From Pseudoxanthomonas indica (lineage in GTDB: Bacteria; Pseudomonadota; Gammaproteobacteria; Xanthomonadales; Xanthomonadaceae), in contig NZ_FUZV01000001.1 in the NCBI RefSeq assembly GCF_900167565.1, positions 1,302,001 to 1,366,000 on the forward strand: a DNA stretch of 64,000 nt. The letters run 5' to 3'. A model generated the notes under the pieces. It saw only the letters and a program-made list of their open reading frames with translations, searched no databases and was not told where the DNA came from. This document shows, piece by piece, positions 1-64,000 of the stretch (position 1 is the stretch's first letter; every line of letters begins with the position of its first letter). The position numbers were made by a program, and so were the translations under genes.

Positions 1-481
1 CGCTACCCCGCAGCTCCTGGACAAAGCATTCTCCATCTCTGAGCCAAGTTCGGCCGAGTAGCCTTTGGCAACTCGCCCAATCATGCATCCAGGTCACTTC
101 GGGCCGCTTCGACCAAGCCGCATAGAGCGGCATAATCTGATCCACAACGCCCTCGAGGATGTTCCCTTCCGCGTCCCGCGGCGTCGGCACGACATTGATT
201 CCGGCGGGACCGATGATGTTCTGGATCACCGAAGAGAGTCCGCCGCTGATGATGTCGTGGTTGCGGTCTAGATGACGCGCCTGGTTGCGGAGGCGCGTTC
301 CGGTCATCTGCACAACATTGTTCCCGCTGCCCATCTCACGCGATTGACGGCGCAGGTGAGTCGTTTCCGCAGCCTCATAAGCTTGGCCATAGGCCATCGC
401 GCGCATACGACTGCGCGCGCGCGCAGCTGCCCAACCAGGTGCAAGCTGCATGAGTACGCGATCGAACGCGCTAGGCTTCAT
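1..481 (-). CDS. Phage portal protein, lambda family (N-terminal part)
   Basis: The portal forms the dodecameric ring through which DNA enters and leaves the capsid. Only the first 160 residues are in the window; the gene runs off the left edge. Reading down from the ATG at 481 gives an uninterrupted frame with features of the lambda gpB-type portal: an early Tyr-rich segment (about 30-45), RLRNQARHLDRNHDIISGG (about 68-86) matching the usual 'R..ar.l.rNn..a.g.i' region, then NIIGPAGINVVP, and a late LRDGECFVQ where the family has 'DGE.F'. The ATG overlaps the stop of the gpW-like gene by 4 bases, the order seen in lambda (W then B). Identification is by pattern, without a search. Confidence 0.85.
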   Translation of the reverse strand, partial: MKPSAFDRVLMQLAPGWAAARARSRMRAMAYGQAYEAAETTHLRRQSREMGSGNNVVQMTGTRLRNQARHLDRNHDIISGGLSSVIQNIIGPAGINVVPTPRDAEGNILEGVVDQIMPLYAAWSKRPEVTWMHDWASCQRLLGRTWLRDGECFVQELRGS

Positions 482-729
482 TCGATCCACCCCTGCCCTT
501 CGCATCCGCCGGATCGACCGGAGAAGTCAGCGATAACGACACCGGGGGTTCCACCCGCTGCTGCCACGGCTTCGTTGGATGCTTTTCGGAGCCACTTATC
601 CAACTCGCTGCTAATCCAACTGGCGTCCGCAAGGGTGAGAACGCGTTCGCCAAGGCGCACGGACTGGCCTTCGAGCACGCGTGTGTACGCGGACTTAAGG
701 AGAGCGACTTGATCGGTGGCGAAGGACAT
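478..729 (-). CDS. gpW-like head-tail joining protein
   Basis: This 83-residue protein sits between the terminase and the portal, where lambda has gpW, a small alpha/beta protein that stops DNA leaking from filled heads and makes the platform for tail attachment. The core LLKSAYTRVLEGQSVRLGE (about 10-28), followed by a short strand and a helix (SWISSELDKWLRK), follows the gpW layout of helix, beta hairpin, helix. It is slightly longer than lambda gpW (68 residues) because of a Gly/Ala-rich C-terminus. The ATG at 729 is convincing and the stop overlaps the portal start. Position and predicted fold support the call; the family assignment is inferred. Confidence 0.7.
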   Translation of the reverse strand: MSFATDQVALLKSAYTRVLEGQSVRLGERVLTLADASWISSELDKWLRKASNEAVAAAGGTPGVVIADFSGRSGGCEGQGWIE

Positions 730-784
730 GGGACAGCATGCTGATAGGCCGAGTGCGGGAGTTCTTGGGGAAACTCCCGCACTC

Positions 785-1111
785 CTAGCAGGCTGGCTGC
801 GTCGGCTCGTCTAGCAGGCGGTAGAGTGTTCGGCGGTCGATCCGATACTTCTGGCAGAGCTTTCGGATGGACATTCCGGAGGCCATGTCAGCGCGAATCT
901 GCTCGACTGGGTAGGTCACACCGGAAGGGATGTATAGGTCTTGAGACGGGTACTCTTCAACGAGGTAGGCCACCACCGCGTCGACGATGTGCCGAATGCT
1001 GTCTGTATCTGCGCGAAGTCGAAATGCAGCGGCTACGGTGAGCTCGTCGGCCAACTCATTCACCCTCGCCTTTTTTCTGGCCGTGTTCCGGCTCACAGGC
1101 GGGAACTCCAC
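785..1111 (-). CDS. HTH protein, Mor/C-activator-like
   Basis: A 108-residue protein with a likely GTG start at 1111, overlapping the end of the large terminase gene by 19 bases. Its C-terminus reads IRADMASGMSIRKLCQKYRI then DRRTLYRLLDE, a clear helix-turn-helix like those of Mor-type middle-operon activators and resolvase-family HTH domains. The preceding YIPSGV segment also fits the Mor pattern. It may regulate late genes or act in packaging; its place between terminase and gpW is where many lambda-like phages carry a small unannotated gene. A simple HTH accessory protein is an equally fair description. Confidence 0.55.
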   Translation of the reverse strand: MEFPPVSRNTARKKARVNELADELTVAAAFRLRADTDSIRHIVDAVVAYLVEEYPSQDLYIPSGVTYPVEQIRADMASGMSIRKLCQKYRIDRRTLYRLLDEPTQPAC

Positions 1112-3165
1112 CGATCCGAACCAAGGGCTTCCTCTTCCCGACTCGTGGGCAATGTTCCACGGGAATCCGCGACCTCCCCCACGGAACGAGTTGGGTGTGT
1201 TGTTTCACGGGAATCAGACACTGCTGGTGGAACCGCAGTAAATAGGTCGTCCTCAGGCTGCACCTGTGCCTCCAATTGGTCCCACCATTTCGCCCGCCGC
1301 GGCGACCAGAGGTCCAGCCGTTCTTCCAGCCAGATGGCGTAGGTGACGCAGTCTTTGACCTCCACGCGTTTGCGGTCGGGCGTCCATCGAGTAGCGGTGC
1401 CTCCGCGACCCCGAACCGTTGCGCGGGCCTCGCCCGCCAACTGCTTGAACCACTCGTCACTGCACTGGTTAGAAAAGTGGACGTAGCCTGGACCTGGCGC
1501 TACGACCTCAAGGCGCGCCTGGAAGCGGTCTTTCGCCAGGTTGGTGCCGACATGCCACAGAATGGGCCCATGCTTCTCACTCCGGCCGTTCCACTTGTAG
1601 CCCACCCTCGTGTTGCCATTGTCGATGCTGCGCTCGGTGCCGCTGGCCCCCTTGATCGCGTGGACGCGCAGGGCCTTGAGCTTGTGCGCGAACGCGTACA
1701 CGGCATCTGTATGGTGGCCGCCCGAGTCGATAGCGGTGGCGAAGATGCGTTGTGGCCGGCCGCATGCGTGGGTGTACTCCTGGGTTCGGAGAAATTCCTC
1801 CGTCTCATCCCAAACCTCTTGCTGTGCGGGATTTCCGAAGAACACGCGGTGATCGATCGTCCACATCTGACCGCCACGACCGAGGCCCCAAACGCCCAGC
1901 TCGATTCGATTGTCCTGGGTGTCGGCACCTGCGAGCAGGAGTAGGCAATCGCGAGGAATATGGCGGAGCGAGAAAGGTTCAGCCCTATTCTTGAGCTCTT
2001 CGGCTTCCGTGCGCTCTACCTCACCTTCCCAGACAACACCTTGAGTGGTGTTGACCCACGCCTTCATCTTGGTGTTGTCGCCCTCGAGCAACTTGGCGTA
2101 CGCATCCAGAAACTCGCGGACAACTGTCGTCCACGCGACCATCGGGCTATATGCCGTCCAAACGTGGACGGCCACGTGGTAGGGCGGAGGAACTATCTGG
2201 CCGTCTGCCGTGGTGAATGCCCAACGATCTGATTCAACCTCCCGCCAGTACAGGTCACCGCGCTCGTTGACCCACTCGCCTTGGTCGGCCAAAGCAAGAA
2301 ACTCACTCTGTCGAAGCGGGTAGGTGCAGTGCGGGCACATATGGAAGACGTCGGCCGGATTCTCTGGATCGAACTTGAATCCGTGCGCCTCGTCCTTGCC
2401 TCCCCATGTCAGCGCGTGGCGCTGGTGGCACTGCGGACAGGACACTTGGTAGGTGAATCGCTCGTCTGCGGACACCCATCGCTTGTCGATCAGACATTCG
2501 CCCTTTTGCTTGGGCGTGCTGCCGCAAACAAACTTCGGGAACGTCGCGCCTTCGAGGCGCTTGAAGGCCAAGGTGTCGGGTGCGCCTTCTTTCTCCACAT
2601 CGTTGTCGAAGGCTGACAACTCGTCCATGTATCCGCAATCGATGGACATGTCGCGATAGTTCTTGGCTGCCTTTCCACCCTTGATGCGCAGCAGCGAGCC
2701 TATGAACTTCTTCTGGTCGAGCGTGTTGTCCTTGTGACGGGCCAGGTACGCAGGGAACACGCTGCGCATGCATTCCACGTCGCGCAGCATCGGATCGAGG
2801 TCGGCCTTGACGAAACTGGAAGCGTCGTCGTCGGTGGGACGCCAGATGCACTGGTTCCGCCGACGATGCTCGGCGTTGTAGCCGATCGCAGCCAACAGCA
2901 TTTTTGTGTAGCCAACGCGGGCCGATTTTTTCACCGACACACAGGGCACGTCGTCATGCGACATCAAGGCAAGCAGTCCGCGCTGGAACGACCAGGGAGT
3001 CCAGTGCTGCTCCACGTAGCTGGATTCGGCGGACAGGTAGAAGTTGTCTCGTGCCCACCACTCCAGCGTTTTTGGCTCTTGCGCACCCCAGGCAGCCATG
3101 CCTTTGCGGAGGCTATTGGCCACGGCTGTTAGTTGCAGGGGGTCGACACCTTGCAGCAGGCTCAC
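1093..3165 (-). CDS. Terminase large subunit, GpA family
   Basis: The packaging motor: an ATPase that drives DNA into the prohead and a nuclease that cuts the concatemer. The 690-residue length is close to lambda gpA. SVKKSARVGYTKMLL (about 77-91) is the diverged Walker A region typical of GpA terminases. CPQCHQRH and CPHCTYP (about 240-285) give a four-cysteine zinc-finger-like pair. GADTQDNRIELGVWG followed by ATAIDSGGHHTDAVY (about 415-485) carries the nuclease acidic residues. The start overlaps the terminase small subunit stop by 4 bases. The last 45 residues are a low-complexity tail with two related segments (DSRETTHPT and DSRGTLPTS), whose DNA holds the parS-like repeats annotated separately. 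The GpA type implies cos or related ends. Confidence 0.93.
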   Translation of the reverse strand: MSLLQGVDPLQLTAVANSLRKGMAAWGAQEPKTLEWWARDNFYLSAESSYVEQHWTPWSFQRGLLALMSHDDVPCVSVKKSARVGYTKMLLAAIGYNAEHRRRNQCIWRPTDDDASSFVKADLDPMLRDVECMRSVFPAYLARHKDNTLDQKKFIGSLLRIKGGKAAKNYRDMSIDCGYMDELSAFDNDVEKEGAPDTLAFKRLEGATFPKFVCGSTPKQKGECLIDKRWVSADERFTYQVSCPQCHQRHALTWGGKDEAHGFKFDPENPADVFHMCPHCTYPLRQSEFLALADQGEWVNERGDLYWREVESDRWAFTTADGQIVPPPYHVAVHVWTAYSPMVAWTTVVREFLDAYAKLLEGDNTKMKAWVNTTQGVVWEGEVERTEAEELKNRAEPFSLRHIPRDCLLLLAGADTQDNRIELGVWGLGRGGQMWTIDHRVFFGNPAQQEVWDETEEFLRTQEYTHACGRPQRIFATAIDSGGHHTDAVYAFAHKLKALRVHAIKGASGTERSIDNGNTRVGYKWNGRSEKHGPILWHVGTNLAKDRFQARLEVVAPGPGYVHFSNQCSDEWFKQLAGEARATVRGRGGTATRWTPDRKRVEVKDCVTYAIWLEERLDLWSPRRAKWWDQLEAQVQPEDDLFTAVPPAVSDSRETTHPTRSVGEVADSRGTLPTSREEEALGSDRWSSRL
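1153..1216. repeat. Two direct repeats resembling ParB (parS) sites
   Basis: TGTTCCACGGGAATCC (1153-1168) and TGTTTCACGGGAATCA (1201-1216) are direct repeats 48 bp apart inside the tail of the terminase gene. Compared with the bacterial parS consensus TGTTTCACGTGAAACA, the second matches 14 of 16 positions and the first 12 of 16. They may simply reflect the duplicated peptide DSRxT in the terminase tail. The prophage does encode two ParB-like proteins, so a binding role is possible. This is a resemblance only. Confidence 0.35.
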
Positions 3166-3692
3166 GCAGCTTGATCCTCATCGACGATGTCCACGCTGCT
3201 GATGCCGCTGTCCTGGTCGTCTGTATCGACCTCGGCAAGGTTCATCTTCGCGACCAGGTTGCGTGCTTTGGCCACCACATCCGCAACGGCGGCGATGTCG
3301 TCTGAAGTCAGCTGTGGTTGCCGGCGCCGCACCAAGCCCGGGATGGTTTCAAGAATGCGCCCGGCTTTGGCGCCGACGCGGGCAAGCACCTCCTCCAATA
3401 GATAGGCAGGTGCCAGCTCGCCGCGTGTGACAGCGTTTTGCATCGCGATCTTGTCGGCCTGCTCCTTCGCCAGGCGCGCGCGCTCGGCGGCGAGCTCAAG
3501 ACTTGCGTCACCTCCCCGGCCTGCGGCCACGCTGCGGAGGTGATCGCAGTATGCAAGCAGCCATTCGTCTGCACTGGCGCCGTCGACCAGGATCTTGCGT
3601 TGCATCAGCAGGCTCACCGCCTGCTGCGAAATCCCCACCAAGTCGCCAAACTGGGCTTGGCTGACAGGGGAAGAGAGGTCAGTTACCACCAC
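3162..3692 (-). CDS. Terminase small subunit, Nu1-like
   Basis: The DNA-recognition partner of the GpA motor. The 176-residue protein opens with SQAQFGDLVGISQQAVSLLM (about 11-30), a winged-HTH recognition helix pair as in lambda Nu1, followed by a long charged helix (LELAAERARLAKEQADKIAMQNA, about 65-87) typical of the coiled-coil dimerisation region, and an acidic C-terminus. The start is a GTG at 3692 preceded on the minus strand by the Shine-Dalgarno-like AAGGGGGG. It overlaps the large subunit gene, so the two are translationally coupled. About 150 bp upstream (3693-3845) contains no gene that I can support. Confidence 0.85.
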   Translation of the reverse strand: MVVTDLSSPVSQAQFGDLVGISQQAVSLLMQRKILVDGASADEWLLAYCDHLRSVAAGRGGDASLELAAERARLAKEQADKIAMQNAVTRGELAPAYLLEEVLARVGAKAGRILETIPGLVRRRQPQLTSDDIAAVADVVAKARNLVAKMNLAEVDTDDQDSGISSVDIVDEDQAA

Positions 3693-3845
3693 AACCCCCC
3701 TTGAAAACCCCTGTGACTAGCGAGAAATCGGGGTCCGAATTACCCGTGGCAGGACCCTCTGGGGAGGACCCAAAGCTGAACAACCCGAACGAACTGAGCT
3801 CCGCAGGAGGGTGGGGGGCGAGATGGCGGTGGCGGTCCTGCGCTC

Positions 3846-4070
3846 TCATTGGTCCACCGCTGGCACGAGTCTGCCGTCGCTATCGATGTCAGCCTTTGTG
3901 CCATCCGGCAACACGGCCGTGATGTCTGGTTGGCATTCGCACGCTCGACCCATAAGGCGGGGGCAGTCTTCGCTATGAGCGATCACGATCTCAATTGGGT
4001 CGCGCCCCGCATAGGACAAAGCGCCAGTGATTGCCCTGGCGAGATAGTTGGGGCGAATGGGACGGCTCAT
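3846..4070 (-). CDS. Small phage protein, unknown
   Basis: A 74-residue acidic protein whose ATG at 4070 overlaps the helicase stop codon, so it belongs to the same leftward operon. The sequence starts MSRPIRPNYLARAITGALSY and contains a compact middle with three cysteines (CPRLMGRACEC, about 36-46), which could bind a metal, followed by a hydrophilic end (PDGTKADIDSDG). I do not recognise the family. Position between helicase and terminase and the tight overlap support it as a real gene; its function is unknown. Confidence 0.6.
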   Translation of the reverse strand: MSRPIRPNYLARAITGALSYAGRDPIEIVIAHSEDCPRLMGRACECQPDITAVLPDGTKADIDSDGRLVPAVDQ

Positions 4071-5842
4071 GCCTCCTCCCCGCCGCCTTGCGTTGAACGC
4101 GGCGTTGAACGCGCGGTTGAGCGCTCACCGCCCCCCATATATGAGCCTCCTTCGGAGGCTCTATATGGGGGGGCGTTGCCAGTGTCATCGGCGTTAACCG
4201 CTGCGTTGACCGCGCCATTGACCGCAGCGGATGGCGAAGCAGTCAACCAAACTTCCACTTGACCGCGGTGTTTCGTGCGCATCGGCTGCTTCGAAATGCG
4301 GCCCGCCTGGTGAAGCGCGTCGAGCGCCGCGTGGAAGCGGCGCGCACCTCGCCATTTGTCCTGACCGAACGCTGATTCGTACTCCGCCAAATGCTGCACC
4401 GCCTTGTGGCCGGGGTGGGCCCCGGTGGTAGCGGTGTTGACCCAGAGACTTCGTTCGGCTGCTGCGTTCAGTACGGCAAGGGCAAGAGCGCCATCGTCGT
4501 TTGCCTGGTCCCGCTCTGCGCGATCCATGGGCGTCAGTGGAACCAGTACGCCATGCGTGTTCCACTTGAGGTGGACGGGGTCTGCGCACTTGCCGAGGTT
4601 GTTCTTCTCGTGGTGCAGTTCCACTGTGCCCGGGTCTTTGCCAGCCACGATGGCCATGCGAGAACGAGCGCTGTTGTGCCAGGCAGTGCTGCCGCTATAG
4701 GTGTTGCCGTTGGCACCGTTTCGAGCGGCCGATTTGTCGATGTGGGCAAGCAGGACCAGCCCGGCGTTGTGTTCACGGGCGATACGCGAGAGTGCCGTCA
4801 TGAACGTTCGAACAGACTGACGGTCGTTCTCATTCCCGCCGTACGCGTCACTGGCGTTGTCGACCACAATCAGATCGGCGCCCTCGCAAAGCTCGCGAAC
4901 TTGCGCGAGCAATTGGGTCTCGACCATCGACCGGATGCCGAAACTCGAAACTTCGGACATCAGAGCAGCCCTGCCGTCGGGGCAGTCAAACACGCGAACG
5001 CCCGTTTCGACGCGACGCTCGTCAAGCCCATAGCTCTCGCACACTCGCCTCAGGCGATAACGCACCAAGTCGCCCGGATCTTCTAGGCTCAAGTAGATGG
5101 ACCGGATCGCGCCGTCGGGCGTGAGCCCTTGCCATGGCTGGCCACATGCGCCGTGAGCAAGTAGTTGCAGCGTGCTGATACTTTTGCCGGCACCGCCGTG
5201 ACCACCCCACAGAGTGACTACGCCACGGGGAACGACAGGGTGAACTGCATACCCGACGGTGCTGGGTGGCGAGTCCATGAATGCAGTGAGAGGGACGTCA
5301 CGCAAGCCTGTCGGCGCTTGTTCAGTTCGCCGTGCTCCGTCCAAGAGCGCCGACGCTTCTGACAAGAGCACGGATGATTCGCGACCCTCAGGGCTTAGCG
5401 CCGCATTGAGGATATCGGTGCCGATATCGACGAGTCTGCGCAGGCGCGACTTTTCGAGAACAATCTCGGCGTAAGCCGAAACGTTGGCGGCACTCGGCGT
5501 GTTGGCCGCAAGGTCGATCAAGTATTCAAGGCTGACCCGTTCTTGCGTGGCGCCTGCCTGGCTCGAAAACCAATCGCCAAGGGTTACAGCATCAAATGGC
5601 TTGCCGTGTGCGGCAAGCTCAGAGATCGCCCGAAAGATGTGCCGGTGGTCTCGTCTATAAAAGTCGGTCTCCGCTAAACCTCCGACATCTTCCCAGGCAT
5701 CCTGGGACAGCAGCAGACCGCCGAGGATCGCCTGCTCAGCCTCAACCGAATGTGGCGGGATCAGCCGCTCCTCTGCATACGGACGCGAAGTCGGCCGGCC
5801 GTTGGGCGCGGTGCCCTGGCCCGGTGGCTCAATGGAGTTCAA
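4067..5842 (-). CDS. Phage replicative helicase: DnaB-N plus RepA-like ATPase
   Basis: Probably loads or acts as the phage replication helicase. The 591-residue protein has two recognisable parts. Residues 27-135 (RLIPPHSVEAEQAILGGLLL onward) match the DnaB N-terminal domain. Residues about 180-420 form a RecA-like ATPase of the RepA/AAA_25 kind, with Walker A GGHGGAGKS (213-221), Walker B LIVVDNASD (about 325) and LLAHIDKSA. This joins the DnaB head to a plasmid RepA-type motor. The C-terminus holds AVN and RST tripeptide repeats that come from DNA iterons (see 4090-4225). The frame opens at a TTG (5842) that overlaps the preceding stop as TTGA, with GCGGAG upstream; I see no ATG that fits better. 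Confidence 0.85.
   Translation of the reverse strand: MNSIEPPGQGTAPNGRPTSRPYAEERLIPPHSVEAEQAILGGLLLSQDAWEDVGGLAETDFYRRDHRHIFRAISELAAHGKPFDAVTLGDWFSSQAGATQERVSLEYLIDLAANTPSAANVSAYAEIVLEKSRLRRLVDIGTDILNAALSPEGRESSVLLSEASALLDGARRTEQAPTGLRDVPLTAFMDSPPSTVGYAVHPVVPRGVVTLWGGHGGAGKSISTLQLLAHGACGQPWQGLTPDGAIRSIYLSLEDPGDLVRYRLRRVCESYGLDERRVETGVRVFDCPDGRAALMSEVSSFGIRSMVETQLLAQVRELCEGADLIVVDNASDAYGGNENDRQSVRTFMTALSRIAREHNAGLVLLAHIDKSAARNGANGNTYSGSTAWHNSARSRMAIVAGKDPGTVELHHEKNNLGKCADPVHLKWNTHGVLVPLTPMDRAERDQANDDGALALAVLNAAAERSLWVNTATTGAHPGHKAVQHLAEYESAFGQDKWRGARRFHAALDALHQAGRISKQPMRTKHRGQVEVWLTASPSAAVNGAVNAAVNADDTGNAPPYRASEGGSYMGGGERSTARSTPRSTQGGGEEA
4090..4225. other. Candidate phage origin: six iterons around a long hairpin
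   Basis: On the plus strand, copies of the 11-12 bp repeat GCGTTGAMCGC occur at 4090-4100, 4102-4112 and 4113-4124 (last one degenerate), and again at 4191-4201, 4203-4213 and 4214-4225 (last one degenerate), all in the same orientation. Between the two sets lies a hairpin with arms 4131-4150 and 4154-4172, one bulged base and a 3-base loop. The left repeats are read as RST peptides and the right repeats as AVN peptides, in different frames of the helicase gene. The conserved unit is therefore the DNA rather than the peptide. Lambda has its origin iterons inside its replication gene O, so an origin is the natural reading. This is inference. Confidence 0.55.
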
Positions 5843-6060
5843 TCATGGCTCCGCAGTTGCAGTTCTTGCTGCACGTCATGTAGGGCAGAGTCTTCGATTC
5901 TGCGTTGCTCGCAGATAGCGATAGCCTGTTCCCCGGGCTCAATCCCAGGCTCGTCTAGTGCTCGGCGTGCGACTTCCATCGCTATGCGCGCTGAGGTGTG
6001 CTTGTACGCCGAATGGCGCAGGGCACGATACGGTTTGCCGCAAGCTCCCCCTGCCCCCAT
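5839..6060 (-). CDS. Small phage protein, unknown
   Basis: A 73-residue protein starting at an ATG at 6060, five bases after the stop of the preceding gene, and ending inside the helicase start (TTGA overlap). It begins MGAGGACGKPYRALRHSAYK and continues into a predicted helix (SARIAMEVARRALDEPG), ending in a Gln/Arg-rich helix. It resembles nothing that I can name. The frame extends further upstream, but that part overlaps the previous gene and looks non-coding. It belongs to the early leftward operon, so a role in replication or host takeover is plausible but unsupported. Confidence 0.5.
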   Translation of the reverse strand: MGAGGACGKPYRALRHSAYKHTSARIAMEVARRALDEPGIEPGEQAIAICEQRRIEDSALHDVQQELQLRSHD

Positions 6061-6064
6061 AGCA

Positions 6065-6643
6065 CTACGCCTCCGGTTCCCCGTACACCACCCGATCCAC
6101 TTCCGCCTCAAGTGCGAGCACGGCTGCGATGACCTCGCGACCCTCTCGTTTGATGCGGGGGGCGTGTTGGCGATCCTCTGGACCCAGCCGGCCATCGGCC
6201 AACGCCGGACCAAGTGCTTGCATCAGATGGCCGTACTCCTGGAACAAAGTGGAGACGCTGGCCACCGAGAGCATTTCGGCGGCCGGCATGCGCACGGCGA
6301 GCATGCCGCGGCGAACCGCCAGAGCCTGCTCGCACTCATCGCGGTATGGCTGCGGCAAAGCGGTGATCCACGCATCGAGTAGATCAGCGGGCAGCGACTT
6401 GAGCGTACCGTCGAGGTAGCGTCCAAGGATCTGACCGTTGTGCTTCTTGTCATCCTCGACCTTGCCGCCAGTCGTGATCCGAAACGCGTGGGTGCGATCG
6501 TCCTCGGCCGTCATCATCAGGTAGCGCTCGGCTACCTCCATGGCAAAAGATCGTCGGTTGGAGCCAGTCTCGCGAAGCATTCGCTCGGTGATGGCATAGA
6601 GGACCGACTGGGCTGGTGGCAGAAAACGGATCCCAGGCTTCAT
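6065..6643 (-). CDS. Phage early protein, unknown (192 aa)
   Basis: A 192-residue mostly helical protein in the early leftward operon. It overlaps the upstream gene by 4 bases at an ATG at 6643. The N-terminus (SVLYAITERMLRETGSNRRS) and the centre (YRDECEQALAVRRGMLAVRM) form amphipathic helices, and the C-terminal third is a long helix with alternating charges (REGREVIAAVLALEAEVDRV). There is no signal peptide or membrane segment. Its place after the Cro/YdaS-like regulator is where lambdoid prophages often carry YdaT-like or CII-like proteins, but I cannot match it to either. Confidence 0.65.
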   Translation of the reverse strand: MKPGIRFLPPAQSVLYAITERMLRETGSNRRSFAMEVAERYLMMTAEDDRTHAFRITTGGKVEDDKKHNGQILGRYLDGTLKSLPADLLDAWITALPQPYRDECEQALAVRRGMLAVRMPAAEMLSVASVSTLFQEYGHLMQALGPALADGRLGPEDRQHAPRIKREGREVIAAVLALEAEVDRVVYGEPEA

Positions 6644-6981
6644 GCGCGAGGCTCCGTGGTTCCCGCAGAGTTCGGTTCATGTCGAACGTCCTGCCCTTCC
6701 CCACCCGCCCCCGGTACAGCGTGCTGCGTGCATTCGATGCGGCGCTGGGCGTCGGTGCCGTTGTGGCAGTGTTCTTCGAGCCAGTCATCGGCCCCCACCA
6801 TCAAAGACAAGCCGATGGCCAAAAAGGTGGCGGCAGCAGCGAGCCACAAGAACATGCCCGCATGCGCCACTGCGTTCGTCCGTCTCTCGGGCAAGGGGCC
6901 ACGCAGGCGCCTGGCAGCCGAGGTATTGACGACCATGCTTAGGATTTCGGAGTCGGTGAGGGTTCGCCGTGCGCGCGGCAT
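6640..6981 (-). CDS. Small phage membrane protein
   Basis: A 113-residue protein in the early leftward operon, with an ATG at 6981 just after the Cro/YdaS-like gene (stop at 6983). The N-terminal half is basic and hydrophilic (MPRARRTLTDSEILSMVVN). Residues about 41-62 form one membrane helix (AGMFLWLAAAATFLAIGLSL). The C-terminal third is a hydrophilic, Cys/His-containing tail (EEHCHNGTDAQRRIECTQH). The stop overlaps the next start. One-helix proteins in early operons can be superinfection-exclusion or inhibitor proteins, but nothing here shows which. Confidence 0.55.
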   Translation of the reverse strand: MPRARRTLTDSEILSMVVNTSAARRLRGPLPERRTNAVAHAGMFLWLAAAATFLAIGLSLMVGADDWLEEHCHNGTDAQRRIECTQHAVPGAGGEGQDVRHEPNSAGTTEPRA

Positions 6982-6982
6982 G

Positions 6983-7213
6983 TCAGGCGGCCTCCGAGTC
7001 TTGCTTCCAGAGGTCTGGGCGCAACGAGGACCTGGAAACCGTCCCTGGCCCGATTTCAGTCGTCGCAGCCTCAATGTCCTTGGCCAGTTCTGCGCTGGCC
7101 CGTTTTCCCCTCCAGCCTGTGGCTACCTGCCACAGATATCCCTCTGATTTTCCAAGTGCGCGAGCGAGCCGCCGCTTGCGGTCGGGGTTCGAAATAAAGG
7201 AAAGAAGGTCCAT
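6983..7213 (-). CDS. Cro/YdaS-like HTH regulator
   Basis: First gene of the leftward lytic operon and the likely Cro of this phage. It is 76 residues from the ATG at 7213. MDLLSFISNPDRKRRLARAL followed by GKSEGYLWQVATGWRGKRAS is a compact HTH of the YdaS type, a family of Cro-like proteins that recognise the same operators as their divergent CI. The ATG lies 10 bp downstream of the -10 element and next to operator 7224-7240, so it is transcribed from the repressor-controlled promoter. A longer frame begins at 7252, but that start lies inside the operators and promoter. Confidence 0.75.
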   Translation of the reverse strand: MDLLSFISNPDRKRRLARALGKSEGYLWQVATGWRGKRASAELAKDIEAATTEIGPGTVSRSSLRPDLWKQDSEAA

Positions 7214-7222
7214 GGGGTCAGA

Positions 7223-7252
7223 ATTTAGCCACGAGCTAAATCCATATGTCAA
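7223..7252 (-). promoter_or_regulatory. Early leftward promoter
   Basis: Read on the minus strand, TTGACA (7247-7252) is followed after 18 bases by CTAAAT (7223-7228). The -10 and spacer are covered by the operator at 7224-7240 and the -35 by the operator at 7249-7265, so a bound repressor would block it. The rightward promoter at 8862-8890 has the same TTGACA and CTAAAT elements. Confidence 0.65.
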
Positions 7253-7290
7253 GCCGTTGGCTAAACAAGCGCGTTTAGCTGCGGGCTACG
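7224..7290. promoter_or_regulatory. Triple repressor operator
   Basis: Three 17-bp sites of the form TTTAGCnnnnnGCTAAA are centred exactly 25 bp apart: 7224-7240 (perfect palindrome), 7249-7265 (left half degenerate: TCAAGC) and 7274-7290 (right half degenerate: GCTACG). Three graded sites between divergent regulator genes is the lambda OR arrangement. The perfect site overlaps the -10 of the leftward promoter; the last ends 9 bp before the repressor ATG. Confidence 0.75.
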
Positions 7291-7298
7291 CTGGCTGC

Positions 7299-7853
7299 AT
7301 GGACGCCTCGACATCCCGCACTGCCAACTTCCGAGATCTTGTCGACAAAAGCACTTCTCAGGGGCGCACAAAGAAACAAGTTGCCATCGAGTTCGACATT
7401 AGTCCGTCTTTCTTGAGTCAGTTGTATGGCGGCAAGAAGATTGGTGACGATGTTGCACGCAAACTGGAAATGGTCCTTAGGCTTCCGCGCGGATGGATGG
7501 ACCTTCCACCAGAGCACCGGCACCAGGGCGACAGCACACACTCGATCCACGGCGCGTCCCCGCCGCAGCGTGAAACGTCTCAGAACGAGCGACTTAGCTC
7601 AAAGATACTCGCATCGTCCGTAAAGGTCGTTCGGCTCGCTTGCCAGGCGCTGGAAATCCCATTCGACCCTGAAAGCACAGAGGACGCGGCAATCGTCCTA
7701 CTTGCCTACGACTACCTCTCCTCACGCAGTGAGACTGAGGTCACTGCGGACAATGTCGTCTCATTTACGGGGCATATCAGACGCGTGTTGCAAGAAAGGG
7801 GGATGGATGGAAACGCACAAGGGTCTCGAAGCGCTCGCACAGGCGCTCGCTGA
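7299..7853 (+). CDS. CI-like phage repressor (no peptidase domain)
   Basis: Divergent from the Cro-like gene, and therefore the likely maintenance repressor. The 184-residue protein has an XRE-type HTH at about 24-60 (TKKQVAIEFDISPSFLSQLY then GGKKIGDDVARKLEMVL). The second half (110-184) is helical and lacks the Ser/Lys S24 self-cleavage domain of lambda CI, so induction probably needs an anti-repressor or another route. I place the start at the ATG at 7299, right after the third operator; there is no clear Shine-Dalgarno, as for leaderless phage cI transcripts. An in-frame ATG at 7212 would put the operators inside the gene and is less likely. Confidence 0.75.
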   Translation: MDASTSRTANFRDLVDKSTSQGRTKKQVAIEFDISPSFLSQLYGGKKIGDDVARKLEMVLRLPRGWMDLPPEHRHQGDSTHSIHGASPPQRETSQNERLSSKILASSVKVVRLACQALEIPFDPESTEDAAIVLLAYDYLSSRSETEVTADNVVSFTGHIRRVLQERGMDGNAQGSRSARTGAR

Positions 7854-8184
7854 CAAAGTCAAAGCAAGGACGCGGAACAAAACAGCTCCCGTCCTTCGCC
7901 TTGTTTCGCGCGCACCAGCGCGCCAGTTCGATCCAGCAACGCGTGATTTCATACTTCGGCGCATACGGTTTTTGCGTGCTCGGTACGGGCTAGCTTGGCT
8001 GGTGGATCAGCACCAGCTTTCGTCCGCATCGGTAGAGCACCTCGCTGACCACGCCCTGGCTGCCTTGCTCGCTGACCTAGAACGCGGGCGTGAGTGCATT
8101 GCTGATGGAATCTCCTTTGACGATGCCGAACTGGTGCGCGACACGTCGAGCCACATCATTGAGCCCTTCACGGAGTTGCCATGA
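7807..8184 (+). CDS. Immunity-operon protein, unknown (125 aa)
   Basis: A basic, helical 125-residue protein that starts inside the end of the repressor gene (ATG at 7807, with AAAGGGGG just upstream) and overlaps the next gene by 4 bases. It opens METHKGLEALAQALADKVKA and has an Arg-rich segment RDFILRRIRFLRARYG (about 42-57) followed by a second helix pair. It is expressed with the repressor in the lysogen by its position. It could be a DNA-binding cofactor or an exclusion protein; no motif decides. Confidence 0.55.
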   Translation: METHKGLEALAQALADKVKARTRNKTAPVLRLVSRAPARQFDPATRDFILRRIRFLRARYGLAWLVDQHQLSSASVEHLADHALAALLADLERGRECIADGISFDDAELVRDTSSHIIEPFTELP

Positions 8185-8846
8185 AACCTGCTAGCTTCGC
8201 TGTTCTTTTGATCGCTTTTGGTGTTGCTGGCTGCAGTGAACCTGCCTCACCCGAACGAAAAGCCGAGGCAACGAGAAAGGCGACAACCGAGTCCAAGCCG
8301 CGCGATCCGCGGAAAGCAATCAGTGAGTACGTTTTCGAGCCGTACGACAAACGGGAATACCCGAAGCTGTCAAAAAAGCTCGGCAGCGCCTGGCCGCGCA
8401 TCCAGCCACTACGTGAAGCGGCCGCGCTGAGATTTGTTAAGTCCGGCCGATGCGACTTTGTCGAACTAGCGGAAGTGTCAGAGAGCCGCTCGACGAAGCA
8501 GAACATTACCGTGTTTGTGGATTGTCGAAATCGCGAACGACTGTATGTCTCTGAGGATGACCTGAACGAGAACAGGGCACTTTCCCCCCAGTCCGATCGC
8601 GTCATAAGCCAAAGCGTCGCTATCGACGCCTGTGCTGACGCAGCCAAGTCCAGAGCGACTTTCCCTTCCTTGGTCAACGCGCACACATGGGCTGGCGCCC
8701 GCTTCTCATCCGACAAAACCACCGGCGGCGCGCGCGTGCTCTTGGATTTTGAGGCGACCAACGCCTTGGGCGTTGAGTTGCCATACACAGCGAATTGCAC
8801 CTTCCCGGTGGGTGGCCCGGCGGAAATAACAATCATCGCGCGATAA
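8181..8846 (+). CDS. Prophage-encoded lipoprotein
   Basis: A 221-residue protein with a classic lipoprotein signal: MKPASFAVLLIAFGVAGC, with the lipobox VAGC placing the acylated Cys at residue 18. A charged Lys/Glu/Arg linker (about 22-45) follows, then a globular domain with four cysteines (CDFVEL about 93, DCRNRE about 114, ACADA about 154, NCTFP about 211) that could pair in the periplasm. It is the last gene of the immunity operon, overlapping its neighbour by 4 bases, so it should be made in the lysogen. A surface lipoprotein there suggests lysogenic conversion, such as superinfection exclusion. Function is unknown. Confidence 0.7.
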   Translation: MKPASFAVLLIAFGVAGCSEPASPERKAEATRKATTESKPRDPRKAISEYVFEPYDKREYPKLSKKLGSAWPRIQPLREAAALRFVKSGRCDFVELAEVSESRSTKQNITVFVDCRNRERLYVSEDDLNENRALSPQSDRVISQSVAIDACADAAKSRATFPSLVNAHTWAGARFSSDKTTGGARVLLDFEATNALGVELPYTANCTFPVGGPAEITIIAR

Positions 8847-8889
8847 TTTAGCTGTCAGCTATTGACAAATGATTTAGCTGCTGGCTAAA
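8847..8889. promoter_or_regulatory. Second repressor operator pair
   Basis: Two more copies of the operator: 8847-8863 (right half degenerate, GCTATT) and 8873-8889 (perfect TTTAGCnnnnnGCTAAA), centred 26 bp apart. They flank and overlap a TTGACA promoter just after the lipoprotein stop codon. This mirrors the lambda OL role on the other side of the immunity genes. Confidence 0.75.
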
Positions 8890-8890
8890 T
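8862..8890 (+). promoter_or_regulatory. Early rightward promoter
   Basis: TTGACA (8862-8867), 17 bases, then CTAAAT (8885-8890). The -35 overlaps the end of operator 8847-8863 and the -10 lies in operator 8873-8889. It would drive the rightward operon that carries the small early genes and the DGR, and would be silent while the repressor is bound. Confidence 0.6.
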
Positions 8891-8894
8891 CCGT

Positions 8895-8974
8895 CCCGCA
8901 CCCACAGGTGCGGGCGACCGGCGAGTCGTCAGACCGCCGGTCCCCCTTCCGGCATAGGCCTTTCCCCGGGCCTA
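8895..8974 (+). other. Three hairpins in the leader of the early rightward transcript
   Basis: Just downstream of the promoter are three inverted repeats in a row: 8895-8902 with 8907-8914 (8 bp, loop CACA), 8916-8922 with 8936-8942 (7 bp), and 8955-8960 with 8969-8974 (6 bp). None is followed by a T-run, so they are not ordinary terminators. A structured early leader recalls the put RNAs of HK022 or other antitermination sites. AGGAGAGGA (9002-9010) and an ATG (9015) follow, but the frame they open looks like the shadow of the minus-strand gene 9036-9383. Confidence 0.45.
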
Positions 8975-9035
8975 CCCGACCCGCCGGCGCCCTTTCCTTC
9001 CAGGAGAGGACGCCATGCAGTCTTTGCCAGAGCCA

Positions 9036-9383
9036 TCACGCGAACCAGTCGGGCAAGCTCGTTGCCACGGCACCCGTGAGCACCAGCAGCACCTGTCCGA
9101 GGACAGCAAGCAGCCGGGCGCGCCATGTTCTGCGCTGCAGGTAGTCACTCCACTCAACCAGCGCACTGGCGCCAGCAGGAGTGAGCACGATGCGACTTCG
9201 CAGGGAAAAAGAGCCCAACTCCGTCCGGGCATCCGACAGCAGGCCGGCATCCAGCAGTTCGCGGGCAATGCGGGTGAGGGTGCCGCCCTCGCTGGCAAAG
9301 GCGTCAGTCTTTGCGTGGGCGGCGGCTTCCAAAGCGCTGACGTACATCTTCAAGTTGATCTTGTCGTCGATCGGGATGCTCAT
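9036..9383 (-). CDS. Antisense-oriented small membrane protein
   Basis: A 115-residue protein on the minus strand, facing the rightward early promoter. It begins MSIPIDDKINLKMYVSALEA, has a winged-HTH-like middle (TLTRIARELLDAGLLSDART, about 35-54; SRIVLTPAGASALVEW, about 63-78) and ends in one membrane helix (LLAVLGQVLLVLTGAVATSL, about 91-110). Third-codon GC is high in this frame and much lower in the overlapping plus-strand frame, which favours this as the real gene. GGAAG precedes the ATG at 9383. Its orientation means that early rightward transcripts would be antisense to it. Confidence 0.55.
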   Translation of the reverse strand: MSIPIDDKINLKMYVSALEAAAHAKTDAFASEGGTLTRIARELLDAGLLSDARTELGSFSLRSRIVLTPAGASALVEWSDYLQRRTWRARLLAVLGQVLLVLTGAVATSLPDWFA

Positions 9384-9413
9384 CGGTGTCTTCCTGGCCT
9401 ACCTGATCGGCCG

Positions 9414-9608
9414 ATGGTCGCACAGCCATCGGATGGAGAAGGCCTGCCGCACGCCGCCATCCGCTGCCTGCGCAGCTGCACCTCGGCCGACCACGCCCAT
9501 GCCGAAGGACTGCGTCATGGACACCAGAGACGCCCGGCGCCCCGACTGCACGTAGCGAGCAAGCGCGCCGACGTGCGCGCCCGTGAACTGGCTTGGGAGG
9601 CGCGCTGA
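9414..9608 (+). CDS. Small phage protein, unknown (64 aa)
   Basis: A short basic frame whose TGA shares bases with the next ATG (TGATG at 9606-9610), the coupling used throughout this operon. Codon use turns GC3-rich in this part, unlike the upstream part of the same open frame, which is the shadow of 9036-9383. The C-terminus (VASKRADVRARELAWEAR) is a charged helix. The ATG at 9414 lacks a clear ribosome-binding site, so both start and reality are uncertain. Confidence 0.35.
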   Translation: MVAQPSDGEGLPHAAIRCLRSCTSADHAHAEGLRHGHQRRPAPRLHVASKRADVRARELAWEAR

Positions 9609-9805
9609 TGTCTGCGCTCGTGGTCCCCTTCCATCCGGTACGCCAGGCATTCCGCGAACTGTGTGACCTGGGCAGGCCCGACCTGCGTCACCAGTCCGCG
9701 CGCCTGGTGGTTTCCGAAGTGCGCGCCGGCCGTGACGGCATGGCCGTCATGAAGCTCATTGCCCAGCACCGCCGCGCTGCGAAGCGCCAGGACGGTGTCG
9801 CATGA
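9608..9805 (+). CDS. Small phage protein, unknown (65 aa)
   Basis: A 65-residue protein with two predicted helices: VRQAFRELCDLGRPDLRHQS (about 11-30) and a second one rich in Arg (MAVMKLIAQHRRAAKRQ). It starts at the ATG at 9608 and overlaps the following gene by 4 bases. It is part of the run of overlapping small genes that leads to the DGR. I do not recognise it. Confidence 0.5.
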   Translation: MSALVVPFHPVRQAFRELCDLGRPDLRHQSARLVVSEVRAGRDGMAVMKLIAQHRRAAKRQDGVA

Positions 9806-9999
9806 ATCCGGCGCCCACCTTCGACCGCCGCCAACACGCCCAACACGCGCCGCTGCCGGTGCGCATCACCGTGCCCGAGTACTGCCCGCACCACGACGCG
9901 TACTGCGCGCAGTGCATGCCTGAGGGCTTGGTCATCAAGTCCAACCGCGACATCGAGCGCAGTAGCCGCTGGCTGTATGCGCAAAGGAGCGCCGCATGA
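9802..9999 (+). CDS. Small Cys/His-rich phage protein
   Basis: A 65-residue protein with CPHHDAYCAQC at about 28-38, a cluster of three Cys and two His that could bind one zinc ion. It overlaps both neighbours by 4 bases (ATGA junctions at 9802 and 9996), so expression is coupled. Small zinc-ribbon-like proteins are common in phage early operons, where some inhibit host enzymes. No function can be assigned. Confidence 0.5.
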   Translation: MNPAPTFDRRQHAQHAPLPVRITVPEYCPHHDAYCAQCMPEGLVIKSNRDIERSSRWLYAQRSAA

Positions 10000-10343
10000 A
10001 TCCCGCCCACACCCTGCTGGCGCTGGCTGCGCTGGCCGTCCTCAACATTGCGCTGGGCTGGCTGGTTTCCAGTCGCCACGAGCGTGCGCGCATCCAGGCC
10101 GAGCAGCGCGAGGCACAGGCGCAGGCCAGGCTGCTGCAGCGTCGTGACCAGGAAGATGGCGATGACCTCCTCCAGCGCGCCAATGCGGTTGCCGACGCGT
10201 GCCATCAAGCCGTAGACCGCGCGCAACAGGCCTGGCGTGCAGGAGATTCAGAACAGCGACGCCTGTGGGTGGGCATACACGAGGCCTGCGGCGACGAGTT
10301 CCGCGACATGGCTTCGCAGATGCGCGCACTGGAGGCGGCCTGA
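9996..10343 (+). CDS. Membrane-anchored coiled-coil phage protein
   Basis: A 115-residue protein with an N-terminal membrane helix (LLALAALAVLNIALGWLVSS, about 7-26) and then a long charged coiled coil (RARIQAEQREAQAQARLLQR, about 30-49, and a second stretch at 58-85). It ends in a Cys-containing region (HEACGDEFRDMASQMRALEA). The layout resembles spanin (Rz) proteins, which have one N-terminal helix and a periplasmic coiled coil, but no Rz1 frame, endolysin or holin is evident nearby. Treat the Rz resemblance as a possibility only. ATG at 9996 overlaps the previous stop. Confidence 0.5.
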   Translation: MNPAHTLLALAALAVLNIALGWLVSSRHERARIQAEQREAQAQARLLQRRDQEDGDDLLQRANAVADACHQAVDRAQQAWRAGDSEQRRLWVGIHEACGDEFRDMASQMRALEAA

Positions 10344-10344
10344 C

Positions 10345-10635
10345 ATGTTGCAGATCGCCGAACCCCTGTCGCCGCGCATTCCGGTCTGCGTGCTGGGCCA
10401 TCGCCCTCAGTTCGTGGAGAGCCGCGGCGCACCGCTCAACCACAAGCCCGGCCTGCCCTGCCCCAATCAGTACCACATCGAGTGCGCGCGGTGCGGCATC
10501 GCCACTGTACCGCACCCCAGCCGCGCCATCGCCGAGTTGCGCTGGTCCGAGCCGGACAGTCCGCACCGCATCCCCCTTTCCCAGATTGGCCAAGCGCGCA
10601 CTCGCGCCGCCGCCGACTACGCCTACGCGGCCTGA
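10345..10635 (+). CDS. Small phage protein with zinc-finger-like centre
   Basis: A 96-residue protein whose ATG at 10345 lies one base after the previous stop (TGAC-ATG). HIECARCGIATVPHPS (about 44-59) offers CxxC and nearby His, with a further Cys at about 39, so a small metal site is possible. The ends are polar with no signal or membrane segment. It resembles the short adaptor-like proteins found in phage early operons. Function unknown. Confidence 0.5.
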   Translation: MLQIAEPLSPRIPVCVLGHRPQFVESRGAPLNHKPGLPCPNQYHIECARCGIATVPHPSRAIAELRWSEPDSPHRIPLSQIGQARTRAAADYAYAA

Positions 10636-10654
10636 GGCCGCACCGCGAGCACCC

Positions 10655-10957
10655 ATGATGAAGCCGGAAAACACCACACCACTGCAGCGCCACGCGCTCC
10701 TCGCTGCGCTGGGCGCACCGGACCACCGGTTCAATCGCACGCGCGCCGGCTACGTGCCGGCCGGGGCGACGTCCGCGCCGGCGTTCACCTTTCGCCTGAT
10801 GCGCATGCTCGAAGCCGGCTACCTGGTCACCTTCGACAGCACGGAGTTCCCCACCAGCGCCACGCTGACGCTCCAGGGCGTGTGTCTGGCCGAAACCCTG
10901 CGCGCCATAGCCGAAGCCAAGTCAACCCGTCGCCAGACGGCGGGAGGCGTGCGATGA
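10655..10957 (+). CDS. Small winged-helix-like phage protein
   Basis: A 100-residue protein starting at an ATG at 10655 (a second ATG follows at once). LQRHALLAALGAPDHRFNRT (about 10-29), FTFRLMRMLEAGYLVTF (about 45-61) and a beta pair (SATLTLQGVCLAETLR) look like a winged helix: helix, helix, wing. The next gene overlaps by 4 bases. A DNA-binding role is plausible but not proved. Confidence 0.5.
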   Translation: MMKPENTTPLQRHALLAALGAPDHRFNRTRAGYVPAGATSAPAFTFRLMRMLEAGYLVTFDSTEFPTSATLTLQGVCLAETLRAIAEAKSTRRQTAGGVR

Positions 10958-11568
10958 CCCGCCTGGCGCAGCTCCTGTTCGCCTACCTGGTCACCCACGT
11001 TGCCGGACGCCGCCCGCCCAACTTCGTGGTGGGCGCCGACAGCGACAACGGTGCTTACCTGATGCGCTGGTTCCTGACACCCTGGCGCGATTGGCAACAT
11101 CGCCTGGGCAAGCGTGCCGACGCGAACCCCACCTGGTGGAACCGGGCGACTGCACGCATGGCGCGGTGGCTTCCCAACCTCTACCTGCACAAGTTCCTGC
11201 GCGACGACGATGACCGTGCCCTGCACGATCACCCCAGCTGGGCAGTGAGCTTCATCCTGCGCAACGGCTACACCGAGCACACCATCCGCGAGGGTGGCAT
11301 CCACAAGCGACGCTTCTATGGGCCCGGGAGCCTGCGCTTCCTGCCGACCACACACGCGCACCGCATCGAGTTGTTGCGCGAGATTGTCGACAACGGTGAC
11401 CCGATCGTGCGGAAGGACGACCCCGCAGTGCCGTGCTGGTCGCTGTTCCTGTTCGGACCCACCGTGCGCGAATGGGGCTTCCACTGCCCTGAGCGCGGGT
11501 GGGTGCACTGGAAGGATTTCACTGCCGCCGGCAAGCCGGGTGAGATTGGTCCGGGGTGCGACGCATGA
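10954..11568 (+). CDS. Cupin-like phage protein
   Basis: A 204-residue protein with a cupin-type core: LYLHKFLRDDDDRALHDHPS (about 71-90), where HDH supplies metal-binding histidines, then a beta strand series ending in THAHRIEL (about 131-138), a plausible second cupin motif, and WGFHCPERGWVHWKDF near the C-terminus. Similar short cupins occur in early regions of many tailed phages of GC-rich hosts, where no enzyme activity has been assigned. The N-terminal 40 residues are hydrophobic enough to sit near a membrane. It overlaps both neighbours (ATGA at 10954 and 11565). Confidence 0.65.
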   Translation: MTRLAQLLFAYLVTHVAGRRPPNFVVGADSDNGAYLMRWFLTPWRDWQHRLGKRADANPTWWNRATARMARWLPNLYLHKFLRDDDDRALHDHPSWAVSFILRNGYTEHTIREGGIHKRRFYGPGSLRFLPTTHAHRIELLREIVDNGDPIVRKDDPAVPCWSLFLFGPTVREWGFHCPERGWVHWKDFTAAGKPGEIGPGCDA

Positions 11569-12164
11569 AAGTGGTGACTAAGTCGCGCGCCCGGGCCGTG
11601 CGCCAGTTTGTAGCGCGCCATCCCAACGGAGTGACCGTCGCGCAGATCATTCAGGGCGTTGACCGCGCGTGCACCGCCAGCGCGATGTCCGCCACGCTCG
11701 CGCCGATTGTGGCGCGCGGCCAGGTGCGTCGGAAGGTGCGCGGCGGCGAGGTTCACTTCCTGCCGACCAAGTCGACGGTGGCCGCACCGACGCCGGCGGC
11801 GACGCAGGCCGTTCCTCCCAAGCCCATCGCCAAGGCAGTACCGGCGTCCCTTGGGGCCAAGCCCTCACCGATGGCGCAACACCAGTCCGCTGATCCGCTG
11901 CGCGTGGATACCGCGCTGGCCTCGCGAGTCGCCGGCCGCGTGAACCTGAGCAGCCTGTATCTCAAGCCCAAGCATCGCCAACTGGACCGCACAGAAATCA
12001 CTGCGGACGTGGAGCGCTTCATCGCTTCGGGCGGCGCCATCCAGAAGCTCGATCACGGCGACACCGCCGAATCCATCAAAGCACGCGAAGAACGCTTCCG
12101 TGCCGAGCAGCGGCAGCGCTCGGCGATTCCGCCGCACCGCCGCGCCAAGTCTTCCAACACCTGA
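11565..12164 (+). CDS. DNA-binding phage protein, winged helix plus linker
   Basis: A 199-residue protein. Residues 1-65 form a winged-helix-like unit (SRARAVRQFVARHPNGVTVA, then ASAMSATLAPIVARGQVRRK, then a wing GGEVHFLPT). A Pro/Ala-rich linker follows (about 70-110), and then a C-terminal basic domain (YLKPKHRQLDRTEITADVER onward, ending in QRQRSAIPPHRRAKS). It resembles a regulator or replication accessory factor. Its start overlaps the cupin-like gene's stop by 4 bases, inside the rightward early operon. Confidence 0.55.
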   Translation: MKVVTKSRARAVRQFVARHPNGVTVAQIIQGVDRACTASAMSATLAPIVARGQVRRKVRGGEVHFLPTKSTVAAPTPAATQAVPPKPIAKAVPASLGAKPSPMAQHQSADPLRVDTALASRVAGRVNLSSLYLKPKHRQLDRTEITADVERFIASGGAIQKLDHGDTAESIKAREERFRAEQRQRSAIPPHRRAKSSNT

Positions 12165-12176
12165 CGGAGCACCACC

Positions 12177-12395
12177 ATGTTCAATCACCGCGAGCCCGAC
12201 CTGAGCGGGCCTGACTTTCTCGACTCTGTTGCCGACGCCGAAGAGGCCTTGGGCAACCAGCGCAACGCGGCCGAGTACCGCAAGCGCGCGCGCCAGTGGC
12301 AGCAAGACATCGATGCCGCCTCCGCTGCACCCATTCCCACCCCGGTGCGCGCCACGCGGCGCGCCATCGCCATGCGGCCGGCTGGCCGCGCTTAA
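12177..12395 (+). CDS. Small phage protein, unknown (72 aa)
   Basis: A 72-residue protein preceded by ACGGAGCACC, a good ribosome-binding site. The first half is a coil-forming helix (FLDSVADAEEALGNQRNAAE, about 14-33; YRKRARQWQQDIDAA) and the end is Arg/Pro-rich. It sits immediately before the first DGR target gene. Its function is unknown. Confidence 0.5.
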   Translation: MFNHREPDLSGPDFLDSVADAEEALGNQRNAAEYRKRARQWQQDIDAASAAPIPTPVRATRRAIAMRPAGRA

Positions 12396-12405
12396 GGAGC
12401 AACCC

Positions 12406-13038
12406 ATGACCCAGCTTTCCGAACTGAGTGTGCGCATCACCCATCGCTACGAGGCCAATGGCTTGGCCACCGAACGCACCATCGACATCGAGACGGTTCC
12501 GGCGCGGTTCGTCGGCCAGCCGGCCGAAGCGGCGCAAGCAGTGGCGACGGACGCAGTGGCCGGCCAAGTGGTCACTGGTCTGCGGAGCGCCGACCCGGCA
12601 CTCACGGACCGCTTCACCAAGGTCTTGGCCAACGGCGCGCATTGCGTTGCCGGAGATACCGGCACGGACCATGTTGCGGTCCTGGACAACGCCACCGGCC
12701 TGATGTGGTCCGTCGAATCCCTGGGCGACGCAGACGGCGACGGCATTGAACAGAAGGCCTGCATCGACCGCTGCGCGGAATTGCGTTTGCTCGGCTTCGA
12801 CGATTGGCGCCTGCCCACGCGCGCCGAGCTGGCGGGCCTGGTTGATGACACGCGCCACGAGCCGGCCATCGACACCAACGCATTCCCGCGCGTGAAGCCG
12901 AACTGGCATTGGACCAGCACGCCTTGCGCCTGGTCTTCGGCGTCCGCGTGGTGCGTCTACTTCGACGGCGGCAGCGTCTACAGCGGCCTCCGCGGCGGCG
13001 ACGGGTTCGCGTTGGCCGTGCGCCGCGCCGGTCAGTAA
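12406..13038 (+). CDS. DGR target protein 1 (DUF1566 domain)
   Basis: First of three variable proteins of the diversity-generating retroelement. It has 210 residues: an N-terminal region (1-85) not seen in the other two targets, then a DUF1566 domain with the hallmark VLDNATGLMW (about 92-101), FDDWRLPTRAEL (131-142) and HWTSTP (about 168-173). The last 35 residues (175-209) are the variable repeat. DUF1566 is thought to share the C-type-lectin-like fold used by many DGR targets, in which the variable residues form a ligand-binding face. There is no signal peptide or membrane segment, so it is probably cytoplasmic or virion-borne. AAGGAG lies 8 bases before the ATG at 12406. Confidence 0.88.
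   Translation: MTQLSELSVRITHRYEANGLATERTIDIETVPARFVGQPAEAAQAVATDAVAGQVVTGLRSADPALTDRFTKVLANGAHCVAGDTGTDHVAVLDNATGLMWSVESLGDADGDGIEQKACIDRCAELRLLGFDDWRLPTRAELAGLVDDTRHEPAIDTNAFPRVKPNWHWTSTPCAWSSASAWCVYFDGGSVYSGLRGGDGFALAVRRAGQ
12927..13032 (+). repeat. DGR variable repeat VR1
   Basis: 106 bp that align without gaps to the template repeat at 14475-14580. Sixteen positions differ, all of them adenines in the template. The flanks (25 bp at the 5' side, 30 bp at the 3' side) are identical. The repeat ends two codons before the stop of target gene 1. Confidence 0.95.
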
Positions 13039-13072
13039 TCGGCTCTTTGCCACCCCATCCAGGAAAACACCG

Positions 13073-13480
13073 ATGACCACCAACACCTCTCGTTTCACCT
13101 CGACGCAGGCGGCTGACGGCACTGTCGAAACCAACATCGATTCCACGACTGGCCTGCAGTGGGCTGCGAAACCTCTGCCCGAGCGCGTCACGCACCAGCA
13201 GGCCATCGACCAGTGCGCCGCGCTGGACCTGGCGGGCTACAGCGACTGGCGCCTGCCCACGCGTGCCGAGCTTCTCACGCTCGTTGACCTGACTCGCTAC
13301 GACCCCGCCATCGATGTCGAAGCCTTCCCGGAAATCAAAGGAGGCTGGTTCTGGAGTAGCGACCTTACCGCCTGGTCTTCGGCGTCCGCGTGGTGCGTCG
13401 GCTTCAGCTACGGCGGCGTCAGCTACGACCGCCGCTCCAGCCTCGGGTTCGCGTTGGCCGTGCGCCGCGCCGGTCAGTAG
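13073..13480 (+). CDS. DGR target protein 2 (DUF1566 domain)
   Basis: A 135-residue protein that is almost only a DUF1566 domain: DSTTGLQW (about 23-30), YSDWRLPTRAELLTLVD (56-72), RYDPAID (75-81), GGWFWSS (90-96), then the variable segment (100-134). It shares WRLPTRAEL and the whole C-terminus with target 1 but lacks the long N-terminal region. An AGGAAAA site precedes the ATG at 13073. The gene begins only 34 bp after target 1. No secretion signal is present. Binding partner unknown. Confidence 0.88.
   Translation: MTTNTSRFTSTQAADGTVETNIDSTTGLQWAAKPLPERVTHQQAIDQCAALDLAGYSDWRLPTRAELLTLVDLTRYDPAIDVEAFPEIKGGWFWSSDLTAWSSASAWCVGFSYGGVSYDRRSSLGFALAVRRAGQ
13369..13474 (+). repeat. DGR variable repeat VR2
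   Basis: 106 bp, gap-free alignment to the template repeat. Sixteen template adenines are changed and no other position differs. The segment just beyond the repeat (CAGTAGTCGGCTCTTTG) closely matches the one after VR1, but not the one after the template, and may be part of the homing-initiation signal. Confidence 0.95.
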
Positions 13481-13517
13481 TCGGCTCTTTGTCCCCTTCA
13501 ATTTCAGGAGAAACCGC

Positions 13518-13943
13518 ATGAAACAAATCACACTCGTCAAGCTGGATGCGCAGGGCAACGAACTGCCTGCCGAAGCGGCCGACTGGGTCGCGGTGCGTGT
13601 GCTCGAGCATGGCCTCATTTTCACCGCCACGCACATCAACGCCGAGCAGGCCAGTCAGGAAGCCCTGCAGGAGCAGGTGAAAGAGCTGGACCTGCTGGGC
13701 GCGAAGGATTGGGACCTGCCGACCATCGAAGAGCTGCAGCTGCTGGTCGACCGAAGCCGCTACGACCCTGCCATCAATACCGATTTCTTCCGCAACATCG
13801 AGAGCGATTGGTACTGGAGCAAGACGCCGGCCGCCTGGTCTTCGGCGTCCGCGTGGTGCGTCAGCTTCAGCTACGGCGGCGTCGACGACTTCCACCGCTA
13901 CGGCGGCGGGTTCGCGTTGGCCGTGCGCCGCGCCGGTCAGTAA
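13518..13943 (+). CDS. DGR target protein 3 (DUF1566 domain)
   Basis: A 141-residue target with a diverged DUF1566 domain: AKDWDLPTIEELQLLVDRS replaces the WRLPTRAEL motif, RYDPAINTDFF and WYWSKTP follow, and the last 35 residues are the variable repeat. The N-terminal 50 residues (MKQITLVKLDAQGNELPAEA onward) differ from the other two targets, so each target has its own head on a shared variable tail. AGGAG at 13506-13510 sets the start at 13518. No signal peptide is present. Avd follows 26 bp downstream. Confidence 0.88.
   Translation: MKQITLVKLDAQGNELPAEAADWVAVRVLEHGLIFTATHINAEQASQEALQEQVKELDLLGAKDWDLPTIEELQLLVDRSRYDPAINTDFFRNIESDWYWSKTPAAWSSASAWCVSFSYGGVDDFHRYGGGFALAVRRAGQ
13832..13937 (+). 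repeat. DGR variable repeat VR3
   Basis: 106 bp, gap-free alignment to the template repeat. Fifteen template adenines are changed and nothing else. Beyond it, CGGTCAG (13934-13940) and CTGACCG (13963-13969) form a 7-bp inverted repeat spanning the stop codon. DGR variable repeats often have a hairpin or cruciform just downstream that aids homing. I see no equally clear pair after VR1 or VR2. Confidence 0.95.
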
Positions 13944-13969
13944 TTGGTCTCTCTGAGCTCGCCTGACCG

Positions 13970-14413
13970 ATGACATCACGTTTCCAGCCACCGCCCATCA
14001 TCAAGGCCGCTGAACGCCTGCTCGTGGACATAGAACAGGCGGTACGGGCGTTCCCGCGCTACCACCGTTACCAGATAGGCAAGAACCTGCGCGAGCACGC
14101 CATGACGGTTTCGCACAGGGCCGGGCGTGCATGGCGCGACCGCGCGCACCAGCGGCGCTGGGTGGAGCAGTTGGTGTGGGACATCGATGAGCTCAAGCAA
14201 TACCTGCAGACCGCCAAGCTGCTGCAGGCCTTCCGTAGCTTTCGCCAGTTCGAGCACCTGGCACGGCAGGCCGAGCAGTTGGGCGCACAGGCTGGCGGCT
14301 GGCGCCGTCAGCTGAATTCCCCTCCTGCCCAGAATGCGGAAGGCCGTCGTGCCGTACCGCAGCGAGGCCAGAAACTGAGTACCTGTACCGCCTCTGCGGA
14401 GGCCAATCCATGA
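13970..14413 (+). CDS. avd: DGR accessory variability determinant (Avd-like)
   Basis: Avd proteins are small basic four-helix bundles that form a pentamer, bind the reverse transcriptase and the template RNA, and are required for homing. This 147-residue protein lies between the last variable repeat and the template repeat, the usual Avd position. It is helical and basic: IIKAAERLLVDIEQAVRAFP (9-28), YQIGKNLREHAMTVSHRAGR (34-53), WVEQLVWDIDELKQYLQTAK (64-83), LLQAFRSFRQFEHLARQAEQ (84-103). Those four helices match the family layout; the last 35 residues are an unstructured tail. The call rests on position and helix pattern, because Avd sequences diverge strongly. Confidence 0.85.
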   Translation: MTSRFQPPPIIKAAERLLVDIEQAVRAFPRYHRYQIGKNLREHAMTVSHRAGRAWRDRAHQRRWVEQLVWDIDELKQYLQTAKLLQAFRSFRQFEHLARQAEQLGAQAGGWRRQLNSPPAQNAEGRRAVPQRGQKLSTCTASAEANP

Positions 14414-14474
14414 CGACGCCTCGCTACCCACATCCGGGCTGCGCGGCTTGGTCGCAAGTGTATGGGGAGGCGGC

Positions 14475-14580
14475 CGCCTGGTCTTCGGCGTCCGCGTGGT
14501 ACGTCAACTTCAACAACGGCAACGTCAACAACAACCACCGCAACAACAACGGGTTCGCGTTGGCCGTGCGCCGCGCCGGT
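14475..14580 (+). ncRNA. DGR template repeat (TR)
   Basis: The 106-bp template copied by the reverse transcriptase. All 22 of its adenines lie in the central 51 bp: ten AAC codons plus one TAC and one CAC in the target frame. The first 25 and last 30 bases have no adenine and match all three variable repeats exactly. AAC becomes NNC after adenine mutagenesis, so no stop codon can arise. It starts 62 bp after the Avd stop and ends 18 bp before the reverse transcriptase ATG, the BPP-1-like order VR, avd, TR, RT. The functional RNA probably extends into both neighbours. Confidence 0.95.
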
Positions 14581-14598
14581 GAGTTTCAGGGGGAATGG

Positions 14599-15768
14599 AT
14601 GCCCGTCACGTTCCAGGCGCTCTACCACGCCTGGCGACGTGCCCGGCGACAGAAAGTGCCCAGTCAGAACCAGCTCCGGTTCGACACGCACTGGATGGAC
14701 GAATTACTCCAGTTGGAGCGCAGCATCACCGCCGGCACCTGGTCACCGAGGCCGGCAACCTGTTTCATCGCCCAACGACCGAAGGCGCGCGAGATACATG
14801 CGCCGGACTTTGCGGACCGTGTGGTGCACCACTGGCTGGTGCCGCAGCTCGAAGGCGCCTTTGAGCGTGGCTTCATCCATGACTCCTACGCCAACCGTCG
14901 CGGCAAGGGCAGCCACGCCGCTGTGCGGCGAGCGCAGGCGTTCGCCCGCCAGGTCCATAGCGGCCAGGGCGGTGGCTGGTTCCTGCAGCTGGATGTGCAC
15001 AACTTCTTCAACAGCATCCATCGACCGACCTTGTGGGGCCTGCTCAAGCCGCGCTTGCTGCGCGCAGGCGCGCACATCCAGTTTCTGCAGGTCACGCACG
15101 CTCTGCTGCGCAAGGATCCGGTCGCGCCTGGCGTGCGGGTGCGTGCCACGGCCGAGGAACAGGCACTCGTGCCACCCCACAAGCGGCTCGCCAACGCGGC
15201 GCCGGGATGCGGCTTGCCCATCGGCAACCTCTCGTCCCAGTTCTTCGCGAACGTCTACCTGGATGCGCTGGATCAGTTCGTCAAGCACGAGCTCAAGGCC
15301 AAGCGCTATGTGCGCTACGTGGACGACTTCGTGCTGTTCCACCATGACCGCGACCAGCTCGAGCGCTGGCAGGTCGCAATCGAGGCGTTCCTGTCCCAAC
15401 GGCTCCGACTCTCGTTGAAGGCCGACGTGCGCCTGCGGCCACTGACAGCCGGGTTGGACTTCCTCGGCTACGTCATCCGGCCCACGCACACGTTGGTGAG
15501 GCCACGCGTGGTCAGCCATGCGCGCCAGGCGCTGGCCGCGTGGGAGAGCGCCCACGTGTCGCCGCGAAGCATCCGCGCCACCCCGTACGCCCTCGAAGCA
15601 CTGCGCAGCACCTTGGCCAGCTACCAAGGCCACTTTCGACACGCCAACAGCCACCGCCTGCAGCGCCTGCTGCATCGGCGGTTCCCGTGGATCCGCAACG
15701 CCTCTACCCCACGTCGATTTCCCGTTCGACTGGAAGGTCGGCGCATCACTCTCAGGAGTTTTTCATGA
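14599..15768 (+). CDS. DGR reverse transcriptase
   Basis: Copies the template RNA with adenine-directed errors to make the cDNA that replaces a variable repeat. From the ATG at 14599 it has 389 residues, as usual for this class. FLQLDVHNFFNSI (128-140) carries the first catalytic Asp (D132). GLPIGNLSSQFFANVYLD (205-222) contains the (I/L/V)GxxxSQ signature that sets DGR enzymes apart from group II and retron enzymes. RYVDDFVLF (239-247) is the YxDD catalytic box. No maturase or endonuclease domain follows. AGGGGG directly after the template repeat supports this start. The frame is open back to an ATG at 14410, through the template, but that part is probably not translated. The stop overlaps the next ATG. 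Confidence 0.96.
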   Translation: MPVTFQALYHAWRRARRQKVPSQNQLRFDTHWMDELLQLERSITAGTWSPRPATCFIAQRPKAREIHAPDFADRVVHHWLVPQLEGAFERGFIHDSYANRRGKGSHAAVRRAQAFARQVHSGQGGGWFLQLDVHNFFNSIHRPTLWGLLKPRLLRAGAHIQFLQVTHALLRKDPVAPGVRVRATAEEQALVPPHKRLANAAPGCGLPIGNLSSQFFANVYLDALDQFVKHELKAKRYVRYVDDFVLFHHDRDQLERWQVAIEAFLSQRLRLSLKADVRLRPLTAGLDFLGYVIRPTHTLVRPRVVSHARQALAAWESAHVSPRSIRATPYALEALRSTLASYQGHFRHANSHRLQRLLHRRFPWIRNASTPRRFPVRLEGRRITLRSFS

Positions 15769-17783
15769 CCAACTCGCAACTGATTCCCTTGGCGCAGGTG
15801 CGCCTTTCCGACCGCAATGTCCGCCGCACGGGCGACTCCAATGTGGACGAGCTGGCGGCGAGCATCAGCGCCGAAGGTCTGCTCAACAACCTGGTGGTGA
15901 CCGCGGCGAACGATGGCTTCTTTGAGGTCGTCGACGGTGGCCGGCGCCTTCTGGCACTGCAGCAGCTTGATCGCGCCGGGCGGCTGGCAGACACGCTGAA
16001 GAGCGTCATGTGCCTGGTGGTGGATGACGAGCGCGCCGTGGAAGCGGGCTTGACCGCCAACATCATGCGCCAAGCGATGCACCCGGCCGATGAGTTCCTG
16101 GCATTCCGGCAGTTGGCCGAAGAAGGAAACACGGCCGATGAAATTGCCGAGCGCTTTGGCAAGCCTGTCCGGCACATCCAACAGCGCCTGAAGCTGGCCA
16201 ACGTCAAACCCGACCTGTTCGAGGTCTACCGCGGCGGCGGGATGAACCTGGACCAGTTGATGGCGCTGGCTTCGACCGACAACCATGAGTTGCAGCGCCA
16301 GGCATGGGCGACCGCGCGCGGTGACTACGAGCGCGACGCACGATCGCTGCGCAACTTCATTTATCGCGAAACGGTCTCCAGCGAGAACCCGATGGCGCAG
16401 TTGGTGACGCTGGAGGCGTACGAGGAAGCCGGCGGCAAGGTCAGGCGAGACCTGTTCTCCGATACCGCCTACCTGGCTGACCTGAGCCTGCTGGAAAGCC
16501 TGGCCATGCAGAAGCTGGAAGCCATCGCGAGCGAACTTCGCAACGCCGGATGGTCTTGGGCCGAGGCTCGCTTGAGCATGGACTACAGCGAGCAGAGCGC
16601 ATATGGCCAGCACCCGCGCTGCTGGACAGCCAATATCGAAAACTTCGCTTCGGACGCCGATGCGGCGCGCTTTGCCGAAATCGAGTTGCAGGCATCGGAG
16701 CTCGAAAACCAGATACAGGATCTGGACGACGAAGATCCGCGCGTGGACGCTCTCAACGAGCAGTGGCGGGAACTGGACGTCGAGATGGATGCCATCAACG
16801 ATCGCAAGGTGACCACCTACCCCGCCGACATCATGGCCACTACCGGCGTGTTGGTGTTCCTGGACCGCAGCGGCCTCCAGGTCCTGCATGCCCGGCTCAA
16901 GCCGAACCAGAAGGCGACCAAGAGCGCCGGCGCCACCGGCAAAGCTGCCAAGTCCGAAGCCCCGACCGAGCTGAGCGCCGCCGTACTGGAAACGCTGTCG
17001 GCACACCGCAGCGAGGTCGCGCGATATCACTTGGCGCAAGATCCGGTCCTGGCGCAATGCATTCTCATCCAGCGACTGCTGCAGCATCACTGGCAGGGCG
17101 TGTACGAACGCAATGGCCTGCGCCTGGACGTGGATCGCGTCACCGACGCCAGCAAGGTGGCGGAGGTCCACCCTGCAATTCGCGCCGCGATCGCGACGGC
17201 CGCGCAGGTCATCAAGACGATTCCCCAGAAGGACACCCTCGACTACCTGCTCAAGCAGACCGAGAAGTGGCGGATGGAAGTGCAGGCCATTCTGGTGGCC
17301 ATGAGTTTCGACGGGATTTCGCAGTCGGCCGGCGGGCATGATGGCGTCGCCGCGATCCATCGCGTTGTCGGGTTCGACATGAGTAGCCATTGGACGCCGG
17401 TCACCGACAATTTCGTGGGTCGCATCCCACCGAAGCTCCTGGTGGAGGCAATCACCGAAGCGAAGGGAAAAGAAGTCGCGGCACAGCTGAAGGATCTGAA
17501 GCGCGCTGAGCGAGTAGCGTTGGGCGGAAAGTTGCTGTCCGGTACCGGCTGGCTGCCCGCGGCGCTGCGCGGGCCCGGCTACGGCCGCGTCGCCGACGCG
17601 GGCCGAGCGGCGAGCCCGCCAGCGGCCGCCAAGAAGGCCGGCAAGGTCAAGCCTGCCGCCAAGCCGGCGACCAAGGGCAAGAGCGCGCCGAAGAAAAAGG
17701 GCGCCAGCGGCGCGGGCAAAAAGTCCGCGTCGGCAGCCGTCAAGAAGGCTCCCAAGAAAGTCACGAAGAAGGGAGGCAAGTAA
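15765..17783 (+). CDS. ParB-like protein with histone-H1-like tail
   Basis: A 672-residue protein with a ParB/Spo0J N-terminal domain: NVDELAASISAEGLLNNLVV (about 26-45) and VVDGGRRLLALQQL (55-68), where the usual GERR(W/Y)RA box is GGRRLLA. An HTH follows (NTADEIAERFGKPVRHIQQR, about 126-145), then a large middle region with coiled coils (about 300-345). The last 60 residues are Lys/Ala/Pro-rich repeats like histone H1 or AlgP tails, expected to bind DNA. AGGAG at 15754-15758 and an ATGA overlap with the reverse transcriptase stop show co-expression. Such proteins are typical of plasmids and mobile elements. Its role beside a DGR is unknown. Confidence 0.8.
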   Translation: MTNSQLIPLAQVRLSDRNVRRTGDSNVDELAASISAEGLLNNLVVTAANDGFFEVVDGGRRLLALQQLDRAGRLADTLKSVMCLVVDDERAVEAGLTANIMRQAMHPADEFLAFRQLAEEGNTADEIAERFGKPVRHIQQRLKLANVKPDLFEVYRGGGMNLDQLMALASTDNHELQRQAWATARGDYERDARSLRNFIYRETVSSENPMAQLVTLEAYEEAGGKVRRDLFSDTAYLADLSLLESLAMQKLEAIASELRNAGWSWAEARLSMDYSEQSAYGQHPRCWTANIENFASDADAARFAEIELQASELENQIQDLDDEDPRVDALNEQWRELDVEMDAINDRKVTTYPADIMATTGVLVFLDRSGLQVLHARLKPNQKATKSAGATGKAAKSEAPTELSAAVLETLSAHRSEVARYHLAQDPVLAQCILIQRLLQHHWQGVYERNGLRLDVDRVTDASKVAEVHPAIRAAIATAAQVIKTIPQKDTLDYLLKQTEKWRMEVQAILVAMSFDGISQSAGGHDGVAAIHRVVGFDMSSHWTPVTDNFVGRIPPKLLVEAITEAKGKEVAAQLKDLKRAERVALGGKLLSGTGWLPAALRGPGYGRVADAGRAASPPAAAKKAGKVKPAAKPATKGKSAPKKKGASGAGKKSASAAVKKAPKKVTKKGGK

Positions 17784-17786
17784 GCC

Positions 17787-18641
17787 ATGAGCCTGCGTGT
17801 GCCGATCAGCGACGTGCGCCCCGACGCCAAGCAACCTCGTACCTACTTCCGCGAGTCCGCATTGAAGGCGCTGGCCACCTCGATCCAGAAGACCGGCCAG
17901 CGTCAACCTATCACCGTGCGGGCGCTGCGCGCCGGAGCCAAAGTGCCGTACGAGATCATCGACGGCGAGCGCAGATGGCGCGCCTGCAAACTCGCCGGCA
18001 TCACCACCATCCGGGTGGACGTTGAAGATCGCGACCTCGCACGTCACGTCGACCAGCATCTGCTGTCCCTGGCCAGCAACTTCATGCGCGAGGGTCACAC
18101 CCACATGGAGATTTCCGCCGGCGTCCACTACCAAGTCGAGGCCGGGGTCGAAGCCGGGTTGTCGAGGGGGCAGGCCATCAAGGAGTTGGGCGACTCGATC
18201 GGCAAGTCGGATGCCTGGGTATACCAGTACCTGCAGTTGCAGCAACTGTGCGCGGAACTGCAGGAGCGCATGCACCCGGACATGGATGACGAGAAGCGCC
18301 TGCGCTTCACGGAGGCCATCATCCTGGCGCCCTTGGCAAAGGAACAGCAGAAGGCCATCTACCGCGCCCTGCTGCGCTACCCGCCGGGCGCCCGGGCGCA
18401 ACATGCCAAGCGCCTGGTGGCCAAGGCCACGGACTCACCGGTGCAGCGCCGCGCAACGGACGTCAAGGTCAGCACGAGCCGCTTCGTCGCCCGTGTCACC
18501 GCCGAGATCGAGCGCGTGCTCGACTTCAAGCAAAGTGATTTCCGAGCGGCGTTGTCCGCCGTACCGGCGCCGGATCGCCGCGCCTTGCGCGAATCCGTCG
18601 CACTCCTGCTGGCTGCGATTGATCGGGCGGCGCGGACGTAA
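17787..18641 (+). CDS. ParB-family DNA-binding protein
   Basis: A 284-residue second ParB homologue three bases after the first. It has the intact nucleotide-binding box (EIIDGERRWRACKLAG, 56-71) preceded by QPRTYFRESALKALATSIQK and QRQPITVR. An HTH region lies at about 125-150 (SRGQAIKELGDSIGKSDAWV), and the C-terminus is helical. In bona fide ParB proteins this box binds CTP and lets the protein slide from a parS site. No ParA-type ATPase is present, so plasmid-like partitioning is unlikely; regulation or DNA protection is more plausible. The tandem ParB pair is co-transcribed with the DGR. Confidence 0.82.
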   Translation: MSLRVPISDVRPDAKQPRTYFRESALKALATSIQKTGQRQPITVRALRAGAKVPYEIIDGERRWRACKLAGITTIRVDVEDRDLARHVDQHLLSLASNFMREGHTHMEISAGVHYQVEAGVEAGLSRGQAIKELGDSIGKSDAWVYQYLQLQQLCAELQERMHPDMDDEKRLRFTEAIILAPLAKEQQKAIYRALLRYPPGARAQHAKRLVAKATDSPVQRRATDVKVSTSRFVARVTAEIERVLDFKQSDFRAALSAVPAPDRRALRESVALLLAAIDRAART

Positions 18642-18917
18642 ATGGACGCACGTTCGCACGATGGCTCCAAACGCGTCGATCGCCACGGCATGCTGACGCC
18701 GCGCCCGCTCAAACCGGAGCGCCAAGCGCTGGTCGATTTGCACCGGTGGCGATTCGAACCCATCCCCCATGTGCCGCGCAACGCCATCGTGGTGACGCCG
18801 CATCGGGTGCTTTTCAACCCAGACGACGACTACGAAGACTATGCCTTGTTCCACGCAACTCGAACGATGCTGGCCATGACGCGCCAAAAGCGGCGGCGTG
18901 GCGGAGGCGTTCCCTGA
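18642..18917 (+). CDS. Small phage protein, unknown (91 aa)
   Basis: A 91-residue basic protein whose ATG directly follows the ParB stop codon. It has a hydrophilic start, a central LVDLHRWRFEPIPHVPRNAI (about 31-50), an acidic stretch (NPDDDYEDYALFH) and an Arg-rich end (MTRQKRRRGG). Codon use fits the operon. No family is recognised. The 54 bp after its stop hold only a 20-codon frame (18917-18979) that I do not call. Confidence 0.45.
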   Translation: MDARSHDGSKRVDRHGMLTPRPLKPERQALVDLHRWRFEPIPHVPRNAIVVTPHRVLFNPDDDYEDYALFHATRTMLAMTRQKRRRGGGVP

Positions 18918-18971
18918 TGATCCCTTCCGCGAACCTCGATGTGCACGAGTGCTTTGAGCAAAGGTGCATGC

Positions 18972-19286
18972 ATGACTAGCCGCTCCCAGAAAGCGCCGGC
19001 ACTGACCGACCAGGTGGCACAAGTCGCCTCGTCACGCACCCTGTTCCTGCTCCTGGCCGAGTTCGGGAGCGGGCAGATTCCGGTGGAACGGTGCTGCCAT
19101 CACTTCGGCCTGCAGGCCGAGGAAGCCAAGCGCGCAGCCGGTCGCCAGCAGCTGCCGGTACCGGCCTTCAGGCTCGGCTCCCAGAAGTCGCCCTGGCTGG
19201 TATCGGCGGAGGACTTGGCCAGCTTCATTGACTGCCGCGCCCGCGAGGCAAGAGAGGACTGGCAGCGCCTGCGCGACGCTTCGTAA
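18972..19286 (+). CDS. PrtN-like activator
   Basis: A 104-residue protein matching the pyocin activator PrtN family: RTLFLLLAEFGSGQIPVERC (about 23-42), HFGLQAEEAKRAAGRQQLPV (about 44-63), PAFRLGSQKSPWLVSAEDLA (about 64-83), SFIDCRAREARED (about 84-96). PrtN activates pyocin genes in Pseudomonas. In prophages this small winged-helix protein usually lies next to the attachment site and integrase and may act as an excisionase or activator. It is the last phage gene visible here. The ATG at 18972 is preceded by AAAGG at 18960-18964. Confidence 0.8.
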   Translation: MTSRSQKAPALTDQVAQVASSRTLFLLLAEFGSGQIPVERCCHHFGLQAEEAKRAAGRQQLPVPAFRLGSQKSPWLVSAEDLASFIDCRAREAREDWQRLRDAS

Positions 19287-19552
19287 GTGCTACGCGCTTT
19301 TCCCGTACCACCGCAACTAGTTGACTCAAAAGCAGTTAGCGGAGGTGTCGTCACAGTCCATCATCGGGGCGACGGAGAGGCGAAGGTGTTCCTGCGGGAT
19401 GGGGGCGGAGGCTTGCATGGGCGCCATTGTAAGGCCCACGGAAGAGACGCGTTTCTGCTGTACGCCGAGCCGTGCCGGTGCATCAGGGAGCGTTACGTCC
19501 CCGCGACTGCACTACCGATCAGGAAGCGAGCCGCACTCCCCTGCCCGCCGAA
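19287..19552. other. Prophage-chromosome junction region, no gene seen
   Basis: 266 bp between the PrtN-like gene and the first chromosomal gene. I see no tRNA, integrase or convincing frame. The prophage boundary (att site) probably lies here, but the opposite end is outside the window, so no direct repeat can be shown. A short frame from 19321 (starting LTQKQLAEVSSQS) looks HTH-like for a few residues and then loses any protein character; it may be a gene end cut by integration. Confidence 0.4.
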
Positions 19553-20425
19553 CTACTCCGTCCAGCTGCTATCCGGGTCAAACGCCATCATCCCCTGCGC
19601 TATCGCCGCGCCATCGGGCCCCAGGTCCTTTTCGAACACCTGCCCGTCATGGCTGATCATGAAGCTCATGACGCCGCTGTCGCCATAGCGTGCGGGCCAG
19701 GCAATCACGGCGAAGCCGCGGCTCATGTTGTCGCCCATCAGATAGCTGTAGGCGCCGCGCGGCGCGGAGGCGCCTTGGGCGGTGAGGATCTTGTAGTGGT
19801 AGCCGTGCCACTCGCCCTGCGGAGTGTCATCGCCGAACAACGGGCCCAGCGGGCTTTCGTCGCTGTCGTCGCCGCTATCGCTCCAGTACAGCCCATCGTG
19901 TTCGCCGTCGGTGCTGACGAACTTCTGCGCGTACTCCAGCACGCCATCGCCGTCGCGATCGACGCTGGCGTAATCCATCTGCGCGTCGTGGTAGGCGAGC
20001 ACGGCCTGCAGCGTCGCCAGTTCATTGCGGCCGATGCGGCGTGCCGCTATTTCCGGTTCGCCTGCCTTGAGGTCGAACGCCCAGCCCTTGTCGTTCCTCA
20101 CCAGGGGCACCGGAAAGGTCCATGCATCGCGACCGACGGTGAGCAGGGCGTGACCTGCAGCGGGGGTCTTCAGCAGGTGCTGCTCGGCATAGCGCTTGAG
20201 GAAGGCGTCGACGTCTTCGCGATCCACTCCTTCGGCGGGCACGTAGGTCTTCCAGTCGGGGCCCAGCACGTCGGCCAGCTTGGCCTGGTCGGCGGCCTTG
20301 TCACCCAATGCATCGACCAGCGCCTGTACCGCGGCATCGGGACTGCCGTAGCTGTGCTGCGCATGCGCCGGCCACGCCAGTGCAGCGAGGAGGGTGATCG
20401 CGAACAAACGCATCATGCCTGGCAT
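19553..20425 (-). CDS. DUF2950 family secreted protein
   Basis: A 290-residue secreted protein. The signal peptide MPGMMRLFAITLLAALAWPAHA ends at an AxA site near residue 22. The rest matches DUF2950: YGSPDAAVQALVDALGDK (about 26-43), an N-terminal helical part, DRDGDGVLEYAQKFVSTDGE (about 157-176), GEWHGYHYKILTAQG (about 204-218), and the closing FEKDLGPDGAAIAQGMMAFD. The family often stands beside DUF3300 genes, as here, only 11 bp from the next gene on the same strand. Its molecular function is unknown. The Asp-rich DRDGDGV loop could bind calcium. Confidence 0.8.
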   Translation of the reverse strand: MPGMMRLFAITLLAALAWPAHAQHSYGSPDAAVQALVDALGDKAADQAKLADVLGPDWKTYVPAEGVDREDVDAFLKRYAEQHLLKTPAAGHALLTVGRDAWTFPVPLVRNDKGWAFDLKAGEPEIAARRIGRNELATLQAVLAYHDAQMDYASVDRDGDGVLEYAQKFVSTDGEHDGLYWSDSGDDSDESPLGPLFGDDTPQGEWHGYHYKILTAQGASAPRGAYSYLMGDNMSRGFAVIAWPARYGDSGVMSFMISHDGQVFEKDLGPDGAAIAQGMMAFDPDSSWTE

Positions 20426-20436
20426 GGAGTTCTCCC

Positions 20437-21807
20437 TCAGCGCCGCCGGCCGCCACCACCGCCGCGCGACGGTGGACGCGAGGGACGCGACATCTGGTGC
20501 CCGCCGCCGCGCGAGCTGGCCGGACGCTGTGATGAATTGAAGCTGCCCTGCCCGCGCTGCGAGGCCGCACGCGACTGGCCCGGGTCACGCGCACCCTGGA
20601 AGGCATTGTTGTTCTGCGCCATGCCCGGCGGCTGCCGCTCGCGTGCGCCTTGTCGCGACTGCATGTTGTTGGCGGTGGACGGACGTTGCGCGTTGCCCGC
20701 GGCCTGCCGCCCGCCCGGCTGGCGATCCAGTTCGCGACCGGCCTGTCCGGCGCGCTCGCGCGCTTCGCGGTTGCTCGCCGCCGGCGCCTGGAAGCCGCCC
20801 TTCTCCAGCGACTGCCGCGCGCGATCCCGCTCGGCGGTGCGCGCCTGGTCACGGCCGCGGTAGTTGTCGCGCTGACCGGCGCCATCGAGCTGGCGACCAA
20901 ATTTCTCGCGGCTGGCGTTGTCGCGATACGGCACGCCGTCGCGGTTGGCCGCGTTGTGTTTCCAGGTGTTGTCGCCGCGGTTGATCTGGCGGTTGCTGTT
21001 GAAGTTGTTGTAGCGATTGACGTCGATGTCGATGTCGCCGCCGCCCCAGTTGCAGTTGCCCCACAACGCACCGCCCACGGCCACGCCGATGCCGAAGCTG
21101 AAAAGCGCCGCGCCGGGGTAGTAGTACGCCGGCGGCGGGTAGTAGTAAGGCGGATAGGACGGATAGGCCCAGCTGCCGTACACCACGCTGGGGTTGTAGC
21201 TGGGCACGTAGACCACTTCCGGGTCCTTGGGCTCGATGACGATCACCTGCTGCGAACCGGTGGTCGCCGCACCCGCCGCCACCGCCTGCGTACTCACCGT
21301 CTGCTGCTCGTTGGACTTCAGGTTGCCCGCCGCATCCGCCTGCTTGCGCAGCCGCTGCACCGAGGCCATCACGTCATCGGGCTGGGCGAGGAAGGCATCG
21401 CCCATGCGCTGCACCCACGCGCCGTCCTGTCCCAGTACCGCGAGCAACTGCGGGAATGCCACCAGCGATTGCACGCTGGGATCCCAGCTCTCGTTGGCCA
21501 CCTGCTTGACCGCTGTCTCGCCCTTGGCGTCCGGATGCGCCTTCGACCAGGCCACGGCATCGGCCACATCACCGGGATAGGTCGAGGCCATCAGCACCTG
21601 AGCGAGCAGCGAATCCGGATACAGCGCAATCGGCGCCATCATCTGATCCAGCTGCTCGGTGCTGAAGTTGCTGCTTGCCGTAGTGGCGGTGCCGGCCTTG
21701 GTAGCCGATGAAGGCGACGCCGTCGTCTGGGCAACGGCGTTGCCTGTGGCCAGCGCGACGCCAATGCCCGCCGCCAACGCCAGCAGTCCGGTCGCTAACC
21801 TGCGCAT
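20437..21807 (-). CDS. DUF3300 family secreted protein
   Basis: A 456-residue envelope protein with a signal peptide (MRRLATGLLALAAGIGVALATGNAVA). The DUF3300 core spans about 50-175: MMAPIALYPDSLLAQVLMAS, TYPGDVADAVAWSKAHPDAK and ESWDPSVQSLVAFPQLLAVL are its usual blocks. Tyr/Pro-rich segments (YPSYPPYYYPPPAYY) follow, and then a Gln/Arg/Asn-rich disordered tail (about 270-456) ending in Arg/Gly. It is the upstream partner of the DUF2950 gene, likely in one transcript. Function unknown; cell-surface association is expected. Confidence 0.8.
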   Translation of the reverse strand: MRRLATGLLALAAGIGVALATGNAVAQTTASPSSATKAGTATTASSNFSTEQLDQMMAPIALYPDSLLAQVLMASTYPGDVADAVAWSKAHPDAKGETAVKQVANESWDPSVQSLVAFPQLLAVLGQDGAWVQRMGDAFLAQPDDVMASVQRLRKQADAAGNLKSNEQQTVSTQAVAAGAATTGSQQVIVIEPKDPEVVYVPSYNPSVVYGSWAYPSYPPYYYPPPAYYYPGAALFSFGIGVAVGGALWGNCNWGGGDIDIDVNRYNNFNSNRQINRGDNTWKHNAANRDGVPYRDNASREKFGRQLDGAGQRDNYRGRDQARTAERDRARQSLEKGGFQAPAASNREARERAGQAGRELDRQPGGRQAAGNAQRPSTANNMQSRQGARERQPPGMAQNNNAFQGARDPGQSRAASQRGQGSFNSSQRPASSRGGGHQMSRPSRPPSRGGGGGRRR

Positions 21808-21834
21808 GTGGGCATCTCCGTCGTGCGGTTGGAC

Positions 21835-22602
21835 TTATTTGGTGACGCCGGCCTGCACGCCCTTGTCGACGACCAGCTTGACCACGACCTTGCGTGCATT
21901 GGCGTTGCTGCCGGAACCTGCGTCGCTGGCAACGCCCATGCCGTCACCGGCGCGCACCCGGCCCGGCATCAATCCGGCGTGTTGCTGCAGGTAGTTGGAA
22001 ACCGCGTCGGCGCGACGCGTGCTGAGGCGCTGGTTGGCGGCGGCATCACCGGTGGAATCGGTGAAGCCCTGCAGGACGATTTGGTAGTCCTTGGTTTCCT
22101 TGGCCTTCGCGGCCAGCGCATCCAGATCGGCTTTGCCTTTGGCGGAAATGGCCGTGCTACCGGACGCAAACAACACATCCACGGTCTGCAAGGCTTCGTA
22201 GGTACCGAAGTCGTTCATGCGCGCGGTGGTCGGCGCCAGCCCGGCCTGCACCTGCTGCGCGGTGCGCATGTCCTCGGACTTGAACGATATCTCGGTGGCG
22301 TTGAAGCCACTGCCCGCGGCCACCACATCGGCGGTGATCGGCAGGCCGGCGACCAGCGCGGACTGCTCGGCCTTCTCGTGGATGACACCGGTCAATCCTT
22401 TGGTCCGCTTGTACTTGGTGTCCGCCGAGACGGTAATCGTCTGCTCGACGTTGTTCTGATCCTTGACCGTGACGGTGTTGCCCTGCACGCCGGTGATGAT
22501 CCCTTTCAACTTGCTCTTGTCGCCGTCGGCCGCCAGCGCGGTCGCAACGACGGACAGCAACAGCACGCAGGCGAGCAACAGCTGCTTCGGCGAAACGTTC
22601 AT
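21835..22602 (-). CDS. OmpA-family peptidoglycan-binding protein
   Basis: A 255-residue exported protein. MNVSPKQLLLACVLLLSVVA is its signal peptide, so I start at the ATG at 22602 rather than at the longer frame. Residues about 25-130 form a beta-rich domain (VTVKDQNNVEQTITVSADTK) like OB-type or DUF5666 domains. Residues about 135-250 form an OmpA C-terminal domain: DVLFASGSTAISAKGKADLD, YQIVLQGFTDSTGD, RLSTRRADAVSNYLQQ, normally binding diaminopimelate in peptidoglycan. It lies 27 bp from the DUF3300 gene on the same strand and may belong to the same envelope group. Confidence 0.82.
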   Translation of the reverse strand: MNVSPKQLLLACVLLLSVVATALAADGDKSKLKGIITGVQGNTVTVKDQNNVEQTITVSADTKYKRTKGLTGVIHEKAEQSALVAGLPITADVVAAGSGFNATEISFKSEDMRTAQQVQAGLAPTTARMNDFGTYEALQTVDVLFASGSTAISAKGKADLDALAAKAKETKDYQIVLQGFTDSTGDAAANQRLSTRRADAVSNYLQQHAGLMPGRVRAGDGMGVASDAGSGSNANARKVVVKLVVDKGVQAGVTK

Positions 22603-22914
22603 GGCTATGGCCTCGATGTCGGTCAGCCTGGCGGAAGCCACCAGGCCTGCAAGATGGATGCGGACGCGGCTAGCAATCTATGCCTGCGTTACAGCGGCTG
22701 CCATTGGCCCTTGGCCCTATCACGCGGCCCCGCACGGCAGTTCGTTTTCGGCAGGAATGGCCCGCAAGGATCCCATCCCACGTAGCCCATGGCGGCAAGG
22801 CGACCGGCGGTAAGCAAAAGCGCCCGAATGTTGGGCCTAGGTCCAATCGTGGAAGGCCTGGCCTGGTGCCAGCATGCAGCGCTGGCAACCTGGGCCATCC
22901 ACGGGAGTGGGAGC

Positions 22915-25677
22915 ATGAGTGAGGTTCTCCAATCGAGTGAGCCATCGCGGCTCTCCAATGTGCTGGTCGCCGCCTCGATGCGCGCGGACCAGTGGCGACA
23001 ACTGAATGCCACCGCGCGGGCATGGTCGTTCGCGGCGGGCGGTCCCAATGCGAAGGGCCTGCACGCCAACTGCCAGAGCCAGTTCAACACGGTGCTGCTG
23101 ATCGAGCATTGCTGGGCCTACCCCGGCGAACGCCTGCTGGGCGAGGTGCGCGAGGCGCTGGATCGCGGCGATGCCGCGTTGTTCGCGCGACTCGTGCACA
23201 AGATCTCCGCGGCCATCCTCTCCGGCGACTACCGTCGCGACGAGCGGGTCTGGGACAGCGGTGACGACCTGGACGCCACCGCCCTCGACGCCCTGCCGCC
23301 GGACATCACCGGCATCAATGAAAAACCCTATTTCGAAGTACTGGTGGTGACGCCCAGCGATCCGGCGCAGTGGCAGCGTTCCAAGGACGAGATGCGCCGC
23401 ATGCGCCGTCCCGACGATGCCTTCCACTTTGCGGTGGTGCACGCCGGCAGCTTCGAGGATGCCGCGCTGGCGGTGATGGTCAACAACGACCTGCAGGCCG
23501 TGGTGCTGATGGATGGCTTCGGCTTCGCCTCGCGGCACGATGTGGCCGACCTCAAGGAGTTCCTGTCGCGCCATATCCGCGTGGATCACAGCGACCTGGA
23601 GCCCGGCAGCCTGGCGCTGACGCTGGCGCGCACCATCGACGCGTTCCGGCCCGAACTGGATCTGTACCTGTTGACCGACCGTGCGCCGGAATCGTTGGCC
23701 GGCAGCGACGCCGCCGCGGTGCTGCGGCGCGTGTTCCATTACGTCGAAGAACCAATGGAGATTCATCTGTCGATCCTGGATGGCGTCAACGATCGCTACC
23801 TGACGCCGTACTTCGACAATCTCAAGAAGTACGCGATGCGCCCCATCGGCACCTTCCATGCCCTGCCGATCGCACGCGGCAAATCGATCTTCGGTTCGAA
23901 CTGGATTCGCGACATGGGCCATTTCTACGGCACCAACATCCTGTTCGCCGAATCCTCCGCCACCACCGGTGGCCTGGACAGCCTGCTCGAACCCACCGGC
24001 ACCATCAAGCGCGCGCAGGAGGCGGTGGCGCGCGCGTTCGGCGCCAAGCGCGCTTACCTGGGCACCAACGGCACCTCCACCTCCAACAAGATCGTGGTGC
24101 AGGCCGTGTGCAAGCCCGGCGATATCGTCATCGTCGATCGCAACTGCCACAAATCGCATCACTACGGGTTCGTGCTGAGTGGCGCGCAGCCATACTACGT
24201 CGAGGCCTTCCCGCTGACCCAGTACTCGATGTACGGCGCGGTGCCGCTGCGCACGATCAAGCAGGCGCTGCTCGATTGCGCCGCGGGCGGCAAGCTGGAT
24301 CGGGTCAAGGTGATCGACCTGACCAACTGCACCTTCGACGGCCACATGTACAACCCGCGCCGGGTCATGGAGGAATGCCTGGCGATCAAGCCCGATCTGA
24401 TCTTCCTGTGGGACGAAGCCTGGTTCGGCTTCGCCCGCTTCAACGCCCTGCATCGCCGCCGCACCGCCATGGGCGCGGCCGCCGCGCTGACCGCCCGCTA
24501 TCGCAGCGCCGCCTATCGCGAGGAATACGAGGCCTGGAAATCCGGGCGCGGCGAAGTGGATCCCACCGATCCGGCGCTACTGGACGAGCGCTGGCTGCCC
24601 GACCCCGACAAGGTCCGCATCCGCGTCTACCAGACCAACTCCACCCACAAGTCGATGTCGGCGTTCCGCCAGGGTTCGATGATGCTGGTGTGGGACGAGG
24701 ACTTCCATCACGTGGAAGGCCCGTTCGAGGAGGCGTTCTTCGCGCATACCTCCACCTCGCCCAACCTGCAGCTGATCGCCTCGCTGGATCTGGCACGCCG
24801 GCAGATGGAACTGGAAGGCTATGCACTGACCACGCGGATGACCGATCTGGCGCTGAAGATCCGCCGCGCCATCAATACCCATCCGCTGATCTCCAAGTAC
24901 TTCAAGGTCGCCACGCCCGAGGACATGATCCCGGCCGAATACCGCGAATCCGGCCTGAAGGATTACGGACCGCCGCATGCCAGCTGGGCCGCTTCGGCCG
25001 AGGCGCTGGACAGCGACGAGTTCGCCCTGGATCCCACCCGGCTGACACTCATCTGCGGCGCCGCCGGTTTCGACGGCACCCAGTTCAAGGGCATGCTCGC
25101 CGAGCGTTTTGATATCCAGATCAACAAGACCTCGCGCAACAGCGTGCTGGTGCAGACCAACATCAACAACACCCATAGCGATGCGGCGTTACTGATCAAG
25201 GCGCTGGCCGATCTGTCACGCGAAATCGAGTCGCGGCTGTCGCAGGAAGGCACGCTGGGCCAGCAGGTCTTCGCGGATCGGGTCAAGTCGCTGATGACCG
25301 ACGTGCCGGACCTGCCCAACTTCAGCCGCTTCCACGATGCCTTCCGCGATGACCCCAGCGGCGCCAGCAACGAGGGCCACATGCGGCCGGCCTTCTTCAT
25401 GGCCTACGAGGAAGCCAACTGCGAATTCGTCAAGTTGAACAGCGAAGACGTGGATCGGCGTCTGCGCGAAGGCCCGGAAATGGTCTCGGCGAACTTCGTC
25501 ATCCCCTACCCGCCGGGCTTTCCGATCATGGTGCCCGGCCAGGTCATCACCGCCGACACCATCGCCTTCATGCGCAAACTGGACGTCAAGGAAATCCACG
25601 GCTACCACGCCGCGCAGGGCATCAAGCTGATCACCCCCAGCAAGCTGGCCAGTCGTCGCGCCAGCTCCGTGCAATGA
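22915..25677 (+). CDS. Orn/Lys/Arg decarboxylase family protein (PLP)
   Basis: A fold-type I PLP decarboxylase that should remove the alpha-carboxyl group from a basic amino acid, giving a polyamine and consuming a proton. It has 920 residues: a long N-terminal part with a CheY-like wing domain (about 135-280), then the PLP core with FAESSATTGGLDSLLEPTGT and AYLGTNGTSTSNKIVV, DEAWFGFARF for the PLP-ring Asp region, and STHKSMSAFRQGS with Lys579 as the Schiff-base lysine. The C-terminal domain has the usual GYHAAQGIKLITPS. The N-terminus is longer than that of inducible E. coli enzymes (about 710-760 residues). I start at 22915 (GGGAGTGGGAG upstream). The substrate cannot be told from sequence alone. 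Confidence 0.88.
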   Translation: MSEVLQSSEPSRLSNVLVAASMRADQWRQLNATARAWSFAAGGPNAKGLHANCQSQFNTVLLIEHCWAYPGERLLGEVREALDRGDAALFARLVHKISAAILSGDYRRDERVWDSGDDLDATALDALPPDITGINEKPYFEVLVVTPSDPAQWQRSKDEMRRMRRPDDAFHFAVVHAGSFEDAALAVMVNNDLQAVVLMDGFGFASRHDVADLKEFLSRHIRVDHSDLEPGSLALTLARTIDAFRPELDLYLLTDRAPESLAGSDAAAVLRRVFHYVEEPMEIHLSILDGVNDRYLTPYFDNLKKYAMRPIGTFHALPIARGKSIFGSNWIRDMGHFYGTNILFAESSATTGGLDSLLEPTGTIKRAQEAVARAFGAKRAYLGTNGTSTSNKIVVQAVCKPGDIVIVDRNCHKSHHYGFVLSGAQPYYVEAFPLTQYSMYGAVPLRTIKQALLDCAAGGKLDRVKVIDLTNCTFDGHMYNPRRVMEECLAIKPDLIFLWDEAWFGFARFNALHRRRTAMGAAAALTARYRSAAYREEYEAWKSGRGEVDPTDPALLDERWLPDPDKVRIRVYQTNSTHKSMSAFRQGSMMLVWDEDFHHVEGPFEEAFFAHTSTSPNLQLIASLDLARRQMELEGYALTTRMTDLALKIRRAINTHPLISKYFKVATPEDMIPAEYRESGLKDYGPPHASWAASAEALDSDEFALDPTRLTLICGAAGFDGTQFKGMLAERFDIQINKTSRNSVLVQTNINNTHSDAALLIKALADLSREIESRLSQEGTLGQQVFADRVKSLMTDVPDLPNFSRFHDAFRDDPSGASNEGHMRPAFFMAYEEANCEFVKLNSEDVDRRLREGPEMVSANFVIPYPPGFPIMVPGQVITADTIAFMRKLDVKEIHGYHAAQGIKLITPSKLASRRASSVQ

Positions 25678-25707
25678 CCGAACCCACCGAATGCGGAGGC
25701 AGCTGTC

Positions 25708-27408
25708 ATGCAAGCATTTTTCCAGTTTTTGGCTGACAACCCTTACATCCTGCTGTTTTTCACGGTGGGCATGGCGGTCCTGGTCGGCAAGTTTTCGGTC
25801 AAGGGCTACGGCCTGGGCATGGTCGCCGCTGCCGTGGTGGTGGGTGCGGCGCTGGCCACGTGGGCATCGACCTACGGGGTGAAGCTGCAGCTCGACAACT
25901 TCGCCAAGTCGCTCTTCTATTACCTCTTCATGTACGGCGTGGGCCTGCGCGTGGGTCCGGCGTTCTTCAACAGCCTGAAGAAGGACGGCATTACCTTCAC
26001 CATCCTGGCCGTGGTGTGCTCGGTGCTGGGCCTGGCGCTGGTGGTGCTCATGTCCAAGTGGCTGGAACTGCCCGCCGGCGCCGCCGGTGGCGTGCTGGCC
26101 GGCTCGCAGACCATGTCCGCGGCGATCGGCACGGCCGAGATGGCGATGGAGCAAGGCGCCTACAAGGTCCCCACCGGATCCACCGCCGAACAGGTCTCCG
26201 GCATGATCGCGCTCGGCTACGGCGTGACCTACATCTGGGGCACAGTCGGCATCATCCTAATCTGCAAGTACCTGCCGCGCTGGTGGGGCGTGGATGCCAA
26301 GAAGGCCGCGCGTGAATACGAACAGGCCAATGGCGTGCGCAACGTCGATGACGCCGCCCTGAGTGGCTATCGCGGCGGTGGCCTGCGCGCCTACCGGCTG
26401 GACAACGCACAAGTGGCGGGCCAGACCATCGCGCAGTTCCGCAAGACCTATCCGCAGTATCGGATCGCCAACGTCCGCCGCGGCGACGAGTCGCTGGGCT
26501 CGGCCACCGATCTGGTGCTCAAGCAGGGCGACGTGATCGCGCTGGGCGGCAAGCTCGGCGATCTCACCGCCAACCTGGGCCTGATTGGCGCCGAAGTGGA
26601 TGATCCGCAGGCGCTCAACATCCCGCTGGATCAGGCCGAGATCCTGGTCACCGAAAAATCCTTCGTCGGGCAACCGCTGCGCACGCTGGCCAGCGAGGAT
26701 TTTGCCGGGCAATTGCAGGTCACCCGTCTCGAACGATCCGGCGAACCGATGCCGGTGGGTGCGGACACCGAACTCAAGCGCCTGGACGTGCTGTTTGTCA
26801 CCGGCCTGAAGAGTGCGGTCGACAAGGCGGCCGGCCTGCTGGGCAAGGTGGCGCGTCCGAGCAGCGCGACGGATCTGCTGACCCTGTCCGGCGGCATGGT
26901 GCTGGGCCTGCTGATCGGCAAGATCAACGTGCCGGTCGGTGATTTCTCGGTGGGCCTGGGCAATGCTGGCGGCTTGTTGCTGTCAGGCATCCTGGTGTCG
27001 TCGGTGGTGTCGCGCCTGCGCTACTTCGGCAGCACCCCCAACGCCGCCCGCAACATCCTCGAAGATCTGGGCCTGGTGACCTTCATCGCCATCGTCGGCA
27101 TCAACGCCGGCGCCACGTTGCTGGAACAGCTCACGGGTTCGGTGGCGGTCAAGATCTTCCTGGCCGGCTTTGTCGCCAGTACCGTGCCGCCCTTCATCAC
27201 CTGGGCCATCGGCTACCACATCTTCAAGATCAACCCCGCCGTGTTGATGGGTGGCGTGGCCGGATCGCGGTCGCACTCCGGACCGGCGCGTGAAGCGGCC
27301 AAGGAAATCGACAGCACGGTGCCGTGGGTCGGGTTCCCGGTCGGCTATGCCGTGTCGGGCGTGCTTTATACCGTGTTCGGTTACTTCGCGATGGTGCTGT
27401 CGCAATAG
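25708..27408 (+). CDS. aspT: AspT-type exchanger 1
   Basis: A 566-residue member of the aspartate:alanine exchanger family. Two hydrophobic halves (about 1-175 and 385-566), each an AspT/YidE/YbjL duplication, flank two soluble TrkA_C-like domains (about 225-300 and 310-385). The halves carry matching signatures: GVGLRVGPAFFNSLKKDG and GSQTMSAAIGTAEMAM in the first, GINAGATLLEQL and GVAGSRSHSGPAREA in the second. In characterised systems AspT swaps an amino acid for its decarboxylation product, which makes a proton motive force when paired with a decarboxylase. It lies 30 bp after the decarboxylase, with GGAGG before its ATG. Here the partner is a basic-amino-acid type decarboxylase, so the actual substrates are open. 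Confidence 0.85.
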   Translation: MQAFFQFLADNPYILLFFTVGMAVLVGKFSVKGYGLGMVAAAVVVGAALATWASTYGVKLQLDNFAKSLFYYLFMYGVGLRVGPAFFNSLKKDGITFTILAVVCSVLGLALVVLMSKWLELPAGAAGGVLAGSQTMSAAIGTAEMAMEQGAYKVPTGSTAEQVSGMIALGYGVTYIWGTVGIILICKYLPRWWGVDAKKAAREYEQANGVRNVDDAALSGYRGGGLRAYRLDNAQVAGQTIAQFRKTYPQYRIANVRRGDESLGSATDLVLKQGDVIALGGKLGDLTANLGLIGAEVDDPQALNIPLDQAEILVTEKSFVGQPLRTLASEDFAGQLQVTRLERSGEPMPVGADTELKRLDVLFVTGLKSAVDKAAGLLGKVARPSSATDLLTLSGGMVLGLLIGKINVPVGDFSVGLGNAGGLLLSGILVSSVVSRLRYFGSTPNAARNILEDLGLVTFIAIVGINAGATLLEQLTGSVAVKIFLAGFVASTVPPFITWAIGYHIFKINPAVLMGGVAGSRSHSGPAREAAKEIDSTVPWVGFPVGYAVSGVLYTVFGYFAMVLSQ

Positions 27409-27427
27409 CACGATTTAAGGAGCCGCC

Positions 27428-28816
27428 ATGGACGCGATGTCATTGAAAAAGGCGCGTGCCGGCCGGCCGCGCCTGATGATGCTGCTGCTGGCGAGCGCCT
27501 TGCCGCTGTCGGCGGCGGCGCAGACCAGCACGCCCACCGCTCCGCCGGCAGCCACCACCGCTGCCGCCGACACGCCGGTGACGTCCTCGACCGAACTGGG
27601 ACAGACCCCGATCGACGAGGCCTTCGGCCCGCGCGATCACGCCGACTGGGTACGGGAAACGCGGCGCAAGGCGTTCGAGGACACCCATTGGGACATCCAG
27701 CTGCGCACCTTCTATCTGGATCGGGACAAGTACGACGACACCCAGAGCGAAGCCTGGGCGCTGGGTGGATCGGTGGGCTTCAAGACCGGCTATTTCCGCG
27801 ATCGTTTCGCCTTCGGCGCCACCGGCTACACCTCGCAGAAACTTTACGGCCCGGAAGACAAAGACGGTACGTTGCTGCTGCAGACCGGGCAGGAAGGCTA
27901 CACGGTGCTCGGCGAGATCTATGGAGAATTCCTGCTCAATGAGGACACCCGCCTGAGCATCGGGCGGCGCGGCTTCGACACGCCCTACCTCAACCGCAAC
28001 GATGCGCGCATGACCCCCAACACCTTCGAGGCGATCACCGTGCAGGGCCTGTACGGCGGCGAAGACGGCAAGGCGGAGTGGCGTTTCGGCGGCGGCTACT
28101 TCGACGAGATCAAGGAGCGCACGTCGGAGGAGTTCGTCTCGATGGCCACCGACGCCGGCGCGCCGGCCGGCATCGAGCGTGGGGTCTACGCCCTCGGCGG
28201 CAACGTCAAGGCCGGCGATTTCTCGTTCGGCGCCATCGACTACTACAGCGACGACATCATCAACATCTTCTACGCCGAGGGAAAATACGCCATCCCGCTG
28301 GCCGACAAGCTCAAGCTGCAGTTCGCCGTGCAGTATTCGGATCAGACCAGCACCGGCGATGAACTGCTGCGCGGCACCGACTTCTCCGCCGACCAGTGGG
28401 GCGGCAAGGCGGAGCTGGCCTGGCATGGCGCCTTGTTCAGTGCGGCCTACACGCGCGCCGGCGGCGACACCAACATGCAGAACCCCTGGAGTGGCTATCC
28501 GGGCTACACCAGCGTGCAGGTCGAAGACTTCAATCGCGATGGCGAAAAGGCCTGGATGCTGCGGGCCGGATACACCTTCGAGTCGATCAAGGGCGCCAGC
28601 ATCTACGCCTTGTATGTGGACGGCTCCGATCCACAGGCACCCGGCGACTACGCCAAGAACGAGACCGACTTCAACGTGCAGTGGACGATTCCGGAAGGCA
28701 TCTTCAAGGGCCTGATGCTGCGCCTGCGCTACGCGCACGTGCGCCAGGATGACCCGATGGGAACCAACCTGGATGACCTGCGCCTGATGATCTACTACGA
28801 CCCACCCAAGTTCTGA
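27428..28816 (+). CDS. OprD-like outer membrane porin
   Basis: A 462-residue outer membrane protein. The signal peptide lies at about 12-35 (LMMLLLASALPLSAAAQ), after a basic start. Then comes a Thr/Pro linker and a beta-barrel rich in aromatic strand ends: WDIQLRTFYLDRDKYDD (about 82-98), ALGGSVGFKTGYFRDRFAFG, RLSIGRRGFDTPYLNRNDAR (about 177-196), and a C-terminal strand GTNLDDLRLMIYYDPPKF with a terminal Phe for Bam recognition. The RRGFDTPYLN and NPWSGYPGY segments fit the OprD family of amino-acid and small-acid channels. AAGGAG precedes the ATG. Position between two AspT genes suggests outer membrane entry for the exchanged substrate. Confidence 0.75.
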   Translation: MDAMSLKKARAGRPRLMMLLLASALPLSAAAQTSTPTAPPAATTAAADTPVTSSTELGQTPIDEAFGPRDHADWVRETRRKAFEDTHWDIQLRTFYLDRDKYDDTQSEAWALGGSVGFKTGYFRDRFAFGATGYTSQKLYGPEDKDGTLLLQTGQEGYTVLGEIYGEFLLNEDTRLSIGRRGFDTPYLNRNDARMTPNTFEAITVQGLYGGEDGKAEWRFGGGYFDEIKERTSEEFVSMATDAGAPAGIERGVYALGGNVKAGDFSFGAIDYYSDDIINIFYAEGKYAIPLADKLKLQFAVQYSDQTSTGDELLRGTDFSADQWGGKAELAWHGALFSAAYTRAGGDTNMQNPWSGYPGYTSVQVEDFNRDGEKAWMLRAGYTFESIKGASIYALYVDGSDPQAPGDYAKNETDFNVQWTIPEGIFKGLMLRLRYAHVRQDDPMGTNLDDLRLMIYYDPPKF

Positions 28817-28840
28817 GCCCGCCACGGGGAGCCAGCCCAC

Positions 28841-30529
28841 ATGCAGTGGATCACGTCGATGCTGGCGCGCTATCCGGAACTGGCCGTGTATCTGGCGCTC
28901 GGCATCGGCTACTGGGTCGGCAACCTGCGCCTGCGCGGCTTCTCCCTGGGCGGAGTCACCGGCTCCCTGCTGGCCGGCATGTTGCTGGGTTGGCTGTTCG
29001 AGGTGCCGGTATCGGGCGCGGCCAAATCGCTGGTGTTTCTGCTGTTCCTGTTCGGGATCGGCTATGAAGTCGGCCCGCGCTTCCTGTCGGCGATGAAGGG
29101 CGATGGCTGGCGCTTTGCCGCGCTCGGCATCTTCATGCCGCTGGTAGGCCTGCTGATCGCCTGGCTGGTGGCGCGCCACCTGCGCCTGGACCCCGGCCTG
29201 GCGGCCGGCATGCTGTCCGGCGCGCTGACCGAATCGCCGGCAATGGGAACCGCGAGCGAAGCGATCCAGGCGCTGACCATCGATGCGGCCACCAAGGAAC
29301 GCTACCTGGCCCACGTCGGTGTCGGCGATGCCTTGTGCTACGTGTCCGGCGCCTTGGGCGTGATCCTGACCTGCACGGTGTTCGGGCCGGCGTTGTTGCG
29401 CATCGATCTGGCGGCGCACGCCCTGACCCTGGAAGCGCGTTACGGCATAACCCGCGTGCGCTCGGGCGTGGCCTCGGCCTGGCAGCCGTTCGAGACGCGC
29501 GCGTATCGGGTGGCCGCGACGGCGCGCATCATCGGCCTGAGCATTGCCCAGGCCGAACGCTCGATGGAAGGCAAGCGACTGTTCGTGCATGGCATCCGCC
29601 GCGACGGCGCGCTGCTGGATCTGGAGGCCACCACCGTCATCCAGCCCGAGGACGTGATCGCCATCAGTGGTCGCCGCGAGGTGCTGGTGGATCTGGTTGG
29701 CGCGCGCGCCACCGAAGTCGAAGACCCTGCCCTGCTCGACATCCCGATGGCCTCGCATGAGGTGTTCGTCAGCAAGCCCGGCTGGGCCGGTCGCACCCTG
29801 GAAGAGTTGGGCGAGTGCGACGAAGTGCGCGCGGTGTTCCTGCGCCGCATCCATCGCAACGGCCAGTCGATCCCGATCGGTACGCGGACCACGCTCGAGC
29901 GTGGCGACGTGCTGCAGGTGGTCGGCCCGGAAGCGGCCGTGGCGGGAGCGGCCGCGCAACTGGGCGAGATCATCCATGCCACCGACAGCACCGACTTCGT
30001 GGTGGTGGGGCTGGCGATTTTCGTGGGCGCACTGCTGGGTGCGGTCATTGCGGTTCCGATTGGCAGCATCACCGTCACCATCGGCACCAGTGTCGGTGCA
30101 CTGCTGGCGGGCCTGGTGATCGGCCATGTGCGGGTGCGCCGTCCGTTGTTCGGGCGGGTGCCGGATGCGGCGGTGAAATTCATGCAGTCGTTCGGCCTGG
30201 CCGCGTTCGTGGCGATGGTCGGGTTGGGCGCGGGGCCGCATTTCCTGGGCGCGATCAGGGAATCCGGACTGGGCCTGTTCCTCGGCGGCATCGTCGTGAC
30301 CATGGTGCCGCTGCTGACGGGCTTGTGGTTTGGACGCAAGGTGTTGAAGATCGATCCGCTGCTGCTGCTCGGCGCCATTTCCGGCGCGCAGACCTTCACT
30401 GCCGGTCTGGCGGCATTGCAGGAGAAATCGGACAGTTCGATCGCCGTGATCGGTTACACCGGATCCGTGGCGGTGGCGCATGTGTTCCTGACCACCTGGG
30501 GCACGGTGATTGTCATCGCCATGAGCTGA
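28841..30529 (+). CDS. AspT-type exchanger 2
   Basis: A second 562-residue AspT-family exchanger, clearly paralogous in layout to 25708-27408: N-terminal membrane half (about 1-180, with GIGYEVGPRFLSAMKGDG and GALTESPAMGTASEAI), two TrkA_C-like domains (about 205-380), C-terminal membrane half (GLGAGPHFLGAIRESG, GAISGAQTFTAGLAAL). The signature GSQTMSAA of the first is GALTESPA here, so the two probably differ in substrate. It starts 24 bp after the porin and closes the module. A heteromeric pair or two separate exchange steps are both possible. Confidence 0.83.
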   Translation: MQWITSMLARYPELAVYLALGIGYWVGNLRLRGFSLGGVTGSLLAGMLLGWLFEVPVSGAAKSLVFLLFLFGIGYEVGPRFLSAMKGDGWRFAALGIFMPLVGLLIAWLVARHLRLDPGLAAGMLSGALTESPAMGTASEAIQALTIDAATKERYLAHVGVGDALCYVSGALGVILTCTVFGPALLRIDLAAHALTLEARYGITRVRSGVASAWQPFETRAYRVAATARIIGLSIAQAERSMEGKRLFVHGIRRDGALLDLEATTVIQPEDVIAISGRREVLVDLVGARATEVEDPALLDIPMASHEVFVSKPGWAGRTLEELGECDEVRAVFLRRIHRNGQSIPIGTRTTLERGDVLQVVGPEAAVAGAAAQLGEIIHATDSTDFVVVGLAIFVGALLGAVIAVPIGSITVTIGTSVGALLAGLVIGHVRVRRPLFGRVPDAAVKFMQSFGLAAFVAMVGLGAGPHFLGAIRESGLGLFLGGIVVTMVPLLTGLWFGRKVLKIDPLLLLGAISGAQTFTAGLAALQEKSDSSIAVIGYTGSVAVAHVFLTTWGTVIVIAMS

Positions 30530-30580
30530 TCGCCCGGCGCTTCCGCTAGCGAAGCGGGCGACGCCGGTGCAGACAAAAAG

Positions 30581-30602
30581 GGCTGCCCGCGCACGGGCAG
30601 CC
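30581..30602 (-). terminator. Intrinsic terminator of the Gln/Gly-rich gene
   Basis: A 9-bp GC-rich stem (30581-30589 with 30594-30602, loop CGCA) is followed on the minus strand by five T. It lies 25 bp beyond the stop of gene 30628-30903. On the plus strand no T-run follows, so it mainly ends the leftward transcript; it may also weakly end the exchanger operon. Confidence 0.75.
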
Positions 30603-30627
30603 TCTGTCCACTCGCGGATCGTGCGGC

Positions 30628-30903
30628 TTACTCTTCTTCGTCGCCACCCTGGTCGCCTTGCTTCTGGCCACCCTGATCCTGGCGTCCCTGGCCCTGCCCA
30701 CCCTGCTGGTTCTGGCCACCCTGCGGATTCTGTTCGCGCTGCTGACCTTGACCACCTTGCTGGTTCGGATCGCGCTGCTGACCCTGCCCGCCTTGCTGAC
30801 CCTGGCCACCTTGCTGATTCTGGCCACCCTGCTGTTGTTGCTGCTGTCCCTGCTGCCGATCATCGCGCTGTGGTTGATCGGCTTGGTTGCGCTCGTTGCT
30901 CAT
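30628..30903 (-). CDS. Gln/Gly-rich low-complexity protein
   Basis: A 91-residue protein of which about two thirds is Gln, Gly, Asn or Asp. The repeat unit NQQGGQGQQ occurs several times with small changes, after MSNERNQADQPQRDDRQQGQ and before an acidic end DQGGDEEE. It has no signal peptide or membrane helix, and should be disordered. I start at 30903, preceded by GAGAGAACG. It has its own terminator. Such proteins are reported in GC-rich Proteobacteria as stress or desiccation-type hydrophilins, but there is no direct evidence here. It is divergent from the MscS gene with a 155-bp shared upstream region. Confidence 0.6.
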   Translation of the reverse strand: MSNERNQADQPQRDDRQQGQQQQQQGGQNQQGGQGQQGGQGQQRDPNQQGGQGQQREQNPQGGQNQQGGQGQGRQDQGGQKQGDQGGDEEE

Positions 30904-31058
30904 GACGTTCTCTCTGTGATGTGCCTGTGCGGCATGGACAACATCGAACACTCCGCATGAAGAGCAAGTCGCAGTACGCGGATTTATTCGCGGGCTATAC
31001 TTCGGTCGGCCTGGCAAAGGTGCCCGCGACGTCGCGACGCCTGCACACGGAGAAAAAT

Positions 31059-31652
31059 TTGCACGCAGTAGCCAATACCGCCTGGTGGCACGACGGCTTC
31101 GCCGAATGGTCGCTGATCGCGATGCCCGCCGTGGAAGTGGTGGCGATACTCGCCGTCGCCTGGTTGTTGCGGCGGCTGCTGCGTGGCGTGATCCGGCGCG
31201 TCTGCGACCGCTATGGCATCGCCACGGAGCTGGCGATCGGCGCACGCCGCCTGCTCAGCGTGCTGATCTATACCGTTGCAACGATGCTGGTCCTGGCCCG
31301 ACTGGGTGTGTCCGGCGCGGCCCTGTGGACCGCGTTGACCGGCTTCACCGCGGTGGCGGCCATTGCGTTCTTCGCCGCGTGGAGCGTGCTGTCCAATCTG
31401 TTCTGCAGCCTGCTGATCCTGACCACGCGGCCGTTCCGCGTGCAAGATCACGTGGAACTGCTGGAAGGCGGCGACAAGCCCGGCCTGGGCGGACGCGTGG
31501 TCGATATCAACCTGCTCTACACCACGCTGCTGGAAACCGACGGCACGCATGGCGATACCGTCCTGCAGGTGCCCAACAGCCAGTTCTTCCAGCGCATCAC
31601 CCGGCGGTGGCGCAGCGGCGAGCCGATTCGGCGCCAGCGGATCGACAGCTGA
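31059..31652 (+). CDS. MscS-family mechanosensitive channel
   Basis: A small mechanosensitive channel that opens under membrane tension to release solutes. From the TTG at 31059 it has 197 residues: three membrane segments (about 15-36, 57-82, 88-110, the last being the pore helix with FFAAWSVLSNLFCSLLIL) followed by the beta-domain (FRVQDHVELLEGG, GGRVVDINLLYTTLLETDG, VLQVPNSQFFQR). It lacks the long C-terminal domain of E. coli MscS. The frame is open from an ATG at 30957, but GGAGA stands just before the TTG and a TATACT -10-like element lies at 30996-31001, so the later start fits better. Confidence 0.8.
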   Translation: MHAVANTAWWHDGFAEWSLIAMPAVEVVAILAVAWLLRRLLRGVIRRVCDRYGIATELAIGARRLLSVLIYTVATMLVLARLGVSGAALWTALTGFTAVAAIAFFAAWSVLSNLFCSLLILTTRPFRVQDHVELLEGGDKPGLGGRVVDINLLYTTLLETDGTHGDTVLQVPNSQFFQRITRRWRSGEPIRRQRIDS

Positions 31653-31876
31653 TGGGGAGGATGTGTCCGGCGGCGGAACATCCCGCCCAAGACCACTGCC
31701 GCCAGCGTCCGAGCAGCATGGCGGTCACGCTCTCGTCGTCGGGATCGCGCAGATCCACCCAGGCTGTCATCGTCCAGCGCCACGCTGGCCAGTTGTTCCG
31801 GCCGAAGTTCCTCATCCTTGGCGTCGACCTTGAACAGGCGTGCGTGGAAGGCGTCCTTGGTTGCCCCGTTGTCCAT
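31650..31876 (-). pseudogene. Possible frameshifted small gene
   Basis: From an ATG at 31876 the frame reads MDNGATKDAFHARLFKVDAK followed by DEELRPEQLASVALDDDSL, which is protein-like. After that the protein-like text moves to another frame (TAWVDLRDPDDESVTAMLLG then RWRQWSWAG). A single-base shift near 31775 would join them into a protein of about 70 residues. It may be a decayed gene, a sequencing error or coincidence. It overlaps the tail of the MscS gene. Confidence 0.3.
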
Positions 31877-31919
31877 GACCTTACTCACCGAACGACCCCA
31901 CCGGCCGCATTCCGCACCG

Positions 31920-32963
31920 TCAGGCCCGGGCCACGCCCAGGCTGGCGCGCAAGCGCGCGCCGGCGTATTCCTGCGCTTCCTGCGCCTTGGCCACCACCGC
32001 AGCCGTGCCGAAGAATTCGTGGCTGACGCCCGTATAGATCTTGCGCTCCACCGACACGCCCGCCGCTTCCAGGGCATCCTTCAGATGCTCGCCATCGCTG
32101 CGCAAGGGATCGATGGTGGCGTTGATGATGGTCACCGGCGGCAAACCCGCCAAGCCGGCATGTTCGAGATCCAGGCGCGTGTCCTGCTTGTCGGCGTCGG
32201 TGCGCAGCAGATGGCCAAGGAACCATTCGATCATCGGCCGGTTGAGCGGCTTGGCGATCGCGTTCTCCAGGTACGACACGGTGTTGAGGCTGCCGGTCTG
32301 CGCGACGGGATAGACCGCCAACACGTGGCGCGGCGCGACCAGGCCAAGCTGGCGGGCCTCGACGGCGGTGGCGACGGCCATGCAGCCGCCCGCACTCTCA
32401 CCGGCAATCGCCAGGCGTGCAGGATCGGCGCCGAGGGCAGCCGCGTTCTCGCCCAGCCAGCGCCACGCATCCACGCAGTCGTCCCAGGCGGCGGGGAACT
32501 TGTGCTCGGGCGCCTGCCGGTAATCCACCGACACCACCACCGCTCCTGTCTGCTTGGCCAGCCCGCGCGCACCACCGTCGTACACCTCGGCGTTGGCGAT
32601 GACCCAGCCGCCGCCATGGATGTAGAGGATGGCCGGCACGTCGCGCGCGCCCTGCGGGGTGTACACCAGGGCATGCAGCGGACCACCGCGGGCGGGGATG
32701 CTCATCGACTTGCGCGTCACGCCGGGCACCAGCGCTTCCGGATCGGTTGAACGACCTTGTTTCTGCAGCAGGTGTTTGACCGCGTCGGCGATGGTGGGTT
32801 GCTGACGGGCTTCGTTGGCGCTGAGTTTTTCGATCGCCTTGGGCTCCAGTTCGCCATGCGCCTTGGCCAGCTCATGCATGTCGTCATCCAGGCGCAGTGC
32901 GCCTACCGCATCGGCCAGGGTGTCGATGATGAGATTGGGTTTTCCGTCGTTGTCGTTCGGCAT
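31920..32963 (-). CDS. Alpha/beta hydrolase (HSL-type esterase)
   Basis: A 347-residue esterase or lipase of the hormone-sensitive-lipase group. HGGGW at 116-120 forms the oxyanion hole. GESAGG places the nucleophile at Ser190, NATIDPLRSDGE the acid at Asp285 and TGVSHEFFG the His at 315. The N-terminal 85 residues form a helical cap. There is no signal peptide, so it acts in the cytoplasm on small acyl esters; the natural substrate is unknown. It is followed on the same strand by a gap of 110 bp from the isochorismatase-like gene. Confidence 0.88.
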   Translation of the reverse strand: MPNDNDGKPNLIIDTLADAVGALRLDDDMHELAKAHGELEPKAIEKLSANEARQQPTIADAVKHLLQKQGRSTDPEALVPGVTRKSMSIPARGGPLHALVYTPQGARDVPAILYIHGGGWVIANAEVYDGGARGLAKQTGAVVVSVDYRQAPEHKFPAAWDDCVDAWRWLGENAAALGADPARLAIAGESAGGCMAVATAVEARQLGLVAPRHVLAVYPVAQTGSLNTVSYLENAIAKPLNRPMIEWFLGHLLRTDADKQDTRLDLEHAGLAGLPPVTIINATIDPLRSDGEHLKDALEAAGVSVERKIYTGVSHEFFGTAAVVAKAQEAQEYAGARLRASLGVARA

Positions 32964-33073
32964 AAGTCTCCGGCAGGGGATGAGTGATCTTCAGCTTCGC
33001 TTGCTTTCTTGTTTCGCATCCGGACGATGAAGAGCGCGTCGAGCGTGCGACTCGAACAGGACGAACGAATGAT

Positions 33074-33640
33074 TCACGACGCCGCGGGAAACACGCCGCG
33101 AATGATCCGCGTACTGCCGGTCTCGGCCAGCCGCGCGCCCTTGATCAGCGCCAGCGCCTGCTTCTTCAATACCTCGGTGCGCGAGCCTACGCAGTCGGAC
33201 GGTATCCACAGCTTGAATTCGCGCATGTTGGCGTCCTGCGCAGTGGCCAGGATGCAGGAATCGGCCGACAGGCCGGTCAGCACCAGCTGGCGCACCTTCA
33301 ACTTGGCCAGCAGCACGTCCAGCGCGGTGGCGAGGAAGGCGGAGTGCTTGGGCTTGAGGATGTAGTAATCGCCCTGCCGCGGCGACAGGCGTTCGACGAT
33401 TTCCGCCGCGTGGCCACCTTCGGCTTCGCAGGCACGCACCAGATCGTGGAATTCGCCCTGCCATTGCGCGAAGTTGTCGTTGACGTAGATGACCGGCGCC
33501 TGCGCCTGCTCGAAACGCTCGCGCAGCTGCGCGATCCGCGGCGCCGCGTGGACGGCGGCACGCCCCAGTCGCGCGCCACCCTCGAAGTCGAATCGGTTGA
33601 TCATGTCGATGATCAACAGTGCTGTCTTCCCCTTCTCCAT
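33074..33640 (-). CDS. Isochorismatase-family cysteine hydrolase
   Basis: A 188-residue cytoplasmic hydrolase. IIDMINRFDF gives the catalytic Asp12, ILKPKHSAF the Lys (96 or 98) and LTGLSADSCILATAQDAN the nucleophile Cys129, the Asp-Lys-Cys triad of nicotinamidase and isochorismatase-like enzymes. Length is typical. The precise substrate (amide or vinyl ether) cannot be told. It ends 16 bp before nothing of note and starts 16 bp after the alcohol dehydrogenase stop on the same strand, so both are probably one transcript. Confidence 0.85.
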   Translation of the reverse strand: MEKGKTALLIIDMINRFDFEGGARLGRAAVHAAPRIAQLRERFEQAQAPVIYVNDNFAQWQGEFHDLVRACEAEGGHAAEIVERLSPRQGDYYILKPKHSAFLATALDVLLAKLKVRQLVLTGLSADSCILATAQDANMREFKLWIPSDCVGSRTEVLKKQALALIKGARLAETGSTRIIRGVFPAAS

Positions 33641-33655
33641 GCGTCAATGGACGAT

Positions 33656-34819
33656 TCAGGGCGTAAGCACGACCTTCCGGCAATCATCCTCGCGCTTGTT
33701 GAAGATGTCGTAGCCCTTGGCGGCGTCGGCCAGCGACATGCGGTGCGAAATGATCACCTCAGGCGCCAGCTTGCCTTCGCCGATCGCTTCGAGCAGCTCG
33801 GGCAGCAGCGCCTGCACATGCGTCTGGCCCATCTTGAAGGTCAGCCCTTTGTCGAACGCATCGCCGAACAGGAAGCCATGGATGAAGCCCGCATACACAC
33901 CCGGCACGCTGACGATGCCGCCGCGCCGCGTGGCCGCGATGCATTGGCGCAGCACCTTGCCGCTGGAACCTTCCAGCTTGAGGTTGGTCAGTACGGTCTC
34001 GGTGGTGCTGCCCTTGGCTTCGAAGCCCACCGCATCGATGCTCGCGTCCACGCCGCGCCCGCTGGTTGCTTCGACGATGACCTCGGCCGGATCGTCCTGC
34101 TCATCGAAGTTGATCGGCACCACGCCGTAGGTGGCGCGGGCGAAATCGAGGCGGTACTGGTTATGGTCGATCATGAAGATCGTCTCGGCGCCGAGCATGC
34201 GTGCGCTGGCCGCGGCCATGCAGCCGACCGGGCCGGCGCCGAAGATCGCCACGGTCGAGCCCTGCTTGATGCCGGCGTTGATCACGGCCTGATAGCCGGT
34301 GGGCAGGATGTCGGAGAGAAACAGCACCTGCTCGTCGCTCAGCACGTCCGGCACCGCGAACGGCCCGACATTGGCCTTGGGCACGCGCACCAGCTCGGCT
34401 TGCCCGCCCGGCACGCCGCCGTAGAGGTGGCTGTAGCCGAACAGGGCGGCGGGCGGCTTGATGCCCTTGGCATTCATCGCCGCGCCATGCCCGGGGTTGG
34501 TGGTTTCGCAAGCCGAGTACTCGTTGAGCAGGCAGTGGAAGCATTCACCACAGGCGATCACGAACGGAATCACCACGCGATCTCCCACCTTCACCCGCTC
34601 CACGCCGGGGCCAGCGGCCTCCACGATGCCCATGAACTCGTGGCCGAGGATGTCGCCGTCTTTCATGCCGGGAATCTTGCCGCGGTAGATATGCAGATCC
34701 GAACCGCAGATCGCGGTGGCGGTCACGCGCAGGATGATGTCGTCGTCGGCAACCAGAGAAGGATCGGGGACGGTTTCGACGCGTACGTCGCGCGTGCCTT
34801 GGTAAGTCAGTGCTTTCAT
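33656..34819 (-). CDS. Zinc-dependent alcohol dehydrogenase
   Basis: A 387-residue medium-chain dehydrogenase. Cys38, His60 and Glu61 ([14 protein letters not shown]) form the catalytic zinc site. Cys90, 93, 96 and 104 form the structural zinc lobe. [14 protein letters not shown] (about 190-203) is the NAD-binding motif. The insert [20 protein letters not shown] and overall length resemble the glutathione-independent formaldehyde dehydrogenase-like group. A role in aldehyde or alcohol detoxification is reasonable next to the large catalase, but the substrate is unproven. Confidence 0.88.
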
Positions 34820-35001
34820 GCTGTTTTCCGCGGGAGATTTCCCTCCACCCTGCGGTTTCGATCATCAAGAGAGAGTGAGGCGGCGCGCTGACCTTTCGTC
34901 GACATCACTGCCTGCGTACGGCGCAGACGCCTGGTGTCGACATCGTGTTCACCCCCTGCGCCTATGTTGACGAGGTCGTCCTTCCCGATCGAGCACGCCA
35001 C

Positions 35002-37386
35002 ATGGCCAGCAAGAAGAAAGCCCCCGCAGCTACCCCACGCGCAAAGTCGGCCGCACGTTCCGACAGCGGCCCCCGCCGCAGCGCGTCGCAAAAACCCGCA
35101 CGTCCCGTGGATGCGGTGCCCGCTGAGGTGGATGCACTGGCGGCGCAGCGGGCATGGAATTCGGACAAGCCTGCCGAGCACGGCCGCAAGGGCGCGACGG
35201 AGCCGCCGGAAGGCGAGCATTTTGCCGCGGCCTCGGCAGCGGTCGGCGCCAGCACCACCAGCGAATCCAATGACAACGACAAACTGGGCGGGGCGGCGGC
35301 TCCTGGCGTGGACACCACGACCGCGCCGTTGTCGCGCGTGCGCAACGACGCCACCGATCAGCGCCTGACCACCAACCAGGGCGTGCCGGTCGGCGACAAC
35401 CAGAACAGCCTGAAGTCCGGCCTGCGTGGCCCCACGCTGCTCAAGGACTTCATCCTGCGCGAAAAGATCACCCACTTTGATCACGAACGCATCCCCGAGC
35501 GCATCGTGCACGCGCGTGGCTCCGGGGCGCATGGCTACTTCGAGGCGTATGAGGCGCTGACCGATCTGACCCGCGCCGCTCCGTTCCAGCAGGCCGGCAA
35601 GGTCACGCCGGTGTTCGTGCGCTTTTCCACCGTGGCCGGCGAGCGCGGCTCCAAGGACACCGCCCGCGATGTGCGTGGCTTCGCGGTCAAGTTCTACACC
35701 GACGAGGGCAACTGGGATCTGGTGGGCAACAACATCCCGGTGTTCTTCATCCAGGACGCGATGAAGTTCCCGGACCTCGTGCATGCGGTCAAGGCCGAGC
35801 CGCACCATGGCATGCCGCAGGCGGCCTCGGCGCACGACACGTTCTGGGATTTCGTGTCGTTGATGCCCGAGTCGACCCATATGCTCACCTGGGTGATGTC
35901 CGATCGCGGCATCCCCCGCAGTTACCGGATGATGCAGGGTTTTGGCGTGCACACGTTCCGTCTGGTCAATGCGGAAGGCCAGTCGGTGTTCTGCAAGTTC
36001 CACTGGTCGCCCAAGCTGGGCACGCACTCACTGGTGTGGGATGAGGCAGTCAAGATTTCCGGCGCGGATCCGGATTTCCACCGCCGTGATCTGTGGGAAG
36101 CAATCGAGGCCGGCGACTTCCCGGAGTGGGAGCTGGGGCTGCAGATCTTCAGCGAAGAGCAGGCCGAGGCCTTCAGCTTCGACGTGCTGGACGCGACCAA
36201 GATCGTGCCCGAGGAACTGGTACCGGTGCGTCCGGTCGGTCGCCTGGTGCTCAATCGCAATCCGGACAACTTCTTTGCCGAGACCGAGCAGGTCGCCTTC
36301 TGCACGGCGCATGTCATTCCCGGCATCGACTTCAGCAATGACCCGCTGCTGGCCGGGCGCATCCACTCCTACGTGGATACGCAGATCAGCCGTCTGGGCG
36401 GACCCAACTTCCACGAGATTCCGATCAACTCGCCGATTGCGCCGGTCCACAACAACCAGCGCGATGGCATGCACCGGCAGGCGATCCATCGCGGCCGCGT
36501 CTCCTACGAACCCAATTCGCTGGGCGGCGGCTGTCCGTTCCAGGCCGGCGGCGCGGGCTTTGTCTCGTTCGCCGAGCCACCGCAGGGCGATGAAGTGCGC
36601 GCCAAGCCGGAGAAGTTCGCCGAGCATTTCGCCCAGGCCACCCTGTTTTACGAGAGCCAGTCCCCGGCCGAACAGCGGCATATCGCGGCGGCGTTCCGCT
36701 TCGAGCTGAGCAAGCTGACCGTGCCGGCGATTCGCGTGCGCGTGGTGTCGATGCTGCGCAACGTGTCCGAGGAGCTGGCCGCGCAGGTCGCATCGGGCCT
36801 GGGCATGCCGCTGCCCGAGCCGATGCCGCGCGCGTTCAAGGGCAAGCTCACGCCGGAAGTGACCGCGTCACCGACGCTGTCCCTGCTCGCCCGTCCCGGT
36901 GAGGAAGGCATCCGCAGCCGCAAGATTGCCGCGTTCGTGCACGCAGGCAGCGATGTCGCCGCTCTGGCGACCCTGCAAGCGGCGCTCACCGGAGCGGGCG
37001 CGAGCGTGCGCGTGGTGGGGCCGCATGTCGGCACGCTGCAGGGCGAAGGCGGCGACATCGATGCCGATGCCTCGTTCGAGAACGAGCCGGGATTCCTGTT
37101 CGATGCCATTGCCGTGATCGGCGGCGACCAGCCGGTGGAAGCACTGTCCGGTGACGGCCGCGTGCTGGAGCATCTGCGCGACGCTTATCGCCATGGCAAG
37201 CCGCTGCTGGCCACCGGCATGGCGGCGCGGGTGTTGTCGATGGCCGGCATCGATGTGGAGGATGACCAGGATCCGGCCGTCGTGATCGCCGGCGACGCGC
37301 TGAGCGAGGAAGGCGTACGTCCGTTCGTCGAGGCAATCACCGCGCATCGCAATTTTGATCGCGAGACCGACCCGTCGCTGGTCTAG
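35002..37386 (+). CDS. katE: Large-subunit catalase (HPII-like)
   Basis: A clade-2 haem catalase that disproportionates hydrogen peroxide. From the ATG at 35002 it has 794 residues. An unusually Lys/Ala/Arg-rich N-terminal extension (about 1-115) precedes the core. [14 protein letters not shown] carries the essential His, [16 protein letters not shown] the Asn, and [16 protein letters not shown] the haem-ligand Tyr. The C-terminal domain (about 640-794; [32 protein letters not shown]) is the flavodoxin/GATase-like extension of HPII enzymes. It is divergently arranged from the alcohol dehydrogenase with a 182-bp gap that should hold both promoters. Confidence 0.93.
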
Positions 37387-37412
37387 CAGCGGCGGGCCGG
37401 ACACCGGCCACT

Positions 37413-38084
37413 TCAGGCCGCGCGTTGGGGCCGGCGCACGGCGCGTACCTTGGCGGTGTTGCCGCCGCCGCAATAGAACGTGTCGGTGCCGTCGAACTCC
37501 AGCCCACTGACATGGATGCCGCTGGGCAGTTGCAGGCGTTCCAGTACGCGGCCATCGCTGGCATCAATCCGGCGCAGCTCGCTGTCGTCGCCTTCCCAGG
37601 TGGCGTGCCAGAGTTCGCCGTCGGCCCAGGTCACACCGGTGACGAAGCGATCGGATTCAATCGTGCGCAGGATTGCGCCGGTGTCCGGATTGATTTGATG
37701 GATCTTGCGATCCCGGTACTGGCCGACCCACAGGCTGCCCTCGGCCCAGGCCATGCCGGAATCGCGCCCTTCACCCGGTGCGGGAATCGAGGCCAGCACC
37801 TTGCCCGTGGCCGGATCAATCTTGTCGATGCGTGCTTCGGCCAACTGGTACAGATGCTTGCCGTCGAATGCGGTGCCGGCGTCAGCGGGCACGGCCAGGC
37901 TCTGGCGCTCACGACCATCGGCCGGATCAAAGGCGACCAAGCGTGAGCCCAGAGCGGCCCAGACCTGCGTGCCGTCGTGCGAAACACCGGCGACCTGGGC
38001 GGCGCCGCCGAAGGGACCGTATTCGCGCAGCACATCGACCTGCTGCACCGTGGCTTCGTTCTTGCGGGAGGTTGCGGTAGTCAT
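37413..38084 (-). CDS. Beta-propeller (YncE/glutamine-cyclotransferase-like) protein
   Basis: A 223-residue repeat protein with five or so blade-like units: VAGVSHDGTQVWAALGSRLV, AFDGKHLYQLAEARIDKIDP, MAWAEGSLWVGQYRDRKIHQ, VTWADGELWHATWEGDDSEL, LEFDGTDTFYCGGGNTAKVR. There is no signal peptide. Similar short propellers bind a small ligand or act as lactonases. Its gene ends convergent to the catalase and lies 47 bp downstream of the regulator gene on the same strand, so that protein may control it. Start taken at the ATG at 38084. Confidence 0.65.
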   Translation of the reverse strand: MTTATSRKNEATVQQVDVLREYGPFGGAAQVAGVSHDGTQVWAALGSRLVAFDPADGRERQSLAVPADAGTAFDGKHLYQLAEARIDKIDPATGKVLASIPAPGEGRDSGMAWAEGSLWVGQYRDRKIHQINPDTGAILRTIESDRFVTGVTWADGELWHATWEGDDSELRRIDASDGRVLERLQLPSGIHVSGLEFDGTDTFYCGGGNTAKVRAVRRPQRAA

Positions 38085-38131
38085 ATCGTTCTCCGTGAGG
38101 CGCCGGGCTTGGCGCCGTGGAATCACTCTAG

Positions 38132-39361
38132 TCAGAGTGGCAGCGCGGACGGGAGTAACAAGATCGTCGTGAATCCGCGCAAGGGCGCCGCCAGCCAGCG
38201 CTGCGCGCGTCCCCGACCGACGCTGCGTACCTGGCCGGCGGCTTCCAGATCCGCGAGCGAGCGTTGCACGGTGCGCTGACTGTCGCCCACCGCGAGCGTC
38301 AATGCGGAAGTGGACCAGGGCTGGCCATCGGCAAGCAGTGCCAGCAGCGAGGCCGACAATGGCGAATGATCCTCATCGGTGGGCGGCGCCAACAGCACCA
38401 CGTCGCGATCATCGTACGCCTGCAGTTGAAAGCCGCGTGGCGTCGCCTCAATCCGCACATGCGGCGCCAGCAGTTTGCGCAGACGACCCATCTCCACCCG
38501 CAGGCGCGCGCGATGCGTCTCATCGGGCATCCAGCTGCGGAACACCTGGCCAATCAGCGCCGTGCGCTCGACATCCCCAGGCCAGGCCTGTGCCAGTTCG
38601 CGCAGCAAGTCGAACAGCAGCGGTCGCCGGGTCAAGCCATACCAGTGACCATCGATGCGCACGCCGCGACGGCAACCATCCACCACCAGGCTCGCGCTCT
38701 CGAACAGGGCTTCCACCTGCGCCAGACGCAGTGGCTGCTGCTCGCCTGCACGGATCCGTCGTGCCGCCGGCCGTTGCAACGCCGCCTGGAGTGCCTGCAC
38801 TTCGGCCAGCAACGCCGGAATGCCGGCCGCTTCTGCAGCATGCCGTGCGCATTGCAGTGCATGGCCCGCCACCTGGATCCGCACGCGACGCAGCGCCACT
38901 TCGGCGGTCGCCAGATGGGCACTGGCCGCCAGCGCGTGCGGCATTGCGTCGATGGGCAGGCCTTCCAAGGCCGTCTCAGCCGCATCGATCCGGCCCACCA
39001 GCAACTGCCGGCGGATGCCAATCAGCTGGGCATGCCAGGCGTTGCTCGGGTCACCGCGTGCCAGCAAATCCTGCACCGCAGTAAGCAGCCCGCGCGGGGA
39101 ATGGGCCAGGTCGCGCATCGCCAGCGCCACTTCTGCTTCCGCGACGCTGCAACGGGCCCGCGCCAAAGCCTCATGTGTCCCGAAGCCGCGCCCGGCGCGG
39201 CGCAGCAGCTCGCGGGCACGCGGATAATCGCCCAGCTGGGCCATGGCGATACCGCGCAGGGCCACCGCCGGCGGCTCCTCGCGCAGGGCCACATGCTTGA
39301 GCGCAGTGATGGCGTCACCGGCCATCAAGGCCCGGCCGGCTGCAGCGATGAGGGAGTCCAT
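38132..39361 (-). CDS. Transcriptional regulator with TPR-like N-terminus and winged helix
   Basis: A 409-residue protein. The first 200 residues are Ala-rich helical repeats like TPRs (ALRGIAMAQLGDYPRARELL, ALAASAHLATAEVALRRVRI). Residues about 235-320 resemble an OmpR/SARP-type winged helix (GLTRRPLLFDLLRELAQAWP, RARLRVEMGRLRKLLAPHVR). A second small winged helix near the end (SALTLAVGDSQRTVQRSLAD) precedes a Leu-rich tail. The arrangement suggests a sensor-regulator that binds DNA. The adjacent propeller gene is the obvious candidate target. Start ATG at 39361. Confidence 0.65.
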   Translation of the reverse strand: MDSLIAAAGRALMAGDAITALKHVALREEPPAVALRGIAMAQLGDYPRARELLRRAGRGFGTHEALARARCSVAEAEVALAMRDLAHSPRGLLTAVQDLLARGDPSNAWHAQLIGIRRQLLVGRIDAAETALEGLPIDAMPHALAASAHLATAEVALRRVRIQVAGHALQCARHAAEAAGIPALLAEVQALQAALQRPAARRIRAGEQQPLRLAQVEALFESASLVVDGCRRGVRIDGHWYGLTRRPLLFDLLRELAQAWPGDVERTALIGQVFRSWMPDETHRARLRVEMGRLRKLLAPHVRIEATPRGFQLQAYDDRDVVLLAPPTDEDHSPLSASLLALLADGQPWSTSALTLAVGDSQRTVQRSLADLEAAGQVRSVGRGRAQRWLAAPLRGFTTILLLPSALPL

Positions 39362-39476
39362 CGGCCTAGGCTACTGCGGTCTGCCTGCGCAGGCACCCTC
39401 CAACGTCATGGGGCCAATGACTTGACGCGAGCGCTGACGCGGTTCTGTCATTGGCGGTGGCTAGTCTGGCGCGATC

Positions 39477-39712
39477 ATGCTCCTGCCCAGCCTCGACGAC
39501 AGTCCCACTCTCTTACTCGAATCCGCCCTGCGTCCCGGCGGCCTGCGCGCGGTGTTCCAGCCTTCCCGCTGACCACGCTGACCATTGGCGTGGTGCGCGT
39601 GCAGCCAGGCCGGTTCGGCAACGCCGAAGAAGTTGCTTCACAGGCCGCGGCGGCCAAGCGCCGGGCCAAACGGCTCAACCTGGGCCTGCATGTGCTGGAC
39701 GAAGCGGAGTAA
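39477..39712 (+). pseudogene. Possible remnant of a signalling-domain gene
   Basis: From the ATG at 39477 the frame reads MLLPSLDDSPTLLLESALRP then GGLRAVFQP, like the entry to an EAL domain, and stops at 39570. In another frame, starting at 39563, FPLTTLTIGVVRVQ and EVASQAAAAKRRAKRLNLGL resemble the end of a GGDEF-like domain and stop at 39710-39712. The middle of such a protein is absent. This looks like an internal deletion plus frameshift, but the identity rests on short patches. Confidence 0.3.
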
Positions 39713-39730
39713 CGCGCTGCCGCGTCCGGC

Positions 39731-40945
39731 TCAGGCGCGGCGGGTGCCCGCGGATTCGTCGTCGCGACCGATCACCGCCTCCGTATGCTGGCCATGCGTC
39801 GGCGCGGCGAACGGCGCCGGTCCCGGCGTGCGGCCGTAGGCAATCGGCCGGGTCACGCCGCGGTAGGTGCCGACCACCGGATGCTCGATGTTGGCCACCA
39901 TGTCCTCGGCCAGCACCTGCGGATGATCGAACATGTCCTCGATGCGGCGCGCGGCGGCACACGGCACCGCGTCACCAAACAGCGCTTCCCATTCCATCGC
40001 GGTGCGCGTGGACAAGGCCTCGTGCAGCAGTGGCACGATCTCCTGCACATGCTCGGCGCGCTTGCGCACGCTGTCGTAACGTTCATTGCCGGCCAGCGCG
40101 GTCAGTCCGGTCTTCTCGCACAGCGCCTGCCAGAAGCGCGGCGTGTTGGCGGAGATGTAGATATAGCCTTCGCGCGCGGGATGGATGCCGGTGACGCCGC
40201 CGGAACGCATGTCGCGGCCGATGTCCAGCGATTCGCCCTCGGCCCAGATCATCCGCGCCGATTGCATGGTCAGCGCGCTGCGCAGCAGCGACACGCCGAC
40301 GAACTGGCCGCGGCCGCTGCGCTCACGCTCGTACAGTGCCGAGGAGACACCTGCCGCCAGCAATGCCGCCGCGTAGTAATCCACCACCGATCCGTAGGTG
40401 ATTTCCGGCGCACCGCCGCGCTTGCCCTGCAAGGTGCACATGCCGGTCATGGTCTGCAGCACCTGGTCGTAGCCGGCCTTGTCCTTCATCGGCCCGCTCT
40501 CGCCATAGCCGGTGACGGCGCAATAGATCAGGCGCGGATTGATCAGGGTGAGCCGATCGAAGTCGATGCCCAGGCGCTTGGGCACCGAGGGGCGGAAGTT
40601 GTGCACCAGCACGTCGGCTTCGCGCACCAGCCGCAGCAGCGCGGTCAGGCCTTCGGCGGACTTGAGATCCAGCACGATGCCCAGCTTGCTGCGGTTGACG
40701 CCCATGAACGCGCGACTCTCGGCTTGCAGGGTGGACGGGTACTTGCGCAGGTTGTCGCCATCCGGCGGTTCAATCTTGATCACCTGCGCGCCCTGATCGG
40801 CCAGCAGGCTGCAGCCGTACGGGCCGGCGATGTACGCACTGAGATCCAGCACCTTGACGCCGTCCAGCGGGCCCGCAGGTCCGCGACGTTCCACCAGGGC
40901 GAAGGGAGACGAGTTATCCATGGGCAAAAAATCCATCGGGTGCAT
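39731..40945 (-). CDS. CoA-transferase family III (CaiB/BaiF)
   Basis: A 404-residue class III CoA-transferase, which moves CoA between organic acids through an Asp-linked intermediate. LDLSAYIAGPYGCSLLADQGAQVIKIEPP is the usual N-terminal block (given here only as a landmark at about residues 24-52). NRSKLGIVLDLKSAEG, DVLVHNFRPSVPKRLGI and AVTGYGESGPMKDKAGYDQV follow; the Asp in the last motif is the expected catalytic residue. Start is uncertain among ATGs at 40945, 40936 and 40921. It is the last gene of the TonB-receptor operon, 109 bp after GH127. Partner acids are unknown; the CitE-like lyase at 53551-54381 would use a related CoA ester. Confidence 0.85.
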   Translation of the reverse strand: MHPMDFLPMDNSSPFALVERRGPAGPLDGVKVLDLSAYIAGPYGCSLLADQGAQVIKIEPPDGDNLRKYPSTLQAESRAFMGVNRSKLGIVLDLKSAEGLTALLRLVREADVLVHNFRPSVPKRLGIDFDRLTLINPRLIYCAVTGYGESGPMKDKAGYDQVLQTMTGMCTLQGKRGGAPEITYGSVVDYYAAALLAAGVSSALYERERSGRGQFVGVSLLRSALTMQSARMIWAEGESLDIGRDMRSGGVTGIHPAREGYIYISANTPRFWQALCEKTGLTALAGNERYDSVRKRAEHVQEIVPLLHEALSTRTAMEWEALFGDAVPCAAARRIEDMFDHPQVLAEDMVANIEHPVVGTYRGVTRPIAYGRTPGPAPFAAPTHGQHTEAVIGRDDESAGTRRA

Positions 40946-41053
40946 CGTCCCGGGCCGGGGCCAGTCTCCCGCAAGGCCGCATGCCGAAACAGTGCGGCGA
41001 ACTAGTTTCTGCGGCGACAAATTCTTGCTTGATCCAGTGGGGATGCTGCACGT

Positions 41054-42979
41054 TCAACCTCCTTGTTGCGGTGTCGTCCATTGCGGTGCCAGCGACATCC
41101 AGACCAGACGCCAACTGCCGTCCTGCTGACCGCCGGTCAGGAAGTAAGGCGAATAGCGCAGCGGCGCGCGTCCCTCGAAATCCACTTCCATGTCCACGAT
41201 CTTCGCATCCGCGGCGGTTGGCAGCTCGCGCGACCATTCGGTCAGCGCGGCCGCCGGCAAGCGCATGCTTTCCTCGTGCTTGTAACCATCGATCAACGAA
41301 GTGGCATAGACCAAGGCCCCGCGGGTGAAACCGGCATAGTCATATTGCAGCACCTGCTGACGCACGGGTGATCCATCCGGCGCGCGCGATTCCTGCACAT
41401 TGCGCGCCTGGCGGCGATGCAGCGTCAGCGGCGTGGCGAAGGCCAGTGCGACGCGGTCACCCGCGCGCCACTCGCGCATCAGGCTGATCCAGCCGTCGAC
41501 CTGCGCCGCTTCCACCGGCTTGCCGTTGACGCGGATTTCCCACTGCTTCGCCCATGCCGGCACGCGCAGGCGCAAGGCGAAACTTGCGGGCGCGCTCGGC
41601 GACACCTGCAGTTCCACATCACCCTGGAAGGGATAGCCGCCCTGCTGGCGGATATCCACCTGTGCTTGCGGCAGTTTCAGCTGCGCCCGGCTCTCGCCAT
41701 ACAGATTGACCTGCACCGCGCCTTGGTCGGTCACGCCGTAGGCCAGCGGCGGCAGTTCCTCCCAGGCCATCGCACCGCTGGATTTGCAGCAGCGCCAATA
41801 GGTGGTGTGCACGCGCGGGCCATTCGGGAAGGAGTAGTAGCACCAGTCCTCGCCATTGGGCGCGGCGGCGCCGAGCAGATCGTTGTAGGCAGTGCGTTCG
41901 ATTTCGTCGGCGTAACGGGACTGGCCGGTGAGTTGCAGCAACTCGCGGTTGAGTTGCAGCCAGGCCAGCACCGAGCAGGTTTCCACGTAGGCGCGTGGAT
42001 CGAATACGCCGATGGGGTTGAACACTTCGCGCGAGCGATGGGCCACGCCGCCCCATGGTCCGCCGCCCAGGCTCAGGTGGTGATCGCGGATGCTGCGCCA
42101 GAGATTCTCCACCGCCTGTGCATAAACGGGATTGCCGGTGGCGCGATGCAACTTGGTCAGGCCGACCAGGTTCCAGGCCAGTTGATAGGCCTTGCCGGTG
42201 CCTATCTCGGCCGCGTCCACGCCTTCCACGGCGCGGCTGACCAGCGCCAGCCGCGGTTCGGCATCGGCCTGCGCGGCGATCGTCTCGGCCAGTTCGAGAT
42301 AGCGCGGCTCGCCGGTGCGGCCATACAACTCCACCGCCGGATCCATCAGCACGGTGGCCGACATGCCGAAGTGGTTGCCGAGCGTGGTGATGTCCAGGCC
42401 GTCGCGACAGAAGGTCTGCCAGCACAGATCGCCGATGCGACGCGCGGCAGTCAGATAGCGGTCGTCCTCAAGCGCGTGCGCGGTTTCGATCAGGCCCAGG
42501 ATCAGGTAGCTGTGCGTCCAGATATCCCAGGTGCGCAGCGCGGGCGCACCGTCCCAGCTCACCGGCTTGGGGGGTTGCGGCACCATGAAGCGGCGCGCGG
42601 GCGCGTAGTTGCCCAGGTAGCCATCGGCATGCTGGCGCGAGAGCAGGTAATCGGCAACGCGGCGCAGATTGCCGCGCAGGTCTTCGTCACCACTGCGTGC
42701 CACGGCCTTGGCCGCCGCAATCAACCACTTGCCGGCGTGTTCGCCGTACCAGTCGCCTTCTTCGTTCTCGTCGCTGTGCTCGGGATGGAAGATGGCGATG
42801 GCCGGGCTGTCCGCGTCGACGATGAAACGGCTCAGTCGCCCGCGCCGGTTGGCCTCGATCGCCGCACCGAGCACGCCGCCCAACTGCACGGCGCCGGCCG
42901 CGGCCGGCTGGAAGGCGCGCTGACGGGGCGTCGCCCGGGTGGTGGTGGAGTCGTGCAGGTTCACGCGATCACTCCGCAT
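41054..42979 (-). CDS. GH127-family beta-L-arabinofuranosidase-like enzyme
   Basis: A 641-residue glycosidase of the DUF1680/GH127 type. The (alpha/alpha)6 barrel holds the zinc-thiolate site of this family: YVETCSVLAW gives Glu333 and Cys335, YWRCCKSSG gives Cys397 and Cys398, where the latter corresponds to the nucleophile cysteine of characterised enzymes. The C-terminal third is beta-rich. There is no signal peptide, so it acts on oligosaccharides that have been imported. It overlaps the upstream glycosidase-FGE fusion gene by 11 bases and is transcribed with it. Substrate specificity could also be another furanoside (GH146-like). Confidence 0.85.
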   Translation of the reverse strand: MRSDRVNLHDSTTTRATPRQRAFQPAAAGAVQLGGVLGAAIEANRRGRLSRFIVDADSPAIAIFHPEHSDENEEGDWYGEHAGKWLIAAAKAVARSGDEDLRGNLRRVADYLLSRQHADGYLGNYAPARRFMVPQPPKPVSWDGAPALRTWDIWTHSYLILGLIETAHALEDDRYLTAARRIGDLCWQTFCRDGLDITTLGNHFGMSATVLMDPAVELYGRTGEPRYLELAETIAAQADAEPRLALVSRAVEGVDAAEIGTGKAYQLAWNLVGLTKLHRATGNPVYAQAVENLWRSIRDHHLSLGGGPWGGVAHRSREVFNPIGVFDPRAYVETCSVLAWLQLNRELLQLTGQSRYADEIERTAYNDLLGAAAPNGEDWCYYSFPNGPRVHTTYWRCCKSSGAMAWEELPPLAYGVTDQGAVQVNLYGESRAQLKLPQAQVDIRQQGGYPFQGDVELQVSPSAPASFALRLRVPAWAKQWEIRVNGKPVEAAQVDGWISLMREWRAGDRVALAFATPLTLHRRQARNVQESRAPDGSPVRQQVLQYDYAGFTRGALVYATSLIDGYKHEESMRLPAAALTEWSRELPTAADAKIVDMEVDFEGRAPLRYSPYFLTGGQQDGSWRLVWMSLAPQWTTPQQGG

Positions 42980-45152
42980 CCACGACGCAGCGGAAACCGA
43001 GCATGCCGGAACGGTCCTTGCTCGGCGCCATCAACAGATACTTGCCATGCTGGTCGAGGCGGTAAGCCTGCGGGAAGTACCAGTGCGAGGTCTGCGGCTG
43101 GTAGGCGCTGCCGCCACGCAGGATGCCGGCGCGGGTGTGCTCGTCGGCGTACTCGTCGGTCCATTGCCAGACGTTGCCGATCAGATCTTCAACGCCAAAC
43201 GGGCTGGCGCCCTGCGGATGCGCATCGACGTCGGCCGGCGGCAGCAGGAAGCGCTCGCGGTTGACCGGCGGCACCGCATCGGCGCGCCAGTCGTTGCCCC
43301 AGGGGTAGAGGCGTCCGTCCGTTCCCTGCGCCGCGTACTGCCACTCCCACTCATGCGGCAGGCGCTTGCCGGCCCATGCGGCGTAGGCGCGCGCGTCTTC
43401 CAGCGCGACCCAGGTCACCGGCTTGTTCTCCCAGCCGGCGCGCGGTGCGCCGTTGTCCCAGTCGCGCAGGAAGTTGTGCGCATCGCGCGGCGCGTAACCG
43501 CTGGCGTCGAGGAAGCGCTTGAACTGGGCGTTGGTGACCGGATGGCGATCGATATGGAAGGCCTTCATCTGCATGCGCCGGCGATGCTGGCGGCGTGCGC
43601 TGTTCTCCCACGGATACTGCACGTCCAGGCCTTCCCAGGTCTGGCCTTCGATTTCGATGCCGCCAACCACGAACAGGAACTCACCGGCCGGGATGCTGAC
43701 CATGCCCTCGGGCGCCTGCGCGCTCGGCGCGGTGGCGGCCATCTCGGTGATCTGCTGCGGGATGGCCTGCCAGCGACGCGAGAACGTGTGCAGCGGCACG
43801 CGCGCCAGTTCGGCCATGCGCGCCAGGAAGGCATCCAGGCCTTCCACCGACGTGCCCGCATCCAGCGCCAGCAGCGCACCGAAGCCGCGGCCTTCCAGAT
43901 CCATTTCGATGATGGCCTGGTCGCCCTGCAGCAGCGGCTGCACTTCCCCGCCCTGCCAGAGGTCGAAGTAGCGGCGACCCTCGGCATGCGGCACGCTCAG
44001 GCTTTCGCCGGCCACCTCGTATTCGTTGCGGTTGACCAGCGTCCACAGCACCTGGCCGTGGCCGGGGAAACGGCTGGCGAACACGCCGGCCTGCAGGGTC
44101 GGGAAGTACGGCGTCCAGTCGCGGCTGACCATCAACGGCGCGAACTGGCGCTCGATGCCGGCGATGCGGCGCAGCGATTCGGCATCGCGCGGGGTGAACT
44201 GGTTCCACAGGCCCCAGATGTTTTCCCAGGCGTTGTAACCCACGCCGTTGAAGAAGATGTACTGCAGATCGTGGTTGCGATCGCGGCCCCAGCGGTTTTC
44301 GTAGTTGATCATGTGGCGCGGTTCCAGCCACTTGAACTTGGCCACCGGCGGGATGACCTCGTTGGGCGCCTTCTTGCCCCAGCTCTGCACGTTCCAGATC
44401 AGGTGCTCTTCGGCGCTGATGGTGGACTCGGGCTGCACCACCACCGGCTGGCCCAGCGCATCGCAGGCGTCGAAGAACGCACGCGGCACGCCGTTGTAGG
44501 TATCGCCGTTGATGCCGTCGGCGCCGACGTGCTTGACGATCTTCGCCACCGCCTTCCAGTCCGGTTCGCCCTGATCGCGCGAGCCGTGATCCCACGGCAT
44601 GGTCGGCAGGAACACGCGCACGCCGCGGCGATGGAAATCATCGACCGCGCTCTTCAGGCCGTCCAGTCCACCGGGCAAATCGGCGGCCATGTCGAACTGG
44701 TTGCGGTCATCGATGCCGATGTTCGGGTACACGTACCAGATCAGCACGCTGTCCAGGCCACCGAAGCGCTCTTCCAGATCATCCAGGTAGCGATCCACGG
44801 TGTACTTGCCTTCCACCGGGTCGTAGAAGTAGCGGTCTTCGCACATCATCTGCGCGTGCACGAAGTTGCGCTGCGCCCATTGCAGTTCCGGGCGGCGATA
44901 GTTGGCGTCGTCGAAACCGATGCGCGCCAGATGCTCGCGACGCCAGTCACGCAGTTCGGCAATCCAGTCGGCCGAGGTGGCGTTGACGTCAATCTTCCAG
45001 TGGCCAATCTCGGCGAACGGCCAACCGGGCGCCTTGCCCGGCGTGGGCAGGTAACGCTGGGTGGTGACGTGCGAGAACTTGTATTCCGTCTTCGGCACGT
45101 GCCGCGGAGTGTCTTCGTGGAACGGCGGCGTGGGGGTTTCCGGAGCGGTCAT
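42969..45152 (-). CDS. Glycosidase-like TIM barrel fused to an FGE-sulfatase domain
   Basis: A 727-residue two-part protein. Residues about 50-460 look like a glycoside-hydrolase TIM barrel (VLIWYVYPNIGIDDRNQFDM, VRVFLPTMPWDHGSRDQG, GADGINGDTYNGVPRAFFDA, QPVVVQPESTISAEEHLIW, MINYENRWGRDRNHDLQYIF) with a beta-sandwich after it. Residues about 495-727 are an FGE-sulfatase/SUMF1-like domain (MVSIPAGEFLFVVGG, FHIDRHPVTNAQFKRFLDAS, KRLPHEWEWQYAAQGTDGRL, GNVWQWTDEYADE, ILRGGSAY). The paired cysteines for formylglycine formation are not evident, so the domain is probably a C-type-lectin-like binding module. The start at 45152 overlaps the ribokinase stop. Confidence 0.75.
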   Translation of the reverse strand: MTAPETPTPPFHEDTPRHVPKTEYKFSHVTTQRYLPTPGKAPGWPFAEIGHWKIDVNATSADWIAELRDWRREHLARIGFDDANYRRPELQWAQRNFVHAQMMCEDRYFYDPVEGKYTVDRYLDDLEERFGGLDSVLIWYVYPNIGIDDRNQFDMAADLPGGLDGLKSAVDDFHRRGVRVFLPTMPWDHGSRDQGEPDWKAVAKIVKHVGADGINGDTYNGVPRAFFDACDALGQPVVVQPESTISAEEHLIWNVQSWGKKAPNEVIPPVAKFKWLEPRHMINYENRWGRDRNHDLQYIFFNGVGYNAWENIWGLWNQFTPRDAESLRRIAGIERQFAPLMVSRDWTPYFPTLQAGVFASRFPGHGQVLWTLVNRNEYEVAGESLSVPHAEGRRYFDLWQGGEVQPLLQGDQAIIEMDLEGRGFGALLALDAGTSVEGLDAFLARMAELARVPLHTFSRRWQAIPQQITEMAATAPSAQAPEGMVSIPAGEFLFVVGGIEIEGQTWEGLDVQYPWENSARRQHRRRMQMKAFHIDRHPVTNAQFKRFLDASGYAPRDAHNFLRDWDNGAPRAGWENKPVTWVALEDARAYAAWAGKRLPHEWEWQYAAQGTDGRLYPWGNDWRADAVPPVNRERFLLPPADVDAHPQGASPFGVEDLIGNVWQWTDEYADEHTRAGILRGGSAYQPQTSHWYFPQAYRLDQHGKYLLMAPSKDRSGMLGFRCVVDAE

Positions 45153-46123
45153 GGCAATGGGATCGTGGTGAGGGGGGAAGGCAGGCCGCAATAGCGGGCC
45201 AGCACTTGCAGGGCGTCGTCATCGGCGCGCGGCGTTGCATTCAACAGGTCATGCACGGCCTGGCCGGCGGGAATGCTGGATTGTGCGCCCAAGGCCTGGC
45301 AGGCCAGGGCCGAGGCGGCGCTGGCGTAGCGTAAGCCATCGGCCAGCGTGTCGCCCTGGGCCAGCCGCGCAGCCAGCGCACCGCAGAAGGTGTCGCCGGC
45401 GGCGGTGGTGTCGAGCGGTTCGATGCGGAAGGCCGGTTGCAGGGTGAACTGCCCGTGCTGGCGCGCGACGCAACCGCGTGCGCCGAGGGTGACGACGATG
45501 CACGCGACCTGCGGCAGCTGCGCCAACCCCTGCGCGACGGAATCGGCGACGCCGCTGAGCAGGGCCAGCTCGCCCTCGTTGACCACCAGCACATCGACAT
45601 CGGCCAGCAGCGATGCAGGCAGCGCCTGTGCCGGGGCCGCGTTGAGCACCACGCGCACGCCGGAAGCGCGCGCGGCGCGCGCGTACGCCGTCACCACATC
45701 CAGCGGTGTCTCCAGTTGCAGCAACAAGTACGCCGTGTCGTCCAGCGATGGCAGATGATGCCGGCGCAGCGCGTTGTTGGCGCCGGGCGCCACGGTGATT
45801 GCATTCTCCGCGTCGTCGGCCAGGCAGATGAAGGCGGTACCGGTGGGCTGGTTCGCGCGGACGATGTGCAGTTCAACACCGGCCTCGCGCAACGATGCCT
45901 CGATGGGCTCGGCGAAGGCGTCCTCGCCCAGCGCCAGCAACATGCGCGTGGCCGCACCGCCGGCGCGCGCACAGGCCACGGCCTGGTTGGCGCCCTTGCC
46001 ACCGGGAAAGGTCCGGAACTCGCGTCCGAGCACGGTTTCACCCGGCGACGGCACGTGATGCGCGTGGACGACAAAGTCCAGGTTCGCCGAGCCGGCGACC
46101 AGAATTCCCGGACGCGTGCTCAT
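45149..46123 (-). CDS. rbsK: Ribokinase (PfkB family)
   Basis: Phosphorylates a pentose, probably ribose or a related sugar released by the operon's glycosidases. The 324-residue length is typical. GSANLDFVVHAHHVPSPGET and TFPGGKGANQAVACARAGG are the N-terminal ribokinase signature. LDTTAAGDTFCGALAARLAQ carries the anion hole and catalytic Asp (AAGD). It overlaps both neighbours by 4 bases. A sugar other than ribose is possible, since the other genes are not a ribose system. Confidence 0.88.
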   Translation of the reverse strand: MSTRPGILVAGSANLDFVVHAHHVPSPGETVLGREFRTFPGGKGANQAVACARAGGAATRMLLALGEDAFAEPIEASLREAGVELHIVRANQPTGTAFICLADDAENAITVAPGANNALRRHHLPSLDDTAYLLLQLETPLDVVTAYARAARASGVRVVLNAAPAQALPASLLADVDVLVVNEGELALLSGVADSVAQGLAQLPQVACIVVTLGARGCVARQHGQFTLQPAFRIEPLDTTAAGDTFCGALAARLAQGDTLADGLRYASAASALACQALGAQSSIPAGQAVHDLLNATPRADDDALQVLARYCGLPSPLTTIPLP

Positions 46124-47472
46124 GGTGCGTCCTGCTGCGCGTCCAGCGTCGTGTAGACGAGGTTGTAGAAAGGCGTGGCCAGACGCGGCAGATCGTTGTC
46201 GGCGCCATTGGGCAGATGTTGCAGCAACAGGATGGCCACCAGCTTCCGCTCGCGATCGATGGTGAAATACGTGGAGGCCGCACCGGACCAGCCGAACGCG
46301 CCCAGCGAACCGCGCCGGCCGCGCTTGTCGGTATCGATGATCACCGAGCCGCCCAGGCCAAAGCCTTCGCCGGCGTTGAATTCGGTCACCGGCGGATCCA
46401 GCTGGCCCTGCAGTTGATTGCGCATCATCAGGTCAACCGTGTCGGCGCGCAGCAGGCGCACGCCGTGGTATTCGCCGCCGTTGAGCAGCATCAGGGCGAA
46501 GCAGGCGTAGTCATCCACCGTGGAATACAGACCGCCCGCGCCGCTGGGATAGGCATTCAGGCGTACACCCGGGGTCTGTGCGCTGCGGCTGTCGTCGCGC
46601 TGCAGCTGCCCATCGTCACCCATGCGGGTCAGATCCACGATGCGTCCACGCTGGCGCCTGGGTACCTCAAAGCCGGTGTCGCGCATCTTCAGTGGCGCCA
46701 ACACGTGCTTGTGCAGATAGGCGTCAAAGGCTTCGCCGCTGACCACTTCCACCAACCGCGTCAGCACTTCGATGCCGGTGCCGTCGTATTTGAAACGCGT
46801 GCCCGGTTCCGTGGCCAGCGGCAGTTTGGCGAGGCTGCGGCTGAAACTGGCCAGATCCGGCGAGTCGTGCAGGTTGGCGCGTTCCAGCAGGCGCGTCGGT
46901 TCTTCATGGCCTTGCCCGCCGGTGGCGAAGCCGCCGGTATGGGTCAGCAACTGGCGGATGGTGAGCGCGCGTTGCGCCGGCGCCAGCTGCGGCGCGTCCG
47001 CCGTGCCGCCAGTGAAAATTTGCAGGCCGGAAAATTCCGGCAGATGGCGGGACACCGGATCATCCAGGCCCAGCTTGCCCTGCTCCATCAACTGCAACAC
47101 CGCCACCGAGGTCAGCGGCTTGGTCATGGAGTAGATGCGGAAAATGCTGTCGCGGCGCATCGGCACCTTGCGCGCCAGGTCGCGATGACCGCTTACGTGC
47201 ACGTCGACAATGCGACCGTCGCGTGCGATCAGGCTGACCGCGCCCAGGTAGCCGCGGTCGCCCGTGTTGCGGTCCAGGAATTCATGCAGCGGCGTCCACG
47301 ACGCCGCCTGCCCTGGCGAAGACTGCCCGGCGGCGCCATCCGTGGCTGCGGCCGCCGGCCAGGCCACGACGCAGGCAAGCAGCCATGCGCCGAGGCCCCA
47401 TCGGACACTTCGCGCCTGCCGCGGGGGGGCGACAGCAGGCGTGAAGCGACGACCTCCGATTTCGAACTGCAT
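46120..47472 (-). CDS. Serine hydrolase of the beta-lactamase (class C-like) family
   Basis: A 450-residue exported hydrolase. A basic stretch then LGAWLLACVVAWPAAAATDG gives a signal peptide ending near residue 44. SMTK at 115-118 is the nucleophile-lysine motif. RFKYDGTGIEVL supplies a Tyr at the YxN position (here YDG). FGWSGAASTYFTID stands in place of the KTG box. Such periplasmic proteins are esterases or peptidases, rarely antibiotic-degrading enzymes. It is the second gene of the TonB operon, 12 bp after the receptor gene, so it may remove ester groups from the imported glycan. Confidence 0.82.
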   Translation of the reverse strand: MQFEIGGRRFTPAVAPPRQARSVRWGLGAWLLACVVAWPAAAATDGAAGQSSPGQAASWTPLHEFLDRNTGDRGYLGAVSLIARDGRIVDVHVSGHRDLARKVPMRRDSIFRIYSMTKPLTSVAVLQLMEQGKLGLDDPVSRHLPEFSGLQIFTGGTADAPQLAPAQRALTIRQLLTHTGGFATGGQGHEEPTRLLERANLHDSPDLASFSRSLAKLPLATEPGTRFKYDGTGIEVLTRLVEVVSGEAFDAYLHKHVLAPLKMRDTGFEVPRRQRGRIVDLTRMGDDGQLQRDDSRSAQTPGVRLNAYPSGAGGLYSTVDDYACFALMLLNGGEYHGVRLLRADTVDLMMRNQLQGQLDPPVTEFNAGEGFGLGGSVIIDTDKRGRRGSLGAFGWSGAASTYFTIDRERKLVAILLLQHLPNGADNDLPRLATPFYNLVYTTLDAQQDAP

Positions 47473-47483
47473 CCCGGCAAGAC

Positions 47484-49778
47484 TCAGAACGTGTACTCGT
47501 AGGTGAAAGAGTACATGCGGCCACGGCCTGCCCAGTAGTTGCGGAAGCCCGGCACCTGCGACCAGGTCAGGATGTACTGCTTGTTGAACAGGTTCTCCAC
47601 GCCGATCGAGAAGCGACCGACCTTCTCCACCATCCAGTTGCCGCTCAGGTCATACAGCGTGTAGCCCTTGGTGTGTTCTTCGTACTCGTACTCACGGCCG
47701 TCGGGACGGGTGTCGCTGCCGCTCAGGTCACGCGAGATCTGCGTGGTCGAGCCGAAGGTCACGTCGGCGTTGGGCAGGAACTTCCAGCGCGCGCTCAACA
47801 CCACCTTGTCCGGGTTGACGTCCAGCGCACCCATCGGCTTGTTCAGGCCACCGGCATCCCAGCGCCCTTCGGGATCCTCGGTCCAGAACGCGGTCTTGCC
47901 GCGGATGCGCGAGTACAGCGCGGTCAGCTTGACTGCATCGGTGACGTTCCAGTCGCCGGAAGCCTCGAAGCCCTTGATCCGGGTCGGCGCGCGGAACAGC
48001 ACATAGTCGTTGGTGTCCGGGTCGATGGCGTACGAGGTGCCGTAGTCGGACTCGGAGTCGTAGAACGAGGCGCTGAACGAGGCCGTCGGGCCACGCCAGT
48101 TGACGCCGATTTCGCGGTTGTCCACCACCACCGCCTGCAGTTCGCGGAAGGTGGAGTCGACGCTCTGCGGCGGATCACCCGGGCAGCCGTCCGGCTTGGT
48201 GTCATCCGGATCGTTGGGGCATTGGATGTTGCGCAGCGGGATGCCGACGTTGGGCAGGCCGAAGCCTTCGCCGTAGGCGGCGAACACCGACCACTCATCG
48301 GTGATGTTCCAGATCGCGCCCAGGTTGAATAGGTTCTCGGTGTATTCGAGCTTGCCACCCTGCACGTTGACGCGGTCGCGATACCAGGTGGTGGTGTAGT
48401 CGGCGACCTTCATCTCGCCGTCTTCGCGACGGAAGCCGCCGCTGAAGGTGAAGTCGCCCACGTCCCAGCTCAACTGCGCGTACGGCGCGATGCTGGTGTA
48501 CTCCATCGGCGGAACCCACACGCGATCGGTCAGCGCCAGGCGCTGGTCGGCCTTGTCCTTGACCCAGTCCACGCCGGTGCGCAGTTCCAGGCCTTCCACG
48601 CCGAAGAACTGCGACTTGGTCCAGGACGGACGGAAGCCCAGCTTGTCGGAATTGATTTCCGACTGATCCCAGATCAAGCCATCCGGACCGTTCGGGGTGA
48701 TCAGCGGATCCTGGCGGTCACTGCCGTTCTCCGGCGGATAGCGCATGGCCTGGTCGGCCCAGTAGGCGTTGAGGTTGAGCGTGCCGCCGAGGAAGTCGCC
48801 GTCGCTGTACTGCACGTTGACCTGCTGGAAATCGTTGAACTCGGCCTTGCTGCCGAAGATGTGGCCCTTCTCCGAGGTATTCGGATGCGGATCTTCGCAA
48901 TAGCCCGGCTCATAGCGGCAGCCGTCGACCTGGATGTAGTCGCCGTTGCCTTCGATCTTGAAGTTGCTGTAGCTCAGCTGCAGGCGCTTGCTCAAGTTCT
49001 CGCCGAAGTTCCAGCCGCCCTTGACGAACAAGTTGTCGGCCACCGAGTCGTTGAGCGAACCGCTGGTGTTCATGCCCAGGCGCACGCCATCGGCGTCATA
49101 GCCCATGCCACGATCGATGCGCGCCAGGCCCAGCACCAGGTCGTAGTCGTCCTGCTTGTAGGTGTAGTTGGCGCCGACCTTCCAGCCCGCGCTGTCGTCC
49201 TCGAACTGGGTCGAATAACGGGTCAGGAAGCGGAACGTGCTGCCCTCTTCGCGCGGCACGGTGGAGATGTAGTTGATGATGCCGCCGGCCGCGCCGATGC
49301 CTTCGGACGCCGAAGGACCGTTGATCACTTCGATGTGATCGACGATGCCCATGTCGGTGAAGGTGGCGTTGCGGGTGCCTTCGCGCAGCGGCGAGCCCTG
49401 CGGCACGCCGTCGAACAGGCGCAGCGCGATGCGGCCGCGCAGGTTCTCACCGGTGTTGCTCATCGCCTGCGAGGCTTCGGAATAACCCGGCACCGTGCGC
49501 GCCAGGACCGCGGTGGCGTCTTCGGTCAGCAGCAGCGTGCGCGAGACTTCTTCTTTCGAAACCAGGGTGATGGCGCCGGGAATCTTGTCGATGGCCTTGG
49601 GCGAACGCACGCCGGTGGTGATCACGCGATCCAGATCGGTGGCCTTGGTGTCCTTCTGCGCCGCGCTCTCGGGCGCGCCGTCGGCGGCCGGCAGCGGGGT
49701 GTTCTGTTGGGCCTTGACGCTGGCGCTGACGGCAGCGGCCAGCAGGAATACGCCTAGGGCGGCGGGCACTTGCTTCAT
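47484..49778 (-). CDS. TonB-dependent outer membrane receptor
   Basis: A 764-residue receptor that imports a ligand using the proton motive force. A signal peptide (GVFLLAAAVSASVKAQ, ending near 23) precedes TDLDRVITTGVRSP, a TonB-box-like segment. The plug domain covers about 60-180 (IPGAITLVSKEEVSRTLLLT, MGIVDHIEVINGPSASEGIG, AAGGIINYIST). The 22-strand barrel ends MYSFTYEYTF with the C-terminal Phe. The closeness to siderophore-type receptors (VGVENLFNKQYILTW) is common to the family. It leads a six-gene operon of glycan-acting genes, suggesting a sugar-bearing ligand. Confidence 0.92.
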   Translation of the reverse strand: MKQVPAALGVFLLAAAVSASVKAQQNTPLPAADGAPESAAQKDTKATDLDRVITTGVRSPKAIDKIPGAITLVSKEEVSRTLLLTEDATAVLARTVPGYSEASQAMSNTGENLRGRIALRLFDGVPQGSPLREGTRNATFTDMGIVDHIEVINGPSASEGIGAAGGIINYISTVPREEGSTFRFLTRYSTQFEDDSAGWKVGANYTYKQDDYDLVLGLARIDRGMGYDADGVRLGMNTSGSLNDSVADNLFVKGGWNFGENLSKRLQLSYSNFKIEGNGDYIQVDGCRYEPGYCEDPHPNTSEKGHIFGSKAEFNDFQQVNVQYSDGDFLGGTLNLNAYWADQAMRYPPENGSDRQDPLITPNGPDGLIWDQSEINSDKLGFRPSWTKSQFFGVEGLELRTGVDWVKDKADQRLALTDRVWVPPMEYTSIAPYAQLSWDVGDFTFSGGFRREDGEMKVADYTTTWYRDRVNVQGGKLEYTENLFNLGAIWNITDEWSVFAAYGEGFGLPNVGIPLRNIQCPNDPDDTKPDGCPGDPPQSVDSTFRELQAVVVDNREIGVNWRGPTASFSASFYDSESDYGTSYAIDPDTNDYVLFRAPTRIKGFEASGDWNVTDAVKLTALYSRIRGKTAFWTEDPEGRWDAGGLNKPMGALDVNPDKVVLSARWKFLPNADVTFGSTTQISRDLSGSDTRPDGREYEYEEHTKGYTLYDLSGNWMVEKVGRFSIGVENLFNKQYILTWSQVPGFRNYWAGRGRMYSFTYEYTF

Positions 49779-50039
49779 GGGTGTTCTTCTCTAGTGGATT
49801 GGCTGCAGAGCCGCGGCGGTATGCGCGGGTCCCCGAATGCATTCTTGTGGGTCGTGCTGCGGATGCATGCGCACCCGCATTGCCGGACGTTCCTCCCAGA
49901 CGCCAGCGACAGCCTAGACAATGGATTAGGAGACTAGGCGCACACTTATTGGAAACAAATTGGTCTTGCCTATGTTCAGAGGCTAGTTTTTGTTAGGTAC
50001 GCCAACGCGGTGGCGTATCGATGCAGTGCAGCATCGACC
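49779..50039 (-). promoter_or_regulatory. Control region between LysR and the TonB operon
   Basis: 260 bp upstream of the TonB receptor gene with no frame. It contains the imperfect palindrome GCCTAG (49912-49917) and CTAGGC (49934-49939), 16 bases apart, which could be a LysR-type operator. No strong -35/-10 pair is visible. The LysR gene is transcribed towards this region. Confidence 0.35.
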
Positions 50040-50915
50040 TCAGGCGAGCTTCGAAACCGCCTGGCTTTCCTGCAGCAGCACGGTGACCAGGCGGATGCGC
50101 ACGGTCGAGCGTGACCAGACCATGCCGATGCGGCGCGGCACCGACTCGTTGGGCAATGGCAGGCGCACCAGCTTGACCCCTTCCGGCCAGGGCTGCGCCC
50201 AGTTGGGCACCAGCGAAACGCCCAGGCCACGATCGACCATCACTGCGATGGCATTGAGGGCGTTGAGCTCGAAACGCTCCTGCGGAACGATGCCGGCGTT
50301 GCGCAGGTATTCGTCGGCCAGCCGCCCGCCCCACTGGTTGCGGTCGTAACGGATCAGCGGCTGGGTGGCCAGCAGTTCGTGCGGATCGCGATCGGCCATG
50401 GCTTCGGGCGCCAGCACCACCAGAGGTTCTTCGCGCAGCAATTGCCACTGGCAGGTCTTGGGCAGGGCGAACGGCGCCTGCAGCACGATGGCCGCATCCA
50501 GTTCGCCGGACTCCACCGCACGATAGAGATCGGCCGAGTAACCGGGCTTGATGAAGACGTTGATCTGCGGAAACGCGGCGACCATCCGCGCCAGGATGTC
50601 CGGCAACATGCCGGCCAGCGCGGTCGGGCAGGCGCCCAGGCGCAGCTCACCGGATACCGCGCTGTCGTTGGCGATGCTTCGCATGTCGGCCACGCCACGC
50701 AGCAGATCGCGGGCGCGCTGGACGATGCGCGAGCCCTCTTCGGTCACGCTGACGGTGCGCCCCACGCGTGCGATCAGCGGCGCGCCCAGCTCGCGCTCGA
50801 GCGTGCGGATCTGCTGCGCCACCGCGGCCGGGGTGATGTTGAGCTCGCGTGCGGCAGCCGCCATCGAGCCACGATCGACCACCGTCACGAAGGTATTCAG
50901 GAACTGGGTATCCAC
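50040..50915 (-). CDS. LysR-type transcriptional regulator
   Basis: A 291-residue regulator. The N-terminal HTH (FLNTFVTVVDRGSMAAAARE then LNITPAAVAQQIRTLERELG, about 5-45) and the following GAPLIARVGRTVSVTEEG are classic LysR. The C-terminal effector domain (about 90-290) shows the usual RLGACPTALAGMLPDILARM. The start is a GTG at 50915 with GGAAG upstream. It lies upstream of and codirectional with the TonB operon and downstream of the symporter gene, so either could be its target. The inducer is unknown, perhaps a sugar acid. Confidence 0.9.
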   Translation of the reverse strand: MDTQFLNTFVTVVDRGSMAAAARELNITPAAVAQQIRTLERELGAPLIARVGRTVSVTEEGSRIVQRARDLLRGVADMRSIANDSAVSGELRLGACPTALAGMLPDILARMVAAFPQINVFIKPGYSADLYRAVESGELDAAIVLQAPFALPKTCQWQLLREEPLVVLAPEAMADRDPHELLATQPLIRYDRNQWGGRLADEYLRNAGIVPQERFELNALNAIAVMVDRGLGVSLVPNWAQPWPEGVKLVRLPLPNESVPRRIGMVWSRSTVRIRLVTVLLQESQAVSKLA

Positions 50916-51001
50916 GTCTTCCGCCCCCTGTACGTGCCGGGCAGGCTACACGAGCCCTGTCATCGGGGACAGGGCCATGCGGCATGCGGGCGGCGCGCAG
51001 T

Positions 51002-53449
51002 TCATTCGACGTCGCGGTAAATCGTCAGTCCCTTCAGCGAGCGCGTTGGCGCCGGGAACAGCAGACTGGCCAGGTAACCAATCACGATGCACAGCAGGAT
51101 CGAGATGGCCAGGTAGAAGTACGGATGCACCAGATTGAACGACCAGGCGATGAAGGTCAGCACGATGCTGCAGCCGATGCCGATGGCCACGCCAGCCGAG
51201 TTGGCGCGGCGGGTGAACATGCCCAGCGTGTATGCGCCGGCGAAGCCGCCGCCGAGCAGGCCGGCCAGTTCGATCGAGATGTCGAACAGCGAGTGGATGT
51301 CGTAACGCGACAGCAGCAAGGCCAGGCCAATCGCCACCAGGCCCACCATCACCGTGGTGACCTCGGCAAACAGCACGCTCTTTTTCTGGTTGGGGTTCTT
51401 GGCCAGCTTCTCGTAGAAGTCCACCGAAATCAGCGTGGCCACGCTGTTCATGATGCTCGACAGCGTTGCCATGGCGGCTGCGAAGATGCCGGCGATGATC
51501 AGACCGGTGACGCCCGGCGGCAGTTCGGCAGCGATGAACAAGGGGAAGGTGGCGTCGATCGGCAACAGCGGATTCAGCCGCTCCGGATTGTTCTTGTAGT
51601 GCACGAACAGCGCCGTGCCGATGCCGTAGAAGATGAAACCGCCCGGGATCATGATCGCGGCAAACGCCCAGATCGAACGCCCGGCTTCCTTGTCGGACTT
51701 GGTCGACAGGGTGCGCTGCATCAGCACCTGATCCTTGGGGAAGGTCAGCACCACGTCGAAGATCACCAGGAAGATGAAGCCCCACACCGTGGCCTTGGTC
51801 AGGTCGAAGCTGAAGTCCAGGGTGTGCATCTTCTGTTCGGCCATGGCGGTGGCGAAGAACTCGGGCACGCCGCCCTTGAGGTGCCAGATGATGAAGCCGA
51901 TGGCGAACATCGCGCCGCCCATCTTGACGAACACCTGCACGAAGTCGGTCCAGATCACCGCCTTCATGCCGCCCATGGCGGTGTAGATGATGGTGAACAC
52001 ACCCATCAGGATCACGCTCCACACCACGCTGATGCCGGTGATGGTGGCGATGGCCAGCGCGGGCAGGAACAGGATCACGCTCATCCGCGCGCCCACCTGC
52101 ATGGCGATGCACAGCGCGCTGGCGATCATGCGGATGGCCGGATGGAAGCGGGTTTCCAGGTACGAGAACACCGACATCAGATCCAGCCGGCGCAGCAGCG
52201 GCACGATCCATACGGCCACGAACATCAGGCCCAACACCGCAATCAGGTTGTTGGTCATGTACTGCCAATTCGTCTCGAACGCCTTGGCCGGGATGGCGAT
52301 GAAGCTGATCGAGCTGGTGTTGGTGGCGTACAGGCTCACGCCGGCCGCCCAGAACGGAATGCTGCGGCCGCCGACGAAGAAGTCGGACGTGGAGTTGCGC
52401 TTTTCCTTGATGTAGAAGTACATGCCGATGCCGATCATCGAGGCCAGGTAGACCACGATCACCAGCCAGTCCATCCACTTGAGCAGGTACTTGCCGGCGG
52501 TCAGCTGTGCGCTCTGTCCGTGCACCACGCCATCGGCGCCGCGCTCGTACCAGACCAGTCCATTTTTGTAGGCGCCGCTGGCGACCACTGCGCCGGCGCC
52601 TGCGTCGGGCAGCTGGGCCCAGGCGCTGGTGATGGTGTGGTAGCTCATCAGGCGTGCCGGTGCGTCGGCGGGCGAAGCGGCATCGGCGCCGGCATTGCCA
52701 CGCACCAGCATCAGCAGATGCGCCTGGCCGAGCATGCGCAGCGATCCCGGCACGCGTTCGCCCGGCACCGGCGGCTTGGATTGCCAGCCGGCTTCGCTGT
52801 CATGGCGCCACAGGGCTTGCGGCGCCGGGCCGTCTTCCACCACGTAGAGGGCGCGGGTCTGCGCGATCAGTTCGCCACGCGTTGCCTGGCTCGGCCATGC
52901 AGGGCCATCGGCCCAGGTGCCGGGGGTGGCCAGGTTCCATTGACGGATGACCGGCTTGTCGCCGTCACTCGCTGAGCCGGCCACGTAAAGGCGATCGTCC
53001 ATCACCGCAAAGCTGGCCCAGGTCAATGCAGACGGCCACGCCGCCAGCGGCTTGCGCTGGATCTGGTTGCCGCTGATGACCAGTTCTTCGAGATGGCGTC
53101 CGTTGCCGTCCTCGGCCAACGCGAACAGGCGTTTGCCGTTGCCACCGAGCGAGAGCAGGCGTGGCGCGGCGCCCTGCCACGCCAGCGGTTGCCACTGCCG
53201 CGCATCGGCGCTCAGTCGCCAGGCCTGATCCGGCGAGAACGCGATCAGCTGATCATCCAGGGTCTGCAGGTCGGCTTGCACGTCCGCCACCGGCAGCGCC
53301 GGCAAGGTGGCGCGCTCGACCGAGGTCAGCGCTTCGGCATACACGGCCGGCGCACACGCCAGCAACAGCAGCAAGGCCAAACCGTGGGACAACAGGCGGC
53401 GAAAGCCGAAGGCTCCCTTCCGGGCGGGAGGGTGGGACTGGGCTTTCAT
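51002..53449 (-). CDS. Kelch-like domain fused to a sodium:solute symporter
   Basis: An 815-residue fusion. MKAQSHPPARKGAFGFRRLL then SHGLALLLLLACAPAVYAEA is a signal peptide, so I start at 53449. Residues about 25-310 form a periplasmic beta-propeller with Kelch-like repeats (WRLSADARQWQPLAWQGAAP, LYVAGSASDGDKPVIRQWNL, MSYHTITSAWAQLPDAG). A 13-14-helix SSS-family symporter follows (about 325-815): DFFVGGRSIPFWAAGVSLYA, GGMKAVIWTDFVQVFVKMGG, RTLSTKSDKEAGRSIW. SSS proteins import sugars, sialic acid or organic acids with sodium. NanM-type Kelch proteins bind sialic acid, but the substrate here is open. It follows the CitE-like gene on the same strand. Confidence 0.82.
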   Translation of the reverse strand: MKAQSHPPARKGAFGFRRLLSHGLALLLLLACAPAVYAEALTSVERATLPALPVADVQADLQTLDDQLIAFSPDQAWRLSADARQWQPLAWQGAAPRLLSLGGNGKRLFALAEDGNGRHLEELVISGNQIQRKPLAAWPSALTWASFAVMDDRLYVAGSASDGDKPVIRQWNLATPGTWADGPAWPSQATRGELIAQTRALYVVEDGPAPQALWRHDSEAGWQSKPPVPGERVPGSLRMLGQAHLLMLVRGNAGADAASPADAPARLMSYHTITSAWAQLPDAGAGAVVASGAYKNGLVWYERGADGVVHGQSAQLTAGKYLLKWMDWLVIVVYLASMIGIGMYFYIKEKRNSTSDFFVGGRSIPFWAAGVSLYATNTSSISFIAIPAKAFETNWQYMTNNLIAVLGLMFVAVWIVPLLRRLDLMSVFSYLETRFHPAIRMIASALCIAMQVGARMSVILFLPALAIATITGISVVWSVILMGVFTIIYTAMGGMKAVIWTDFVQVFVKMGGAMFAIGFIIWHLKGGVPEFFATAMAEQKMHTLDFSFDLTKATVWGFIFLVIFDVVLTFPKDQVLMQRTLSTKSDKEAGRSIWAFAAIMIPGGFIFYGIGTALFVHYKNNPERLNPLLPIDATFPLFIAAELPPGVTGLIIAGIFAAAMATLSSIMNSVATLISVDFYEKLAKNPNQKKSVLFAEVTTVMVGLVAIGLALLLSRYDIHSLFDISIELAGLLGGGFAGAYTLGMFTRRANSAGVAIGIGCSIVLTFIAWSFNLVHPYFYLAISILLCIVIGYLASLLFPAPTRSLKGLTIYRDVE

Positions 53450-53550
53450 CGGTGCAGCAACTCCCCTGATTTCGAACGCCGGCCTGCGCCGGGTGCATGC
53501 AATGAATGGACTCGCTGGGCGAACCGGATGGGTGGCGACGTCCTGGTCGC

Positions 53551-54381
53551 TCATGCGTCGGCGGCGGCCACGATGGCCTGCGCACGACGCAGATAGGGCG
53601 CATCGATCATGCGCCCGTCGACAACAAAGGCACCATGCCCGCGCGTGTTCGCCTCGGCAGCGGCCGCGACGATCCGCCGGGCTGCGGCGATTTCCTCTTC
53701 CGTGGGCTGGAACAGGGCGTTGGCCAGCGCCACCTGGCGTGGATGGATGCAGCTCTTGCCCAAAAAGCCCAGCGCGCGCGCCTGTTGCGCCTCGGTGCGG
53801 AAGCCGGCTTCGTCTTCGATGGCACCCCAGGCGCTGTCGTAGGCGTACACGCCGGCTTCGGCGGCGGCCATGCGCAGCGCGTACATCGCGGCATGCACAT
53901 TGGCGTGGTTGCGCCGATCAATGCCCAAGGCTTCGAACAGATCACCCAGCCCCAGTTGCAGGCCGGCGACCGAGGCATCGGCGCCCGCGATGGCGGCGGC
54001 ATGACGCAGGCCGCGCGCGCTTTCGATGGTGACCAGCAGTCCGGGCGGTTGTGGCCAGCGGCGGGCGATGCTCGAGGCGGCGGCGCGCAGCTCGTCGGCC
54101 GACTCGGTCTTGGGCAGGTTGATCAGGTCGATTGGCAGGCCGGCCAGCGCGTCCAGATCGGCCTGGAAGTCGGGGGTTCCGCTGGCATTGACGCGCACGA
54201 TGATGGTTTTGCGCAGGGCGGCCGGCTCGCGCAGGAATTCCACCAGATGCGCCCGTGCCTGCGCCTTGCGATCAGCCGGCACGGCGTCCTCCAGATCAAA
54301 GGACACGGCGTCGGCCTGGCTCGCCATGGCTTTGGCGAACAACTCGGGACGTATCGCGGGCACGAACAGCTTGCTACGCAT
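53551..54381 (-). CDS. HpcH/HpaI aldolase/citrate lyase (CitE-like)
   Basis: A 276-residue lyase. MRSKLFVPAIRPELFAKAMA opens the protein; SFDLEDAVPADRKAQAR carries the metal-binding Glu, IIVRVNASGTPDFQAD and LINLPKTESADELR are family motifs, VTIESARGLRHAA and GLQLGLGDLFEALGI follow. It matches stand-alone CitE-like enzymes that cleave malyl- or citramalyl-CoA-type esters with magnesium. A partner CoA-transferase (39731-40945) lies in the same region but not the same transcript. It may process acids brought in by the neighbouring symporter. Confidence 0.85.
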   Translation of the reverse strand: MRSKLFVPAIRPELFAKAMASQADAVSFDLEDAVPADRKAQARAHLVEFLREPAALRKTIIVRVNASGTPDFQADLDALAGLPIDLINLPKTESADELRAAASSIARRWPQPPGLLVTIESARGLRHAAAIAGADASVAGLQLGLGDLFEALGIDRRNHANVHAAMYALRMAAAEAGVYAYDSAWGAIEDEAGFRTEAQQARALGFLGKSCIHPRQVALANALFQPTEEEIAAARRIVAAAAEANTRGHGAFVVDGRMIDAPYLRRAQAIVAAADA

Positions 54382-54713
54382 GGGTCTGACTCGTCATGGC
54401 GCGCAGTGTGTCGGATGCGGACCCAAAGAAAAGTCGCGCCCGGCATCTTCAGACCCAACTTTTGCTTGTGATGAGAGGGGCTGGGTCGAAAGCGTCTGTG
54501 CTGTCAGGCATTGCGACGTGCGTCGCAGGTGGGGCGGCAGGAGGGAGCCGCAAGCGGATGTCGCTGCGACCCTGGCAAACCCGACGAAATTGTTGCAGTG
54601 CAAACAAGGCAGCAAGCGCGGCGTCGGTTTCGGGACACGCAGTGCCCCTGTAGGAGGGGCTTCAGCCCCGAACCCTGTCCACCCTCAACCACCCGCATTC
54701 ACCCTCACCCCCC
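54382..54713. other. Intergenic stretch holding a REP element
   Basis: 332 bp between the CitE-like gene and the kinase gene, with no convincing frame. It contains the repeat annotated at 54650-54671. Upstream CitE promoter signals should be here on the minus strand, but I see no clear pair. Confidence 0.5.
54650..54671 (+). repeat. REP-type palindromic repeat (GTAGG class)
   Basis: GTAGGAGGGGCTTCAGCCCC followed by GA is a short palindrome (GGGGC and GCCCC around TTCA) led by GTAGG. REP sequences of this shape are widespread in Xanthomonadaceae and Pseudomonas and support the suggested host family. Only one copy is evident in the window. Confidence 0.75.
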
Positions 54714-55760
54714 TCACCGCCTGACATCGAACCCACCCTCCCCCATCGCCGCCTCAACCTCGGCCACGCCCAGCGGCAAGAAATCCCCTGGCACCGAATG
54801 CTTGAGGCAACCCGCCGCCAGACCAAAGCGCAGGATCGCCGCTTCATCCATCCCGCTGACCATGCCATGCAGCACGCCGGCGGCAAATGCATCACCGGTG
54901 CCGATGCGATCGACGATGCCGGCCAGCTCCTGCGCAGGCGCCGTGACCAGCGCACAGTCACGGGAGAGCGATACCGCCGCCAGCACCTGATGATCCACAC
55001 TGCGCTGCCCGCGCGTGGTCGCGGCCATGCGTTGCAGGTGCGGGAACGCATCAAAAGCATCGCGCGCGGCCGCTTCGAAGCGTGCGGTCGCGTCGCCGTG
55101 CTCGTAGCGCCTGCCCAGCGCCACTTCGATATCGCGATGGCTGGCCAGCAGCAGATCCGCCTGCGACATCAGCGCATGCAACACGGAAGGGATGGCGTCC
55201 TGTGGCTCCCAACGCTGCCACAACTGGGGACGGAAGTTGCCGTCGAAGGAGACTTTCACCCCCATCGCGCGCGCCTGGCGGATGGCCGCCACGGCATTGG
55301 CGTGACAAGCCTTGCCCAGCGCCAGCGTCACCCCGGAGACATGCAGCCAATCGGCGCCCGCAAGCAGCGTGGCCCAGTCATGCTCGCCGCCGCCCGCGCG
55401 CACGAAGGCCGAATCCTCACGGTCATAGAGCACCTGCGAGGGCCGCTGCACCGCGCCCGTACTCAGGAAGTACAAGCCCATCCGACCCTCGCCCCGCTGC
55501 ACGGCCGAGGTATCCACGCCGTGGCCGCGCAGCTGCATGAGCGCCGCCGTGCCCAGCGTGTTGTCGGCGACCACGCTGACAAACCGCGCGTCGTGGCCAA
55601 AGCTGGCCAGCGCAACCGCGACATTGGCTTCGGCCCCGCCCACGTTGACCTGCAGTTGCGGCGATTGCAGCAACAGTTCACGGCCGGGCGCGCCCAGCCG
55701 CAGCAGCAACTCTCCGAAACAAACCACCTTCCCCACCATCGGCGCGGCTCCCTGCGTCAT
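54714..55760 (-). CDS. PfkB-family sugar-acid kinase (KDG-kinase-like)
   Basis: A 348-residue kinase, probably for 2-keto-3-deoxygluconate or a similar sugar acid. VVCFGELLLRLGAPGRELLL (about 12-31) and QVNVGGAEANVAVALASFGH (about 37-56) are the N-terminal marks of the KDG kinase group. RIGTGDAFAAGVLHGM (about 288-303) carries GTGD with the catalytic Asp. The ATG at 55760 or the one at 55739 could be the start. It is the first gene of a same-strand run with CitE and the symporter, which fits uptake and breakdown of an acidic sugar. Confidence 0.83.
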   Translation of the reverse strand: MTQGAAPMVGKVVCFGELLLRLGAPGRELLLQSPQLQVNVGGAEANVAVALASFGHDARFVSVVADNTLGTAALMQLRGHGVDTSAVQRGEGRMGLYFLSTGAVQRPSQVLYDREDSAFVRAGGGEHDWATLLAGADWLHVSGVTLALGKACHANAVAAIRQARAMGVKVSFDGNFRPQLWQRWEPQDAIPSVLHALMSQADLLLASHRDIEVALGRRYEHGDATARFEAAARDAFDAFPHLQRMAATTRGQRSVDHQVLAAVSLSRDCALVTAPAQELAGIVDRIGTGDAFAAGVLHGMVSGMDEAAILRFGLAAGCLKHSVPGDFLPLGVAEVEAAMGEGGFDVRR

Positions 55761-55780
55761 GGAAGGCGAGTGTACCCGCG

Positions 55781-56242
55781 CTACGGCGCCGGCCGCTCCC
55801 AGCGCCGATAGGTATCGTCCAGGGTCTTGCGCAGACGCCGGTACTGGGCGCCGCCGGGTTTGACGTCGATACGTGCGGCCACGTCCTTCCAGCCGCCCGC
55901 ATGATCACGTGACCATTCGCGCACGACCGCACGGCAGGGTTGGCCCGCCACCTGCGCCAGCGCGCAGGCCATGTAGATATCGCCGGCGGTCCAGTCGCCC
56001 TGCTTCATCATCGCCTCGACGTAGGCGCGCGGCACGCTGTAGTAGCGCGCCATCTCATCGACAAAGCTGGCCGGATAGCGCGCGGCATAGTCGTTGATGT
56101 CGGCCAGGTGGCGATCCACCTGCGCATCGCCGCTACCGGGCCACGCTATCGGCTCCGGCACGTCGGCCTGCTGGGCCCTGCCCGCCACCGGCAGGGCGGC
56201 AAGCCACAGCACAAAAAGAAAGCGGCGCGTCAGGAGTGACAT
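55781..56242 (-). CDS. Exported hypothetical protein (153 aa)
   Basis: A 153-residue secreted protein. MSLLTRRFLFVLWLAALPVAGRAQQ is a signal peptide (landmark residues 1-23). The mature part is helical: DAQVDRHLADINDYAARYPA, FVDEMARYYSVPRAYVEAMM, GDIYMACALAQVAGQPCRAV, REWSRDHAGGWKDVAARIDV. Two Cys near 90 and 100 may pair. Similar short periplasmic proteins in Xanthomonadaceae have no known role. It lies 20 bp upstream of the kinase gene. Confidence 0.65.
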   Translation of the reverse strand: MSLLTRRFLFVLWLAALPVAGRAQQADVPEPIAWPGSGDAQVDRHLADINDYAARYPASFVDEMARYYSVPRAYVEAMMKQGDWTAGDIYMACALAQVAGQPCRAVVREWSRDHAGGWKDVAARIDVKPGGAQYRRLRKTLDDTYRRWERPAP

Positions 56243-56302
56243 GGCCGCATTGTGCCATCACTCCCCGCGCCGCTGGCGAGGGGCCCGCCAAGCCCTGGGT
56301 GA

Positions 56303-56764
56303 TCAATCGTCCCAGTGATGACCGTTTCGCCGCTTCTTGTCGTGCTTCTTTCCGTGCCCGCGTCTGTCGTCATCCCAGCGATCACGACGGTCATGGTGGT
56401 AGTCGCGATCCCGGTCGACGTAGCGCACGTACACGGGCGCGTCGCGGTTGCGATGGTAGCCATAGGCATGGCCGTAAGGCGGTCGCCGTTCGCGATAGAC
56501 CACGGTGCGCGGCGCATAGCGATAGTAGGTGGGGCGATGGTAGTGATCACGCACCACGATCAAACGGTCGCCGTAGCCGTAGCCCGGGCCGTTGCGATAG
56601 TAGGGGTAGCCGCCGTGGTAGATGACATCGGCCACGTCCACGATGACCCGTACCAGATCGTCGCCAGCGCGCGCCGGTGCCGGCGTCATGGCCGCCAGTC
56701 CCAGGCCCGTGGCCAACACGGCGGGTGCAAGCAGTCGAGCGATAAGCGATGCAGCCATGGTCAT
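56303..56764 (-). CDS. His/Tyr/Arg-rich exported protein
   Basis: A 153-residue exported protein. The signal peptide (LIARLLAPAVLATGLGLAAM) ends near residue 34 (ARA). After a short hydrophobic strand (LVRVIVDVADVIYHGGYPYY), it is almost a pure run of Tyr, Arg, His, Asp and Gly (YYRYAPRTVVYRERRPPYGH, DRDYHHDRRDRWDDDRRGHG), ending KKHDKKRRNGHHWDD. Such compositions can bind metal ions, especially copper or zinc, or nucleic acid; this is inference. The gene stands alone, with a 130-bp gap upstream. Confidence 0.6.
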   Translation of the reverse strand: MTMAASLIARLLAPAVLATGLGLAAMTPAPARAGDDLVRVIVDVADVIYHGGYPYYRNGPGYGYGDRLIVVRDHYHRPTYYRYAPRTVVYRERRPPYGHAYGYHRNRDAPVYVRYVDRDRDYHHDRRDRWDDDRRGHGKKHDKKRRNGHHWDD

Positions 56765-56894
56765 CCTCCCAAGTGCCCGTCCATCGGGCGTATGTGAAAG
56801 ATGTCGCTTTGCTGGTGAACGGGCTTTTAACCTGCAGACGCGGTCGCGTGGAATGGCGGTGACAGATAGTCGCCGTTAATCCGTCTGGCCGGCG

Positions 56895-57608
56895 TCACTG
56901 CGAGCGGATGCTCGCCAACGTTGACGGAATCTGCGCCGCAACCGTGACGGTGTGCAGCCTGGGTACGTCATCGCCCAAGCCGTGCTCGGTTTCCAGCGCC
57001 CAGGTCACGTGATACGGCATGTGGATGCCCCAGCCGCCGAGCTGGATGACCGGCTCGATATCCGAGCGCAGGGAATTGCCGACCATCACGAACTGCGAGG
57101 CATGCACGCCCAGTTCCTGCAGCACGCGGGCGTAGGTCGCCTCGTCCTTCTCGGACACCACTTCGATGCGATGGAACAGATCGGCCAGGCCCGACTGGGC
57201 GATCTTGGCTTCCTGGTGGAACAGATCGCCCTTGGTGATCAGCACAATCTCGTGATCGCGGGCAACGGCTTCCACCGCCTCGCGGATGCCCGGCAGGAGG
57301 TCGACCGGATGCTGCAGGCAGGCGCGGCCGATTTCCATGACGCGATGCAGATCGCGCGCACTGATGCGTTCATCGGTGAGCTGGATGGCCGATTCGATCA
57401 TCGACAGCGTCATGCCCTTCACGCCGTAGCCGAAGACCTTGAGGTTGCGTCGTTCGGTTTCCAGCAAATGCTGCTGCATGCGGCGATCTTCCAGATCGAG
57501 GTAGCCGGCAAGGATCTGCTCGAAGTCGTGTTCGGCCTGGCGGTAGTAGTCCTCGCTCTTCCACAGCGTGTCGTCGCCATCAAAGCCGACCCAGCGAATA
57601 TCCGCCAT
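56895..57608 (-). CDS. HAD-family hydrolase
   Basis: A 237-residue cytoplasmic phosphatase. WVGFDGDDTLW gives Asp10 and Asp12 (motif I), EIVLITKGD the Thr/Ser and Lys region, and ASQFVMVGNSLRSDIEP motif III with the acidic pair. The cap between motifs I and II is helical (about 20-95), typical of the C1 cap. It probably dephosphorylates a small metabolite. The start at 57608 is used because the longer upstream frame passes through the terminator hairpin. Confidence 0.85.
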   Translation of the reverse strand: MADIRWVGFDGDDTLWKSEDYYRQAEHDFEQILAGYLDLEDRRMQQHLLETERRNLKVFGYGVKGMTLSMIESAIQLTDERISARDLHRVMEIGRACLQHPVDLLPGIREAVEAVARDHEIVLITKGDLFHQEAKIAQSGLADLFHRIEVVSEKDEATYARVLQELGVHASQFVMVGNSLRSDIEPVIQLGGWGIHMPYHVTWALETEHGLGDDVPRLHTVTVAAQIPSTLASIRSQ

Positions 57609-57646
57609 GTGCCTGTCTCTACCGTCGTGGGGCGCGCAGGATAAAC

Positions 57647-57679
57647 GAAGGGCGACCCCCGCACGAGGGGTCGCCCTTC
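57647..57679 (-). terminator. Hairpin terminator after the Pro-rich lipoprotein gene
   Basis: Perfect 13-bp GC-rich stem, 57647-57659 with 57667-57679, 7-base loop. On the minus strand it is followed by only a short T-rich stretch (GTTTATCC), so it may be a weak terminator or mRNA-protecting hairpin between the lipoprotein gene and the HAD gene. Confidence 0.55.
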
Positions 57680-57761
57680 TCGCCTCGCTACCGCACGACG
57701 CCGGCGACAGGCAGGCTGGCGCCATGCGGCAGTGCTGCACGCTTCCGGAAGTTGATGGCGA

Positions 57762-58094
57762 TCAGTTGGCCGGAGGCGTGCCGGAGCTCGCCGGAGGCGG
57801 CGGCGTCTGGTCCGTGGTGGGTGGCGTGGTCTGCGACTCGACCGGTGGCGGAATCGCTGCCGGATCGGTCGGCGCTGGCGGTGCATTGGGATCGCTGGCC
57901 GGCGGCATCGCGTTGGGATCGGTCGGCGGCGGCGTGCTCGTGTCGGCCGGCGGCGGCGCGGTGTCCACCGGCGTCACCGTGTCGTTGTCGGTGGTGCGAT
58001 TGCACGCAGCCAGCGAAAGCACGGCGCCCAGCAGTGCCAGACTCAACCAGCCGGCGCGGTGGGCGCGTTGGGAATGGGGGGTATGGTCTTGCAT
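57762..58094 (-). CDS. Pro/Thr-rich lipoprotein
   Basis: A 110-residue lipoprotein. LSLALLGAVLSLAACNR shows a signal with the lipobox LAAC, putting the acylated Cys at about 31. The rest is Pro/Thr/Ser/Asp/Asn repeats (PPPTDPNAMPPASDPNAPPA), expected to be disordered like a cell-wall spacer. The gene precedes the HAD gene and follows two secreted EF-hand genes on the same strand. Function unknown. Confidence 0.65.
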   Translation of the reverse strand: MQDHTPHSQRAHRAGWLSLALLGAVLSLAACNRTTDNDTVTPVDTAPPPADTSTPPPTDPNAMPPASDPNAPPAPTDPAAIPPPVESQTTPPTTDQTPPPPASSGTPPAN

Positions 58095-58158
58095 TGGCTC
58101 CTCCTGTCACGGTTGCGCTGCAACCGCTGGATGGGTGGCCCTCTGAATCAGGCGCGGA

Positions 58159-58485
58159 TCAACCGCCCGGCGCTGCCGGCTTGTAGGCTTGGTATTCGGA
58201 CGAGGTCAACTTGCCGTCGGCATCCTGATCCAGTGTGCCGAAGGCCTGGGTCAAGGCGGGATCGGCCGCGGCTTCGTCCTTGCTGATGCCGCCATCGCCA
58301 TCGGTGTCCAGTTCCTGGAACGCACGCGGCGAAGGATTCGCCGGATCCGCGGCAGGGGGCGCGTCACTGTGGGTCTTGGGTGGCGGCGTTTCCTGTTCTT
58401 GTGCCAGCAATGCGGCAGGCACTGCCAGGCCCGCGAAGAGCAGCGCCGATGCGACGGCGAGGATCGGGCGTGCAATGGTCTTCAT
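58159..58485 (-). CDS. Secreted EF-hand protein 1
   Basis: A 108-residue exported protein with a signal peptide (PILAVASALLFAGLAVPAAL). Two EF-hand loops follow: DTDGDGGISKDE (about 61-72) and DQDADGKLTSSE (about 87-98), both with Asp or Ser at the usual calcium positions 1, 3, 5 and Glu at 12. Start at the ATG at 58485. It is similar to the next protein and may be a calcium sensor or buffer of the periplasm. Confidence 0.75.
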   Translation of the reverse strand: MKTIARPILAVASALLFAGLAVPAALLAQEQETPPPKTHSDAPPAADPANPSPRAFQELDTDGDGGISKDEAAADPALTQAFGTLDQDADGKLTSSEYQAYKPAAPGG

Positions 58486-58591
58486 CACGGTTCTCCTCAT
58501 CCTGCGCAGGGTGGCCCTCCACCCTGCGGACGCCCGCGATGGCCGGAGCCATCGCGGGCTGATGCATCAAGAAGGATTACTTCAAGATGGA

Positions 58592-58951
58592 TTACTTCTG
58601 CGGTTCGCTGTAGTTCTTCTCGACAAACGCCTTGTACTCTTCGGCGGTCAAGCTGCCGTCGGCATTGGCGTCGGCCTTGTCAAAGACCTGCGAGAGGCCG
58701 GCATTGGCGGCGGACTCTTCCTTGCTGATGTTGCCGTCACCGTTCTTGTCGACATCGGCCCAACCCTGCTGGCCAGCGGCCTGGGTGCTCTGCTGGGCGG
58801 ACTGCTCGGCACCGCCTGCGGCCTGCTCGGTGGACTGGGTCGGCTGCGGCTGCGGCTGTGCGGCCGGGTCCTGGGCAAACGCGGCCGGCATGGCAACGGC
58901 GGCGCCCAGAGCGATCAGGGCGAACAGCGGCTTGGTGTTGAACTTGGTCAT
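58592..58951 (-). CDS. Secreted EF-hand protein 2
   Basis: A 119-residue exported protein. MTKFNTKPLFALIALGAAVA is its signal peptide (cut near AFA, 25). A Gln/Ala/Pro/Ser linker (about 28-60) is followed by two EF-hand loops, DVDKNGDGNISKEE (about 64-77) and DKADANADGSLTAEE (about 89-103). Start at 58951, preceded by GGAGC. The two EF-hand genes probably arose by duplication; 106 bp separate them. Confidence 0.75.
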   Translation of the reverse strand: MTKFNTKPLFALIALGAAVAMPAAFAQDPAAQPQPQPTQSTEQAAGGAEQSAQQSTQAAGQQGWADVDKNGDGNISKEESAANAGLSQVFDKADANADGSLTAEEYKAFVEKNYSEPQK

Positions 58952-59157
58952 CGTCGTTAGCTCCGTTGGGAAGTATGAAAGTGCGTCCTGTAGCGCACGA
59001 TGCCGACGATGCCAACCTTGTTCTGAATCGATACTGCTGATTGAAATGAATGTGCACGCTGGCTTAACCAACCACCAGAAAGATTCGATTACTCGCTTCG
59101 TTAGCGATGCGTGACAACCATGTCGAGCGCGAATCGCGACGTGACGTGATCGTCAGA

Positions 59158-59559
59158 TCAATGTTCAATCCGCGTTTTTTCGCGGTCGTTGAGAACGTTT
59201 TCTTTCGCGTGGCCGCGACTGAACCATTGCCAACCCATTACAACGCCGGCGCCCGCACCGACCAGTTCGCAGATCACGCGCGCCCCCAGCGCGTCCGGAT
59301 CGTGGATCGCCTGCAAGGCGATGCGCGCATACAAGGGCGACTCGAGCTTCATCATCCCCAGGTAGAACATGTTCCAGCTGTCCACTCCAGCGCCAATCAG
59401 CGCTGCGAACACGCAGGACCAGCCAATCGCGTGACCGATGGACCAACCCAGCGCGCGGCACACCGCTTGCCAGCCGGCGTACACCAGCAGGCCGATGAGG
59501 AAGGCGATCAGGCCCGCTTCCAGTGCGCCGAGGAATCCGAAATGCAGCGGCAGGTTCAT
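59158..59559 (-). CDS. Small inner membrane protein, unknown
   Basis: A 133-residue membrane protein with three or four helices: FLGALEAGLIAFLIGLLVYA (about 9-28), IGHAIGWSCVFAALIGAGVD (about 41-60), and VICELVGAGAGVVMGWQWF (about 96-114). The loop between the second and third is hydrophilic. The end KENVLNDREKTRIEH is cytoplasmic by the positive-inside rule. No family is recognised. It is divergent from the NAD-binding gene. Confidence 0.6.
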   Translation of the reverse strand: MNLPLHFGFLGALEAGLIAFLIGLLVYAGWQAVCRALGWSIGHAIGWSCVFAALIGAGVDSWNMFYLGMMKLESPLYARIALQAIHDPDALGARVICELVGAGAGVVMGWQWFSRGHAKENVLNDREKTRIEH

Positions 59560-59672
59560 GCGTTGATGCGCTCCCGTGGCGCCTGGGTCGATGCACGCCC
59601 ACCCACGGCGCGTGCCAGCGCATAGGATACGGGAAGCGCGCGGACCCGCCCGCGCACGCCCGGGGGCACGTC

Positions 59673-60308
59673 ATGACGCGACTATTGGTGTTGGGAGCCA
59701 GCGGCCTGGTCGGCCGTTCGGCGTTGCAGCAGGCGCTGGCCGATGCGCGCGTGGCCGGCGTGGTGGCGCCGACGCGGCGCCCCCTGCCCACGCACCCGCG
59801 ACTGGACAATCCGATCATCGACTTCGATGCCATCGATGTGAGCGATCCGGCCTGGCGCGTGGATGCGGTCATCTGCGCGTTGGGCACCACCATCGCGGAT
59901 GCCGGCTCGCAAGCGGCGTTCCGCAAAGTCGATTACGACTATCCGCTCGCATTCGCCCGGCTGGCGCATGCCGCCGGCGCGCGCACGTTTGCTCTGACCT
60001 CGGCCAAGGCTGCGAATCCGCGCTCGCAGGTGTTCTACTCGCGCACCAAGGGTGAGCTGGAACAAGCTTTGCGCGGGATTGGCTTTGACTCGTTGACGTT
60101 GCTGCGCCCGGGCCTGCTGGATGGCGAACGCCAGGCGCAGCGGCCGATGGAACAGCTGGCCTTGCGGATCTCGCGCGCACTGGATGGCGTGCTGCCGGGC
60201 AGTTGGCGAGCGGTGCCGGCCACCGCGGTGGCCAGCGCCCTGGTGAAGGCGGCGCTGGATCCGCAACCCGGCATCCACGTCATTGAATCGGCGGATATCC
60301 CGCGTTGA
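59673..60308 (+). CDS. NAD(P)-binding Rossmann protein
   Basis: A 211-residue atypical short-chain dehydrogenase-like protein. MTRLLVLGASGLVGRSALQQ is the Rossmann GxxGxxG motif (8-14). ICALGTTIADAGSQAAFRKV, YDYPLAFARLAHAAGARTFA and FYSRTKGELEQALRGIGFDS follow, the last with a YxxxK-like pair (S/Y-x-x-x-K). It matches the group of nucleoside-diphosphate-sugar epimerase-like or HTATIP2-like proteins. The substrate is unknown. Start at the ATG at 59673 (CGGGGGCACGTC upstream, weak ribosome-binding site). Confidence 0.78.
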   Translation: MTRLLVLGASGLVGRSALQQALADARVAGVVAPTRRPLPTHPRLDNPIIDFDAIDVSDPAWRVDAVICALGTTIADAGSQAAFRKVDYDYPLAFARLAHAAGARTFALTSAKAANPRSQVFYSRTKGELEQALRGIGFDSLTLLRPGLLDGERQAQRPMEQLALRISRALDGVLPGSWRAVPATAVASALVKAALDPQPGIHVIESADIPR

Positions 60309-60328
60309 TCACTTCGCGCTGATCACAC

Positions 60329-60847
60329 TCAGAGCTCGCCGCGCGACGCGTCGCGCAATTGCCGCATGCGCCAGAGCAGACCGCTGTTGAGCAGCAGGAA
60401 GTAGCCGACCAGCATGCCGGCAAAGGCCATGGTCAGCGGACTGGCTTGCTGCGCGGTCGCCGCGGCGCCGTCGGCAAACGCACCCTGCGACCAGCGCCAG
60501 GCCAGTCGGCCCACCAGCAACAAGGTGAGCACGCCGCCAATCCACGCATTGGGCACGTAGGTGGGACGACCTTCATGCCATTCCATCCGCGTCAGCTGCA
60601 GGGCCAAGGCACCCAGGGCCAAGCCGGCGACCAGGCCCAGACCCACGCCCAGCCGCACCGCGGGCATGAACACCGCGCCGAACATCAGGAAAGCCAGCAG
60701 CAGCATCATCAGGCCCAGCCGGAACACGGTGCGCTTGGGCTGCCAGGGTTGCCGGCCAAAGCTGCGGCGGATGCGGCGGTACATGATCCAGCCGATGCCG
60801 GCGGTGGCGAGCAACGGCGTCAGGGCAGGCAAGGTGGCGGCGGGCAT
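60329..60847 (-). CDS. Inner membrane protein, DUF1453/CcdC-like
   Basis: A 172-residue membrane protein with about five helices (LPALTPLLATAGIGWIMYRR; LGLMMLLLAFLMFGAVFMPA; LGVGLGLVAGLALGALALQL; AWIGGVLTLLLVGRLAWRW; LTMAFAGMLVGYFLLLNSGL). The loop RIRRSFGRQPWQPKRTVFRL and TRMEWHEGRPTYVPN fit the DUF1453 pattern, related to CcdC. No function is established. Convergent to the preceding gene, 20 bp apart. Confidence 0.65.
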   Translation of the reverse strand: MPAATLPALTPLLATAGIGWIMYRRIRRSFGRQPWQPKRTVFRLGLMMLLLAFLMFGAVFMPAVRLGVGLGLVAGLALGALALQLTRMEWHEGRPTYVPNAWIGGVLTLLLVGRLAWRWSQGAFADGAAATAQQASPLTMAFAGMLVGYFLLLNSGLLWRMRQLRDASRGEL

Positions 60848-60954
60848 CGAAGCGGCTCCAGAGTGGATGCGCAAAAGGTACGTGCCCATGCCACCACTTA
60901 CCTAGTGTCAGTTGTCACCTCTTTGCGGCGCGCCCGGGCCGGCGCCCGGGCCGA

Positions 60955-61458
60955 TCAGCTCAGCAAGCCGTGCGGTATCTGCTTCAGCGGGCGCATGCCG
61001 CCGGTGGCGGCAATGGCCTGGCTGGCGCGATCGAGCAGGGCTTCGTCCTCTTCGTCGATGACCACCAGCAACTGCCCGGATTCGATTTCCCGCTGGAAAT
61101 CCCGGCGCGGTTCGCTGGGCACGGACGAACCGGCCAACGCCGCCGCCCAGCCACCGACAATCGCGCCGACGATGGTGGTGATCACCGCGCCCGCGAAGTG
61201 GAATCCAATCGAGGGCACGAACATGCCAATCAGGCCGGCGATCAACCCGATGATCGCGCCGCCGACGATGCCGCGGCGCGCGGCCGGCATGAAGTCGGTG
61301 GGCGAGCTTTCCTTCTCCGCATCGGGCACCTGGTTCATTTCGATGTCCGACTGCGCCAGCACCGCTGCGTGGCCGGGGCGGATGCCCAGGCGCAAGGCGG
61401 CGCCCAGCGCCTGCTCGGCCGTTCCCAGATCCGGCGCGCTGAATACACGACGTTTCAT
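60955..61458 (-). CDS. Membrane protein with glycine-zipper hairpin
   Basis: A 167-residue protein. An N-terminal soluble region (1-60: FSAPDLGTAEQALGAALRLG) is followed by two membrane helices rich in Gly (GIVGGAIIGLIAGLIGMFVP, about 63-82; AGAVITTIVGAIVGGWAAAL, about 89-108) and a C-terminal soluble domain (QLLVVIDEEDEALLDRASQA). The layout fits DUF1269-like or general-stress proteins with glycine zippers. The ATG at 61458 has GGAGAGC upstream. Role unknown. Confidence 0.65.
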   Translation of the reverse strand: MKRRVFSAPDLGTAEQALGAALRLGIRPGHAAVLAQSDIEMNQVPDAEKESSPTDFMPAARRGIVGGAIIGLIAGLIGMFVPSIGFHFAGAVITTIVGAIVGGWAAALAGSSVPSEPRRDFQREIESGQLLVVIDEEDEALLDRASQAIAATGGMRPLKQIPHGLLS

Positions 61459-61556
61459 GGTGCTCTCCTGCGCTGGACTGCCTGCCAGCGTATGCAGGCA
61501 CGATAGGACGGCGCATCCGAAAACCGGGTGAAGGCGCGGCGCCGCGCACGCGCGGG

Positions 61557-62348
61557 CTAATGCGCGGGCGTTTCCGGCGCGGCCTTGCGTCCCATCGCGC
61601 GCAGATAGAGTTCGTACAGCGCGGTGACCTTGCTGACGTACTCCTGCGTCTCGGCATAGGGCGGTACCCCGCCGTAGCGGGTGACCGTGCCGATGCCGGC
61701 GTTGTAGGCCGCCGCCACCAGGCTCAGGTCGCCCTGGTAGCGACGCATCAGCCCCTTCATATGGCGAGCGCCGGCGTCGATCGATTGCGCGGAGGAAAAC
61801 GGATCGGTGACCCCGTACTCGCTCACCACCTCGGGCATCAGCTGCATCACGCCCTTGGCGCCCTTGGCCGACACCGCCTGGGCGTTGAAGTCGCTCTCGG
61901 CATGCGCCACCGCGCGCAGCCAGGCGTCGTCGACGCCGGTCTTGCGTGCCGCGCGGCGGAAATCCTTGGGGTACATGTCCAGCCGCGGCTTGCCAACCTT
62001 GCCCAGACCGGCATGGGCTGGCTCGCCCGGTGGCGTTGCGACAGTGAAGCGCAGGTATTCGCGCGAGCCGGGCAGCTTGCGCGTGCTGTACACCAGTTGC
62101 CCGTCCTGCTCGCGCTCGTAGAGCACGCCGCTGAACACCCCCATCTTTCCCCACAGGTTGGGCAGGCTCACGGCGTTGTCATCGACCTCCCGCGGTTGGC
62201 ACTTCGAGCCCGGCTCCGGCGCGGTGGCCAGGCTGACCGTGCCATCGCGCACGCAGCGGTAGACCGTGCGCGCCTGCGCCGGCGCGATGCAGCCGCCGGC
62301 CAGGCAGGCCAGGAGCAGCAGGCGGGTGGCGGCGGCAAGGGGAGTCAT
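61557..62348 (-). CDS. Lytic transglycosylase (SLT family)
   Basis: A 263-residue periplasmic enzyme that cleaves peptidoglycan without hydrolysis, leaving 1,6-anhydro ends. LLLLACLAGGC suggests a lipoprotein signal with Cys20. AVAHAESDFNAQAVSAKGAK sets the catalytic Glu at 151; GVMQLMPEVVSEYGV and AAYNAGIGTVTRYGGVPPYA (about 214-233) are the other SLT blocks. The N-terminal region has a DUF4124-like Cys pair (YRCVRDGTVSL to KCQPRE). It could act in cell-wall turnover or secretion-system assembly. Confidence 0.87.
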   Translation of the reverse strand: MTPLAAATRLLLLACLAGGCIAPAQARTVYRCVRDGTVSLATAPEPGSKCQPREVDDNAVSLPNLWGKMGVFSGVLYEREQDGQLVYSTRKLPGSREYLRFTVATPPGEPAHAGLGKVGKPRLDMYPKDFRRAARKTGVDDAWLRAVAHAESDFNAQAVSAKGAKGVMQLMPEVVSEYGVTDPFSSAQSIDAGARHMKGLMRRYQGDLSLVAAAYNAGIGTVTRYGGVPPYAETQEYVSKVTALYELYLRAMGRKAAPETPAH

Positions 62349-62446
62349 CGGCGCGGATTCTAGGCTTGGCTGGCTGAGCAGTGCGTGGAAGTCTCCATTG
62401 CTCCCTCCCCGCCTGCGGGAAGGCTGGAAACGGGGACGCAGTCACG

Positions 62447-62474
62447 CCCCTTCCCCCGCCTGCGGGGGAAGGGG
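62447..62474 (+). repeat. GC-rich palindromic repeat upstream of ppa
   Basis: Arms 62447-62459 and 62462-62474 (CCCCTTCCCCCGC and its complement) form a perfect palindrome with a very small loop. It lies 86 bp before the ppa ATG. Repeats of this CCCTCCCCGCC type are common between genes in Xanthomonadaceae; a related imperfect copy precedes it at 62402-62422. It may end the leftward transcript or be a REP relative. Confidence 0.55.
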
Positions 62475-62559
62475 CACGAATGTGGCCTGCTGCGCCGCAA
62501 CAGGAAGGGGCGTAGAATTCGCTCCCCTGTCATCGCAACTGTTTCTGGAGCAAAGCCTC

Positions 62560-63096
62560 ATGGGTCTGGACCACGTCTCTACCGGCAAGAACCCGCCGGA
62601 AGAAATCAACGTCATCATCGAAATTCCGAAGGATTCGGAGCCGGTGAAGTACGAAGTGGACAAGGAAAGCGGCGCGATCTTCGTCGACCGCATCCTTTCA
62701 ACCCCGATGCGCTACCCCTGCAACTACGGCTACGTGCCGAACACCCAGTGCGGCGACGGCGACCCTGCCGACGTGCTGGTGGTGCTGCCGCTGCCGCTGA
62801 TCCCCGGCTCGGTGATCCGTTGCCGCCCGGTCGGCGTGCTGCGCATGACCGACGAGGCCGGCAGCGACGAGAAAATCCTGGCCGTGCCGGTGGAGAAGGT
62901 GTTCTCCGGCTACAAGCACATCTCCGACATCGACCAGGTCAGCCCGCACTGGCTGGAACGCATCGGCCACTTCTTCGAGCACTACAAGGATCTGGAGAAG
63001 GGCAAGTGGGTCAAGATCGACGGCTGGGCCAACGCCGCCGACGCCAAGGCGGTGCTGGTGGAAGCCATGCAGCGCTTCGCTGAACTGAAGAAGTAA
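62560..63096 (+). CDS. ppa: Inorganic pyrophosphatase
   Basis: Hydrolyses pyrophosphate, pulling biosynthetic reactions forward. The 178-residue length fits the family I bacterial enzyme. KYEVDKESGAIFVDRILSTP (about 29-48), YPCNYGYVPNT (about 51-61) and GDGDPADVLVVLPLPLIPGS (about 64-83) are the signature, with the Asp triad that binds magnesium. KKVFSGYKHISDIDQV-type and FFEHYKDLEKGKWVKIDGW blocks follow. Start at 62560 with GGAG 10 bases upstream; a TAGAAT -10-like element is at 62513-62518. An intrinsic terminator follows the gene. Confidence 0.97.
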   Translation: MGLDHVSTGKNPPEEINVIIEIPKDSEPVKYEVDKESGAIFVDRILSTPMRYPCNYGYVPNTQCGDGDPADVLVVLPLPLIPGSVIRCRPVGVLRMTDEAGSDEKILAVPVEKVFSGYKHISDIDQVSPHWLERIGHFFEHYKDLEKGKWVKIDGWANAADAKAVLVEAMQRFAELKK

Positions 63097-63121
63097 TCCG
63101 CCGCGCCAGCGGTCACGAAAA

Positions 63122-63146
63122 AGCCCGCCAAGCGCGGGCTTTTTTG
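63122..63146 (+). terminator. Intrinsic terminator of ppa
   Basis: Stem AGCCCGC (63122-63128) and GCGGGCT (63134-63140), 5-base loop, followed by TTTTTT (63141-63146). It lies 26 bp after the ppa stop codon. Confidence 0.93.
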
Positions 63147-63209
63147 TTCCCTTCCGCCACCGGGGGAAGGCGCCCGCAGGGCGGATGGAGGTACGGCGAA
63201 GTCCGCGCG

Positions 63210-63896
63210 TCAGAGATCCTTGCGTCCGCTCATCTTCAAGGTGGTCAGCCCAATCAGGCGCGACACCACCAGCGCGATGTACATCACCCCGGCGAACTGC
63301 TCCAGCATCACCAACGCGCGCGCCTGCGGCTGGACGGGGACGATGTCGCTCAGGCCCACGCCCGAGAGCAGGCTGAAACTCAGGAACAGCAATTCCATCC
63401 AGGTGCGCGGTTGCTCCGGATGCACGGCGGCGATGAAACTGCCCGGATACCACTGCTGGCACACCGAAAACGCGAACGCGAAACCCCAGGCCAGCAGGGT
63501 GAAGGTAGCGCCGGCGGCATAAAGCTCATCGGAAGTCACCCGATGGTCCTGCAGCATGTAGGCGGTCAGGCTGCCGGCGGTGTAGAAGTACAGCGCGCTT
63601 TCCAGCAGGTGCGCGACGATCTGCAGATGCACGTTGCCCAGCGCCGCTGCCAGCAGCGACAGGATGACCGAGGGCACCGCCAGCAACAGCGCCACCCACA
63701 AACTGGTGGGACCGCGATTGACCACCCAGAGAGCCAAGGCCAGCACCAGGATGCCGAATGCACCAAAGATGGCGCGCCCGCCGGGCGCCGTCTCCATCAG
63801 CGGATATAGCAGGATGCCGGCCAGCTGCACGGTCAGCAGCAGGGCCGAGGGATGTCGGCGCGCAATCACCGCCCAGCGCAGCCAGGGAAGTGCCAT
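63210..63896 (-). CDS. Ion-channel-like membrane protein (two-pore-helix K+ channel type)
   Basis: A 228-residue inner membrane protein with about six helices. The C-terminal pair (WMELLFLSFSLLSGVGLSDI then VMLEQFAGVMYIALVVSRLI) has the layout of the potassium-channel pore module Ion_trans_2: outer helix, pore loop, inner helix. The filter TVGYGD of classical channels is replaced by SGVGLSD, so selectivity is uncertain. Four further helices precede it (LLLTVQLAGILLYPLM, IFGAFGILVLALALWVV, LWVALLLAVPSVILSLL, LQIVAHLLESALYFYTAG). The gene follows a partial membrane protein gene on the same strand. Confidence 0.72.
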   Translation of the reverse strand: MALPWLRWAVIARRHPSALLLTVQLAGILLYPLMETAPGGRAIFGAFGILVLALALWVVNRGPTSLWVALLLAVPSVILSLLAAALGNVHLQIVAHLLESALYFYTAGSLTAYMLQDHRVTSDELYAAGATFTLLAWGFAFAFSVCQQWYPGSFIAAVHPEQPRTWMELLFLSFSLLSGVGLSDIVPVQPQARALVMLEQFAGVMYIALVVSRLIGLTTLKMSGRKDL

Positions 63897-63902
63897 GGGG
63901 GC

Positions 63903-64000
63903 TCAGACCGCTTTGAAGTGGTACACCAGCGCGTAATACACCACGTAGATCCATGACAGCAAGCCATGGATCACCGCCCACAGCAGCGAATGGTTGGCCG
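63903..64000 (-). CDS. Membrane protein C-terminus (partial)
   Basis: The right edge cuts a minus-strand gene of which only 31 residues remain: NHSLLWAVIHGLLSWIYVVY then YALVYHFKAV, ending in a TGA at 63903-63905. It is one membrane helix and a short cytoplasmic tail. It ends 6 bp before the channel-like gene starts and is probably in the same transcript. Too short to name. Confidence 0.65.
   Translation of the reverse strand, partial: ANHSLLWAVIHGLLSWIYVVYYALVYHFKAV

What the first reader, a model, noticed from the sequence alone, without database searches (positions are those of the whole stretch)
12406..15768. Complete diversity-generating retroelement with three tandem targets in a prophage
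Seen directly: three DUF1566 genes, each ending in a 106-bp repeat; an Avd-like helical protein; one 106-bp adenine-loaded template; and a reverse transcriptase with GLPIGNLSSQ and YVDD motifs. Known: this is the DGR architecture first described in Bordetella phage BPP-1 (VR, avd, TR, RT). Three targets served by one template in a compact early operon is an unusual set-up.
Basis: partly seen in the sequence, partly recalled or inferred. Interest (0 to 1): 0.95.

Follow-up and report, generated by a model that had tools for sequence, protein, structure and literature searches.

The report
Self-priming phage gene-mutator with three targets
A virus lying dormant in a bacterial chromosome carries a copy-and-mutate machine that likely rewrites the ends of three of its lectin-like genes from one shared template; the template sits inside the copying enzyme's own open reading frame, and its RNA is predicted to fold back and prime its own copying, a layout unlike the textbook case.

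Summary
The locus is a diversity-generating retroelement (DGR): three Lcl_C (DUF1566) target genes, an avd-like gene, one template repeat (TR) and a DGR-type reverse transcriptase (RT), in a ~44-kb prophage. Of 50 TR-VR mismatches over three 108-bp repeats, 47 are at template adenines. In 14 related phages with one identical TR, 27 VRs differ at 395 of 621 adenine sites and 1 of 2241 other sites.

The TR lies inside the RT frame, open in 85 of 85 family loci. A long-range RNA helix joins the end of avd (14371-14376) to bases just after the TR (14582-14587); one pair changed state at least 13 times on the RT tree and stayed paired in 54 of 54 loci. No conserved pairing follows the helix, whereas BPP-1 relatives keep a 140-186-nt spacer there. 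The helix's 5' strand fits VR ends better than TR ends, as BPP-1's spacer does. I infer that the RNA primes copying from its 5' flank: a permuted DGR RNA. Rfam's RT-15 'sRNA' is the corresponding leader in sister DGRs. Nothing was tested at the bench.

The parts
12406..13038 (+). Target 1, 210 aa, Lcl_C/DUF1566 domain at residues 92-206
   Evidence: Pfam 1.6e-26
12927..13032 (+). VR1
   Evidence: A-specific alignment to TR, 16 of 16 mismatches at template A
13073..13480 (+). Target 2, 135 aa, Lcl_C; predicted C-type-lectin-like fold
   Evidence: Pfam 1.9e-27; model pLDDT 93.4, best solved match 8q4e Lcl C-terminal domain
13368..13474 (+). VR2
   Evidence: 16 of 16 mismatches at template A
13518..13943 (+). 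Target 3, 141 aa, Lcl_C
   Evidence: Pfam 3.3e-20
13828..13937 (+). VR3
   Evidence: 15 of 15 mismatches at template A
13970..14413 (+). avd-like gene, 147 aa; its last 14 codons carry the 5' part of the RNA element
   Evidence: PHROG 3206 2.2e-17
14371..14380 (+). Strand X (GAAACTGAGT): 5' strand of the closing helix and predicted cDNA primer strand; A14378 is the best candidate for the priming base
   Evidence: covariation with 14582-14587; priming is inference
14382..14466 (+). Leader helix 2: 14382-14388 with 14460-14466
   Evidence: all 7 pairs have both-sided changes, 97.9% of cells paired
14390..14403 (+). Small hairpin 14390-14393 with 14400-14403, whose 3' arm overlaps the SD-like GGAGG before the RT start
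   Evidence: 98.6% of cells paired
14418..14447 (+). Leader helix 4: 14418-14424 with 14441-14447
   Evidence: 97.0% of cells paired, 4 of 5 pairs with both-sided changes
14410..15768 (+). RT open frame, 452 aa, starting at an ATG that overlaps the avd stop; RT core from about residue 63
   Evidence: RVT_1 2.7e-13, phrog_1423 1.5e-98, closest to BPP-1 Brt
14471..14580 (+). Template repeat (TR), inside the RT frame
14581..14581 (+). Base that tells TR (G) from VR (C); marks the 3' end of information transfer
   Evidence: differs in 175 of 177 TR-VR pairs of the family, 174 of them G to C
14582..14587 (+). Strand Y (AGTTTC): 3' strand of the closing helix, directly after the TR
19354..19370 (.). 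Candidate right end of the prophage (17-bp direct repeat; other copy 24479 bases left of the window, in a dus gene)

Best explanation
This is a diversity-generating retroelement of a roughly 44-kb prophage in which one adenine-rich template, lying inside the open frame of the reverse transcriptase, likely rewrites the 3' ends of three target genes with a predicted lectin fold by adenine-directed mutagenic copying, and whose RNA is predicted to close on itself around the template and to prime that copying from its own 5' flank.

Shown by the sequence or by calls: the A-specific TR-VR differences; the RT and Avd family matches; the TR inside the RT open frame across the family; the covarying long-range helix 14371-14376 with 14582-14587 and the covarying leader; no conserved pairing 3' of that helix; the near-fixed G-to-C difference at 14581, beyond which the template's next adenine is not copied into VRs.

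Inferred: (1) ribosomes start at 14410 and read through the TR, so the RT carries a TR-encoded, probably unfolded tail. (2) RT and Avd bind the structured leader, and the helix lays strand X against the end of the TR. (3) A base of X, best A14378 opposite U14580, primes cDNA that starts near G14579. (4) G14377 of X mismatches G14581 of the TR but would pair with the C of the VRs, which would favour annealing of the primed cDNA to VRs and help make transfer one-way. (5) The variable lectin-like domains bind some surface ligand, unknown.
For: DGR: 47 of 50 mismatches at template A; RT closest to BPP-1 Brt by profile and fold; Avd; VR turnover over an unchanged TR. Read-through: RT frame open in 85 of 85 loci, other frames in 54 and 6; 37 of 84 loci have no start codon between TR and RT core; leader synonymous:nonsynonymous 494:485 against 42:128 by chance; 6 of 84 loci read the TR in another frame than the targets do and still join the RT frame. 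Helix: 97.9% of cells paired, 143 both-sided changes against 30.9 shuffled; pair 14373:14585 changed state at least 13 times and is standard in 54 of 54; 81 of 84 loci keep six pairs followed by GAGT. Location: the same leader and strand stay at the TR in L102 and L117, where the RT lies 742 nt or more away. Primer: X points into the TR; transfer stops at the helix edge; X fits the VR end better than the TR end in 78 of 86 distinct ends, and so does BPP-1's spacer, which carries its known primer, in 31 of 37 ends of that clade against 11 of 37 for a control stretch.
Against: No cDNA, protein or population data. The window itself has an in-frame ATG at 14599 just after the TR, with an SD-like AGGGGG before it, so its RT could start there; 42 of 84 loci have a GTG or TTG there. 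Openness alone is weak: BPP-1 and 29 of 50 relatives pass it too. The single-sequence fold is not unusually stable (z +0.89). The VR-over-TR fit of X rests on one base in this family (1 in 3 by chance), 8 of 86 ends do not show it, L110-L113 do not show it at that base, and the RT-15 loci I looked at do not either. The end of the match is an A only in this family, L102/L117 and BPP-1.
Confidence: 0.7

Rival explanations
1. An ordinary BPP-1-type DGR: the RT starts after the TR, the recruiting and priming RNA lies 3' of the TR hidden in RT coding sequence, and the frame through the TR is open by chance or because TR and targets share a frame.
For: In-frame ATG with an SD-like stretch at 14599 in the window; BPP-1's frame is open through its TR as well; in 78 of 84 loci the RT frame equals the target frame.
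Against: No conserved pair in 163 columns 3' of the helix; TR to RT distance 140-186 nt in 50 of 50 BPP-1-clade loci with an upstream TR but 3-66 nt here; 37 of 84 loci lack any start codon after the TR; leader under coding constraint.
Confidence: 0.15
2. The leader and closing helix regulate translation (they hide the RT start and SD-like bases) and have no part in copying; the real primer is elsewhere.
For: The hairpin arm overlaps the SD-like GGAGG before the RT start, and avd stop and RT start overlap, as in translational coupling.
Against: In L102 and L117 the RT is 742 nt or more from the TR, yet leader and X remain at the TR; in L235 (RT 319 nt away) the RT-15 leader still abuts the TR; transfer ends at the helix edge.
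Confidence: 0.15
3. A decayed DGR: the locus is a fossil and the VRs are frozen.
For: No expression or population data for this host; the genus search found only two related cassettes, at 75-79% identity, so no near-identical copy to compare.
Against: The ORFs are intact with YVDD present; all VR differences are of the DGR kind; closely related phages show fresh VRs over one identical TR.
Confidence: 0.1

Closest known systems
Bordetella phage BPP-1 DGR (AY029185; Brt structure 8ub7)
   Same: Order target - avd - TR - RT, A-specific mutagenesis, DGR RT (tblastn 31% identity), a covarying helix from the avd end to RNA after the TR in its clade, and a primer-bearing spacer that fits VR better than TR.
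   Different: BPP-1 has one target and 144 nt between TR and brt; here three targets, no 3' spacer, TR inside the RT frame, the structured RNA and predicted primer 5' of the TR.
DGRs of the RT-15 clade (Pseudomonas phage Cruim01, Burkholderia phage Magia and viral contigs) with Rfam RT-15 (RF03018)
   Same: TR directly before the RT core (8-52 nt in 85 of 86), structured RNA 5' of the TR, a helix from the leader to the TR end, several lectin-type targets (Magia annotation).
   Different: Leader sequence differs (no RT-15 match in the window up to E 5); RT 35-46% identical; X does not fit VR better than TR in the loci looked at.
[quoted passage not shown] PMC3521204 section 13 read)
   Same: TR overlapping the RT ORF.
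   Different: Described there as one of several arrangements; [quoted passage not shown]
Stenotrophomonas sp. SKA14 DGR (PMC6642488, passages seen)
   Same: Several DUF1566 targets in the same bacterial family.
   Different: [quoted passage not shown] here one TR and three tandem VRs. RNA structure is not treated in the passages seen.

Membership tests
Diversity-generating retroelement | RT of the DGR type | tested here: met
   best PDB profile hit BPP-1 Brt 3.3e-54, best fold hit 8ub7; SQ-type motif GLPIGNLSSQ (that this is DGR-typical is recalled)
Diversity-generating retroelement | TR and VR that differ almost only at template adenines | tested here: met
   47 of 50 mismatches at A; the rest one shared base
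Diversity-generating retroelement | VR at the 3' end of a target gene, typically with a C-type-lectin fold | tested here: met
   three Lcl_C genes; target 2 model closest to 8q4e, then C-type lectins at weaker E-values
Diversity-generating retroelement | accessory protein Avd | tested here: met
   PHROG 3206 2.2e-17; below the cut-offs of Pfam bAvd and NCBIfam Avd
Diversity-generating retroelement | IMH in VR distinct from IMH* in TR | tested here: met
   TR GTGAGT versus VR GTCAGT: differs in 175 of 177 pairs; that it sets direction is inference
Diversity-generating retroelement | mutagenic retrohoming observed | not testable with these tools
   only sequence evidence
BPP-1-type DGR RNA layout | TR outside the RT gene with a 3' spacer that recruits and primes | tested here: not met
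   TR inside the RT frame, no conserved pair 3' of the helix; BPP-1 clade 140-186 nt
BPP-1-type DGR RNA layout | hairpin/cruciform just downstream of VR | tested here: inconclusive
   VR 3' flanks listed by eye show a shared motif and no obvious long hairpin; not counted
Rfam RT-15 RNA | covariance-model match | tested here: not met
   no match in 11500-16500 up to E 5
Retron, group II intron or DRT | RT closest to those families | tested here: not met
   weaker than Brt by profile and fold; NCBIfam matches all under cut-off; PADLOC best is its general RT model
Prophage (temperate tailed phage) | packaging, head, tail, repressor and integration genes, end repeats | tested here: met
   terminase, head protease, tape measure, tail proteins, repressor, excisionase; Phage_integrase 4.1e-17; 17-bp direct repeat. 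Inducibility not testable

The most novel reading that the evidence does not exclude
A whole branch of DGRs uses a permuted template RNA. The primer strand and the structured docking domain lie 5' of the TR, in the end of avd and the leader, instead of in a 3' spacer; one transcript is at once the RT's mRNA, read through the template, and a self-closing, self-priming template; and a simple code, in which the primer strand matches the IMH of the VR but not that of the TR, makes transfer one-way. The same code read on BPP-1 picks out its known primer region.
Probability: 0.45. Interest if true: 0.8.

Novelty: new variant of a known kind. Interest (0 to 1): 0.6.

Why it matters
If right, the RNA rules that start mutagenic copying are not tied to the BPP-1 layout. 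They can be read from covariation alone, the primer can be predicted in other DGRs, and the direction of transfer comes down to one or a few bases that can be tested. It would also give a role to an Rfam family listed only as an sRNA (RT-15), and it shows residues of two different proteins, Avd and RT, changing together because their codons pair in RNA.

Tried and rejected
Rejected: a retron, group II or DRT origin of the RT. 'TR open in the RT frame' as proof by itself, because BPP-1 and 29 of 50 relatives pass too; I rely on start codons, coding constraint and out-of-frame TRs instead. RT-15 in the window: no match. A transposase between TR and RT in L117: the 176-aa ORF there has only a sub-threshold DUF6772 match, so I call it an ORF of unknown family. 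A global RNAalifold on the RT-15 clade did not return the AAUCUG:CAGAUU helix but a competing pairing; direct counting supports it at its seventh pair (59 of 62 distinct combinations, 35.7 shuffled), weakly at pairs 8 and 9 (54 versus 46.5; 44 versus 35.1), not at pair 6 (31 of 62), and pairs 1-3 are fixed by the search motif; 78 of 85 loci had both motifs. More members of the third group: only two loci, one without a TR. Avd by tblastn in phages: no match. Prevalence in the host family could not be measured: six identical genome-search requests did not complete.

Dropped rows and biases: one search kept the best 80 of 96 relatives. Alignment A2 uses 54 of the 85 family loci, picked by me for diversity. 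Of 93 loci with RT identity of at least 50%, 8 are outside the family count: L044, L070, L073, L081 and L105 (no TR-VR pair found), L102 (TR 742 nt away), L160 and L161 (fragments). The TR-VR finder penalises non-A mismatches, so the ratio (2442 of 4097 A sites, 27 of 14851 others) is biased; searches count over fixed spans. One search leaves out L016 (a VR with an in-frame insertion) and the first base of the span. VR counts per locus are lower bounds, since contigs are cut. RNA-tree and substitution counts treat related loci as in the calls; pairs of loci are not independent.
Full report
WHAT IS THERE. The window is base 1302001-1366000 of contig 1 of a 3.96-Mb genome. Across 14475-14582 the three VRs differ from the TR at 50 sites in all; 47 are template adenines and the other three are the same base, G14581, which is C in each VR. 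The pattern occurs nowhere else in the genome, and the RT is the genome's only RVT_1 match at E up to 0.001. Template adenines fall only in codon positions 1 and 2.

CLASS OF THE RT AND TARGETS. The RT profile finds BPP-1 Brt first among solved structures (8ub7, 3.3e-54; next a group II RT, 4.4e-22), and the predicted model does the same by fold (1.7e-23). Target 2 is predicted with pLDDT 93.4 and is closest to the Legionella Lcl C-terminal domain (8q4e, E 4.4e-6, TM 0.61). The ligand is unknown. The targets lie among non-structural genes, away from the tail genes, so a role in host attachment is not shown.

THE PROPHAGE. The element holds a terminase, a head protease, a tape measure and tail proteins, a DnaB-like gene, a repressor, an excisionase/PrtN-like gene and an integrase. 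A 17-bp direct repeat lies at 19354 and at -24479, the latter inside a dihydrouridine synthase (dus) gene next to the integrase. That gives about 43.8 kb. Phage integration in dusA is a known habit (recalled).

RELATIVES AND ACTIVITY. Scans gave 80 viral loci (best 80 of 96) and 71 genome loci. The closest named hosts are Xanthomonas, Lysobacter, Stenotrophomonas, Arenimonas and Rhodanobacter. Fifteen phages with TR+RT DNA 87-96% identical share one identical 107-nt TR. In 14 of them, 27 VRs differ from it at 395 of 621 adenine sites and 1 of 2241 other sites. Divergence at A sites over an unchanged TR is what continued DGR action predicts. The substitution spectrum depends on context (first A of AAC: G 0.36, T 0.27, C 0.12; second A: G 0.35, T 0.13, C 0.03); a G bias for A before C is reported for BPP-1 (PMC12875486, passages). 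VR number: 11 loci with one, 57 with two, 16 with three, 1 with four, of 85; three within 2.2 kb of the TR only in the window and L038.

THE TEMPLATE IS INSIDE THE RT FRAME. The 452-aa frame starts at an ATG that overlaps the avd stop, 61 nt before the TR, and runs through the TR into the RT. In 85 of 85 family loci it is open from 45 nt before the TR, against 54 and 6 of 85 for the other two frames. BPP-1 is open there too, so openness alone is weak. Stronger: 37 of 84 loci have no start codon between TR and RT core, 42 have only GTG or TTG, 5 have ATG; the window is one of the five, with an SD-like AGGGGG before its ATG at 14599. Leader substitutions lean to synonymous ones (494:485 over 256 pairs of loci, against 42:128 by chance). 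Six of 84 loci read the TR in another frame than their targets do and still join the RT frame. The leader and TR-encoded residues are predicted to be unfolded (block means of pLDDT 33-52), so the peptide itself probably matters less than the read-through. TRs that overlap an RT ORF were already listed in DiGReF (PMC3521204, section 13 read).

A HELIX CLOSES THE TEMPLATE. A blind RNAalifold run on 54 loci pairs GAAACU at the end of avd (14371-14376) with AGUUUC directly after the TR (14582-14587) and finds three more helices in the leader. Counted: 97.9% of 1296 cells are standard pairs; 143 cells changed on both sides against 30.9 (sd 6.5) in shuffles, none of 500 shuffles reaching any of the five measures; sliding the partners by 1-3 columns drops pairing to 21.8-46.8%. 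Pair 14373:14585 is AU 19, CG 18, UA 9, UG 5, GC 3, never broken, and its state changed at least 13 times on the RT tree. Both bases are second codon positions, so Lys/Thr/Ile/Arg in Avd goes with Phe/Cys/Tyr/Ser in the RT (read from the codons in A2). Over the 84 of 85 loci with the end motif, 81 keep all six pairs followed by GAGT. No conserved pair exists in 163 columns 3' of the helix. A single-sequence fold is not unusually stable (z +0.89), so the case rests on covariation.

COMPARISON WITH OTHER DGRs. In the BPP-1 clade the TR ends 140-186 nt before the RT in 50 of 50 loci with an upstream TR (68 examined). There, too, a covarying helix joins the avd end to RNA after the TR, but some 70 nt on, next to the primer region. 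In the RT-15 clade the distance is 8-52 nt in 85 of 86 (88 examined). Rfam's RT-15 RNA ends within 5 nt of the TR start in 20 of 20 loci given, out of 88 held, and was found in 6 of the 8 mixed loci given earlier. Its AAUCUG can pair with CAGAUU at the TR end (limits under Tried and rejected). In other loci of the wider clade, helices of 4-7 pairs in the same place were found by eye in 9 of 13: L106-L113 and L116 yes; L119, L140, L147 and L325 no. In L102 and L117 the RT lies 742 nt or more from the TR, yet the leader and X remain at the TR. This ties the helix to the template rather than to RT translation alone. A quick RT tree puts the sampled family (30 rows, support 100) in a clade of 58 rows in which the TR mostly abuts the RT, apart from BPP-1.

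HOW IT LIKELY WORKS. In BPP-1, RNA 3' of the TR recruits RT and Avd, and an internal adenine there primes (PMC12875486, passages). Here the only conserved strand paired to the TR end is X in the 5' flank, and its 3' direction points into the TR, as a primer's must. Transfer stops at the same place: position 14581 differs between TR and VR in 175 of 177 pairs (174 G to C) and the next A is unchanged in 174 of 177, while adenines inside the TR change in about 60%. X also follows a rule that I found on BPP-1. There the spacer AGGTGGTCA, ending at A56, is the exact complement of the VR end TGACCACCT, while the TR has mismatches. In that clade 31 of 37 distinct ends fit the VR better, 5 tie and 1 fits the TR better; a control stretch gives 11, 8 and 18. 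In our family X fits the VR end better by one base in 78 of 86 distinct ends, equally in 4 and worse in 4 (the last 4 were not followed up). In L102 and L117 another base does the same (TR TCAATGAT, VR TCAGTGAT), and in L106-L109 and L116 the VR has C where the TR has A or G opposite a G of X; L110-L113 do not show it at that base, nor do the RT-15 loci looked at. I therefore infer priming from X, with A14378 as best candidate, and a preference of the primed cDNA for VR over TR. This is inference: the fit is one base, and no cDNA was seen.

VERDICT. The finding is real and, as a DGR, ordinary. The listings and passages that I saw in searches do not describe it, but the library lacks the main structural and survey papers, so an earlier description cannot be excluded.

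Noticed in passing
window 19354-19370; left copy at G000:C1 1277521 (L003 15521): 17-bp direct repeat at both candidate prophage ends; the left copy is inside a dus gene (L003 14584-15699) next to a Phage_integrase gene (L003 15480-16775), suggesting integration in a dus gene.
   Followed up: partly
L004, L005, L006, L083, L086, L128 and 20 further RT-15-clade loci given: Rfam RT-15 (RF03018), listed as an sRNA, ends at or within 5 nt of the DGR template repeat in all 20 loci: it looks like the 5' leader of a DGR template RNA.
   Followed up: partly
L073 about 8060-8190: The RT frame reads VR-like residues (GGGVGNLRRDSSG) where the N-rich template should be, and no TR-VR pair was found: the template itself may have been overwritten.
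   Followed up: no
L016 7416-7531: One VR holds an in-frame 3-nt insertion relative to the TR (register shifts from -646 to -643), as if copying or integration slipped.
   Followed up: no
L117 4574-5104: An ORF of 176 aa and unknown family lies between TR and RT, while leader and strand X stay with the TR.
   Followed up: partly
window 15765-18641: Two ParB-like genes directly follow the RT (15765-17783 and 17787-18641), the first overlapping its end by 4 bases.
   Followed up: no
window 10882-11568: A gene matching a phage family annotated as cysteine dioxygenase (phrog_4786) lies upstream of the targets; role unknown.
   Followed up: no
BPP-1 clade, L177 about 2150-2400: A 12-pair covarying helix joins the avd 3' end to the spacer 3' of the TR in 37 thinned loci; I could not check whether the published structure describes it.
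   Followed up: partly
VR 3' flanks of the family, e.g. window 13035-13060: A shared motif (like TAATTGGCCCTTTTGA) follows many VR ends, without an obvious long hairpin of the BPP-1 kind; listed by eye only.
   Followed up: no
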